Shown here piece by piece: positions 1 through 35,496 of a stretch of DNA of 35,496 nucleotides (its first letter is position 1; each line of letters starts with the position of its first letter). The notes beneath the pieces were generated by a model. It did no database searches and was not told the origin of the DNA. It worked only from the letters and a program-made list of their open reading frames with translations. The position numbers and the translations under genes are program-made. Origin of the DNA: a virus; the IMG/VR virus record IMGVR_UViG_3300028025_002553, positions 1 through 35,496 of that record, one strand, 5' to 3'.

Positions 1-814
1 CTCCAGTTGTGTAACCATGTGGGAGTGAGGTGGTTAGTGTTGCAGTTCCAGCGAGGGTCTTCTTAGAAACAACATCGTATGTGTCTCCTTGAGGCGCTGA
101 CATGAATACGTAACCATCATGTGGGCCAGTGATTCCATAAGTCTCAGCATCAAAGTTGTTGCTGGTAATACCCATGTCAATCCAGCCGTTATCGTTTACG
201 CCGTCTGCGGTGTATGCAATAAAGTCAGTTGATGCGTTAGCACCATTGTTTAGGTTAACGATTGGGAACTGAGCAAAGTCAGTTGTTGAGGCTGAGAACA
301 CAGACATAGCGTCTGTAAGACCAGCAGATGTTTCAAAGTTTACAGCACCTGTTCCTTGAGACCCACCTGTGTAAGTTTTAGTTAAACGAGTAGTGGCTGT
401 CCAAAGAGAATCTGTACCGTCTGTAGATAAAAGTTTGTATGCTTGACCTGATTGGTTTGGCAGACCTTCTTGACCCAAAGCAAAGAGTACGGTGTTATCG
501 TTTGGAAGAGCACCTGCTGGAGTAGCTGAAGTATGTTGAACAGTTACGATAAATGTACTTGTTCCGTCTGTTACAAGATCATTTACATAATAAAGAGTAT
601 TTTGAGTATAAGTTCCGCGCCAGTCAGCACCTTCAACAATCAAAGCCCAATATGTAGCGTTAGATGGTGCGTTACCTGTTGTAGCAGTATTGCTTTTATA
701 TGCGTAAAGGTTAGGGCCGTACTTAGCAATGTCATTGTACGAGTACTCTGCTGAATCAGTGTACGTACCTGTCCAATTAAAGCGAAGCTTTCCTAAATCT
801 AGGATCTGTGCCAT
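1..814 (-). CDS. tail fibre protein with carbohydrate-binding-like modules (partial, 3' end outside window)
   Basis: An open frame starts at ATG 814-812, shares one base with the stop of the upstream gene (TAATG), and runs off the left edge with no stop (about 271 codons seen). The N-terminal ~110 residues hold two related modules, FNWTGTYTDSAEYSYNDIA and then ADWRGTYTQNTLYYVNDLV. This W-x-G-x-Y-x4-Y-x3-D-x-V pattern is typical of CBM5/12-like modules in phage fibres and chitinases. The remainder is Thr/Ser/Gly/Asn-rich and beta-like, with no recognisable enzyme motif. Position at the end of the fibre gene run supports a receptor-binding or fibre role. The fibre identity is an inference; the frame itself is clear. 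Confidence 0.75.
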   Translation of the reverse strand, partial: MAQILDLGKLRFNWTGTYTDSAEYSYNDIAKYGPNLYAYKSNTATTGNAPSNATYWALIVEGADWRGTYTQNTLYYVNDLVTDGTSTFIVTVQHTSATPAGALPNDNTVLFALGQEGLPNQSGQAYKLLSTDGTDSLWTATTRLTKTYTGGSQGTGAVNFETSAGLTDAMSVFSASTTDFAQFPIVNLNNGANASTDFIAYTADGVNDNGWIDMGITSNNFDAETYGITGPHDGYVFMSAPQGDTYDVVSKKTLAGTATLTTSLPHGYTTG

Positions 815-1074
815 TACAATACCTCCAACAGTAGACGCCCGGTTTCTTGATCAAAGCTATAACGGAAGGTGTTGTAGCTCCACATCCAATTTAGATAACT
901 GGTAGAGGTGACCTCAAATTCGTCGGGCAAACGAATCGGAGCATCACCGTTAATGATATCGATATATGCCTGGCCTGTCTCAGTATTTTGCTTTAGGCCA
1001 TAAAACGCCTTATCTACAAGATCCTCAAGCGTTGAGGAAAATCCGTCATCAATATCTACTAGATCTTGTGCCAT
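814..1074 (-). CDS. small fibre-region protein, unknown function
   Basis: This 86-residue acidic protein overlaps the upstream gene by one base and the downstream fibre gene by one base (TAATG at both ends), so it belongs to the fibre operon. No membrane segment, signal peptide or known motif is visible. The C-terminal half (SYLNWMWSYNTFRYSFD) is rich in aromatics and predicted beta-like. It could be a fibre-assembly or tail-associated protein, but only its location says so. Confidence 0.7.
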   Translation of the reverse strand: MAQDLVDIDDGFSSTLEDLVDKAFYGLKQNTETGQAYIDIINGDAPIRLPDEFEVTSTSYLNWMWSYNTFRYSFDQETGRLLLEVL

Positions 1075-1496
1075 TACTTGATTGCCTCTCGTAGGTCAAG
1101 GGTTACATTTATAGCATCTTCAATAGGGCATTTAGCCTTGATTGAGTCCCCTATCTGAAGGACAATCTCAGCGCCAATCTTATTAGCGGTCTCATCGATT
1201 GAAACCTCTGCAACACGGGTGTCTCCAGCTACTTGAGGAAACACCATGTACTTAGACTTTAGAACTCGAGTCTTCGATACAAAGTAGTCGTTTTCGTCTA
1301 CTTCACGGTAGACATATAGCTCTACTGGAAGAATAGTCCCAAGTGCGTTAGAGACTAGGACGGAGTTAAGACGAGTTTTGAATGTAGCTGTGAACAGAGT
1401 CACCAAGGAGTTCGCGGCTGTAATTTGCGCGGTTACGCCTTTGTTAAATCCTTTATCCGATACGAGCTTACTGCCCTGTATTTGCATGCCTGCCAT
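1074..1496 (-). CDS. beta-rich virion-associated protein, fibre cluster
   Basis: A 140-residue protein in the fibre operon. The pattern (FKTRLNSVLVSNALGTILPV, a Val/Tyr-rich strand, then VLQIGDSIKAK) resembles those at 1505-1843 and 21009-21350: a strand around VSN, an alternating hydrophobic V-x-V-x-V strand, and a late GD-x-I/L-x-A strand. This suggests a shared beta-sandwich fold seen in small phage structural proteins. The function is inferred from location. Eight bases separate its start from the upstream gene's stop. Confidence 0.7.
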   Translation of the reverse strand: MAGMQIQGSKLVSDKGFNKGVTAQITAANSLVTLFTATFKTRLNSVLVSNALGTILPVELYVYREVDENDYFVSKTRVLKSKYMVFPQVAGDTRVAEVSIDETANKIGAEIVLQIGDSIKAKCPIEDAINVTLDLREAIK

Positions 1497-1504
1497 TTGG
1501 TCTC

Positions 1505-1843
1505 CTATGCCGCCTGTTCAATTCCCTGAACAAAATAACGAACTCCAGCTGTGCCCGCTACCCAGATTTCATCTGTAGCGTTAATTCCAAAACGAATTGT
1601 TTCAAATACATTATAGCCTTCGAGTTCTACCTTGTAAGCGATTTGCGCCCATTTTGTTTCGTCAGAGTAATTAACAGACCCTTCAGGAATTACGTAAACG
1701 TACACTTCCGCATCAAGTAGTTCGTAGTTAGAAATAATTACTGAACACAGGTATGAAGCATCAGCAGTAAAAGCCAAAAGTCCATCTTCGTAAGTTGTAC
1801 CTGTAGCGTCATCTACAACGCCAAGGTTTGCAATACCTGCCAC
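1505..1843 (-). CDS. beta-rich virion-associated protein, fibre cluster
   Basis: A 112-residue protein directly downstream of the collagen-like fibre gene with a 1-base gap. It contains CSVIISNYELLDAEVYVYVI followed by a Phe/Ile strand (FETIRFGINATDEIWVAGTA), the same order of elements as in the 1074-1496 and 21009-21350 proteins. No enzyme motif is seen. It is likely a structural component near the fibres; similarity to the other two is by eye and low in identity. Confidence 0.7.
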   Translation of the reverse strand: MAGIANLGVVDDATGTTYEDGLLAFTADASYLCSVIISNYELLDAEVYVYVIPEGSVNYSDETKWAQIAYKVELEGYNVFETIRFGINATDEIWVAGTAGVRYFVQGIEQAA

Positions 1844-1844
1844 G

Positions 1845-3488
<1,644 letters not shown>

Positions 3489-3490
3489 AG

Positions 3491-4552
3491 TTACTGAGTT
3501 ACCTCTTCACTAAGGAATACCTGACCACGAATGTAAGTCTTTCGGAAATCTGGATCGCTTAAAGATTCTGCTTGTAAATCCCAAAATGCTCTGCGTGGAA
3601 TGTAACGAGACTTATCGCTTGGAAGTGACAGTCTTAGTTTCTTAGTTGGACCGTCTTCAATCGTAATAGTGAAGGTAGCCCAAATAGAAGGAGAATTTGG
3701 AAACGTTCTAATTTGTGATTTAAAGACAAGATCGTCAAAGTCTGTATCGTCTGGGAAATCAAACAGTGCGTACCAAGAGTCTCCCTGATTTAGAACAATG
3801 TCGTATACGCCAACGTTAGTTGGAGGAGGAGTGCGACCAATAACATCAATAGGAGTGTAGACGCGCTCTGGACGGCGTGCGTCATCAATCTCTTGTGGAA
3901 CATACACTGGAACAAGCTTGTTAGTAGTACGGCTTGTGCGGCGGAGTATGCCCATCTCAATGCGCCAAAGACCAATGTTTAGAGCAGAAGATAACTGCTT
4001 GTATTGATCCCAACGCTGTTGAATCATTGTGGTCAACTGAGAAAAACGTTGATCACGAGGAATCGTTACTCCGTCTGGAGCAAGGATGTTAATATCAAAT
4101 GCTGCGTCTGTAGCAAGCGCCCAGAGGCATTCGATAACTGACAGGATTACTAGAGGGTAGTCTTCTACAGCGGGTAGGTTTGCAAGGGTGGTTGCGCTAC
4201 CAGAAGTACTGCTTCGATTGTGAAGGTGCTGCCCTACAGCAGTATTAACAAAAGTCTCAATGTCTGAATCAGAGAAGTATCGGTAGTGAGTTCCGGTCGC
4301 AACTACTACAGAGTTAGCTGCGGGTGCGCTGGTGAAGTGGATTATTCCGTGATCTTTTTCAAGGGTGTACCCGACTGGAGTTGGCACAGGGGTACCGTTA
4401 ACTGTAATAGTTAGGGTGATTGGGTCAATTGGCTTGACCTTAAGATCAAAATCTTTTTTAGAACCAGTACCGGCTTGGGTTACTGTGAACTCTTTTGGCA
4501 GATCGCCAAGCTCCATACGAACTCTAGAGACAAGGTCAGATAAAATAGCCAC
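3491..4552 (-). CDS. head-tail connector / tail-attachment protein (putative), with fibre-docking-like C-terminal domain
   Basis: A 353-residue protein between the capsid genes and the fibre genes. The N-terminus ([17 protein letters not shown]) and the helical region around residues 110-190 resemble adaptor or connector proteins. The C-terminal ~95 residues, from [16 protein letters not shown] through a beta-rich segment ending [13 protein letters not shown], follow a G-D-(S/T)-W ... L-x-L-S/L-P ... G-x-V-x-L-x-x-x-V-T layout often seen in phage proteins that anchor fibres or baseplate parts. Only 2 bases separate it from the collagen-like fibre. Capsid-to-fibre bridging is plausible but unproven. 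Confidence 0.6.
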
Positions 4553-4620
4553 TCTTGCTCCTTATTTGTTGGCACACACTAGGTACATAATCCCATGCAT
4601 GAACTAGAAAAGTCTTTATA

Positions 4621-4650
4621 AACGAAAACAGCGGGCCCGAAGACCCGCCG
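4621..4650 (-). terminator. rho-independent terminator after the small capsid-region gene
   Basis: Read on the minus strand, a GCGGG/CCCGC stem (plus 4631-4635 with 4644-4648) closes a CTTCGG-containing loop and is followed by TGTTTTCGTTT. It lies just past the stop of the 4669-5031 gene and before the 4552 start, separating capsid-gene expression from fibre-gene expression. Confidence 0.7.
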
Positions 4651-4668
4651 TCACGTTGAAGATTAGTC

Positions 4669-5031
4669 TTAGATTACTCCTGCGAGATAACCCTTTTCTT
4701 TAAGGTGATTCGCAACAGCCGTGGTGACCTGATACTTCTGACCCGCTTTAAACGAGTAGACATTACCTGCACCAAGAGTCATTGACTCTACGTCAACAAT
4801 GACGCGAATTTCTACTGTATCTCCGTCTTGACTGCCGACCTTGGTTACCTTATCTACAACTACTGTTGGTCGATTAGGCTTGGTTGCATCAATAACTTCA
4901 GTTTCTAACTTAATCTGTGCTTCAGCTGTAGCAAGGGACATGCTCTCGGCGCTCTTATTGATTGCATCAATATTTGCCGCTGCTAGCTCGTCGCGTCTAC
5001 GACCTGTTACGTCAGTTGGGTTCTTAGCCAC
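4669..5031 (-). CDS. small capsid-region protein with DUF7302-like C-terminus
   Basis: A 120-residue soluble protein immediately downstream of the major capsid gene. The N-terminal half is helical and charged (TGRRRDELAAANIDAINKSA). The last ~30 residues (YSFKAGQKYQVTTAVANHLK, then EKGYL) match a pattern frequent in small phage head proteins, G-x-x-Y-x-V-x-x-x-V-A-x-H-L-x-E-K-G-Y. Terminators flank it on both sides, so it may be expressed separately from its neighbours. Decoration, head-completion or scaffold-related roles are all possible. Confidence 0.65.
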   Translation of the reverse strand: MAKNPTDVTGRRRDELAAANIDAINKSAESMSLATAEAQIKLETEVIDATKPNRPTVVVDKVTKVGSQDGDTVEIRVIVDVESMTLGAGNVYSFKAGQKYQVTTAVANHLKEKGYLAGVI

Positions 5032-5061
5032 TTTCTATCCTCCGATGTATTGTCTGGGTTT

Positions 5062-5088
5062 AATAGAAGGGGGGCGGTTAAGCCCCCC
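5062..5088 (-). terminator. terminator after the major capsid gene
   Basis: A GGGGGGC/GCCCCCC stem of 7 pairs (plus 5069-5075 with 5082-5088) encloses a 6-base loop. On the minus strand it is followed by TTCTATTA, so the U-run is modest. It sits about 20 bases past the capsid stop and probably gives partial termination after the most highly needed gene. Confidence 0.6.
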
Positions 5089-5108
5089 TCCCCTCTGCTA
5101 TTAAGTTT

Positions 5109-6176
5109 TTAGTTGGTTTCTGCAATAACAACAGACTGGTCAGTAATTAGACCAAGACCGAAGATTGAGTACCAAGCAAGAGCGTGCTCACGACCGAAGT
5201 CTAGAATACCGCCATCGCGGAGTTCTACTGGAAGTGAAATAGCGTGACCGAATGCGTTATCTCCGATGAAGATAGCTGAATAACGATCTGCTGCTCCGTT
5301 ACCTGTCTTTGTTGCTGGAGTGATGTAGCCTCCACCAGGTGTGATAACAGGTGTTACGTTGGTGTCAGTTGTGTAGTTAAGACCAGCACCACCAGCGACC
5401 TTTTCAACCTGTGTTGTTTCGATGAATACGCAGTCGTATAGACGACCGATCTCACCTAGCATGAAGTTACCTGGAGCTGCGTACTTTGTTACTTCGATGA
5501 ACTCTGGGTTGTCACGAAGCTTACGGCTCTGGTGTGGGTGAACGAAAGCAACATATGTCTCACCTAAGCGAGGGATGTTCTTGGTTGCTAGTGTTTCGAC
5601 TGCATCCTTGACAGTGTGAGTTGTCATGTTGAATGAGCCTGTCATAGCAGCACGGTTTGCAGCGGTTGTACCATCTGCGTACCAGTTGTTAACTGCTGAT
5701 AGGGCTGAGCGATCTTCACCGTAAATTGTTGAAGATGCTGCCATAAGTGTGTCGCGTGAAAGGTTATCTAGGTAGATAGCCATGTTACGACCGAGAAGAC
5801 GTGAGGCTGAAGCCATTACGTCATCGAATGATGCGTTAAGCAATAGTTCTGACACAGCAAGAGCATAACCATGCTCTGTTACTGTGATTGAGAACTGCTG
5901 TGCTGTAAGCGCGTTTGTCTGCATACGAACACCTTCGACAAGCGCTGAAGCGAAGCCAAGGTTGTTGTAACGCATGAAGTTGATCTGTAGACCAGGTGCA
6001 ACACCAAGTTCAGTCTTCTTGACTGCGAACTGCTCGAAGCGAAGGATTGGTAGAGCCTGGAAAAGGATTTCCTTTGACCAGATCTGCTGAATCGCCTGAG
6101 TTAGTTGGGTGTTTGTGCCTGAGTAAGCTGTTGGGGACGCAGCAAGGTTGCCGGTACCCGTGATTCCAGATGCCAT
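5109..6176 (-). CDS. major capsid protein, N4-gp56 family
   Basis: A 355-residue protein. The region from SGTNTQLTQAIQQIWSKEIL through VTEHGYALAVSELLL to MAIYLDNLSRDTLMAASS is characteristic of N4-gp56-type major capsid proteins (HK97 fold): an N-terminal W-S-K-E-I helix, an E-G-V segment, then paired helices. Family members are usually 300-420 residues, so this is full length. It follows the scaffold-like gene and is followed by a terminator. Codon choice looks more uniform than in neighbouring small genes, as expected of a highly expressed protein. It should form the capsid shell. Confidence 0.9.
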   Translation of the reverse strand: MASGITGTGNLAASPTAYSGTNTQLTQAIQQIWSKEILFQALPILRFEQFAVKKTELGVAPGLQINFMRYNNLGFASALVEGVRMQTNALTAQQFSITVTEHGYALAVSELLLNASFDDVMASASRLLGRNMAIYLDNLSRDTLMAASSTIYGEDRSALSAVNNWYADGTTAANRAAMTGSFNMTTHTVKDAVETLATKNIPRLGETYVAFVHPHQSRKLRDNPEFIEVTKYAAPGNFMLGEIGRLYDCVFIETTQVEKVAGGAGLNYTTDTNVTPVITPGGGYITPATKTGNGAADRYSAIFIGDNAFGHAISLPVELRDGGILDFGREHALAWYSIFGLGLITDQSVVIAETN

Positions 6177-6206
6177 TTAAATGTATCTCCTAAGTTGGAT
6201 TTTGGA

Positions 6207-7025
6207 TTAAGGGTTGCCGAACATGCCCTGTGAGATCCCACGAGCTTGAGGACTCATGAGTTTATCTCGGTATTGTGCGTATTCTTGAACAGACATGGCT
6301 GCAATTTCTTGAGCCGTAAAGTTACGTTGCGCCGTATTAGTTTCCAATGGTCCGGATGGAGGCAAGGTTGCCCTTGTCCCCGTCATATCTCGACGTGCAG
6401 TTTGCATTGCTTGCTGCGCCGATTCGAGAATTCTTGCTGAGCGCTCCTTCAATCCTTCGATACTTGCTTCAACCTCTTCAGGAGTATTTCCTGATAGAAG
6501 ATCCACAAGTTCTGGAATGATTGCTTCGCGCTCTTGTTCTAACCGCGAGTTGCGGTAATTTTGGAGGTCCGTAAAAGCACGTTCCTGCTCCAGAAGAGCG
6601 AAGGCTCGTTCGCGTTCTTGACGCTCACGCTCCAACTGCTCCTGCCACTCTTGCTCTTTAACCTTAAGAAGCTCACGAACCTCAAGTTCGGATTCCTTTT
6701 GTTCTTTTTGCATTGCCATCTCTGCGGCTTCTTTCTCCGCAGCAGCTGCTGCTAAGCGAGCGGCTTCTTCTTCACGTTCTTTTCGAAGAGAAGAAACTTC
6801 GTCTTTCAACTGCTCGATCTGAGGATAAAGCTTATCTTTTTCCTGTGAGCGAACCTTTGCTAGATCTTCTTCTGTGTAAAACTTTGAGTTCACAGCAGTA
6901 GAAGAAGTTGTGCTATTTGTTGTAGTAGCAGTTGACGCGTCAGCGCCAGACATGTTTACAACTGGAGTAGTTCCTGTTTCGCCTGCAAATGCAGCCGCGA
7001 CAGTAGCTTCTAAACCTTCCGACAT
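6207..7025 (-). CDS. capsid scaffolding protein (putative)
   Basis: A 272-residue protein between portal and major capsid genes, the standard scaffold position. Residues ~50-200 are an almost continuous charged helix rich in Glu/Arg/Gln/Lys/Ala (for example REKDKL-like heptads and a long EQE/RER stretch), as in coiled-coil scaffolds. The N-terminus is low-complexity Thr/Ser/Ala. The C-terminus ends in a Gly/Met-containing tail. No protease motif is seen. Assignment rests on position and composition, since scaffolds diverge strongly. Confidence 0.8.
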   Translation of the reverse strand: MSEGLEATVAAAFAGETGTTPVVNMSGADASTATTTNSTTSSTAVNSKFYTEEDLAKVRSQEKDKLYPQIEQLKDEVSSLRKEREEEAARLAAAAAEKEAAEMAMQKEQKESELEVRELLKVKEQEWQEQLERERQERERAFALLEQERAFTDLQNYRNSRLEQEREAIIPELVDLLSGNTPEEVEASIEGLKERSARILESAQQAMQTARRDMTGTRATLPPSGPLETNTAQRNFTAQEIAAMSVQEYAQYRDKLMSPQARGISQGMFGNP

Positions 7026-7149
7026 AAGTAATTCCTTTGCATCCTAGGGGTCGTTTTACGAATGGGCTAAAGCCCGTAGCACGAATGACCAAACATTTTT
7101 ATTCAGTATTAATTTTTCTATCAAGTACAAGAAATGTCAGCGTAAACGC
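7026..7149. other. 124-base gap between portal and scaffold genes
   Basis: No open frame of useful size. Read on the minus strand it contains a GGGCTTTAGCCC palindrome flanked by two copies of ATTCGT, and an AT-rich stretch nearer the portal stop. There is no clear U-run after the palindrome, so a terminator call is not made. It could carry a processing site or promoter. Confidence 0.4.
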
Positions 7150-8865
7150 TTATTTTTCGTACTCTTCCGGTACACGTCTCTGAGGGAGTTGCGTACCGTA
7201 AGCCTCTGTTACCAAGCGGGTTCTTAGGTCTTGCTCACCCGAAGCGATCATGGCAGTTGCCTGATCGACGATAGGGGTAGCGGCACTTGGTTGACCGCCC
7301 TGTGGAGCACCTGTTGCAGGATCCATAATTGGCTGACCTGGGGCTCCATCTGGGCCTGTAGTCATACCAGTAAGTTTCATAATCTCTCCAGCAATCTCAT
7401 TCTTGAGCATCTGTAGAGCGCCATCAGCCTTGGCATCATCCATAAGTTCTTGACGAATCTCTTGAATCTTCTCAGCTGGGAACTCTTCACCAAGTGAGCG
7501 CAAGGCGCCTTCTTTGGACTCAAGCCCTAGTGACATTAACGACTGAACTTCGTTAAGAGCAATGAGCTTATCTAGTGGAAGTGGCTGAGGGAATTGAACA
7601 ACTGAACGATAAGTAATTGGGTCATTAGGATCTAACTGCTGTACCTGACCTGGCTTAATAGGGGTGTTGAACTGAGGGTTCCAAGTAAACATCTCTGGCT
7701 CTTTAACAGCCAAGTTCAAAAGGATAAGTTCGTTGATGCGCTCAAGTCCGTATGCGTACTGAACGATCTTCTGGTGGTAACGGTTCATCAAAGGCTGGAA
7801 CATAATAGACAACGCCACGCCTGAAGTGTTAGACACTGGCATAGCCTGTCCTAGAGCAGACTCTGGAACACCAATCATTTCGTGCATAGACTTCTTAAGT
7901 AGTTCCATGAACTCCATGGCACCCTTTAATCCTTGCGCTCCACCTTCAAGATTTTCAACACGTGCTTCTTTAGGAAGTCCGCCCCATACCTTGTTAGCGC
8001 CCTTTTCTAGTTGTGAAGCCTTCGCTCCAATAATGACTGTAACTGGCGCAGCGTGGTAATTAACAATATCGGCAACGTCAGTAGCAACCTCATTGTAAGT
8101 ACGATTAATGCTAATAATGTCGTTGCAATCAGACAAGCCCCAAGGAGAACCAGAGATGCGGACATTCGGAATATGTACAACAGGAATAGTGCCGAGCGGG
8201 TTAGGGCGTGAATCAATAAGTTCATCATTGATGTATTCCTCGATAATGTCGTCTGTAAGAATTTCTGTGTACGTAAATACTTGACGAGTTCCTTCAAGTG
8301 ATGTGCCCCAGAAACGATACTTAAGCTTAAAGCGAATCAAGCGCTCGCGGTCATGTGGGTGGAACTCTGGAAAACAAAATGATGAGTTAAGAGGCAAGAT
8401 ACGAACACGACCAGGGTGGGTACGCCCAGCGGGATCTTTGTACTCTTCTTCGTAAGCAACCTTGATAAAGCAATCTCCAGAGACAGTTCCCTGTTGACCG
8501 ATTTCCCAAAGTACTGTTGCTTTGTTGTTGTCGACTTCCCACACTCGCTCCAGCAAATCAGGGACAATCGCTTCTGTCTCCTTTGGTGAGCGGAACTGCA
8601 CGCCTTTTCCAAAGGTAAAGTTAATTACGAAATCTGTAAACGCTCTGTAGTAATTTAGAGCAATTTGACTTTCGCCAGTCTGACGGCGGTATGAATAGTG
8701 ATGACCTAGATACATAGCCCAGTTCATCGAGTAACGGTTTAGTCGCGGACCGTGTACTTCAAACTCTTCGTCTGCTAGTTCTACAAGACCTAGGGGAGAA
8801 ATTGAGATTGTTAAATCGCTTGACGCCGCCCTATAACTTGGCGGTGAAAAGTCAATTGAACTCAC
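7150..8865 (-). CDS. portal protein
   Basis: A 571-residue protein between terminase and scaffold, the expected size and place for a portal. The N-terminal part has YRRQTGESQIALNYYRAFTD and the core has FVINFTFGKGVQF and RVWEVDNNKATVLWEIGQQG. The middle has SDCNDIISINRTYNEVATD and, near residues 320-345, MIGVPESALGQ, a segment typical of SPP1 gp6-like portals. The C-terminus is Gln/Pro/Gly/Ala-rich and disordered. The dodecamer would form the DNA channel where terminase docks. Confidence 0.9.
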   Translation of the reverse strand: MSSIDFSPPSYRAASSDLTISISPLGLVELADEEFEVHGPRLNRYSMNWAMYLGHHYSYRRQTGESQIALNYYRAFTDFVINFTFGKGVQFRSPKETEAIVPDLLERVWEVDNNKATVLWEIGQQGTVSGDCFIKVAYEEEYKDPAGRTHPGRVRILPLNSSFCFPEFHPHDRERLIRFKLKYRFWGTSLEGTRQVFTYTEILTDDIIEEYINDELIDSRPNPLGTIPVVHIPNVRISGSPWGLSDCNDIISINRTYNEVATDVADIVNYHAAPVTVIIGAKASQLEKGANKVWGGLPKEARVENLEGGAQGLKGAMEFMELLKKSMHEMIGVPESALGQAMPVSNTSGVALSIMFQPLMNRYHQKIVQYAYGLERINELILLNLAVKEPEMFTWNPQFNTPIKPGQVQQLDPNDPITYRSVVQFPQPLPLDKLIALNEVQSLMSLGLESKEGALRSLGEEFPAEKIQEIRQELMDDAKADGALQMLKNEIAGEIMKLTGMTTGPDGAPGQPIMDPATGAPQGGQPSAATPIVDQATAMIASGEQDLRTRLVTEAYGTQLPQRRVPEEYEK

Positions 8866-8929
8866 TTTTACTCCCTATCTAAAACTGTTAGTACGCTTAT
8901 CGTAGCAGTGCCAAACTTACTTTGGATTT

Positions 8930-9235
8930 CTACTTGCGTGACTCGCCCTTAATAAGGCCTCTGCCTACAGGTTTTGTAACCTTCTTGGCAATCTTCTTTT
9001 CTTCTTTTTCTTTCTTTTCTTCTACGTAGTCTCTATTACGAGGATCAATATCCTTTTTTGAAGTTACGTATTTTCCACCCATTTGATTATATTTAGTATG
9101 GATCCAGTGACCTTTTGATGGAGACTCTTTTGAGAACCGAGCGGAGGCTTGCACTCGAACCATGTTGTAAAGGCGTGGGTTAGCGGGGATCTGTTTAGGA
9201 CCTTCTTGAACCGCTTTACCTTGGATGTATGCCAT
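8930..9235 (-). CDS. small basic protein, terminase-portal interval
   Basis: A 101-residue basic protein starting at ATG 9235-9233, preceded by AAAGGA at a 6-base spacing; a TTG three bases upstream is less likely. Residues ~70-100 are Lys/Glu-rich (VEEKKEKEEKKIAKKV), and it ends in a basic RGLIKGESRK tail. No conserved catalytic motif is visible. Terminase-portal intervals often hold minor head proteins; function unknown. Confidence 0.65.
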   Translation of the reverse strand: MAYIQGKAVQEGPKQIPANPRLYNMVRVQASARFSKESPSKGHWIHTKYNQMGGKYVTSKKDIDPRNRDYVEEKKEKEEKKIAKKVTKPVGRGLIKGESRK

Positions 9236-9246
9236 CAATAATCCTT

Positions 9247-9287
9247 TTTAGAAAAGCCCCACCAGTCCTATTGCTAGGACGGTGGGG
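9247..9287 (-). terminator. strong stem-loop terminator between two small head-region genes
   Basis: A CCCCACC-A-GTCCTA arm pairs with TAGGAC-GGTGGGG around a 4-base TTGC loop (13 pairs with one bulge). On the minus strand CTTTTCTAAAAA follows. It separates the 9302-9700 gene from the 9235-8930 gene. Confidence 0.8.
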
Positions 9288-9301
9288 AGCTAATCTGATT
9301 T

Positions 9302-9700
9302 TTAGTCGTGTACTACTGCTGGGTTAGCGGCTTCTTGGTGCGCTCCGCTACGGAACTCACGCTCGAACTCGTTTGCACCGTGATCAGCAAATGCACCCTT
9401 TGAGAACTCACCGAGATGGTCTGGTGCTTCTACCCAAGCTGCAGAACCGACGTGAGCGCGTTCACGCATTGTCTCTTCAGCAGTCTTAGTGAATACATTA
9501 GCGTTGCGGTTAGGACGGCCAGCTGCAGGCTGATATCCCTGCATAGCGCCCTTTGAGAATTCCTGTGGAACATCAGTATCGGTTGCGATACCTTCTTCGA
9601 AGCGAAGTGGTCCACGCTGTCCTGGAAGAGCCGCTGCATATTTACGATCGTAAACCTTGTCAGCAACTTCTGGGAACTTAGGGTTTGGTGAAATTGTCAT
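9302..9700 (-). CDS. hypothetical protein with repeated EFSKGA motif
   Basis: A 132-residue hydrophilic protein just after the terminase gene. It contains two copies of the hexapeptide EFSKGA (in QEFSKGAMQG and GEFSKGAFAD) and has no membrane or catalytic motif. A strong terminator follows it directly, so it may be expressed at its own level. A minor virion role is possible from location only. Confidence 0.65.
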   Translation of the reverse strand: MTISPNPKFPEVADKVYDRKYAAALPGQRGPLRFEEGIATDTDVPQEFSKGAMQGYQPAAGRPNRNANVFTKTAEETMRERAHVGSAAWVEAPDHLGEFSKGAFADHGANEFEREFRSGAHQEAANPAVVHD

Positions 9701-9779
9701 TTATGACTCCTTATATAAGGTTGAGGCCTCGGTTTAAAGTATCCATCAGTACCAGAAAAATCTCATAGTAAAGTCGAAA

Positions 9780-11363
9780 TTATCTTCCATAGAATGGGGA
9801 AGAAGACATCTCCGCCTGAACCATAGTTAAGTCCATGGTAAGGGCACAGGCAATGGCTAAACTGTCCGCGTAGTCATCATGGGCGTGGGCTTCCTCTGGC
9901 GCATGGGCTAGGAAGTTAGGTCCCTGAAACTTAGTTTCTAGGTCAGTCATTTGTTGGTAAAAGCGCTTCCACGAACGAAGTCTGCGGGTTTTTGCATGTG
10001 CAGGCCACCCGACCATACGACGGTCAATTAAGGCTTTTAAGTGCTTCCAACGCTTAGATTGTTCTTGCTGGCTACTGCCGATTGAATGAACCTCGGCTCT
10101 AGGTAGCAGGAGCTTAAGGCGTTGCGCCACAGCATCGCCTACTCCATTTGCATCTACACCTACGGCTAGTACATCGTAGTTCTGTAAGAAGTTAACGATC
10201 TGGAAGTACTGATCTTCCCAGTCATCTCCTTGAATTTCTAACCAGTTCAAAACTCGGTGGTCGTAGTAACCAAACTCATCTGGTCTATCCCAGTCAACCC
10301 ATACAACCGTTACGACCGTTGAGTCCATCTTACGAGCAGGGTCAATTCCAACAACCACTGGTGTTCTGTGCCACGCCTTAACAGTCTCTTGAGAAGTGTC
10401 TCCGAGCTCGTCCATGATTGCAGAGGTTACGAACATTCCTCGTTCAAGCAACCACTTGTTAGAGTACGACATCTGGAACTCATCGGAGTCCTCACCGATG
10501 CGTAGCATTTCTTTCTTAATAAACTTTGCGTAGTTGGTGTTGCACTTTGCAACGTCTCGCCAATCCCACTCAATGTGGTTTTGCTTAGACCCGCGCCCAG
10601 TTTGGCGTCTCTTGTTTAACTGAATGGATCGGTAGAAGTTATTCTTGTGCGTTGTGGGGGTACCAGTCTTAACCATCGTTCCCGAGTAGTAAGCAAGCAT
10701 CGGAGAGATTGATTTAGATACTACGAAGTCATCTGCCTCTTGGCACTCATCAATAACAATCAAATGGAAAGACTTAGATTCAATTTTTGCGCGAGGGTTT
10801 GCAGTCATCATTGTTAAAGTAGAACCAGAGTTCTTAAGTTTAATCTGACGAGTAACTCCAGCAACTTTTCCTAGGGAATCATCAATCTCTGGGTCACCTA
10901 AAATTTCTAAAGCACGGTCGCTAGTTAAACGCGTTACGGATCGACCGAATAAAGTTTCTACCTGTCCCTCAACTGGAGCAAACATACCTACCCATAAACC
11001 ATTCTTAAACTTACCGAGTAAGTCTGGGTACATACGCGCTAGGCGTGGTAGTAGAACCATCAATGTAACAACTGTGTTTGCAACAGTTTCTGACTTACCT
11101 GACTGACGTGCAGCAAGGGCTGTAATTTCTTCACCGTCATTAATAAGAACTGACTCAATGATTCTTCGTGCCAAAGGCTTTTGATAAGGGTGCAGATCGT
11201 GACCTACAAGGGCTTCCATGAACTGCATGGTTTTTTCTATAAGCTTGTCTACGAATTCCCGAGAGAGTTCGTCTAACCCGTCGTCCTCTTCTTCGGGCAG
11301 GCCGTTCTCGTCTTCCTCGTCATCAAGGATGTCTTCTTCGTCAATAAATTCAATATCGCTCAT
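9780..11363 (-). CDS. terminase large subunit
   Basis: A 527-residue DNA packaging motor protein. The ATPase domain has Walker A ARQSGKS (about residues 85-91) and Walker B LIVIDE (about 200-205), followed by a TGTPT coupling motif near 233. The C-terminal RNase H-like nuclease has VVGIDPARKMDST (D340), VGVDANGVGD (D403) and HDDYADSLA (about 494-501), which supply the metal-binding acidic residues. The N-terminal 35 residues are very acidic. It cuts concatemers and pumps DNA through the portal. No separate small terminase is recognised next to it. Confidence 0.95.
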   Translation of the reverse strand: MSDIEFIDEEDILDDEEDENGLPEEEDDGLDELSREFVDKLIEKTMQFMEALVGHDLHPYQKPLARRIIESVLINDGEEITALAARQSGKSETVANTVVTLMVLLPRLARMYPDLLGKFKNGLWVGMFAPVEGQVETLFGRSVTRLTSDRALEILGDPEIDDSLGKVAGVTRQIKLKNSGSTLTMMTANPRAKIESKSFHLIVIDECQEADDFVVSKSISPMLAYYSGTMVKTGTPTTHKNNFYRSIQLNKRRQTGRGSKQNHIEWDWRDVAKCNTNYAKFIKKEMLRIGEDSDEFQMSYSNKWLLERGMFVTSAIMDELGDTSQETVKAWHRTPVVVGIDPARKMDSTVVTVVWVDWDRPDEFGYYDHRVLNWLEIQGDDWEDQYFQIVNFLQNYDVLAVGVDANGVGDAVAQRLKLLLPRAEVHSIGSSQQEQSKRWKHLKALIDRRMVGWPAHAKTRRLRSWKRFYQQMTDLETKFQGPNFLAHAPEEAHAHDDYADSLAIACALTMDLTMVQAEMSSSPFYGR

Positions 11364-11381
11364 GTCAACCTAAGTGTAGGA

Positions 11382-11416
11382 GAAAACACAAAGCCCTGGT
11401 TTTTATACCAGAGCTT
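11382..11416 (-). terminator. terminator upstream of the terminase gene
   Basis: An AAGCtCTGGT/ACCAGgGCTT stem (plus 11391-11400 with 11407-11416, one mismatch) is followed on the minus strand by TGTGTTTTCT. It would stop leftward transcripts from the 11.5-13.5 kb genes before the terminase, implying that the terminase has its own promoter in the short gap or relies on read-through. Confidence 0.65.
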
Positions 11417-11482
11417 TATGTGCCGCACAGGGAGAAGGAAGTGAGGTAGTAATAGTGTAGGGGAATTGTCGATAAAGTGTTT

Positions 11483-11722
11483 TTACGCTTTTGTCATTCT
11501 GGTATGAAGTTCGTCCACAACCGCATGGATTGCCTCGGCACCAGTCAGCGCCTCACCTAAAAGGTAAGGGTCTCTGCTTCTTTCATACTGGCTTATACAG
11601 CGACCAAGATCTAGCATGGCTTGATCTATCCACATAGTTAATTCACCTGTAGGTATCTTTTTAACCCTTTTAGCAATTTTTTCAGAGAAGGGTTTGTTCC
11701 AAACTTCTTTTTTCTTAAACAT
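11483..11722 (-). CDS. small hypothetical protein
   Basis: A 79-residue protein. ATG 11722-11720 is preferred because GAGGAG lies 4 bases upstream and the start overlaps the previous gene by 8 bases; a TTG start four codons earlier is possible. It is Lys-rich at the N-terminus (MFKKKEVWNKPF), then helical with conserved-looking Asp/Glu. No known motif. It is the last gene before a ~120-base gap holding a terminator. Confidence 0.6.
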   Translation of the reverse strand: MFKKKEVWNKPFSEKIAKRVKKIPTGELTMWIDQAMLDLGRCISQYERSRDPYLLGEALTGAEAIHAVVDELHTRMTKA

Positions 11723-12005
11723 TCCACTCCTCAATATCGTCTGGGGTAAGACCCATGTCTCTTATGCCAAGTGCCTTAGCCAGTCTATCTTCGGCTCCAG
11801 CCTCGTCGTATTCTGCCACCTCTGAGCCTTTATGCCAAAAGCCAATATAAAATCCGGGGAGGGTTTTAGGGAAGCGGAAGACTAAGCAACTTCCTTTTCT
11901 AAATGGAAGTTCAGACTCTTGAGTCCATCCCTTTTCGATTACAGGGAGAAGGTTGCGGTGGTAGTACTGAAGTGTTCCTACGTATAGTGGTCCGTATGAT
12001 TTCAT
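11715..12005 (-). CDS. hypothetical protein
   Basis: A 96-residue protein with an aromatic-rich N-terminal half (YGPLYVGTLQYYHRNLLPVI) and an acidic C-terminus. It shares one base with the start of its upstream neighbour and overlaps the next gene, consistent with translational coupling in a small-gene operon. No domain recognised. Confidence 0.6.
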   Translation of the reverse strand: MKSYGPLYVGTLQYYHRNLLPVIEKGWTQESELPFRKGSCLVFRFPKTLPGFYIGFWHKGSEVAEYDEAGAEDRLAKALGIRDMGLTPDDIEEWNV

Positions 12006-12445
12006 TAGCTGTTAAATATAACCCTTATCTCTGGCGGCATCCCTGAAGGATCGAAGGGTCCCATATTATCGTGAGTATCAAGACCTGAGTATTTCAAGAA
12101 CTTACCTGTAGAGTCGCTAGCCTTTAGGTTAGTCCACATAGCAGGAGGGATTTCGTTGTACTCCCACCAAGTACCATCTCTAAACTTAACAACCAACTTT
12201 TGAGCCTCTTTGCTGTACGCCAGTTTTAAGGCTCGTGGTCGAGCGGGATTAGTAGTTGGTGCAGGCTGGTTTCTAAATGTAATAGGCTCTTTTGCAGGCT
12301 CCATTTCCCAGTCAGTCCACTGGGAGTTTATGCGCTCATCAAAGCCAGTCTTTTCAGCCATACGCATGGCTATGTTGAACTTCTTATTAGCCTCGTCTTG
12401 GCGGTTTAACTCTGCACGGCTGATGCCGTTTCTTGACCTAGCCAT
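12005..12445 (-). CDS. KTSC-domain protein
   Basis: A 146-residue protein with a C-terminal KTSC-like domain (about residues 72-122): LKLAYSKEAQKLVVKFRDG, then WWEYNEIPPAMWTNL, then STGKFLKYSG. This domain is common in phages and bacteria, sometimes fused to nucleic-acid enzymes, and its biochemical role is not established. The N-terminal half is charged and probably flexible. It overlaps both neighbours by one base (TAATG). Confidence 0.75.
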   Translation of the reverse strand: MARSRNGISRAELNRQDEANKKFNIAMRMAEKTGFDERINSQWTDWEMEPAKEPITFRNQPAPTTNPARPRALKLAYSKEAQKLVVKFRDGTWWEYNEIPPAMWTNLKASDSTGKFLKYSGLDTHDNMGPFDPSGMPPEIRVIFNS

Positions 12446-12708
12446 TATGCCTCACACTCGTGATCACCAGTTTTGTTCTCGCTAACTCTTGCGTTGCACA
12501 GAGAACAGATCATCACTCTAAAGCCTTTAAAATTATTTTGAGAAGTAGAGCCTGCCACAAAGTTACCGCCATCTTCAGCGTACTGTGGTTCGTAGTCAGA
12601 GACTACTGGCTTCTCGTTAAACAGTTCTCTAGGGAATGGTCCTTGTGGACTCATTACCGATTTAGGTACTGGGTGCGCTTGAAGCGCATCAACCCTTGTT
12701 ATCTTCAT
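12445..12708 (-). CDS. small zinc-ribbon-like protein
   Basis: An 87-residue protein whose C-terminal ~20 residues (ICSLCNARVSENKTGDHECE) hold C-x2-C and H-x-C, a likely zinc site. The rest is Pro/Gly-rich and unstructured. It overlaps the upstream gene by 20 bases. The start is uncertain, because no strong ribosome binding site stands before ATG 12708. Confidence 0.6.
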   Translation of the reverse strand: MKITRVDALQAHPVPKSVMSPQGPFPRELFNEKPVVSDYEPQYAEDGGNFVAGSTSQNNFKGFRVMICSLCNARVSENKTGDHECEA

Positions 12709-12934
12709 CTGAAACTTCTGGCTCTAGAACGACATCACTGTCTTCTGGCGCTGTGTCATCTTTCTTAGATGATTTCTTTTTAGTTTGTGTTGGAGCTTTA
12801 GGAAGGTCTAACTGCCCAGCCTGAGCACGTGCGTACAAACGTGTTGGTAAGCACTTACGGCAATAGAACACGGCGCTAACACCGGGTTCGTTTACTGTGT
12901 ATAGGGCAGGGGATGGGCAGTTAGAGCACTTCAT
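12689..12934 (-). CDS. small zinc-ribbon protein with acidic tail
   Basis: An 81-residue protein with two cysteine pairs (C-S-N-C at residues 3-6 and C-R-K-C near 25-28), the classic four-Cys zinc ribbon, followed by a Lys-rich then Asp/Glu-rich tail. It probably binds a protein or nucleic acid. It ends inside the next gene (20-base overlap). Confidence 0.65.
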   Translation of the reverse strand: MKCSNCPSPALYTVNEPGVSAVFYCRKCLPTRLYARAQAGQLDLPKAPTQTKKKSSKKDDTAPEDSDVVLEPEVSDEDNKG

Positions 12935-12936
12935 AA

Positions 12937-13206
12937 TTACTTAGCCTTCTTCGCAGTCTTCTTCGCTGGAGCCTTGTCTGCTTCTGCAAGCTTAGCAAGA
13001 GCATCAGTTGCGACCTTTGCCGCAATACCGAAAGCTGGATCCTTAGGATTGATTGCGCGGATTGCTACTGGAAGAGTAGCTGAAAGCGCCGCGATAATTA
13101 CAGACTTCACATCGTTGTTTCCAGTTGCGCTAACAGCGATTACTGCCGCACCGAATGAACGAGCGTAAGAGGCGAGCATCGCCTTATACTTTTTATTGAT
13201 CTTCAT
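12937..13206 (-). CDS. small membrane protein, holin-like (putative)
   Basis: An 89-residue protein with two moderately hydrophobic stretches (YARSFGAAVIAVSATG and SVIIAALSATLPVAIRAI) separated by a short turn, a conserved-looking NPKDPAFG segment, and a Lys/Ala-rich tail. This layout recurs in small phage proteins annotated as holin-like. It sits next to another small membrane gene and near the divergent transglycosylase, which supports a lysis or membrane role; no function is proved. Confidence 0.55.
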   Translation of the reverse strand: MKINKKYKAMLASYARSFGAAVIAVSATGNNDVKSVIIAALSATLPVAIRAINPKDPAFGIAAKVATDALAKLAEADKAPAKKTAKKAK

Positions 13207-13255
13207 TGTTCTCCTTATGTAGCGGGTCAGTGACCCTGCTAATAGTGTAGCAGTA

Positions 13256-13492
13256 TTACTTATCGCCTTCTTTGAGATGCTGATCTAGGCGACCCTTCAT
13301 CTCGGCAACGTCTGCTTTAATCTCACCTAATAGAGGCAGAATCTCAAGCCTGATCTTGTCAGATAGGCTGTCCCCACCATTAGGCTTTAGTTCGCTTAAA
13401 AATGATTTAACGATCCACCGGGTAAACATACCTACCCCCGTAAGAGTTGCGGTAACAGCGGCGGCAAAACCTGCCCAATCAAGTGCGCTCAT
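13256..13492 (-). CDS. holin-like membrane protein (putative)
   Basis: A 78-residue protein with one N-terminal membrane segment (AGFAAAVTATLTGVGMFTRW), then a short Pro/Gly linker and a C-terminal amphipathic helix (LGEIKADVAEMKGRLDQHL) likely to form a coiled coil. This resembles the DUF2746-like holin candidates of actinobacteriophages. It is the first gene of the leftward operon, behind a promoter-like sequence, and diverges from the transglycosylase. Confidence 0.6.
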   Translation of the reverse strand: MSALDWAGFAAAVTATLTGVGMFTRWIVKSFLSELKPNGGDSLSDKIRLEILPLLGEIKADVAEMKGRLDQHLKEGDK

Positions 13493-13709
13493 TTAAGAAT
13501 CTCATCCTAATGTAGTCGGGGATACCAGATGTGTGAGTTACATCACATTTACATAACCTATTTATACTGTATGGCTCTTTAAATTGTCTACTTATATACA
13601 AATAAATAAAAGTTTGAGTTCAATTTGCTATTCGTGTGTAACTCTGTGATACCGTAGGAAATGACAGAGGCGCTCACAAGGCGCCTTTTGCCAACTGAGA
13701 GGAGCAGAA
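13493..13709. promoter_or_regulatory. divergent control region between holin-like and transglycosylase genes
   Basis: This 217-base AT-rich gap has no gene. It holds a Crp-like palindrome at 13532-13547. A minus-strand promoter candidate has TAGACA (13590-13585) and TATAAA (13566-13561) with an 18-base spacer. A weaker plus-strand candidate has TTGAGT (13614-13619) and TGTAAC (13637-13642) at 17 bases. Just before the plus gene, AGGCGC/GCGCCT then TTTT forms a terminator-like hairpin, followed by GAGAGGAG as a strong ribosome binding site for ATG 13710. The hairpin position suggests attenuation, which is inference. Confidence 0.6.
13532..13547. promoter_or_regulatory. Crp/GlxR-type operator (TGTGA-N6-TCACA)
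   Basis: A perfect TGTGAGTTACATCACA palindrome. It has the same half-sites and spacing as the sites in the early cassettes near 30.5-34.9 kb and matches the consensus of actinobacterial cAMP-binding regulators. It lies just downstream of the minus-strand promoter candidate (near +7 to +22 of that transcript, a repressing position) and about 110 bases upstream of the plus-strand candidate start. It appears once here, without the TTGGCG box found in the early leaders. Confidence 0.65.
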
Positions 13710-14249
13710 ATGCTTAATATCAGAATCAACTTCCAAGTTGATCTAAAGAAAGTAGGAGCGGTATGGATGACAATGTTCTTAATGTTCTCCCATCTAGTGG
13801 TTCCACCAACGGCTGCGGCGCTAACTGTGCCTGCACCTGCGGAGAAGCCGATAACGGTGAGCCTGACCTACTTGAAGGTAACAACGACTAAAACAGCAGC
13901 CAAGGCCGCCTTGGCAAGTGACACCGTCAAATACTTTGACGCTGAAGCGCTCGCTTTCTTAACAGTTTACGCAAGTGACTGGCCTATGAAAGAGTGGAAG
14001 TGTCTCCGAGCCATCTGGGATCGAGAGAGCAACTTCAACCCTAAAGCAGAGAACAAGAGCTCTGGCGCATATGGAATTGCCCAGTTCATGCCATCTACTT
14101 GGGGTAACTACAAAGTAGAAAAGACAGCTGAAGCCAAGCTTCAGATTAAATACGGACTTCGCTATATCTTTAAGCGGTATGGCTCAGAAAACGATCCGCA
14201 TGGCGCATGCAACGCGTGGGCCTTCTGGCAAAAAAATAAGTGGTACTAA
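13710..14249 (+). CDS. secreted lytic transglycosylase (SLT-like / aggregation-promoting-factor type)
   Basis: A 179-residue protein. Residues ~16-37 form a Sec signal-like hydrophobic segment (GAVWMTMFLMFSHLVV) after basic residues, followed by AAA. The C-terminal ~85 residues match the transglycosylase domain common in actinobacterial secreted proteins: W-D-R-E-S-N-F (catalytic Glu), SSGAYGIAQFMPSTW, and an ending with GACNAWAFWQKNKWY. It should cleave peptidoglycan glycan chains outside the membrane. It is transcribed opposite to all virion genes nearby, has its own control region with a Crp-like site, and ends at a bidirectional terminator. It may be an endolysin exported by Sec or a host-derived wall-remodelling enzyme. 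Confidence 0.88.
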   Translation: MLNIRINFQVDLKKVGAVWMTMFLMFSHLVVPPTAAALTVPAPAEKPITVSLTYLKVTTTKTAAKAALASDTVKYFDAEALAFLTVYASDWPMKEWKCLRAIWDRESNFNPKAENKSSGAYGIAQFMPSTWGNYKVEKTAEAKLQIKYGLRYIFKRYGSENDPHGACNAWAFWQKNKWY

Positions 14250-14252
14250 AGC

Positions 14253-14287
14253 AAAAAGCCCCCTGCTATATGCAGGGGGCTTTTTTG
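14253..14287. terminator. bidirectional terminator between convergent genes
   Basis: GCCCCCTGC (14258-14266) pairs with GCAGGGGGC (14272-14280) around a TATAT loop, with five A before and six T after. It works for the plus-strand transglycosylase and for the convergent minus-strand gene ending at 14296. Confidence 0.93.
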
Positions 14288-14295
14288 TTTAACTA

Positions 14296-15132
14296 TCAGT
14301 CTGTGTTAAGTACGCGGATGTCAACAGTAGTTTCTACGTCAACAATGCTTCCCGCAGCTGTGTCCTGTGCAACGATAAAGCGGTTAGAAGAGTTAACCCA
14401 TGCAAATCCTGATGCACCAGATTGAACATCAAGTTCTGGGTCATAGGCTGTAGGAACCTCAAATCGAACTGCGTCCGGGTCTGTAACTTCTACAATCTTT
14501 ACGTTAGACCAAGTTCCACTAAACCCATCCCCATCGTTGTAGTCAATGTTAATAACATCCCCTACAAGAAGCTCATGGTTTTCTGTAAACTGAACGGTTA
14601 CAAAGTTGTCTTGGCTATAGAATGAATTAACGTCGTAGTTTACGTAAGTACGGTTGTAGTTAAGGTTTGCTGCCAAGAGCAGGTTCTGTCCCGGAGTACG
14701 GAGCATTCCGCGAACGTTAGGGACAACAGTCTCTAGGCCAGCGTCTCCATCGCCTGCGTAGTTCTCAATGTAGCCAGGGAAGTTTGAGTAACCAGTTGTA
14801 GCGATTGTGTGGCTATCTGCTGGTGTACGAACAACAGCATCAAAGAGATCCTGCCATGCTTCAGTGTAGTTGTAAGGCGTTGTCTGTAGGGTGTCGCTTG
14901 AAATTGTCCAAGTGCTATCCCAGCCTACATCGCCATTACCGCCACCAAATGAGGTGTAGGTGTCTGTGCGATCATCGTTTGGCTGCATTGGGATATTTCC
15001 CCATACGCGATCTACTTGAACGTTGCCAGTTACAGTGCCTTCACCCGTTGGGTACCAGCCTGAACGAAGAACACCGTTCTCATCAGTAAAGACTTGGAAA
15101 GACTTTTCTTCCCACTCTTCTCTATATGTCAT
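14296..15132 (-). CDS. PASTA-containing virion/tail-region protein (paralogue A)
   Basis: A 278-residue protein. The N-terminal ~55 residues (REEWEEKSFQVFTDENG, then GWYPTGEG and VWGNIPMQPNDDRTD) recur in the 16343-17281 protein and, shortened, in the 15181-16215 protein. After a variable middle, residues ~138-162 look like the first half of a PASTA repeat (VVPNVRGMLRTPGQNLLLAA). The matching second half (VAQDTAAGSIVDVETTVDIR) appears only ~90 residues later, so a beta-rich insert seems to interrupt the repeat. PASTA domains bind peptidoglycan or muropeptides, so host wall contact is plausible. No kinase domain is present. Confidence 0.7.
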   Translation of the reverse strand: MTYREEWEEKSFQVFTDENGVLRSGWYPTGEGTVTGNVQVDRVWGNIPMQPNDDRTDTYTSFGGGNGDVGWDSTWTISSDTLQTTPYNYTEAWQDLFDAVVRTPADSHTIATTGYSNFPGYIENYAGDGDAGLETVVPNVRGMLRTPGQNLLLAANLNYNRTYVNYDVNSFYSQDNFVTVQFTENHELLVGDVINIDYNDGDGFSGTWSNVKIVEVTDPDAVRFEVPTAYDPELDVQSGASGFAWVNSSNRFIVAQDTAAGSIVDVETTVDIRVLNTD

Positions 15133-15180
15133 TTCTTTCCTATCTATAGATTGGTTAAGACCCTTACGTCTAAGGGAATG

Positions 15181-16215
15181 TTAAACGTTCTTTGTCCAGG
15201 TTCCGCCATTGCCTGTAGTGTTGGTTGATACTGTGATGTTACGGATAACTACCTTAGTTCCACCAGTGTTGTAAGCATCATCATTTACTACTGAGATTAC
15301 TTCCCAGTTGCCGTTGTAGTCAGTTCCGCCATTGCCAGCGATGTTAATGCTCCAACCGACAGCAGGCTTAATTGTGCGACCTAGTAGGAACATGTTGTAA
15401 TCTCCAGCAGGCAATCCTGAGTCAAATACAATTGCTTGAATAGAGCCTGTTACATGAATGTGGTTGTACATCACATAGGCTACGGTGCTTCCTGGAGCAA
15501 CAATTGTTCCAGCGGCAACAGCCTGTGACTTAACTGTTCCATTGTTTAATAAAGTTGCGCCATCGCTAGACAAGCTAGCTGAGCCTACAAGTCCAACGGC
15601 TGTTAATGCGTTACCAATCTGAATTGTGTTCATTCCAAGAAGGTTAGGAACAGCCACACCTGCTTGGAAATAGGTTGCAGTTACAGTGCTTCCATCGTTT
15701 ACTATTGTTCCAGCGGCTGGATTTTGAAGTTTAAATGTTCCATCGTTATCTTCAGTCGCTCCACTGGTTGAGTTGGCTCTTACAAAAGAAAGCCCTAGGC
15801 TTTCAATAAGTGCTTCAGCGGCTGTATCGGTTAGAGAACGAAGATCTGGAACTGCAAGTTCAAATTCGATATCCCCATCGCCTGAATAGTCAGGGATATA
15901 CGCTGGGAAGTTGTTGTAGCCCGTCTTAATAATGTCGTGAGTTGAAGGTACTACTACTAGACGCTCAGTTACATCGTCCCAAGAAGCGCCAGCGCCATCT
16001 TTATCGCCTACTGAAAGACCTTGATCGTATGTAGTGTTAAGCGTGTCGCTAGTTGCTCCTTGTGAAGGCGCTGTCCAACCACGGTCTCCCGGCTGGTTGT
16101 AGTTATTATTCCAGTCCGCACCATCATCTGTGCGTTGTTCATCTGGTTGCATTGGGACGTTGCCCCATACAAAATCTACACGGATGTTTCCGTTGTCATC
16201 TAATGGATATGGCAT
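15181..16215 (-). CDS. PASTA-repeat virion/tail-region protein (paralogue B)
   Basis: A 344-residue protein. It begins with the shared block IRVDFVWGNVPMQPDEQRTD. Two PASTA repeats follow: VPDLRSLTDTAAEALIESLG ending in NPAAGTIVNDGSTV (about residues 129-183), and VPNLLGMNTIQIGNALTAVG ending in VAAGTIVAPGSTV (about 193-248). A C-terminal beta domain follows. The shared block plus PASTA suggests a family of exchangeable wall-binding proteins. Its ATG overlaps the stop of a 41-codon gene upstream (TAATG). Confidence 0.75.
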   Translation of the reverse strand: MPYPLDDNGNIRVDFVWGNVPMQPDEQRTDDGADWNNNYNQPGDRGWTAPSQGATSDTLNTTYDQGLSVGDKDGAGASWDDVTERLVVVPSTHDIIKTGYNNFPAYIPDYSGDGDIEFELAVPDLRSLTDTAAEALIESLGLSFVRANSTSGATEDNDGTFKLQNPAAGTIVNDGSTVTATYFQAGVAVPNLLGMNTIQIGNALTAVGLVGSASLSSDGATLLNNGTVKSQAVAAGTIVAPGSTVAYVMYNHIHVTGSIQAIVFDSGLPAGDYNMFLLGRTIKPAVGWSINIAGNGGTDYNGNWEVISVVNDDAYNTGGTKVVIRNITVSTNTTGNGGTWTKNV

Positions 16216-16340
16216 TATCGGCCCCTTGTCTTAGTTACTTCTACGGTTACTTTAGAGCCACCGTTTTTTAATGCCTTAAGTGCATCAATAGCAGAAACGT
16301 TAGTCTCTACTCCTTCTTCGCTTTTTACTTTGATTTCCAT
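16215..16340 (-). CDS. 41-residue basic protein
   Basis: A short frame from ATG 16340 to TAA 16217-16215, overlapping the next start by one base (TAATG) and beginning 3 bases before the preceding gene's stop codon. It reads MEIKVKSEEGVETNVSAIDA, then a Lys/Gly/Val-rich end. No motif. The tight packing between two paralogues supports translation. Confidence 0.6.
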   Translation of the reverse strand: MEIKVKSEEGVETNVSAIDALKALKNGGSKVTVEVTKTRGR

Positions 16341-16342
16341 TA

Positions 16343-17281
16343 TTACCACCATCCAGCGTTATTTTTGCGAGAGTCATTAGAAAAAACAACTACCATGTAG
16401 TCTTCCGCCATGCCATCAGCGCTAAGGATGTCTCCTGCGTCAAACGCAAGAGAAGCAGCGATTACGCCGTCTAGGTCTGAGCCGTAGACAGGCACACCTT
16501 GAATATCATCGTAGATATAAACATCTGCTGGAATGTAGCTGTAAAGAACACATCCGTCCTCGTTGTAGGTTCCAGACTCGTCCCACTCATCTTCAACTTC
16601 GCCTGAGAAGGTTGCATCTCTAAAGAAAGCTGGGTTTACGCCCATTGAACGTAGGTAGTCGAAGTAATGCGTAACTTTAGCCTCTTCAAGTGAGGCATTG
16701 TTAAACAAGCCAACTCGTGGAGCGTAGTACTCTTCTCCGTTTTCAAGAACCATACCTGTCCAAGGCTCATTAACAACATCTACTCGGCCATAATAAAGAC
16801 CAGTTAATTCACCTGTAGAAAGCTCATCAGAAATTCTAAATTTTGTTGCATCTGCGTAGAGTACTTCTCTGTTACTAGTGTTGAAGTTTTTGGTAAGGTC
16901 ATCGCATCCAGTGATGGTTACGAAGTCTCCAACTTGAAGGTTATTTTGCGATGTGTACTCATAATCATCGCCACCTAGATACTTAACAGCGGTCACCTTA
17001 TAGTTGCGGGAACCGGCTGTTGGACCATCCTTAAGTGGGTATGCGTTCCACTCAGTGGCAGCAATCTTGTGGCTATCTAGAACGCCAAGCTTCTGTGAAA
17101 GAAACATTCCAGCGCGGTCTTCATCTGGCTGAATAGGGAAGGTACCGAACGCGAAGTCAATTGCTACGTTACCGTCAACAAGACCTTCACCAGTTGGGTA
17201 GTATCCAGAGCGAATAGTTCCGCCCATGTCTTCAAATACTTGGAAAGATACTTCTTCCCATTGTTCTCTATCGTACGGCAT
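16343..17281 (-). CDS. virion/tail-region protein, paralogue C (no PASTA)
   Basis: A 312-residue protein sharing its first ~55 residues with the 14296-15132 protein (REQWEEVSFQVFEDMGG, YYPTGEG, FGTFPIQPDEDRAGM) but with a different remainder. That remainder includes a beta-rich segment resembling the insert of paralogue A (a VGDFVTITG-type strand versus VGDVINIDY) and an acidic C-terminal region. The family seems to combine a constant N-terminal anchor with variable distal domains, as receptor-contacting proteins often do. Confidence 0.65.
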   Translation of the reverse strand: MPYDREQWEEVSFQVFEDMGGTIRSGYYPTGEGLVDGNVAIDFAFGTFPIQPDEDRAGMFLSQKLGVLDSHKIAATEWNAYPLKDGPTAGSRNYKVTAVKYLGGDDYEYTSQNNLQVGDFVTITGCDDLTKNFNTSNREVLYADATKFRISDELSTGELTGLYYGRVDVVNEPWTGMVLENGEEYYAPRVGLFNNASLEEAKVTHYFDYLRSMGVNPAFFRDATFSGEVEDEWDESGTYNEDGCVLYSYIPADVYIYDDIQGVPVYGSDLDGVIAASLAFDAGDILSADGMAEDYMVVVFSNDSRKNNAGWW

Positions 17282-17322
17282 GGCTGCCCTCTCTTACTAG
17301 GTGTCTCTAGTATCCAAGAGGA

Positions 17323-18288
17323 TTAGGAAATTGTCAGCGCTACTTGCTCTTCGATCCATTTGTAAGTTTTAGTAAGACCTGCTTTGAGGTCCTCATCTAC
17401 CGACCAACCCATGACTGACTTAAACAAAGTGTTGTCTGATGTGCGTGCATGTACACCTATAGGACCGTCGATGTGCTTCTTTGTTAGTTGCTTTCCAGCA
17501 ATCTCTGAAACGATGTCTACTAACTCATTGATAGACACATGCTTTTCAGATCCGATGTTGATTGGCTCGAAGAACTTTGCCTCTCTGTAGAACTCCACAG
17601 TTGCACGGATGCACTCATCTATATACAAGAAAGAGCGGTGCTGGTTGCCGTCTCCCCAAATCTCAATCTCATCTGTAGCCTTTGCTACTTTACGGCAGAT
17701 AGCCGCTGGAGCCTTTTCCTTACCGCCGTCCCATGTGCCGTAAGGTCCAAATACGTTGTGGTATCTAGCGATCTTGTTCTTCATCCCGTGGTTCTTGTTG
17801 TAGGCAGTGTAGAGGCGCTCGCTGAATAGCTTCTCCCAGCCGTACTCAGTATCTGGAGATGCTGGGTAAACGGTCTCTTCTTTGCAGTTAATACTGGAAG
17901 GATCCATCTGGTTGCACTCTGGGTACACGCAGGCAGTAGAGGAGAAGAACACGCTCTTAACGCCAATATCCTGAGCCCTCTTTAGAACGTTTACATTTAT
18001 AAGAATTGAGTTGCCCATGACATCTGCGTCATTATCTCCAGTGTTGATGTAGCCAGCGCCACCCATATCAGCAGCTAGTTGGTACACCTCATCGAACGCC
18101 TGATCTAAAGTAGCAGCGACTACATTGACGTCCCGTAGGTCTCCAATTACAAAGTCATCTGCAAAGGTATCCCAATGCTCTGGGTGCTTTAAGTCCACGC
18201 CACGAACCCACATGCCGTCCTCTTTAAGGCGCTTTACTAAATGGCTTCCAATGAAGCCGCCTGCTCCTAGAACTAATGCTTTTCTCAT
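17323..18288 (-). CDS. GDP-mannose 3,5-epimerase-like NAD-dependent sugar epimerase
   Basis: A 321-residue short-chain dehydrogenase/epimerase. It has a Rossmann LGAGGFIGSH (residues 7-16), LAADMGGAGYI (71-81), SSTACVYPE (116-124) with C120 equivalent to the catalytic Cys of GDP-mannose 3,5-epimerase, YGWEK (Y149, K153), GGKEKAPAAICRK (second catalytic Lys region), and RTSDN near the end. The ADMGG, S-A-C-x-Y-P-E and EKAPAAxCRK combination is typical of that enzyme rather than of UDP-glucose 4-epimerases. It converts GDP-mannose to GDP-L-galactose or GDP-L-gulose. ATG 18288 is preferred because it overlaps the glycosyltransferase stop (ATGA); GTG 18300 is an alternative. Confidence 0.88.
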   Translation of the reverse strand: MRKALVLGAGGFIGSHLVKRLKEDGMWVRGVDLKHPEHWDTFADDFVIGDLRDVNVVAATLDQAFDEVYQLAADMGGAGYINTGDNDADVMGNSILINVNVLKRAQDIGVKSVFFSSTACVYPECNQMDPSSINCKEETVYPASPDTEYGWEKLFSERLYTAYNKNHGMKNKIARYHNVFGPYGTWDGGKEKAPAAICRKVAKATDEIEIWGDGNQHRSFLYIDECIRATVEFYREAKFFEPINIGSEKHVSINELVDIVSEIAGKQLTKKHIDGPIGVHARTSDNTLFKSVMGWSVDEDLKAGLTKTYKWIEEQVALTIS

Positions 18289-19220
18289 ATTGATATACAC
18301 CTACTCGCTGTTCCTAGATACATCCAATGTGGCTGGTTGCCCTTAACAAAATACGCTTCAATTTCTTCAGTCTTATCATCTCGACCATAGATGACTTGTG
18401 TGTCTAAAACAGGACTATACACAGTTGCTGTTGGAGATAAGAAGCAAGCCCACCAACTAAAACTACTATTTGCTCTAAAGACCGTACGAGCAAAATAGAG
18501 GCGCAAAAAGTCCTCTAGCCAGTCAAACATAATCCCCTGCTGGTACTCGGCTCCTAGAGGGTAGCCCCAGCTTAATCTAGGGCTTGCTGGACGGTCTGGA
18601 TGCCACTTGTTTAAGTAGTCATCTGAGCACCACTCTATTTTGTCTGGATCAAACCCGTGCTCTTTAAACGCTGTGTAGTAGGACTCTTTAGATAGCACGG
18701 AGTATCCCTGAATATTTACTTTATTAAACTCTGGGCTTGCTATGTCATCTCTACGTAAATGAGCGATGTCGTAGGTTCCAGCGCGATTAGACCAGTACTT
18801 GTAAGCGGCTGTTTCTTTTACCTCATCTGAAAACTCAAACACCTCAAGCAGGTGTTCTTTTTTCATAGGCGCAAACACCGCATCGTTGTAGGCGGAAAGG
18901 CTGTCAAAAAAGATTGGAGTGTTGTACTTTTTATAGTTTCGGCGCTCTTCTAAAGCATCTACCTTAATTATTCCCGGAAACGCTTCATACACAACATTAT
19001 CTCGTTCTACACCTAGTAAAGCCCCGTTATTTAACTGTTGTGCTAAATCAAGGTTGGTAGTAACAGTGTGTTGTTGGTTTTTAAAAAGATGAGTACCTTC
19101 CCAATCAGAATGGGTTATGTAGTCAACATTATGTAGTCGCTTATAGGTTGAGGCATACGCGTATTGGTGCATGCGATTGCCAAACTTGCCATGCCAGTGG
19201 GATTGAAATATAAAACTCAT
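18285..19220 (-). CDS. GT11-like glycosyltransferase (alpha-1,2-fucosyltransferase type)
   Basis: A 311-residue protein. It has GKFGNRMHQYAYA (residues 11-23), equivalent to G-x-L-G-N-Q-M-F-Q-Y-A of GT11; HLRRDD (154-159), equivalent to H-I/V-R-R-G-D that binds GDP-sugar; and RANSSFSWWACFLS (249-262), equivalent to S-N-S-T-F-S-W-W-A. It overlaps the epimerase by 4 bases, so the pair likely makes and transfers an unusual GDP-sugar such as L-galactose or L-gulose. The acceptor could be a virion protein or host surface glycan. The HLRRDD Asp in place of Gly is slightly atypical. Confidence 0.82.
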   Translation of the reverse strand: MSFIFQSHWHGKFGNRMHQYAYASTYKRLHNVDYITHSDWEGTHLFKNQQHTVTTNLDLAQQLNNGALLGVERDNVVYEAFPGIIKVDALEERRNYKKYNTPIFFDSLSAYNDAVFAPMKKEHLLEVFEFSDEVKETAAYKYWSNRAGTYDIAHLRRDDIASPEFNKVNIQGYSVLSKESYYTAFKEHGFDPDKIEWCSDDYLNKWHPDRPASPRLSWGYPLGAEYQQGIMFDWLEDFLRLYFARTVFRANSSFSWWACFLSPTATVYSPVLDTQVIYGRDDKTEEIEAYFVKGNQPHWMYLGTASRCISI

Positions 19221-19227
19221 GTGGTGA

Positions 19228-19467
19228 TTACCACTTACCGATTGGGCAGACAGCCTTCTCTAGTTTTGTCTTTAAAGACATGATGCATCCACACTTTTTG
19301 CACTGACTTGTTAGCGCAATTAATTCTGGGCAAGCTTTGCAGATATCAAAACGTCTAGTTTGCTCTTCATCGGTAGCATGCTCAACGTTTGGGTTTAGCA
19401 TGTCCCAAGGACGTGTTTCGCCAAGGTTTTGCTTGTACTTCTGCCAAGGAGTTAGTTTCTCGGTCAT
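19228..19467 (-). CDS. DUF6171-like Cys-rich small protein
   Basis: A 79-residue protein with cysteines arranged CKACPE, then CKKCGC, then C-P-I-G near the end, forming a likely zinc site. The N-terminal part (TPWQKYKQNLGETRPWDMLN) resembles the DUF6171-type proteins common in phages next to glycan-modifying genes. No catalytic residues recognised. It lies 7 bases before the glycosyltransferase start. Confidence 0.7.
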   Translation of the reverse strand: MTEKLTPWQKYKQNLGETRPWDMLNPNVEHATDEEQTRRFDICKACPELIALTSQCKKCGCIMSLKTKLEKAVCPIGKW

Positions 19468-19468
19468 T

Positions 19469-19822
19469 TTAAGCCTCTTCAGTAAATACGAAGGTTGGGT
19501 TGCTTAAAAGAGCCGCTACCGTGGCGTTGTTTAAAGCAACGTCCATTAAGTAGATCATGGTTCTGTTAACCACGCCGTTTTCTATGTACGCAATTACTGT
19601 GGACTCTTGACGTGTTTCATTAAAGTGTCTGTGTGAGTCGTCTGCGTATGTAAACCCAGATATAGGATCGTAGGTGTCCCCAGCCAATGGCATCTTTACA
19701 TCGGCAGGTACTTCTACGAACTCTGGAGATCCTTTTAAAAAGGTAAGTAAAGGGTTGTCATTTGGGATTTTGTACCCAAAAGCAAACTCGCCTTCTACGT
19801 AAGCTTTAACATCTGTCATCAT
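19469..19822 (-). CDS. hypothetical protein
   Basis: A 117-residue soluble protein between the mucin-like gene and the Cys-rich gene, with a 1-base gap to the latter. Some beta propensity and Phe/Tyr pairs are seen (FAFGYKIPND at the start of the core). Two adjacent ATG codons (19822 and 19819) make the start uncertain by one residue. No domain recognised. Confidence 0.6.
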   Translation of the reverse strand: MMTDVKAYVEGEFAFGYKIPNDNPLLTFLKGSPEFVEVPADVKMPLAGDTYDPISGFTYADDSHRHFNETRQESTVIAYIENGVVNRTMIYLMDVALNNATVAALLSNPTFVFTEEA

Positions 19823-19848
19823 GATTTAATCATACACCTTGTCAGATA

Positions 19849-20871
19849 TTAGGTACATTCACAGCCGAGGAAGGTGCCACAACTATCGTACATAGGAATA
19901 CATCCACAAGACGGGTTGATACAGCAAGGACCAGGTGTCGAGCCGTAGGTAATGGTACCGTTTGGTACGCAGGCTGGAGTAGAGGTAGTTGCAGAGCTTG
20001 TCGCTGTAGTCGTTGCAGAACTTGTCGCTGAGGTAGTTGCGGAGCTTGTCGCTGAGGTAGTCGCAGAACTTGTGGCTGAACTTGTTGCTGTAGTAGCTGC
20101 TGTAGTGGTAGTAGTAGCTGGGGTACAAGAAGTTCCAGCACCACCAGAGCCACCACAACTGCTTACGTTGACTGCAATACATGCGCCGTAACTTTGGAAA
20201 GTTGCTGCTGTACAGATTACATAAGTGCCATCACTACAGGTTTGTCGAGTTCCAGCGTAGTTACCCACATAAGAGTCTTCACCATTACATGTTGGAGCTG
20301 TGTATGTGTATGACTGGCAAGGACCGCAGGTGACAGTTGTGGTTGATGTCGTAGCAGTGCTACTTGTTGTAGCGGTTGTTGTAGCGGTTGTTGTTGTTGT
20401 AGTTCCACAGTTCGGTGCTGCAGGGTAAGTAGTGCCGTATTGAACAGATATCTGAGAAGGACCAGTAGGGTCTCCGACACACGCTCCGTCAAGGTTGTCT
20501 AGCGCGTTTGCCTCTGAAACACCGCTACTTCCATATACTAAACTTCCATTGCAGCAACCAATTGCCCACCAACCAGTAACTGCGGTTGTTGTTGTGGTTG
20601 CAGTTGTGGTTGCAGTAGTTGCAGTTGTAGTTGCTGTGGTGGTAGCAGTTGTACCCGTAGTTGCCGTGGTTGTAGCAGTGGTCGTAGCGGTAGTTGTTGT
20701 AGTAGTTGGAGTTGTTGTCACTACAGGAGCGCAAACAGACTTCCAAACGTTTGCTACTTTTACGTAAGAATTCGAGACGGTACGCCAAACACCGTTAACC
20801 TTAATCTTTCCGCAGTCTGCGGACTCATCAACGGATTTCCACGTACCCTGAACTTTTACGTACTGTGGCAT
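19849..20871 (-). CDS. Thr/Ser-rich mucin-like protein with Cys-rich modules
   Basis: A 340-residue protein. The N-terminus has three short related repeats ending in W-K/R-x-V (YVKVQGTWKSV, IKVNGVWRTV, YVKVANVWKSV). Three Thr/Ala/Ser-only linkers follow (about residues 54-95, 158-182, and 254-295), alternating with Cys-containing modules (WWAIGCCNGSLVYG, CGPCQSYTYTAP, and a final segment with CCINPSCGC). This mucin-like build suggests a surface-exposed stalk, with Thr/Ser suited to O-glycosylation; the glycosyltransferase a few genes away makes that worth testing. All opposite-strand frames here are shadows of the repeat. Confidence 0.75.
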   Translation of the reverse strand: MPQYVKVQGTWKSVDESADCGKIKVNGVWRTVSNSYVKVANVWKSVCAPVVTTTPTTTTTTATTTATTTATTGTTATTTATTTATTATTTATTTTTAVTGWWAIGCCNGSLVYGSSGVSEANALDNLDGACVGDPTGPSQISVQYGTTYPAAPNCGTTTTTTATTTATTSSTATTSTTTVTCGPCQSYTYTAPTCNGEDSYVGNYAGTRQTCSDGTYVICTAATFQSYGACIAVNVSSCGGSGGAGTSCTPATTTTTAATTATSSATSSATTSATSSATTSATSSATTTATSSATTSTPACVPNGTITYGSTPGPCCINPSCGCIPMYDSCGTFLGCECT

Positions 20872-20874
20872 AGA

Positions 20875-21009
20875 CTACGCCGTATATTTCAGCCAGACAT
20901 CTCCATCACGACCATCAGTGTTTGATGGATTAGATGTGGATATCAAAATGTTTCTCTGGCCCGAAGTGTTGTTAGCAAGGATTGTCGGACCGTATACCTT
21001 GATAGCCAT
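20875..21009 (-). CDS. 44-residue protein, GDGDVW-type motif
   Basis: ATG 21009 to TAG 20877-20875. The start overlaps the upstream stop by one base (TAATG) and the stop lies 3 bases before the mucin-like start. It reads MAIKVYGPTILANNTSGQRN and ends with DGRDGDVWLKYTA; a G-D-x-W-x-K-Y ending is common in modules attached to phage fibres. Confidence 0.65.
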   Translation of the reverse strand: MAIKVYGPTILANNTSGQRNILISTSNPSNTDGRDGDVWLKYTA

Positions 21010-21350
21010 TATGCAGTTACCTCGTAACCACTGACCATTACGTTAAGAGAAGATGTAGCACTTGCGAACGCTGACAGTGAGTCTCCGTTAGTAAGAACCT
21101 GATCTAGGTCGATTGTAATAAAAGAGTTTGGCGCGATCGCTACCGCTGGAGCCATGAGGTTAGACGAGCTAGCCACTCCGCCAGTTGGTACGACGTGCAT
21201 TGAAAAGTTAACAGAAGATGCAGAAACATTAGAGACCATTAGTTGCCGTACAGCAACAGATAGACCTACACCAGAGACTGTGTAAATAGCGGAAGCGCTT
21301 GTACCCAGTTGAGTTGGGTTAGTAAGGCGCTTAATTGTGTAAGAGGCCAT
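21009..21350 (-). CDS. beta-rich virion-associated protein
   Basis: A 113-residue protein with RQLMVSNVSASSVNFSMHVV, then IAPNSFITIDLDQVLTNGD and SLNVMVSGYEV. The element order matches the fibre-cluster proteins at 1074-1496 and 1505-1843 (VSN strand, alternating hydrophobic strand, GDSL/I strand). It is likely a small structural protein. A minus-strand frame overlapping its start (21266-21478) is treated as a shadow. Confidence 0.7.
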   Translation of the reverse strand: MASYTIKRLTNPTQLGTSASAIYTVSGVGLSVAVRQLMVSNVSASSVNFSMHVVPTGGVASSSNLMAPAVAIAPNSFITIDLDQVLTNGDSLSAFASATSSLNVMVSGYEVTA

Positions 21351-21410
21351 AGTAGTCCTTTCTTAAGGCAACACCACGATACGGGATAAGGGTAGCGATT
21401 TCTCGCTAAA

Positions 21411-21572
21411 TCAGTTTTGGTGCTCTCCTTGAACTCCGCGACCGGGGTTTGCATATGAAAATATGCTTGGTGTTTCATTTGGGTTTAGGTACTTTTTACG
21501 TAAACCAAAGCGAGAATCTAGAACTGGCTTATCATTTCTAGGCTTTTCGCCTTTAAACTCTTTTTTTCTCAC
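21411..21572 (-). CDS. 53-residue basic protein (GTG start)
   Basis: GTG 21572-21570 overlaps the preceding stop (GTGA), and the frame runs to TGA 21413-21411. Lys/Arg-rich at the N-terminus (RKKEFKGEKPRNDKPVLDSR), then YLNPNETPSIFSYANPGRG. The overlap and steady reading frame support it over the longer opposite-frame ORF nearby. Confidence 0.55.
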   Translation of the reverse strand: MRKKEFKGEKPRNDKPVLDSRFGLRKKYLNPNETPSIFSYANPGRGVQGEHQN

Positions 21573-21667
21573 GGGTTAAAGCGATCCCATTGAAGCGTGT
21601 TGGTGTCTTCGCCTTTTATAGCTCCAACAGCACGTGTCAGAGCGTCTCTAAACTCGCGGTCTCTCAT
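21569..21667 (-). CDS. 32-residue protein
   Basis: ATG 21667-21665 overlaps the stop of the upstream gene (ATGA), and its own stop overlaps the next GTG start. It reads MRDREFRDALTRAVGAIKGE and ends NTLQWDRFNP, helical and charged. Its existence rests on the two overlaps. Confidence 0.5.
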   Translation of the reverse strand: MRDREFRDALTRAVGAIKGEDTNTLQWDRFNP

Positions 21668-22197
21668 TTTACGTTATCCAAATTTACTGCGCCCACACCA
21701 GAACGATTATCTGGAGCGCTTCCATAATTAGGGGCTCCGTTTTCAAACTTAGGGGTATTACCAAAGTTAGCCTTGGTTGCACGAACACCAGTGAACTGCT
21801 TACCTACGTTTACGCCACCATGTGCCGCAGCGTTAGCAGCAGACTTCTTGCTGTAGGTCGAACTAAGAGCAGCGCCCTTGCCCCATTCTCCACCTGTTGC
21901 TTCTTCGGGAGTAATAAAGCCTTTAGAGACTGCTTGTTCAACGTCGGCAGTAGTTGCGTCCTTACCTTTATTTATGCGCTTAACTGGTTCCTTGACTGGC
22001 TCTTTAACAGGATCTTGGTCCTTAGGAGGATCTTGAATAACAGTGTCTTCTTGATTCTTTTTCTTTTTATACGACTTTTCAAAAGACTTTCCAAATTGTT
22101 GACTAAACGCCAAGGAGTAGTTTCCTTTTCCGGGGACACCAGAAAAGCCAACAGATGACCCGCTAGACACGTTTGCTGTAAAGGTTGCTTTTGCCAT
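21664..22197 (-). CDS. hypothetical Gly/Lys-rich protein
   Basis: A 177-residue protein that looks disordered: a Gly/Ser-rich N-terminus, a basic patch (KSYKKKKNQED), repeats of PVKEPVKEPVKR near residue 65, and a Gly/Asn-rich end. No known domain. It is the first gene after the tRNA in the direction of transcription. Confidence 0.6.
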   Translation of the reverse strand: MAKATFTANVSSGSSVGFSGVPGKGNYSLAFSQQFGKSFEKSYKKKKNQEDTVIQDPPKDQDPVKEPVKEPVKRINKGKDATTADVEQAVSKGFITPEEATGGEWGKGAALSSTYSKKSAANAAAHGGVNVGKQFTGVRATKANFGNTPKFENGAPNYGSAPDNRSGVGAVNLDNVK

Positions 22198-22239
22198 GTT
22201 GCAATTATCTATTAAATACTCGAATGAAACTCACTAAAG

Positions 22240-22312
22240 CTGCCCTTCCTGGGATCGAACCAGGGACACCGCGATTAACAGTCGCGTGCTCTGCCTGCTG
22301 AGCTAAAGGGCA
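22240..22312 (-). tRNA. tRNA-Asn (anticodon GTT)
   Basis: Read on the minus strand: acceptor TGCCCTT/AAGGGCA (7 pairs), D-arm GCTC/GAGC, anticodon stem CGCGA/TCGCG around loop CTGTTAA (anticodon GTT), 5-base variable region, and T-arm CCTGG/CCAGG with TTCGATC. The discriminator base is G, as in Asn tRNAs. CCA is not encoded. All arms pair fully. It may compensate for AAC-rich virion genes. Confidence 0.95.
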
Positions 22313-22379
22313 AAAAGGAGCAGTTTAAGGACATGCTCAGGTCACTGTGACAGGTAGCGAAACGCTGTCAGTAGATATG

Positions 22380-22874
22380 TTACTTGATTTTAATAACTTT
22401 TGGTTTCATCTCATCTGGGATTTCCCGCTCAACCTTGATGGTCAAAAGCCCGTCAGCAAGAGTTGCCCCCTTAACAAGGAACCACTCTCCCAACACAAAC
22501 TTCTGAGTCCACTGACGCTTTGCAATTCCCTGATGTAGGACTACATCATCTGTCTTTTCATCTGTAGCGATGCTCTTTACAGTGAGTAGGTCCTTTTCAA
22601 CCGTGATCTCAATGTCATCTTTAGAGTAGCCAGCAACAGCAAGTTCTACTGTGTAGTGGTTATCGTCAGATTTAATTAAGTTATATGGAGGAAACGTAAC
22701 AACCTTGGTGGAGGTTAGAGAGTTCCAACGCTTTATTTGTTCATCAAACCCTAGGAAAAACTGATCACTCATTAGTTGTTGCAGAGTTACTAGCTTGGGT
22801 GATGGTTCTGGGAGACCCTTTGGGTAAGGTCTGTGTGGGTGATCCCATTGTGAATTTGTTAAGCCTGAAGCCAT
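22380..22874 (-). CDS. Hsp20-family small heat shock protein
   Basis: A 164-residue protein with an alpha-crystallin domain (about residues 58-160): FPPYNLIKSDDNHYTVELAV, AGYSKDDIEITVEKDLLTVK, an IAKRQWTQKFVL segment, and LADGLLTIKVEREIP near the end. Hsp20 proteins hold unfolding proteins and occur in T4-like cyanophages, where they are thought to help capsid assembly. The start (ATG 22874) is preceded by AAGGAGAT at a good distance. It has no operon overlap with neighbours. Confidence 0.9.
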   Translation of the reverse strand: MASGLTNSQWDHPHRPYPKGLPEPSPKLVTLQQLMSDQFFLGFDEQIKRWNSLTSTKVVTFPPYNLIKSDDNHYTVELAVAGYSKDDIEITVEKDLLTVKSIATDEKTDDVVLHQGIAKRQWTQKFVLGEWFLVKGATLADGLLTIKVEREIPDEMKPKVIKIK

Positions 22875-22930
22875 TTGTATATCTCCTTAGACGATATAAG
22901 TTAATTGAATCCCGTTTGGCGATTCAGGCA

Positions 22931-22963
22931 AAAGTATAGCCCCCCAGTCGAAACTGAGGGGCT
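22931..22963 (-). terminator. terminator after the CHAP amidase gene
   Basis: A stem of 11 positions, AGCCCCTCAGT with ACTGGGGGGCT on the minus strand (one G-U or mismatch), encloses TTCG, followed by ATACTTTT. It ends the lysis-like operon before the separately transcribed Hsp20 gene. Confidence 0.7.
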
Positions 22964-22980
22964 TCTACTTGGAGGTAGAT

Positions 22981-23541
22981 CTACTTGCCGCAGGTAGGAC
23001 AAACTTCCTTAGCTGCAGCAGGTACAGATGCTTTTGCTCCACCCTTGAACTTTGGGCGACCAAAGCCAACGATTGAAATTTGTTCTCCTGCTTTGTTCTT
23101 TTTGAACGCACGAAGTTTCTTAGAAACCTGTCCGCCATTCCTCTGGCTTCCCTTTTTATCTGGGCTGGTGTTGCCTTCGATGCACCAAACGGTTCCATCT
23201 TCGTTGTCCTTGATAACAATTCCTACGTGAGAAATTCTATCGACACCGTCTGCGGGGAAATCAAAATACGCGATATCGCCTGGTTCTGGATCTGCAATGT
23301 CTCCATCGATCCATGCACCAGCCTTCTTAAACGCTTGCGCTCCACCTGGTGTGTAAACGGTGTTAGGAATCTTTACCCCAGCCTCGTTCCCGCACCACAT
23401 AACGAAACTTCCGCACCAGGGCTGAAAGTTAGCCTTTGTGTAAGCGCCGTACTTTGTTTCATTGTCCTTAGGACCTTCAATAGTCCCTAATTCTGCTGTA
23501 GCGACCTCAATAAGACGCGCTGCTGTTCCTTGATCTGCCAT
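22981..23541 (-). CDS. CHAP-type peptidoglycan hydrolase (endolysin candidate)
   Basis: A 186-residue protein with a CHAP domain: PWCGSFVMWC (catalytic C43), ISHVGIVI (H105), and WCIEGNTS (E122 or N124), matching the Cys/His/Asn-Asp triad. The C-terminal 40 residues are basic and end in CPTCGK. It has no signal peptide, so release would need a holin, and small membrane proteins are encoded directly upstream. Amidase or endopeptidase activity cannot be told from sequence alone. Confidence 0.85.
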   Translation of the reverse strand: MADQGTAARLIEVATAELGTIEGPKDNETKYGAYTKANFQPWCGSFVMWCGNEAGVKIPNTVYTPGGAQAFKKAGAWIDGDIADPEPGDIAYFDFPADGVDRISHVGIVIKDNEDGTVWCIEGNTSPDKKGSQRNGGQVSKKLRAFKKNKAGEQISIVGFGRPKFKGGAKASVPAAAKEVCPTCGK

Positions 23542-23951
23542 TAGTCTTTATCCCAATCTGTATCAACTGGTTGTGGCTCTGGCATTTGACCGTCAGGCTT
23601 TGCCGCTAGACGAGCAGCGGTTGCGTCGATCTCTGCTTCAAGCTTCTTGTCAGCCTGTGTGTTCTTAGCGTCCATCTCTTTGTTTGACAACTGTGCTGCC
23701 ATAATGTCTTTAGCACCAGATTGACCAATCAAGATACCTGCAAGAGTTCCTGTAATAAATGTTGCGATGCTTCCAAGAACATTGAAGAACATCTTGTCAT
23801 TCTCTGACTGTGCGCCAATTGGCTGCGTTACGAACAAAAGACCGTAGAGAATACCTAGTGAGGTTGCCAATAGGATTGTTCCTAGTGTGATGCCTAGAAT
23901 AAACTTTAATCTAGCATCTAAATCTTGTGGTGTTAGCTTTTCTTTAGACAT
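23541..23951 (-). CDS. two-TM membrane protein (holin or spanin-like candidate)
   Basis: A 136-residue protein with two hydrophobic segments (FILGITLGTILLATSLGILY near 17-38 and VLGSIATFITGTLAGILIGQ near 53-72), followed by an amphipathic helix and an acidic Pro-rich tail. It overlaps the CHAP gene by one base and the lipoprotein gene by 8. The tight arrangement suggests a lysis cassette, with this as holin candidate. Confidence 0.6.
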   Translation of the reverse strand: MSKEKLTPQDLDARLKFILGITLGTILLATSLGILYGLLFVTQPIGAQSENDKMFFNVLGSIATFITGTLAGILIGQSGAKDIMAAQLSNKEMDAKNTQADKKLEAEIDATAARLAAKPDGQMPEPQPVDTDWDKD

Positions 23952-24156
23952 TTGGTGTTCCTTCTGGTTGAGGGGTCTTTACTAAGTCTACAGGACAAGT
24001 CTGTGTAGCAGTACAGATAGGTGGTTTACAGTCTTCTAGTTCCCAGTTTTTTGGGTCTTGGCACGGATACCTAAAGAATCCGCTATAGCCACAACTGGTC
24101 AACGACACAGCTAACGCTATGGCGGCCACTGCGGCTAATAAACTTCTTTTAATCAT
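23944..24156 (-). CDS. small lipoprotein
   Basis: A 70-residue protein. The N-terminal signal ([20 protein letters not shown]) ends in a lipobox S-L-T-S-C-G, with Cys22 the likely lipidated residue. The mature part has a Cys-rich segment GFFRYPCQDPKNWELEDCKP, a pattern also present in other phage lipoproteins. It overlaps the upstream gene (ATGA). A role as an outer-leaflet lysis or exclusion factor is possible. Confidence 0.75.
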   Translation of the reverse strand: MIKRSLLAAVAAIALAVSLTSCGYSGFFRYPCQDPKNWELEDCKPPICTATQTCPVDLVKTPQPEGTPNV

Positions 24157-24323
24157 TCATCATCCTTTGGGTTACGTAGTGGATAAGTAACAGCCCAAGC
24201 AAGTAATGTTCCTACGATTGCGTAGCCAACAACAGTCTTTGCACTGCCGTCCAAAACTACCCAAGCAATAAACATTCCAAGTAGCGTCCATAGTTGATCA
24301 ACCATGTCTCTTAATATTTTCAA
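24153..24323 (-). CDS. 56-residue two-TM membrane protein (TTG start)
   Basis: TTG 24323-24321 overlaps the stop of the large upstream gene (TTGA) and has AAGGAAG 2-4 bases before it; ATG 24305 further in is the alternative. The sequence has two hydrophobic stretches ([14 protein letters not shown] and [15 protein letters not shown]) and ends PLRNPKDDE. It is a good small-holin candidate next to the lipoprotein and CHAP genes. Confidence 0.65.
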
Positions 24324-26671
24324 GGCTTCCTTCTCCTAATTCCTCTTGAATCTCCAGAGGCTCCTCCGCCTCCAGAACCACTTCCTCCACCTCCACCAGA
24401 GTTTCCTCCAGTAGAAGTGCCCCCTGTACTTCCTGCCGTAGCAGCGCCAACAGCATTAATAGCAGCTCCAGCCGCAACAACGGCTGCAACTACCATCTCT
24501 GTTGCTTCTTCGCGTTCTTCGGGAGACATATCGGCACCAATACTTCCTAGTGCTTGTAGTGCTTCCCCTGGATCGCTAAATATTGCGCCAACTAATTCTG
24601 AAGGGTTCTCTAGTAAAACTAGAGCCGCAGCTACGTCTGCTGTAATTATAACTTCGTTACCGTTTTCATCCTGCCTAACCTCAACAGGAGTCTCTGCTGG
24701 TAGGTCTTGATATGCAATACCAGCATCTTGGATCTGCTCTTTAGTAAGAGTCTCACCAGGTGCTACTGATTCAATAAGTGCAGTTGCAACTAAATCTTTT
24801 TCAGCGGCAGTCAGTTTTCCGTCAGCGGATAGGGCATCAGATAACGCAGACACTTCTTCAGCGGTAACTTCGCCATCTGCGTTTAGCGCATCCATAACAG
24901 CATCAGCATCCGAAGCAGAAAGCTTTCCGTCAGATAGAACATCCTCTACAGCACTCGCAACCTCTTCTTCTGGTGTGCTAGGCTCTGATTCTTCAATAGG
25001 AGGTTCTAATGGTTCTGTGGACGGATTTTCTGGCTCTATTTCTGGTGACTCTGGTTCTGGTTCTGGTTCCACGGGTGTGGCAGGTTCCTGAGGCTCCTCG
25101 GGCGCTACGGGTGGCTCTTCGGGCTCTACCGGCTCTGGTAGGGGCTCTGTGGGTGGCTCTGGCTCTTCTATGGGTGGCTCAGTAGGCAATGGCTCAGGAT
25201 CAGGGATTGCGACAGGTGGCTCCTCAGGTTCTGGAGCGGGCTCTGGAGCAGGCTCGGGCTCAGGTAAAGGCTCTGGAGCAGGCTCAGGAGCAGGTTCTGG
25301 CTCAGGCGCAGGTTCAGGCGCAGGTTCTGGGGTTGGCTGTGGCGCAGGCTCAGGCTGTGGTGCAGGCTCTGGCTGAGGTACGGGTTCAGGTTGTGGTGCA
25401 GGCTGTGGAGCAGGATCAGGATTTGTGGGGACAGGGTCCACTGGTGGAGTTATAGGAGGTTCAGGTGATGGAGCTGGTTCTGGTGTTGGCTCTGGTGTTG
25501 GTTCCACTACTGGTGGGTCTACTGGTGTGGGTGTTGGATCGACAGGAACGGGAGTAGGTTCAGGTTGAGGCGTAGGATTTGGGACTGGAGTTGGCTCTGG
25601 TTCAGGTGTGGGTGTAGGCGTAGGTTCAGGCTCTGGTGTTGGTGTAGGAGTTGGTTCTGGCGCAGGTGGCGGAGTAGGCTCAACAACTGGTTCAGGAGTT
25701 AACTCAATAGGAGCTGTAACTTGAGTAACACCAGCTTGTTCAAGTGTTACAACAGTTCCATTCTGAAGACGTGCTCCAGTTCTTTCATTTCCAGCTAAAG
25801 GTCCATCTACAGAGTAAGTGTAAGAAACATTGCCGTCTGTAAGGATCTGACCAGTAATAACAATTTGAGTTGTCGCACCAGTCATTGTTCCGTATGGGCG
25901 ATAAATACCATCTACTTGAAATCCACCGTCACTTGTTCTAATAATGAAGTGCGTGTCAGGCATCTGCTGTGGTAGTACCCACCAGTCACGAGATTCAATC
26001 GAGATAGACGGAGTTGTTGGGTAATCCCAGTAAGTTCCATCTGCTCTACCAAATGTTATTACAGAGTTAGTTGTGGCGTATACGTCTGTATACTCAACAC
26101 CGTTAAATAAGACTGAAGTTGTCAGCGGGATTCTGTAAGACGTGTCGTCTCCGCCTGGGGTAACAGTCTCAACTACTACTGGAGCAGGTTCTGGAGAGGT
26201 TGCCACTAATGGAGATGTTGTTGCTGTTGGCTGTGTTTGGACTGGGGTATCTTGTGTCGTTGTTACAGTGGTATCAGCCGGAACGGAAGAAGGCTCAGGG
26301 CTTGGTGTCGGAGTTGGTTCGGGCGAGGACGAAGGCGCAGGCGTTACAGATTGATTTGGATCGGGTTGCGGAGAAGAATCGGAAGTGGGCGTCGGAGAAG
26401 GTGAAGGCTCTGATGCAGGAGCAACAGTCTCAACAGGAGTGGCCACGGGCTCAGGGCTGGAAGAAGTATCAGGACTCGCTACAGGAGTCGGAGTTGAATC
26501 GGGAGTCGGATCGGCAGCAGGCTGAACGGAATCGCTGGGTGCAGGAGTAACCTCATCTGCGTGTGCGGACATGCCAAGATTAAGTACTAAGAACAATGTT
26601 CCCGTACCTACTGCGTAGTGTAACTTTTTAAAATGCCGTCTTAGTATTGCGAATGGACGTGATGCATTCAG
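24320..26671 (-). CDS. large secreted Pro/Glu/Thr-rich protein with nidogen-like domain (probable CTG start)
   Basis: A ~783-residue protein. The usual first codon (TTG 26596) cuts the signal peptide. Reading 25 codons further gives basic residues ([12 protein letters not shown]), then a hydrophobic core ([18 protein letters not shown]) with an AHA cleavage site. This frame opens at CTG 26671, preceded by AGGGAG, with no stop or ATG between. Layout: Pro/Ser/Thr-rich region; beta domain about 165-325 ([35 protein letters not shown]) resembling NIDO-type folds; long P-E-P repeat; helical EF-hand-like repeats ([42 protein letters not shown]); hydrophobic Ala/Val segment and Gly-rich basic tail RGIRRRKP. 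The P-E-P repeat and wall-surface-like features suggest an envelope-spanning or surface protein. CTG start is an inference. Confidence 0.65.
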
Positions 26672-26701
26672 TTGTCTTCTCCCTCGACAACTTAAATTAT
26701 A

Positions 26702-26905
26702 CTAGAACAATTCGCTGTGAGGGTCCCAAACAGTTATTGCAGTTTTACTTAATGACTCGTTAACACTTCTTGCGTGATGACCACAGAACATTAACTCACC
26801 GTTTAACAATGTGTATACAACACGTGCAGCAGCGTTGCATGAATCACAACTATCTTTAGTTGTTAGCTCCCGCTCCGCTATCTCCAGTACCTGCGTCTCC
26901 TGCAT
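26702..26905 (-). CDS. DUF7455-like small protein
   Basis: A 67-residue protein from ATG 26905, with AAGGAGGT 4 bases upstream of the start, the best ribosome binding site in the area. It contains D-S-C-D-S-C-N-A and F-C-G-H-H-A-R, a C-x2-C / C-x2-H pattern known in small actinobacterial DUF7455 proteins and likely zinc-binding. The longer frame reaching 27025 would start inside the previous gene without a ribosome binding site, so the shorter start is used. Confidence 0.7.
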   Translation of the reverse strand: MQETQVLEIAERELTTKDSCDSCNAAARVVYTLLNGELMFCGHHARSVNESLSKTAITVWDPHSELF

Positions 26906-27071
26906 GGTTACCTCCTTCGGTTGTAATTGTACTTGCATTAGTTGTTCCAGAATCCATACCGCCCCAATAGTATGCGGGATAGTAAGGAAGCACAAGTCCG
27001 CCAATACGTAAGTAACCCCGCTCATTCATAGACACGTTTTCGTGTTGTCTATGCTTTTTATGCTCAGTCAT
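26856..27071 (-). CDS. 71-residue protein, Gly-rich C-terminus
   Basis: ATG 27071 overlaps the preceding zinc-finger frame by 8 bases, and its 3' part overlaps the DUF7455-like gene by 50 bases in another frame. It contains GLVLPYYPAYYWGGMDSG and a low-complexity GGNHAGDAGTGDSGAG tail. Moderately likely, since the ribosome binding site for the next gene lies inside it. Confidence 0.5.
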   Translation of the reverse strand: MTEHKKHRQHENVSMNERGYLRIGGLVLPYYPAYYWGGMDSGTTNASTITTEGGNHAGDAGTGDSGAGANN

Positions 27072-27186
27072 CTTTGTAGTCTTCCTCTAGGTGCTTCTCT
27101 TCGCACATGCGTGCTAGATCTGGTACTGCATATATTTTTTCACAAAACTCACAAGTCCAACGCTTTAAGCGTTCCTTGTCGTTCAA
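27064..27186 (-). CDS. 40-residue zinc-finger protein (TTG start)
   Basis: TTG 27186 to TGA 27066-27064. It begins 2 bases after the upstream stop and ends inside the next start. The sequence has C-E-F-C (C11, C14) then 12 residues then C27-x3-H31, the spacing of a single classical zinc finger with Cys for the first His. A compact nucleic-acid or protein-binding finger is likely. The non-ATG start lowers confidence. Confidence 0.55.
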   Translation of the reverse strand: MNDKERLKRWTCEFCEKIYAVPDLARMCEEKHLEEDYKDD

Positions 27187-27187
27187 C

Positions 27188-27499
27188 CTAGCGGCGCTTC
27201 ATCTCGCGTTCAGCAGTCTTCTTACTTTCTGATTTCTTAGCTTTTAACTTTGCAAGAGCTGCTCCGCTAACTGGACCGCCTAATGTGTCTGGGTTATCCA
27301 TAGCCTCTTGAACCGTTGGGTTTAAGTGAACAACATTCTTTGCTCCTTGAACTCCAGACTTTACGTCTCGTTCATACTTTTGAGCAGGAGTCATCTTACG
27401 AGTAATATCCATCTCTTGAATGCGCTGTACGACAGCTCTTTTTTCAAGACCTCTTGTACTTGTTCCTTTTTGTGGGAATTGACTTGATGTTGGTTCCAT
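27188..27499 (-). CDS. basic hypothetical protein
   Basis: A 103-residue protein, strongly basic at the C-terminus (KAKKSESKKTAEREMKRR). The middle contains MTPAQKYERDVKSG and VVHLNPTVQEAMDNPDTLGG. No domain recognised. One base is shared with the upstream HNH-like gene start/stop region. Confidence 0.65.
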   Translation of the reverse strand: MEPTSSQFPQKGTSTRGLEKRAVVQRIQEMDITRKMTPAQKYERDVKSGVQGAKNVVHLNPTVQEAMDNPDTLGGPVSGAALAKLKAKKSESKKTAEREMKRR

Positions 27500-27789
27500 T
27501 ACTTTTCATTCTCCTTTTTACCAGCGCGGCGCTTATTTTCTTTTGCGGTGTTCTTACCATGCTTCAATGCTCGTAGGTTTCCCTTAGAGTCATTGCTGTG
27601 GTTGTTGTCCTTGTGGTCAACATCCGTTCCTCTAGGTAGTTTTCCGTTCTTTGATTCATAGTCGGCTCTAGCCTTGTTTTTCGATGTAGTAACCCACTTA
27701 CCGTCTACTTTTTTCTTGTAGACGTAGATAGGGCGACCTCCATTCGCTTCAGACCCTTTGTAAGGTCCAAACTTTTTAGTCTCAGCCAT
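27499..27789 (-). CDS. HNH-like endonuclease-fold small protein
   Basis: A 96-residue basic protein. Residues ~53-80 read LPRGTDVDHKDNNHSNDSKG followed by NLRALKHGKNTAKEN, which matches the HNH core D-H-x-D-x-N-x-x-N-D-x-x-x-N-L-R. The first half has a beta motif with GRPIYVYKKKVDG. Such phage proteins may nick DNA near packaging or be free-standing homing nucleases. A full HNH zinc-binding set is not visible, so activity is uncertain. Confidence 0.7.
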   Translation of the reverse strand: MAETKKFGPYKGSEANGGRPIYVYKKKVDGKWVTTSKNKARADYESKNGKLPRGTDVDHKDNNHSNDSKGNLRALKHGKNTAKENKRRAGKKENEK

Positions 27790-27973
27790 TCTTCTTATGC
27801 CAATCTTTCGTAGCCTTTACGCCAGCCTTGATGGTCTTAGCGCCAGCCTTCTTAGTAAGGTTGATCTTGTCGTACTTACCTTTGTTACCTGCATGGTCAA
27901 CAATTACATCGCCGTTTTTGTTCTTCTTAATGGTGTGCTTTTCACCAGCGGCTTTAATTGTCTTTTTTTGCAT
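27782..27973 (-). CDS. small Lys-rich protein
   Basis: A 63-residue protein, 22 of them Lys, with TIKKNKNGDVIVDHAGNKG in the middle. It overlaps the HNH-like gene by 8 bases and the next upstream gene by one. Possible nucleic-acid-binding role from charge only. Confidence 0.6.
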   Translation of the reverse strand: MQKKTIKAAGEKHTIKKNKNGDVIVDHAGNKGKYDKINLTKKAGAKTIKAGVKATKDWHKKNG

Positions 27974-28068
27974 TATTTTTTTCTAGCGTTCTTACAAGTT
28001 GCACATGTGCACTTACAGCCCTTTTGTGGCTTACCTGGCTTGCACTTGCAGCCACACTTGGCACACAT
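27973..28068 (-). CDS. 31-residue Cys-rich metallothionein-like peptide
   Basis: ATG 28068 to TAA 27975-27973, overlapping both neighbours by one base (TAATG). The peptide MCAKCGCKCKPGKPQKGCKC, then TCATCKNARKK, has nine Cys in 31 residues, with C-x-C and C-x2-C pairs as in small metallothioneins. Metal binding is likely; a specific role is unknown. Confidence 0.7.
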   Translation of the reverse strand: MCAKCGCKCKPGKPQKGCKCTCATCKNARKK

Positions 28069-28229
28069 TACTTCTTCTTCTTTCGTAGGGCAGCGAAGTC
28101 AGATCCTTCTAGCTTGCCATCTTTATCTACATCAAGCTTCTTTTGCTTAGGAGACATCTTCTTTGGCGCAGCCTTCTTAGCCGCCTTCTTAGCTGTCTTC
28201 TTACCCATGCATCCACAAGTAGCGCACAT
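28068..28229 (-). CDS. 53-residue protein with EF-hand-like loop
   Basis: Starts MCATCGCMGKK, the same Cys-rich opening as its neighbour, then a Lys/Ala linker and a calcium-loop pattern DVDKDGKLEGSDFAAL (Asp at positions 1, 3, 5, Gly 6, Asp 12). It overlaps both neighbours (TAATG). Single EF-hand peptides with this ending occur in other environmental phages. Confidence 0.7.
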   Translation of the reverse strand: MCATCGCMGKKTAKKAAKKAAPKKMSPKQKKLDVDKDGKLEGSDFAALRKKKK

Positions 28230-28372
28230 TATTTTTTACCTGCCTTCTTCTTAGTAGTAGGTTTTGCAACTTTCTTCTTACCAGAACCTTCAGGCACGCA
28301 GTTAGGAACTTTCTTACCGTTCTTCATCTTCATACCTACTTGGACGTAACCGTCCCAACATGGGTTTACCAT
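28229..28372 (-). CDS. 47-residue basic protein
   Basis: ATG 28372 to TAA 28231-28229. MVNPCWDGYVQVGMKMKNGK, then KVPNCVPEG and a Lys-rich tail. The W-D-G-Y-x-Q-V-G-M and N-C-V-P pattern is recurrent in small phage proteins. Overlaps both neighbours by one base. Confidence 0.65.
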   Translation of the reverse strand: MVNPCWDGYVQVGMKMKNGKKVPNCVPEGSGKKKVAKPTTKKKAGKK

Positions 28373-28638
28373 TAGCAGTCCCACTTTCTTAGCGCTAGCG
28401 CCTTACGAGTTGGCTTGCCATTGTCACCAATCATAGGACCTGGCATACCGCCCATTCTCGCACAGAAGGACTTGCGACGCGAAGCAGCCTTAGGTGAACG
28501 ACGTGCTTCCTTAGAAGATACAGGTGGCTTTAGATCAGAACCGGGATTAGCACGCTCATATGACTTGCGTCCCTTTTCATTAAGACCGCCTTCAGAGTTC
28601 TTACCCTCTTTACGTGTCCACGCCTCTGTCTTAGCCAT
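28372..28638 (-). CDS. DUF6321-like protein
   Basis: An 88-residue basic protein with WTRKEGKNSEGGLNEKGRKS near the start, RRKSFCARMGGMPGPM in the middle and TRKALALRKWDC at the end. This is the signature of DUF6321, common in T4-like and cyanophage genomes and of unknown function. It overlaps the next gene upstream by 8 bases. Confidence 0.85.
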   Translation of the reverse strand: MAKTEAWTRKEGKNSEGGLNEKGRKSYERANPGSDLKPPVSSKEARRSPKAASRRKSFCARMGGMPGPMIGDNGKPTRKALALRKWDC

Positions 28639-28819
28639 TCTTCTTCGCCTTTACTTGTTGTTCGTAGGACTGACCCTTGAACTCAGGTTTAAAATCATAT
28701 GCGGCTTTATCTCCGCCCTTTGCTTCGTATTGCTCTTTAGCCCACGTAGCATCAGATGTGCGTTGTGCTTTACGCATTGCAGAGTGATCAGCGCGGAACT
28801 GATCCATATCAGGTTTCAT
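28631..28819 (-). CDS. 62-residue hypothetical protein
   Basis: Helical and charged, containing RADHSAMRKAQRTSDATWAK and FKPEFKGQSYEQQVKAKKNG. It overlaps the 28816 gene by 4 bases and the DUF6321 gene by 8, as expected of a coupled operon. Confidence 0.6.
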   Translation of the reverse strand: MKPDMDQFRADHSAMRKAQRTSDATWAKEQYEAKGGDKAAYDFKPEFKGQSYEQQVKAKKNG

Positions 28820-29028
28820 TTATTATTCCTCGTCTGTGACTTGTCCATTGCATCAGATGCAGTGTCTGCAACCTGATAGCGACCATAAGAAGCTCTACGA
28901 CCATCATACATTCCAAAGTGAGTTTTGCGACTCTCTTTCGAACGCGAAATACCTGTACTTACACCCTTACGGATCTCCCCGAATGCACGTTCTGCTCTGG
29001 ACTTGCCAGCGGCTGGATCATAAATCAT
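28816..29028 (-). CDS. 70-residue basic hypothetical protein
   Basis: ATG 29028 is chosen because it overlaps the preceding stop (ATGA); a longer frame from 29049 is less likely. It begins MIYDPAAGKSRAERAFGEIR and includes KTHFGMYDGRRASYGRYQVA. No domain recognised. Confidence 0.6.
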   Translation of the reverse strand: MIYDPAAGKSRAERAFGEIRKGVSTGISRSKESRKTHFGMYDGRRASYGRYQVADTASDAMDKSQTRNNK

Positions 29029-29120
29029 TTGACACACACGCAATTGCAATTGTCTTCAATGCAGATTCCATATTCAATCTCATGGTCGCACTTACGACAC
29101 TTACTTAGAGTCTTTGTCAT
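29025..29120 (-). CDS. 31-residue zinc-ribbon-like peptide
   Basis: ATG 29120 to TGA 29027-29025. MTKTLSKCRKCDHEIEYGIC, then C-x-C-x-C near the end (six Cys in all). It overlaps the upstream gene by 20 bases and the downstream start by 4. Likely zinc-binding. Confidence 0.6.
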   Translation of the reverse strand: MTKTLSKCRKCDHEIEYGICIEDNCNCVCVK

Positions 29121-29241
29121 ATGGCTTTACAACTCCTGCTTGCTGCGGTCCCCACTGGCGCTCGCTCTTTAGCTGCGCTTGCTTCTCAGCACGCTTTGGA
29201 TCAAGGAAGATAAGTTTAAATTGATTCTCTGAAGGTTCCAT
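29101..29241 (-). CDS. 46-residue hypothetical protein
   Basis: ATG 29241 immediately follows the upstream stop (no gap), and the frame ends at TAA 29103-29101. MEPSENQFKLIFLDPKRAEK then KQAQLKSERQWGPQQ. Charged and helical; no motif. Confidence 0.6.
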   Translation of the reverse strand: MEPSENQFKLIFLDPKRAEKQAQLKSERQWGPQQAGVVKPYDKDSK

Positions 29242-29634
29242 TTACTTATCTCCTTCCTTGATAGCACGCTTGGCATTGTCACCCTTATTAGGGTTATTCA
29301 TTGCCCACTTAATAAACTCTGCACGACGGTTCGCAGCACCTTCTGCATCCTTAGCAACACCAGTTCCACCTTGAGGACGAGCTGCTTGCCACTTGCTGAC
29401 AACTGCAGCACGAGACTTAGTTGGCTTACCCTTGTACTTAGCACGTGTGTTAGTTGTTGGGTTCTCTTCAAACTCTTCTAGGCGATCCTCAGCATTTGCT
29501 ACACGATCTGGAGACTTCTTAGCCCAGTCGCGGAATTGGCGAGTAGATGATCCCTCTTTAGGGCGATCGGCTTTCCAGTTCTCTACCGAATTATCTTCGG
29601 GTTCACTGGGTGGAAGATTGCGATTAACGGCCAT
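29242..29634 (-). CDS. basic hypothetical protein
   Basis: A 130-residue protein with many Arg/Lys and several short repeated elements (KADRPKEGSS, KWQAARPQGG, then IKWAMNNPNKGDNAKR). The W-A-K/M and P-x-x-x-x-x-A-x-R elements recur but no domain is recognised. It could bind nucleic acid. Confidence 0.65.
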   Translation of the reverse strand: MAVNRNLPPSEPEDNSVENWKADRPKEGSSTRQFRDWAKKSPDRVANAEDRLEEFEENPTTNTRAKYKGKPTKSRAAVVSKWQAARPQGGTGVAKDAEGAANRRAEFIKWAMNNPNKGDNAKRAIKEGDK

Positions 29635-29643
29635 GGCTATAGT

Positions 29644-29865
29644 TTACCGACCCAGAGGGTCATCGTAAGTCTTAATGGCAATGGCCAACTGATTCTGCAT
29701 CTTGTAGAAAGTGTCTGGATGATGGGTTTTAAAGTGTGTACCCACAGTCAGCAGATCAGCAACACTGCCGAGACAGCCATTGTTGTAATCCACGTAGATT
29801 GTATGTTGCAGGGCAGAGATCTCATCATCTCTGTCGTACTGCTCCATAAGCCATTGCATAAACAT
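29644..29865 (-). CDS. hypothetical protein
   Basis: A 73-residue acidic protein (MFMQWLMEQYDRDDEISALQ at the start), helical throughout, ending AIKTYDDPLGR. Nothing is recognised; it belongs to the same leftward small-gene run. Confidence 0.6.
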   Translation of the reverse strand: MFMQWLMEQYDRDDEISALQHTIYVDYNNGCLGSVADLLTVGTHFKTHHPDTFYKMQNQLAIAIKTYDDPLGR

Positions 29866-29901
29866 GGCTAAAGGGTAAATCTATTTACGGCCGAATTGGT
29901 T

Positions 29902-30258
29902 CTAATCGTTTATATCGATTTTAGGAGTCTTAGCTGACATAGGCTTCTTCTTGTAATCGCCCATAGGTCCAACAAGGATGTCACTAACAGTTGCTTCTGG
30001 CATGTCATTAGCAACTCGATTGAATTGGCGAGATTTAGTTCTGATTTGATGAGGTTCTGCGCCACCCGGTGGAACCTGCATCAGGGCACCTAGTTCAGTG
30101 GTAGAAAACTCACTAGTCGAGCGTTTCTTCAATAGATCAGATGCAACGGCACCTTCTTCAAGTTCCTGCTTATTGAGCTTTACACTCTTACCGCCACCAC
30201 CACGACCTTTTTTGTACACGGTGGAAACCTTTTTGTAACGCTCTTCTTTCTTAGCCAT
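29902..30258 (-). CDS. basic hypothetical protein
   Basis: A 118-residue protein. The N-terminus is Lys/Gly-rich (KEERYKKVSTVYKKGRGGGG), the middle has LGALMQVPPGGAEPHQIRTK, and the end is MSAKTPKIDIND. The Gly-rich basic start suggests nucleic-acid or membrane contact. A 20-base element related to one at 30461-30480 lies just upstream of its start. Confidence 0.6.
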   Translation of the reverse strand: MAKKEERYKKVSTVYKKGRGGGGKSVKLNKQELEEGAVASDLLKKRSTSEFSTTELGALMQVPPGGAEPHQIRTKSRQFNRVANDMPEATVSDILVGPMGDYKKKPMSAKTPKIDIND

Positions 30259-30280
30259 GTTCGCAATTATGGCAGTTCTT

Positions 30281-30300
30281 TAGGCTACTGTGTGACCAAT
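30281..30300 (-). repeat. 20-base repeat upstream of a leftward gene (copy 1)
   Basis: On the minus strand ATTGGTCACACAGTAGCCTA. Copy 2 at 30461-30480 differs at three bases. Each copy lies shortly upstream of a minus-strand start (30258 and 30449). A transcription signal is likely but no clean -35/-10 pair is seen. Confidence 0.6.
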
Positions 30301-30305
30301 TATCG

Positions 30306-30449
30306 CTAATAAAATTTTACGCCACGCCGTTCTTGTTCAGCGATCTTGCGATCTTCTTTAAAGAGCTTCATTCGTTTAACCTCTAGAACCGAGGATGCAA
30401 TTATCTGCACAATCTGCAAGGCGGCCAATACAGCCAAGAGAGCGGTCAT
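30306..30449 (-). CDS. 47-residue membrane protein
   Basis: ATG 30449 to TAG 30308-30306. The N-terminal hydrophobic segment MTALLAVLAALQIVQIIASS is followed by a charged amphipathic helix (MKLFKEDRKIAEQERRGVKF). It is the first gene of the leftward small-gene run, and the short repeat at 30461-30480 is upstream. Confidence 0.6.
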   Translation of the reverse strand: MTALLAVLAALQIVQIIASSVLEVKRMKLFKEDRKIAEQERRGVKFY

Positions 30450-30460
30450 AGCGACAATTC

Positions 30461-30480
30461 TAGGCTACTGCACGACCAAT
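30461..30480 (-). repeat. 20-base repeat upstream of a leftward gene (copy 2)
   Basis: On the minus strand ATTGGTCGTGCAGTAGCCTA, 17 of 20 identical to copy 1. It sits 12 bases upstream of ATG 30449 and opposite the first early cassette. Confidence 0.6.
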
Positions 30481-30516
30481 TTAGGTGTTACCTGATTTTG
30501 TTACCTGGCCCCCCTT

Positions 30517-30667
30517 TGTGAGATTGGTCACACTTAACCCTGGGGGGGTCTGCTGGCGGAGATGTGACGCTTATCACATACAAATGTCATTGGCGAGCGT
30601 GACACGAGGCACTACCTTTCTCTTATCGGTAGCGAACGGCACCGAATTAACCGAAAAGGGGCAACAC
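30517..30667 (+). promoter_or_regulatory. early cassette leader 1 (two Crp-like sites, TTGGCG, 5' hairpin)
   Basis: Contains TGTGAGATTGGTCACA at 30517-30532 and TGTGACGCTTATCACA at 30563-30578. An 11-base gap leads to TTGGCG at 30590-30595. Seventeen bases later TACCTT (30613-30618) fits a -10 box. A stem TCGGT/ACCGA begins at 30626, close to the expected start of transcription, and GAAAAGGGGC precedes ATG 30668. This is the only leader with two palindromes. It lies in the divergent gap between leftward and rightward genes. Confidence 0.7.
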
Positions 30668-30841
30668 ATGACACGCAAGGACTACAACCTAATTGCAGAT
30701 GCGATTAAGACACAGGTCGCGCCACACAATGACAGCGACACAGTTTGGCAAGTAGCGAACGCTATCTCCGACTCTCTAGCAATGGACAACCCACGCTTCG
30801 ACTCTTTCCGCTTCATGCAGGCTTGTGGGTTAAACCAATGA
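30668..30841 (+). CDS. 57-residue early protein
   Basis: ATG 30668 is used because GGGGC is 4 bases upstream; a longer frame to 30485 would run through the regulatory leader. MTRKDYNLIADAIKTQVAPH then DTVWQVANAISDSLAMDNPR. A compact helical fold; similar small phage proteins beginning T-R-K-D-Y are common and of unknown function. Its stop overlaps the next start (ATGA). Confidence 0.7.
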   Translation: MTRKDYNLIADAIKTQVAPHNDSDTVWQVANAISDSLAMDNPRFDSFRFMQACGLNQ

Positions 30842-31023
30842 GGCTCACACCACGAGGTGAAATCGTATTCGCTTCTCTCTTATTCTCCGCGTTCGTCATG
30901 TTGGTGGGCGCAACCGCTGCGGGCATTAATTTCCTCGCAACACACGAACGCGTGACCATTGAGTCATCATGCGTTCAGACACCCGACGGACTCTCTTGTG
31001 ATTGGGAATGGGTACGCAAATGA
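30838..31023 (+). CDS. small single-TM early protein
   Basis: A 61-residue protein starting at ATG 30838 (ATGA overlap with the preceding gene). Residues 9-34 form a membrane segment (VFASLLFSAFVMLVGATAAG); the rest carries two Cys (SSCVQTPDGLSCDWEWV) that could be bridged outside the cytoplasm. No family recognised. Confidence 0.7.
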   Translation: MRLTPRGEIVFASLLFSAFVMLVGATAAGINFLATHERVTIESSCVQTPDGLSCDWEWVRK

Positions 31024-31163
31024 AATCACTACAGGAAAAACTAAACGCTGCAGCCAAGGCTTGCGAGCCAATTCTTTGGAACATACTCAATGACTCTAAG
31101 TGCGTTGAGTGCGACAAGATCCTCACCGAGGATGATGTCTACGGCCACGATTGCGAGGTGTGA
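31020..31163 (+). CDS. 47-residue zinc-site early protein
   Basis: ATG 31020 overlaps the previous stop (ATGA). It contains C-V-E-C (C28, C31) and H-D-C near the end (H43, C45), a plausible zinc knuckle. The stop is followed by a gene starting 2 bases later. Confidence 0.65.
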   Translation: MKSLQEKLNAAAKACEPILWNILNDSKCVECDKILTEDDVYGHDCEV

Positions 31164-31165
31164 TC

Positions 31166-31321
31166 GTGGCTAAGTACACATTCGAGATCGAGCAGACTAA
31201 TAAGTTCCTTGTAGTCATTGAGGCCGAGAATGCCGGGGCTGCGGTGAAAGAGTTCGACGAGTACATAGTGGATGACTTCGGTGATCCTGAGACAAGCGTT
31301 ATTAGTTGGTTTGTAAGATAG
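31166..31321 (+). CDS. 51-residue early protein (GTG start)
   Basis: GTG 31166 has GAGG 7 bases before it. MAKYTFEIEQTNKFLVVIEA then a helical acidic segment and VISWFVR. A beta-alpha-beta-like small fold; GTG 31160 is an alternative start. A strong terminator follows within 6 bases. Confidence 0.6.
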   Translation: MAKYTFEIEQTNKFLVVIEAENAGAAVKEFDEYIVDDFGDPETSVISWFVR

Positions 31322-31326
31322 CCAAG

Positions 31327-31359
31327 CGCCCTCCGCCCACGCGGGGGGCGTTTTGTTTT
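31327..31359 (+). terminator. terminator of cassette 1
   Basis: CGCCCTCCGC pairs with GCGGGGGGCG (10 pairs, one G-U) around CCAC, followed by TTTTGTTTT. Confidence 0.9.
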
Positions 31360-31369
31360 GCGCCAAATG

Positions 31370-31539
31370 TTTGTGTTGGTACCCGCCCTCCCTGTACCTA
31401 ATCCCTAAAGGGAAGGGTGGAGAGAGTTGCTTCAGCTTTTGTGACGCGTATCACAGCAAATGTCCTTGGCGAGTGGGGCAAGGCATGGGAGATTTATCTC
31501 ATCAAGCAAACGGGCTTGATAATCACGAAGGGCTGATAA
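31370..31539 (+). promoter_or_regulatory. early cassette leader 2
   Basis: In order: TTTGTGTTG at 31370-31378; an inverted repeat TCCCT/AGGGA; a GGAGAGAG run; TGTGACGCGTATCACA at 31440-31455; 10 bases; TTGGCG at 31466-31471. A stem ATCAAGC/GCTTGAT spans 31501-31520, and GAAGGGCTGA precedes ATG 31540. The -10 at the expected spot (GAGATT) is weak, as expected for an activator-dependent promoter. Confidence 0.75.
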
Positions 31540-32013
31540 ATGTCTAACGACATCACTAACGGCTTAGCGCATGAGGCTTGCGATACCTTAATTTCGCAAT
31601 ACTCCGCTAACGCCCCACTAGATACTAATCTAGTGGAAATTGTAGTAAAGGCAAGTAACGCAAACGCGAATTTCCGCGATTATGTCCTAGGCGCACCTGT
31701 CCTAGAATTCGGACACGAAAAGGCAATTCACTTTGTCACCGAGTTACTGCCACTTATGGCAGAGGCTGAGCGCGTACCTTTCTACGCTATCCTCGCAGGT
31801 TTCTATTACGAGACAGGCGATAACGAGTTGGCAACCGCCTCACTCCACACCGCACAAGCACTAAATCCTAATTACTCACTCGCAACACTACTAACCCGAG
31901 TTATGAACGCGGGTATGCCAGCCTCAATGCTGACCGCAATGCGTTACGAGTTGCACCCTAAAGTGACCGAGACTCTAGTTAGCGAAAGCGACACAGTTTT
32001 AGTCACCGCTTAA
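31540..32013 (+). CDS. early protein, helical repeat-like
   Basis: A 157-residue soluble protein alone in its cassette. It is helical throughout; a TPR-like helix pair is suggested by ETGDNELATASLHTAQALNP near residues 101-120. No domain can be named safely. GAAGGGCTGATAA is a strong ribosome binding region directly before the ATG. Confidence 0.65.
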   Translation: MSNDITNGLAHEACDTLISQYSANAPLDTNLVEIVVKASNANANFRDYVLGAPVLEFGHEKAIHFVTELLPLMAEAERVPFYAILAGFYYETGDNELATASLHTAQALNPNYSLATLLTRVMNAGMPASMLTAMRYELHPKVTETLVSESDTVLVTA

Positions 32014-32024
32014 ATTACAAGCAA

Positions 32025-32061
32025 GGCGCTCGCCCTTCGGGGTGGGCGCTTTGTTTTTTTT
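32025..32061 (+). terminator. terminator of cassette 2
   Basis: GGCGCTCGCCC pairs with GGGTGGGCGCT around TTCG, then a run of eight T after TTG. Very stable. Confidence 0.9.
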
Positions 32062-32105
32062 AGGGTATGCCAAAATACTCATTTTTCCCAATGCCTCTGC
32101 CAATG

Positions 32106-32263
32106 TTTGTGTTGGAGCTCCCACCCACCCTGATCTCCTATCCCTAAGGGATAAGTGGAGAGAGATGTGTGATGCAGCTCACAGCAAATGGTATTGGCGA
32201 ACGGGGGAGAAAATGGGAAGGTTCTCTTGTTAGGGCGAACGACCCTAACGAACGGGGCTGGAA
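32106..32263 (+). promoter_or_regulatory. early cassette leader 3
   Basis: TTTGTGTTG at 32106-32114; near-perfect inverted repeat TATCCCT/AGGGATA; GGAGAGAG; TGTGATGCAGCTCACA at 32168-32183; 10 bases; TTGGCG at 32194-32199. A stem GTTAGGG/CCCTAAC spans 32229-32249, and GGGGCTGG precedes ATG 32264. Confidence 0.75.
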
Positions 32264-32524
32264 ATGGATAAAGAAAAGATAAGTCGCATTGTGCGAGTAA
32301 TTGGTGAGCCAACCTCAACACCCGAGGACATGGCGTTTGTTCGTAATAACCTAGAGGACTTTCACACTTTCCTCTATGACATGGCAACAAATGAATTAGT
32401 CAAGGAAGGCGTATCTCCTGAGAAGGTGGAAATGCTAATCAACCCTCTTATAGGTATTGCAAAAATGTGGGGGGCTTCATCCTTCGCAGATTACCAAGTG
32501 CTGGCTGAGTTGGAAGGGGAATAA
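32264..32524 (+). CDS. early hypothetical protein
   Basis: An 86-residue acidic helical protein starting MDKEKISRIVRVIGEPTSTP. No known domain. It is separated from the next gene by one base and both share the cassette-3 promoter. Confidence 0.65.
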   Translation: MDKEKISRIVRVIGEPTSTPEDMAFVRNNLEDFHTFLYDMATNELVKEGVSPEKVEMLINPLIGIAKMWGASSFADYQVLAELEGE

Positions 32525-32525
32525 A

Positions 32526-32993
32526 ATGGGGCTAGACATGTATCTCCATGCAAAGAAGTATGTCGGTGGTTGGTCACACATGCAGGACACGAACGAGTAC
32601 AGGACACTTCGCAACCTGTTCCCTGATGTTCCTGTTAGTGATGACTCTCCCTCTGCTGAGGTTCAGTTCACAGTTGGATACTGGCGCAAAGCGAACGCAA
32701 TTCATAACTGGTTCGTGCAAAATGTCCAAGGTGGCGAGGATGAGTGCAAGCCTCACTATGTCGAACGTGGGCAGTTAATTCAGCTACGAGACGATTGCAA
32801 GCTGGAGATGTTGGTCAAGACTATGGCGCTGGCAGATCATGCTGGAGTTGTAGAGCCTACCTCTGGTTTCTTCTTCGGTAATGATGAAAGAGACGAGTGG
32901 TATTACAGAAGTTTAGAGGACACTATCAAGATAATTGACAAGTGTTTAGAGATGACTACCGATTGGAGTTTCGAGTACCAATCTAGTTGGTAA
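32526..32993 (+). CDS. conserved-type phage early protein (MGLDMYL family)
   Basis: A 155-residue protein starting at ATG 32526, right after the previous stop; the longer frame from 32457 would overlap that gene. The opening MGLDMYLHAKKYVGGW, the core VGYWRKANAIHNWFVQNVQG, and ERGQLIQLRDDCKLEMLVKT match a widespread family of small phage proteins of unknown activity. Glu, His and Cys residues in the core could be a metal site. This is the most recognisable protein of the early region. Confidence 0.75.
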   Translation: MGLDMYLHAKKYVGGWSHMQDTNEYRTLRNLFPDVPVSDDSPSAEVQFTVGYWRKANAIHNWFVQNVQGGEDECKPHYVERGQLIQLRDDCKLEMLVKTMALADHAGVVEPTSGFFFGNDERDEWYYRSLEDTIKIIDKCLEMTTDWSFEYQSSW

Positions 32994-33003
32994 TCGGATA
33001 CAG

Positions 33004-33044
33004 AAAGCGCCTTGCCTCTCCGTTCAGGGGCAGGGCGCTTTTTT
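33004..33044 (+). terminator. terminator of cassette 3
   Basis: AAGCGCC pairs with GGCGCTT, the inner TGCC with GGCA, and a six-T run follows the 3' arm. Confidence 0.88.
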
Positions 33045-33062
33045 GTGCGCTCGCGCAAATTG

Positions 33063-33223
33063 TTTGTGTTGAGACCCACCCTCCCTGTCTCTTACCTTAA
33101 AAGGGAGGTAGTAGAGAGACGTGTGACGTACATCACTACAAATGGTGTTGGCGAGTGTGGCGGGGTGCCCTAATGTTCGTGTTGTTAGAGAAGCACAGTA
33201 TCTAATGAATTGGGGCTGAATAA
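33063..33223 (+). promoter_or_regulatory. early cassette leader 4
   Basis: TTTGTGTTG at 33063-33071; inverted repeat CCTT/AAGG; AGAGAGA; TGTGACGTACATCACT at 33122-33137 (last base off consensus); 10 bases; TTGGCG at 33148-33153; TAATGT at 33171-33176 after 17 bases, a good -10. A stem GTTAGA/TCTAAT spans 33184-33206, and TGGGGCTGAATAA precedes ATG 33224. Confidence 0.78.
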
Positions 33224-33475
33224 ATGGCAGATGATTTTTGGAAGCGGTACTACGGTTCATTCGTAGGCGCTCGCATCCTATCATTCGACGGTATGAATAC
33301 CGAGGATGATTTCGGTGACGGGTTCCCTGAGTTTACCGTTCAATTCGCTAATGGTGAGATTGGAGTTATCTCCGTATCACAAGACCCTGAAGGTAACGGC
33401 GGTGGGTTCCTATTCGGACTCGCGTTACCTGCTGACCATCCACAAGGTGGAGAAGTGAGGACACTCAATGCTTAA
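33224..33475 (+). CDS. early hypothetical protein
   Basis: An 83-residue beta-rich protein (FWKRYYGSFVGARILSFDGM near the start, GGGFLFGLALPADHPQGGE near the end). No known domain, no membrane segment. It overlaps the next gene by 8 bases. Confidence 0.65.
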   Translation: MADDFWKRYYGSFVGARILSFDGMNTEDDFGDGFPEFTVQFANGEIGVISVSQDPEGNGGGFLFGLALPADHPQGGEVRTLNA

Positions 33476-33641
33476 CAAGACTGATAACACCACGCTGTTC
33501 CCTGACTGGGAAAGTTCATGGTCACGCCTTGAACACGAGGAAGCGACTGGTTACACCATAAATGGTGCTGACTGGAAGCAGATTGTCGAGGACTTAGACA
33601 CGGCAGTCATGCAAGTGTTGCAAGACCACGGGGTGGCGTAA
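33468..33641 (+). CDS. 57-residue early protein
   Basis: ATG 33468 lies 8 bases before the previous stop, and its own TAA shares one base with the next start (TAATG). FPDWESSWSRLEHEEATGYT then a helix with KQIVEDLDTAVMQVLQDHG. Unknown function. Confidence 0.6.
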   Translation: MLNKTDNTTLFPDWESSWSRLEHEEATGYTINGADWKQIVEDLDTAVMQVLQDHGVA

Positions 33642-33808
33642 TGGAGCCAAAGGTTGGTGACATCTACACCACGCATAAGAATCACGTCACGGGAATTGTC
33701 GTAGAGACTGTTCCTAATCGCACGGGCTCGATCCGAGTTCGACTAATCACCACGTCTCTAGAGACACGGTGGACGACATGGGTTCCTGAGTTTTCTCATC
33801 AGCCCTGA
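33641..33808 (+). CDS. 55-residue early protein
   Basis: ATG 33641 (TAATG overlap) to TGA 33806-33808. It reads VGDIYTTHKNHVTGIVVETV then a basic strand IRVRLITTS. The G-D-x-Y...G-x-V-V-E pattern resembles small SH3-like barrels common in phage early genes. Confidence 0.6.
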   Translation: MEPKVGDIYTTHKNHVTGIVVETVPNRTGSIRVRLITTSLETRWTTWVPEFSHQP

Positions 33809-33820
33809 TGAAAAAGGTGC

Positions 33821-33851
33821 TGGGTCACACTATAAAATGACCCACATTTTT
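33821..33851 (+). terminator. terminator of cassette 4
   Basis: TGGGTCA pairs with TGACCCA (7 pairs) around a 10-base loop, then CATTTTT. The loop is larger than in the other cassettes but the U-run is good. Confidence 0.75.
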
Positions 33852-33967
33852 AGCTAGCCCGAGTCAAAGCTGTTTTTGATTTGGTTTGCAGCCAAAGCGT
33901 GTTCATGATCCGGTTCCTGGGGAGACACAGCTGCTCGGCCTAGCCCACCTCTCCGGGGCCGCGTTTG

Positions 33968-34130
33968 TTTGTGTTGGCCCACCCACCCCGTTTAAGGGAG
34001 TTGTTGTAAGAGAGAAGCTCCACCAGGTGTGACATACATCACAGCAAATGCTATTGGTGAGAGAGGCAAGAGATGAGAAGGTACTCCTATCTAACAAGGC
34101 GTTAGATGATAAATAGTGAAGGGCTGACAA
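33968..34130 (+). promoter_or_regulatory. early cassette leader 5
   Basis: TTTGTGTTG at 33968-33976; CCC/GGG repeat around GTTTAA; AAGAGAGAAG; TGTGACATACATCACA at 34028-34043; 10 bases; TTGGTG at 34054-34059. A stem ATCTAAC/GTTAGAT spans 34089-34107, and GAAGGGCTGACAA precedes GTG 34131. This is the only leader with TTGGTG in place of TTGGCG. Confidence 0.75.
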
Positions 34131-34691
34131 GTGGGTTACTACATTGACCTAACAAGTGCAGAATGGGAAATCCCAGAAACTGCCGAAGTACTACAAGCAT
34201 TAAAAGAATCCGTGACAAAGTACCACGCTATCAAGCGAGGCGGTTCATCTAACGGTGAATCTTGGTTCTCATGGATGAGTGACGAGGACATCCTCAAAGC
34301 AGAAAAAGCAATCACTATCTTTAACGATTTAGGGTTTGAGACAAGCGAAACCGACAACGGTTTTACTTTAGAATCCTACAACAACAAAACAGGTCAAGAA
34401 GATGTTTTCTTGGCGGTAGTTGCTCCGTTCTGCACAGATGGTTCATACATTGAATTCCGTGGCGAAGATGGTGCGGAATGGCAATACTCAGTCCGTGATG
34501 GCAAACTCCATTACGCAGAAGTACGCAAATCATTTGATGAGCCAGTTCCATACCTATACGCTCACTATGATGTTCAGTTTGACGAAGACGGAAAAATGAA
34601 CACTCAAACTACGCTGATTGACCTCAACGCTGAGAATCCTTGCGAGGGGTTGGTTAATCGCAGAGATGCGAAGAAGGCGCTAAATAAGTAA
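34131..34691 (+). CDS. early hypothetical protein (GTG start)
   Basis: A 186-residue acidic protein, sole gene of its cassette. The start sits right behind GAAGGGCTGA. Opening GYYIDLTSAEWEIPETAEVL; later NDLGFETSETDNGFTLESYN and CTDGSYIEFRGEDGAEWQYS. It looks like a family of small alpha/beta phage proteins of unknown function. Confidence 0.7.
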   Translation: MGYYIDLTSAEWEIPETAEVLQALKESVTKYHAIKRGGSSNGESWFSWMSDEDILKAEKAITIFNDLGFETSETDNGFTLESYNNKTGQEDVFLAVVAPFCTDGSYIEFRGEDGAEWQYSVRDGKLHYAEVRKSFDEPVPYLYAHYDVQFDEDGKMNTQTTLIDLNAENPCEGLVNRRDAKKALNK

Positions 34692-34693
34692 TA

Positions 34694-34741
34694 GGCTCGG
34701 GCTCCAGTTGCACACCAGCGGCTGGAGCTCGATCCGTTTTA
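34694..34741 (+). terminator. terminator of cassette 5
   Basis: A 14-position stem with one mismatch built on GCTCCAG (34701-34707) and CTGGAGC (34722-34728), extended by TCGG/TCGA-type pairs, followed by GTTTTAT. Confidence 0.75.
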
Positions 34742-34778
34742 TAGGGTGCCAAATGAATATTTCCCAAAGCCTAAATTG

Positions 34779-34945
34779 TTTGTGTTGACAGCCCTCCCAC
34801 CCTGTCTAACCCTTTCAGGGAATCGGTAAGAGAGAGAGATGACCAGTCATGTGATGCATGTCACAGCAAAAGCTCTTGGCGAGAGTGGCACGCTCACCTA
34901 TGTTTAGGGATGTAAGCAACCGCTTACCTAAACGAAGGGCTGAAT
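34779..34945 (+). promoter_or_regulatory. early cassette leader 6
   Basis: TTTGTGTTG at 34779-34787; CCCT/AGGG repeat; AGAGAGAGA; TGTGATGCATGTCACA at 34850-34865; 10 bases; TTGGCG at 34876-34881; TATGTT at 34899-34904 after 17 bases. A stem GTAAGC/GCTTAC spans 34912-34927 and can extend outwards through GTTTAG/CTAAAC. GAAGGGCTGA precedes ATG 34946. Confidence 0.78.
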
Positions 34946-35191
34946 ATGCGACCTCTAAACGAGATTGCTCAGGAAATTGAATGGGAGTGCTCAGACAAGG
35001 CGTGGTACGTCTACGCTGAAGCATACGTCACTCCAATGAAATCGCTTAAACTAATGAGCGATTACTTCTATGCAGACAGCGCTGATTCTATTGTTCGATA
35101 CGCGCTCGCTAACCTCACTTCATGGCGCGGAGAGAATGCTCGCCGTATCAAGGCGGAGTTAAACGGGATGCTCAAGGGGGTGAGCGTATGA
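34946..35191 (+). CDS. early hypothetical protein
   Basis: An 81-residue protein starting MRPLNEIAQEIEWECSDKAW, helical with several Trp/Tyr. Its stop overlaps the next start (ATGA). No domain recognised. Confidence 0.65.
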   Translation: MRPLNEIAQEIEWECSDKAWYVYAEAYVTPMKSLKLMSDYFYADSADSIVRYALANLTSWRGENARRIKAELNGMLKGVSV

Positions 35192-35487
35192 GCGAATGGG
35201 TATCAGCTGGGCGCGTAGGCGTGGACAGCGGCCAGATCATGGTCATTGATCCGTGCTACATAACTAAGGACTTTGATAACCATGACGGATCACAGAAGTG
35301 GGATCCAGCTGCTTACAGAGGCCAGCTCAACTATCAAGGCGTATCAGCTGTCACTATAGCTGAAGGATTCGGCCAAGCTAACGAGGCCGTGGCCACCAGC
35401 TCGGGATACGGTGATGGTATCTATCCTGTTGAGGTTCGGCTCAATGAGGATAACCGTGTAGTGGAGCTGCGGATCAGCTTCGAATAA
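35188..35487 (+). CDS. DUF4241-like early protein
   Basis: A 99-residue protein from ATG 35188 (overlaps previous stop; the longer frame from 35122 is rejected). SAGRVGVDSGQIMVIDPCYI is the hallmark V-D-S-G-x-L/I-x-I-x-D-P-C-Y of a DUF4241-like family found in phages and bacteria, followed by VEVRLNEDNRVVELRISFE. Function unknown. The window ends 9 bases after its stop, so later genes of the cassette are not seen. Confidence 0.75.
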   Translation: MSEWVSAGRVGVDSGQIMVIDPCYITKDFDNHDGSQKWDPAAYRGQLNYQGVSAVTIAEGFGQANEAVATSSGYGDGIYPVEVRLNEDNRVVELRISFE

Positions 35488-35496
35488 TTCCAGGCG

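Follow-up and report, generated by a model that had tools for sequence, protein, structure and literature searches.

Lytic programmes are usually ascribed to phage-coded regulators. Which protein would read the TGTGA-N6-TCACA palindromes that stand before six short early cassettes is the question raised by the window, that is, the whole 35,496-nucleotide stretch of the viral record IMGVR_UViG_3300028025_002553. Judged by consensus and position in the DNA, the palindrome is probably the operator of a host Crp/GlxR-type dimer that activates weak early promoters. If these promoters need a host cAMP regulator, infection would start slowly or pause depending on the cell's carbon or energy status. 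The actinobacterial marker WhiB is found in 25 of 27 phage records, and the hosts probably belong to the actinobacteria, perhaps to freshwater lineages; to our knowledge, little is known about the control of infection in such hosts.

Palindromes and predicted promoters of the early region

Scanning the genome with the palindrome, a check proposed with the original prediction, revealed strong enrichment: the window holds seven exact copies (Table 1), against 0.043 expected from dinucleotide shuffles of the whole window. Six of the seven lie in the early region of about 5 kb (30440–35496; 0.017 expected from dinucleotide shuffles). Six leaders with a palindrome, one ending in TCACT, had been reported, and they stand; the starts listed for them do not, as 31370 and its counterparts are the starts of an upstream TTTGTGTTG element, and the palindromes lie 59–71 bases downstream of the listed positions. 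Likewise, 30517 had been taken as the site of the first-cassette leader; the palindrome that corresponds to those of the other leaders is at 30563, which makes 30517 an extra copy.

The window sites match the half-sites and spacing of the published GlxR (PMC7999487) and mycobacterial Crp (PMC4218801) target. Across 72 sites, the N6 centre is pyrimidine–purine in 64% and TA in 37.5%; within the window, TA occurs only at 33122, 34028 and 13532. A symmetric preference and a central TA in the spacer have been reported for GlxR sites.

In the six window leaders, the palindrome is followed by 10–11 bp, TTGGYG, 17 bp and [TG]AnnnT; the gap to TTGGCG or TTGGTG measures 11 bases in the first leader and 10 in each of the other five, as originally described. 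TTGGCG/TTGGTG is a plausible −35 element of a predicted promoter and, with a −10 element at fixed spacing, would make the palindrome a positioned upstream site of the activator type. The original prediction had overlooked this possible role of the motif. Aligned leaders have TT at positions 27–28 (18/18), A at position 51 (15/18) and T at position 55 (18/18). When 72 distinct exact sites were read in 144 orientations, TAnnnT followed the site 17 times at offset 34 and eight times at offset 33; the mean over offsets was 2.0. Leaders L126, L129, L132 and L134 have other −35 and spacer sequences, and their TAnnnT lies one base further downstream.

With +1 set at the seventh base after the −10 element, 15 of the 19 leaders that resemble those of the window have a stem-loop beginning within two bases of the predicted start, and these 5′ stem-loops comprise about a dozen different stem sequences. 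In cassettes 2 and 5 the predicted start is the base of the stem itself (31501, ATCAAGC/GCTTGAT; 34089, ATCTAAC/GTTAGAT). The −10 element starts with G in three of the six window leaders, and a sigma-70 consensus scan calls none of these window promoters. The promoter assignment therefore rests on conserved spacing and stem-loop register; the silent scan would fit dependence on an activator, with the promoters remaining predicted. Since leaders within one phage share ancestry, the conserved spacing may partly reflect descent.

Relative to the predicted +1, the palindrome is centred at −53.5 or −54.5. The classical E. coli CRP positions are −41.5 and −61.5, and the difference of −53.5 from these counts against a Crp activator. 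The predicted centre does fall within the activating range of M. tuberculosis CRP, whose sites cluster at about −60 to −40 (PMC4117774), and the Crp site of M. smegmatis ahpC is at −81.5 (PMC4218801).

The additional palindrome at 30517 probably belongs to a divergent minus-strand promoter, because TAAATT stands at the same offset (33) on that strand; its predicted +1, at about 30471, is upstream of a short minus-strand ORF. On the plus strand, the cassette 1 ORF (57 aa) has its ATG at 30668. The hairpin-plus-T terminators expected to end cassettes 1–5 were recovered, three by a terminator scan and two partly by reading the sequence.

Table 1. Sites, predicted promoters, upstream elements and terminators in the window.
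Feature	Position	Strand	Detail
Solitary exact Crp-type palindrome	13532..13547	.	Between divergent genes; adjoins plus-strand transglycosylase-like gene 13710-14249
Predicted divergent promoter	30478..30506	-	AGGTAA (30506-30501) -17- TAAATT (30483-30478)
Additional Crp-type palindrome	30517..30532	-	Minus-strand reading; TAAATT at offset 33
Crp-type palindrome, cassette 1	30563..30578	+	TGTGACGCTTATCACA; centre -54.5
Predicted promoter, cassette 1	30590..30618	+	TTGGCG -17- TACCTT; +1 30625
Predicted 5′ leader, cassette 1	30625..30670	+	Stem-loop from +2; SD-like AAAAGGGGC
Terminator, cassette 1	31324..31358	+	Terminator scan
Upstream element, cassette 2	31370..31426	+	TTTGTGTTG, stem 1 GGTAC/GTACC around CCGCCCTCCCT, hairpin, GAGAGAG
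Crp-type palindrome, cassette 2	31440..31455	+	
Predicted promoter, cassette 2	31466..31494	+	TTGGCG -17- GAGATT
Cassette 2 gene	31540..32013	+	DUF4192 domain (PF13830)
Terminator, cassette 2	32019..32062	+	Terminator scan
Upstream element, cassette 3	32106..32164	+	
Crp-type palindrome, cassette 3	32168..32183	+	
Predicted promoter, cassette 3	32194..32222	+	TTGGCG -17- GAAGGT; +1 32229
Terminator, cassette 3	33004..33045	+	Partial in scan (loop too long); read from sequence
Upstream element, cassette 4	33063..33118	+	Stem 1 GAGAC/GTCTC
Crp-type palindrome, cassette 4	33122..33137	+	TCACT variant, TGTGACGTACATCACT
Predicted promoter, cassette 4	33148..33176	+	TTGGCG -17- TAATGT; +1 33183
Terminator, cassette 4	33821..33851	+	Scan reported minus strand; symmetric stem, CATTTTT on plus strand
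Upstream element, cassette 5	33968..34014	+	Short form
Crp-type palindrome, cassette 5	34028..34043	+	
Predicted promoter, cassette 5	34054..34082	+	TTGGTG -17- GAAGGT
Terminator, cassette 5	34697..34742	+	Terminator scan
Upstream element, cassette 6	34779..34838	+	Stem 1 GACAG/CTGTC
Crp-type palindrome, cassette 6	34850..34865	+	
Predicted promoter, cassette 6	34876..34904	+	TTGGCG -17- TATGTT; +1 34911

The regulator that would bind the site

In the proposed mechanism, a host dimer of the Crp/GlxR type (cAMP receptor protein family) would bind the palindrome upstream of each cassette, about 53.5 bp ahead of the predicted start, a location from which regulators of this kind usually activate. 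Once bound, the dimer would recruit RNA polymerase to the weak sigma-70-type promoter that each cassette would have downstream of the site (TTGGCG, 17 bp, [TG]AnnnT), and transcription would start at the base of the 5′ stem-loop and yield a short cassette transcript closed by its own terminator. The second site, at 30517, would serve the divergent promoter, so that a single host signal could turn on both arms. Of the original proposal that the phage borrows a host regulator, the part concerning a Crp/GlxR-type operator at the early promoters is well supported by the consensus, the position and the recurrence of the site in related phages. We infer that the binder is host Crp/GlxR acting as an activator, with cAMP or the carbon/energy state as its presumed input.

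No Crp-family gene was found across 38 phage records, which extends to related phages the earlier statement that the window encodes no such regulator. The HTH_Crp_2 domain was found in 0 of 37 related records and the cNMP-binding domain in 0 of 27 records including the window, with control genomes positive and with contigs of 96–98 kb among those searched. Many contigs are possibly incomplete, so a phage-coded regulator could be overlooked.

Alternatively, early expression or immunity could be set by a phage-coded, non-Crp DNA-binding protein that reads TGTGA-N6-TCACA; it would be matched in other phages of the group by differently specific regulators with their own operators. One operator type dominates each array in most sampled phages while orthologous cassette genes stand under differing types, as co-evolving regulators would give, and 6/6 sampled TGTGA-type phages, against 0/5 others, share three related early proteins (e.g. 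G030 7855). However, the tested proteins that co-occur with TGTGA leaders have no Pfam domain and nothing regulator-like; the one helix-turn-helix candidate seen (G030 38599-, a weak Pfam match) is also present in G031, a phage lacking TGTGA sites; and the sites are the exact Crp consensus at usual Crp-site positions. A phage-coded reader of the palindrome is therefore unlikely.

The upstream folded element

Five of the six window leaders carry, upstream of the site, a covarying folded element (TTTGTGTTG...CCCACCCTCCC...GAGAGAG) whose stems, like the 5′ stem-loops, show compensatory changes. It is also present in 43/43 scanned leaders with a TGTGA site, in a scan that itself required the element. 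A search of a genome collection gave nine scattered matches, one each in unrelated bacteria, which were taken as chance and provided no host lead. The element might be a promoter itself or a transcribed structured leader. In the former case, the main role of the Crp-type site could be to repress or block transcription from the upstream promoter, and mycobacterial CRP does repress from sites near the start (PMC4117774). Against this, anything from 48 to >100 bases separates the element and the site, whereas the distance from the site to the downstream −10 element is fixed at 33 or 34; the leader of cassette 1 has site and promoter but no TTTGTGTTG element; and no clear −10 element was seen inside the upstream element. 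Promoter activity of this element, with the palindrome as a downstream road-block, was the first idea considered and was demoted because fixed spacing was found for the downstream promoter only; we regard it as improbable.

An RNA hairpin or riboswitch-like element in the transcribed leader was rejected as highly improbable: a 5-bp stem with a six-base loop could form, and other leader parts do have compensatory stems, but none of the 22 one-mismatch sites and neither of the two mirrored double changes is compensatory, which favours a protein site in DNA. In addition, no covariation was detected within the N6 spacer when stem extension was tested, an Rfam search gave only a tRNA and no match to the palindrome, and the palindrome precedes the predicted promoter. 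Mycobacteriophage arrays contain start-associated sequences and, in cluster A, stoperators, which are asymmetric sites of the phage repressor. Short regulatory repeats beside small early genes are common to those arrays and the present one, but the sites here are symmetric, Crp-type and confined to one position before the promoter, and no repressor was found; a stoperator array was rejected.

Operator exchange and comparison with known systems

In related viruses, orthologous cassette genes stand behind other operators, namely CGTTATC repeats or CGACACGCC, which contains the GACAC core of WhiA; single leaders have a LexA-like site or DnaA boxes. The operator is thus swappable, which suggests that viruses of this group may exchange the host signal to which they respond. 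More tentatively, the early array may be a socket for host signals, with one operator type per phage before most cassette promoters and another in relatives, such that a phage that changed its operators as a set would place its entire early regulon under another host state. The alternative operators amount to an experiment by nature that could tell which of the host's signals merit sensing, and the predicted starts, with the operator swap between relatives, make the proposed need for a host cAMP regulator directly testable.

Use of a host regulator by phages is known in kind. Phages of Alphaproteobacteria have promoters controlled by host CtrA, a 'lytic deferment' for which binding and expression were demonstrated experimentally, and the CtrA-site signature arose in several lineages (PMC9437464). 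Both cases concern tailed phages with host global-regulator sites clustered in phage promoters, and the same pattern, with sites concentrated in promoter regions and the regulator gene not found in phage records, was observed here. CtrA is a cell-cycle factor, whereas in the present viruses each early cassette is predicted to have a single Crp/GlxR-type site at a constant distance from its promoter. Host promoters activated by GlxR/Crp, such as C. glutamicum ldhA (PMC7999487), M. smegmatis ahpC (PMC4218801) and those in the M. tuberculosis CRP map (PMC4117774), similarly have TGTGA-N6-TCACA upstream of the start, with activation predicted here; unlike these, the present sites are viral, arrayed and tied to a 5′ stem-loop and the upstream element. 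Phage GIL01 reportedly also reads cell state through a host regulator at its promoters (PMC4551915); there, however, LexA mediates SOS repression in a temperate phage, while the prediction here is of activation from a Crp-type site within an array of early cassettes.

By terminase, the nearest isolated phages are Streptomyces phage BRock and its relatives, at about 54% identity. The first 40 kb of BRock, a region with small rightward genes, contains no exact palindrome, and its three sites with one mismatch are all located past 19 kb; TTTGTGTTG is absent from its first 13 kb. The solitary palindrome at 13532 has a counterpart with similar flanks in three other records (G001, G026 and G016).

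Predicted operator and promoter of the early cassettes

The exact palindrome TGTGA-N6-TCACA is present at seven sites in the window, compared with 0.043 expected per window from dinucleotide shuffles. As originally noted, the palindrome is followed after exactly 10 bases by TTGGCG or TTGGTG (11 bases in the first leader), and terminators proposed for five cassettes are present after cassettes 1–5, two of them partly read by eye. The site at 30517 had been assigned to cassette 1; the counterpart site of this cassette is instead that at 30563.

Counted from the palindrome start, all 18 window-type leaders have TT at positions 27–28 and T at position 55, and 15 of them have A at position 51. The resulting pattern TTnnnn -17- [TG]AnnnT is kept although the spacer is mostly variable, and TTGGCG is therefore plausibly read as the −35 element of a predicted promoter. 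A second leader type (loci L126/L129, L132 and L134) has a different −35 and spacer, and keeps TAnnnT one base further on. TAnnnT was counted at each offset from all 72 distinct exact palindromes, read in either orientation; its maxima are at 34 (17 occurrences) and 33 (8), against a mean of 2.0 per offset. For 15 of 19 leaders, a predicted +1 set seven bases after the −10 falls within 2 bases of the stem-loop start, and the stems have many different sequences. These and the other leader counts are not independent events, since leaders within one phage are related. Only a few members of the second leader type have this stem-loop register. The 5′ leaders in the window span 35–43 bases from the predicted +1, and the site centre lies at −53.5 relative to it (−54.5 in cassette 1).

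Coordinates of leader elements and other features
Feature	Record	Position (strand)
Exact TGTGA-N6-TCACA	Window	13532, 30517, 30563, 31440, 32168, 34028, 34850
Palindrome with TCACT half-site	Window	33122
Module A	Window	31370–31426, 32106–32164, 33063–33118, 33968–34014, 34779–34838
Module A	L111–L155	
Module A, then terminator-like hairpin	L113; L116; L123; L138; L148	734–780; 2581–2629; 1804–1850; 5770–5816; 6625–6673
LexA-like (CGAAC-N4-GTTCG), DnaA-box or TAGCCAACT repeats in operator position	L125; L130; L141	7536+; 1241−; 2623− and 4396−
Tandem palindromes	L004, L005, L118, L154	
Tandem palindromes	L104 (G010)	869–932
GGCTACTG, then GACCAAT	Window	~30285, ~30463
tRNA gene (Rfam)	Window	22240–22312 (−)
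758-aa ORF	Window	24320–26596 (−)

Leader architecture and module A

Viral contigs scanned for the upstream element gave 47 stretches, which together with the window hold 96 distinct leaders. Four parts follow in order: module A, the operator, the promoter, and a stem-loop with the Shine-Dalgarno-like AAGGGGCTGA ahead of the start codon. The distance from module A to the operator is variable; that from operator to promoter is constant. Module A comprises TTTGTGTTG, a stem that encloses CCCACCCTCCC, in most cases a further hairpin, and then GAGAGAG. Approximately 96 copies were found in related viruses, and the first window leader lacks it. The stem has at least 4 exact pairs in 39 of 47 long-arm leaders (arm-swapped mean, 9), in which 22 different stem sequences occur. 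Judged by its sequences, module A is a conserved folded element with a covarying stem; it has no match in Rfam. The palindrome half-sites reveal no compensatory change, in contrast to the module A and 5′ stem-loop stems, and the palindrome spacer prefers a central pyrimidine–purine step. At five loci, module A is directly followed by a terminator-like hairpin; the end of a convergent gene seems to come next, as if these copies closed an array.

Candidate regulator and proposed operator exchange

The window (35.5-kb IMG/VR virus contig, 46.7% GC) carries a tailed-phage structural block (terminase, portal, major head protein, tail fibre) on its minus strand and, on the plus strand from ~30.5 kb, the array of short cassettes, early as inferred from gene layout. 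For the 758-aa minus-strand ORF, PHROGs gave no match and Pfam no convincing one. The terminase of database relative L006 is identical to the window's. An actinobacterial host is likely, because 25 of the 27 phage records examined carry WhiB (all except the window fragment itself and G040) and the closest isolates by terminase are Streptomyces phages (~54% identity). Among 14 control genomes, the WhiB search was positive only in Corynebacterium glutamicum. A freshwater habitat is a guess from the kind of collection.

Searches of 37 related records for an HTH_Crp_2 domain and of 27 records, the window among them, for a cNMP-binding domain found neither, with control genomes positive in both searches; the regulator of the palindrome is therefore probably the host's own. 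As to its role, deduced like all function here from sequence, the weak core promoters and the fixed spacing favour activation. The C. glutamicum GlxR target is TGTGA-N6-TCACA, and GlxR activates ldhA (PMC7999487). M. tuberculosis CRP sites cluster at −60 to −40 and +1 to +20 of transcription starts, the former cluster being linked to activation (PMC4117774), and Crp activates M. smegmatis ahpC from −81.5 (PMC4218801). Host CtrA acting on promoters of Alphaproteobacteria phages is the nearest precedent (PMC9437464); GIL01 under host LexA is another (PMC4551915). None of the papers found, within incomplete literature coverage, describes an array of Crp/GlxR sites at the early promoters of a phage.

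Other phages that share module A have different motifs where the palindrome would stand: CGTTATC repeats (12 loci), CGACACGCC/GGCGTGTCG (9 loci), DnaA boxes (4 loci) or, at single loci, either a LexA-like site or TAGCCAACT; the LexA-like and DnaA labels follow the consensus sequences for these proteins. Orthologous first genes stand behind different operator types: the family of cassette 2 gene 31540 (DUF4192, PF13830) follows TGTGA, CGTTATC and CGACACGCC leaders. Operator type within one phage is largely but not strictly uniform; phage record G037 mixes TGTGA leaders with other types, and some leaders combine two motif types. GACAC in the relatives' operator coincides with the published WhiA core, GACAC (PMC3781837), which is no more than a resemblance.

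Divergent region and solitary sites

When the minus strand is read, TAAATT lies at offset 33 from the 30517 palindrome, which suggests a promoter of divergent orientation; its predicted start is at ~30471, ahead of a short ORF on that strand. One intergenic region would then hold a Crp-type site for each of the two arms. The GGCTACTG and GACCAAT motifs occur in succession twice in this region, and GGCTACTG recurs in relatives close to TGTCGACA sequences.

The solitary palindrome at 13532 lies between divergent genes, adjoining a transglycosylase-like gene, and is also found in G001, G026 and G016. It does not have the early-promoter spacing, as TATACT lies 15 bases downstream in the window and G026, and 22 in G016. 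A special leader type at five loci contains several tandem Crp-type palindromes a few bases apart, in some cases followed by a long GAGA-rich stretch that contains TGTCGACA and GGCTACTG motifs; it is possibly an origin or a divergent control region.
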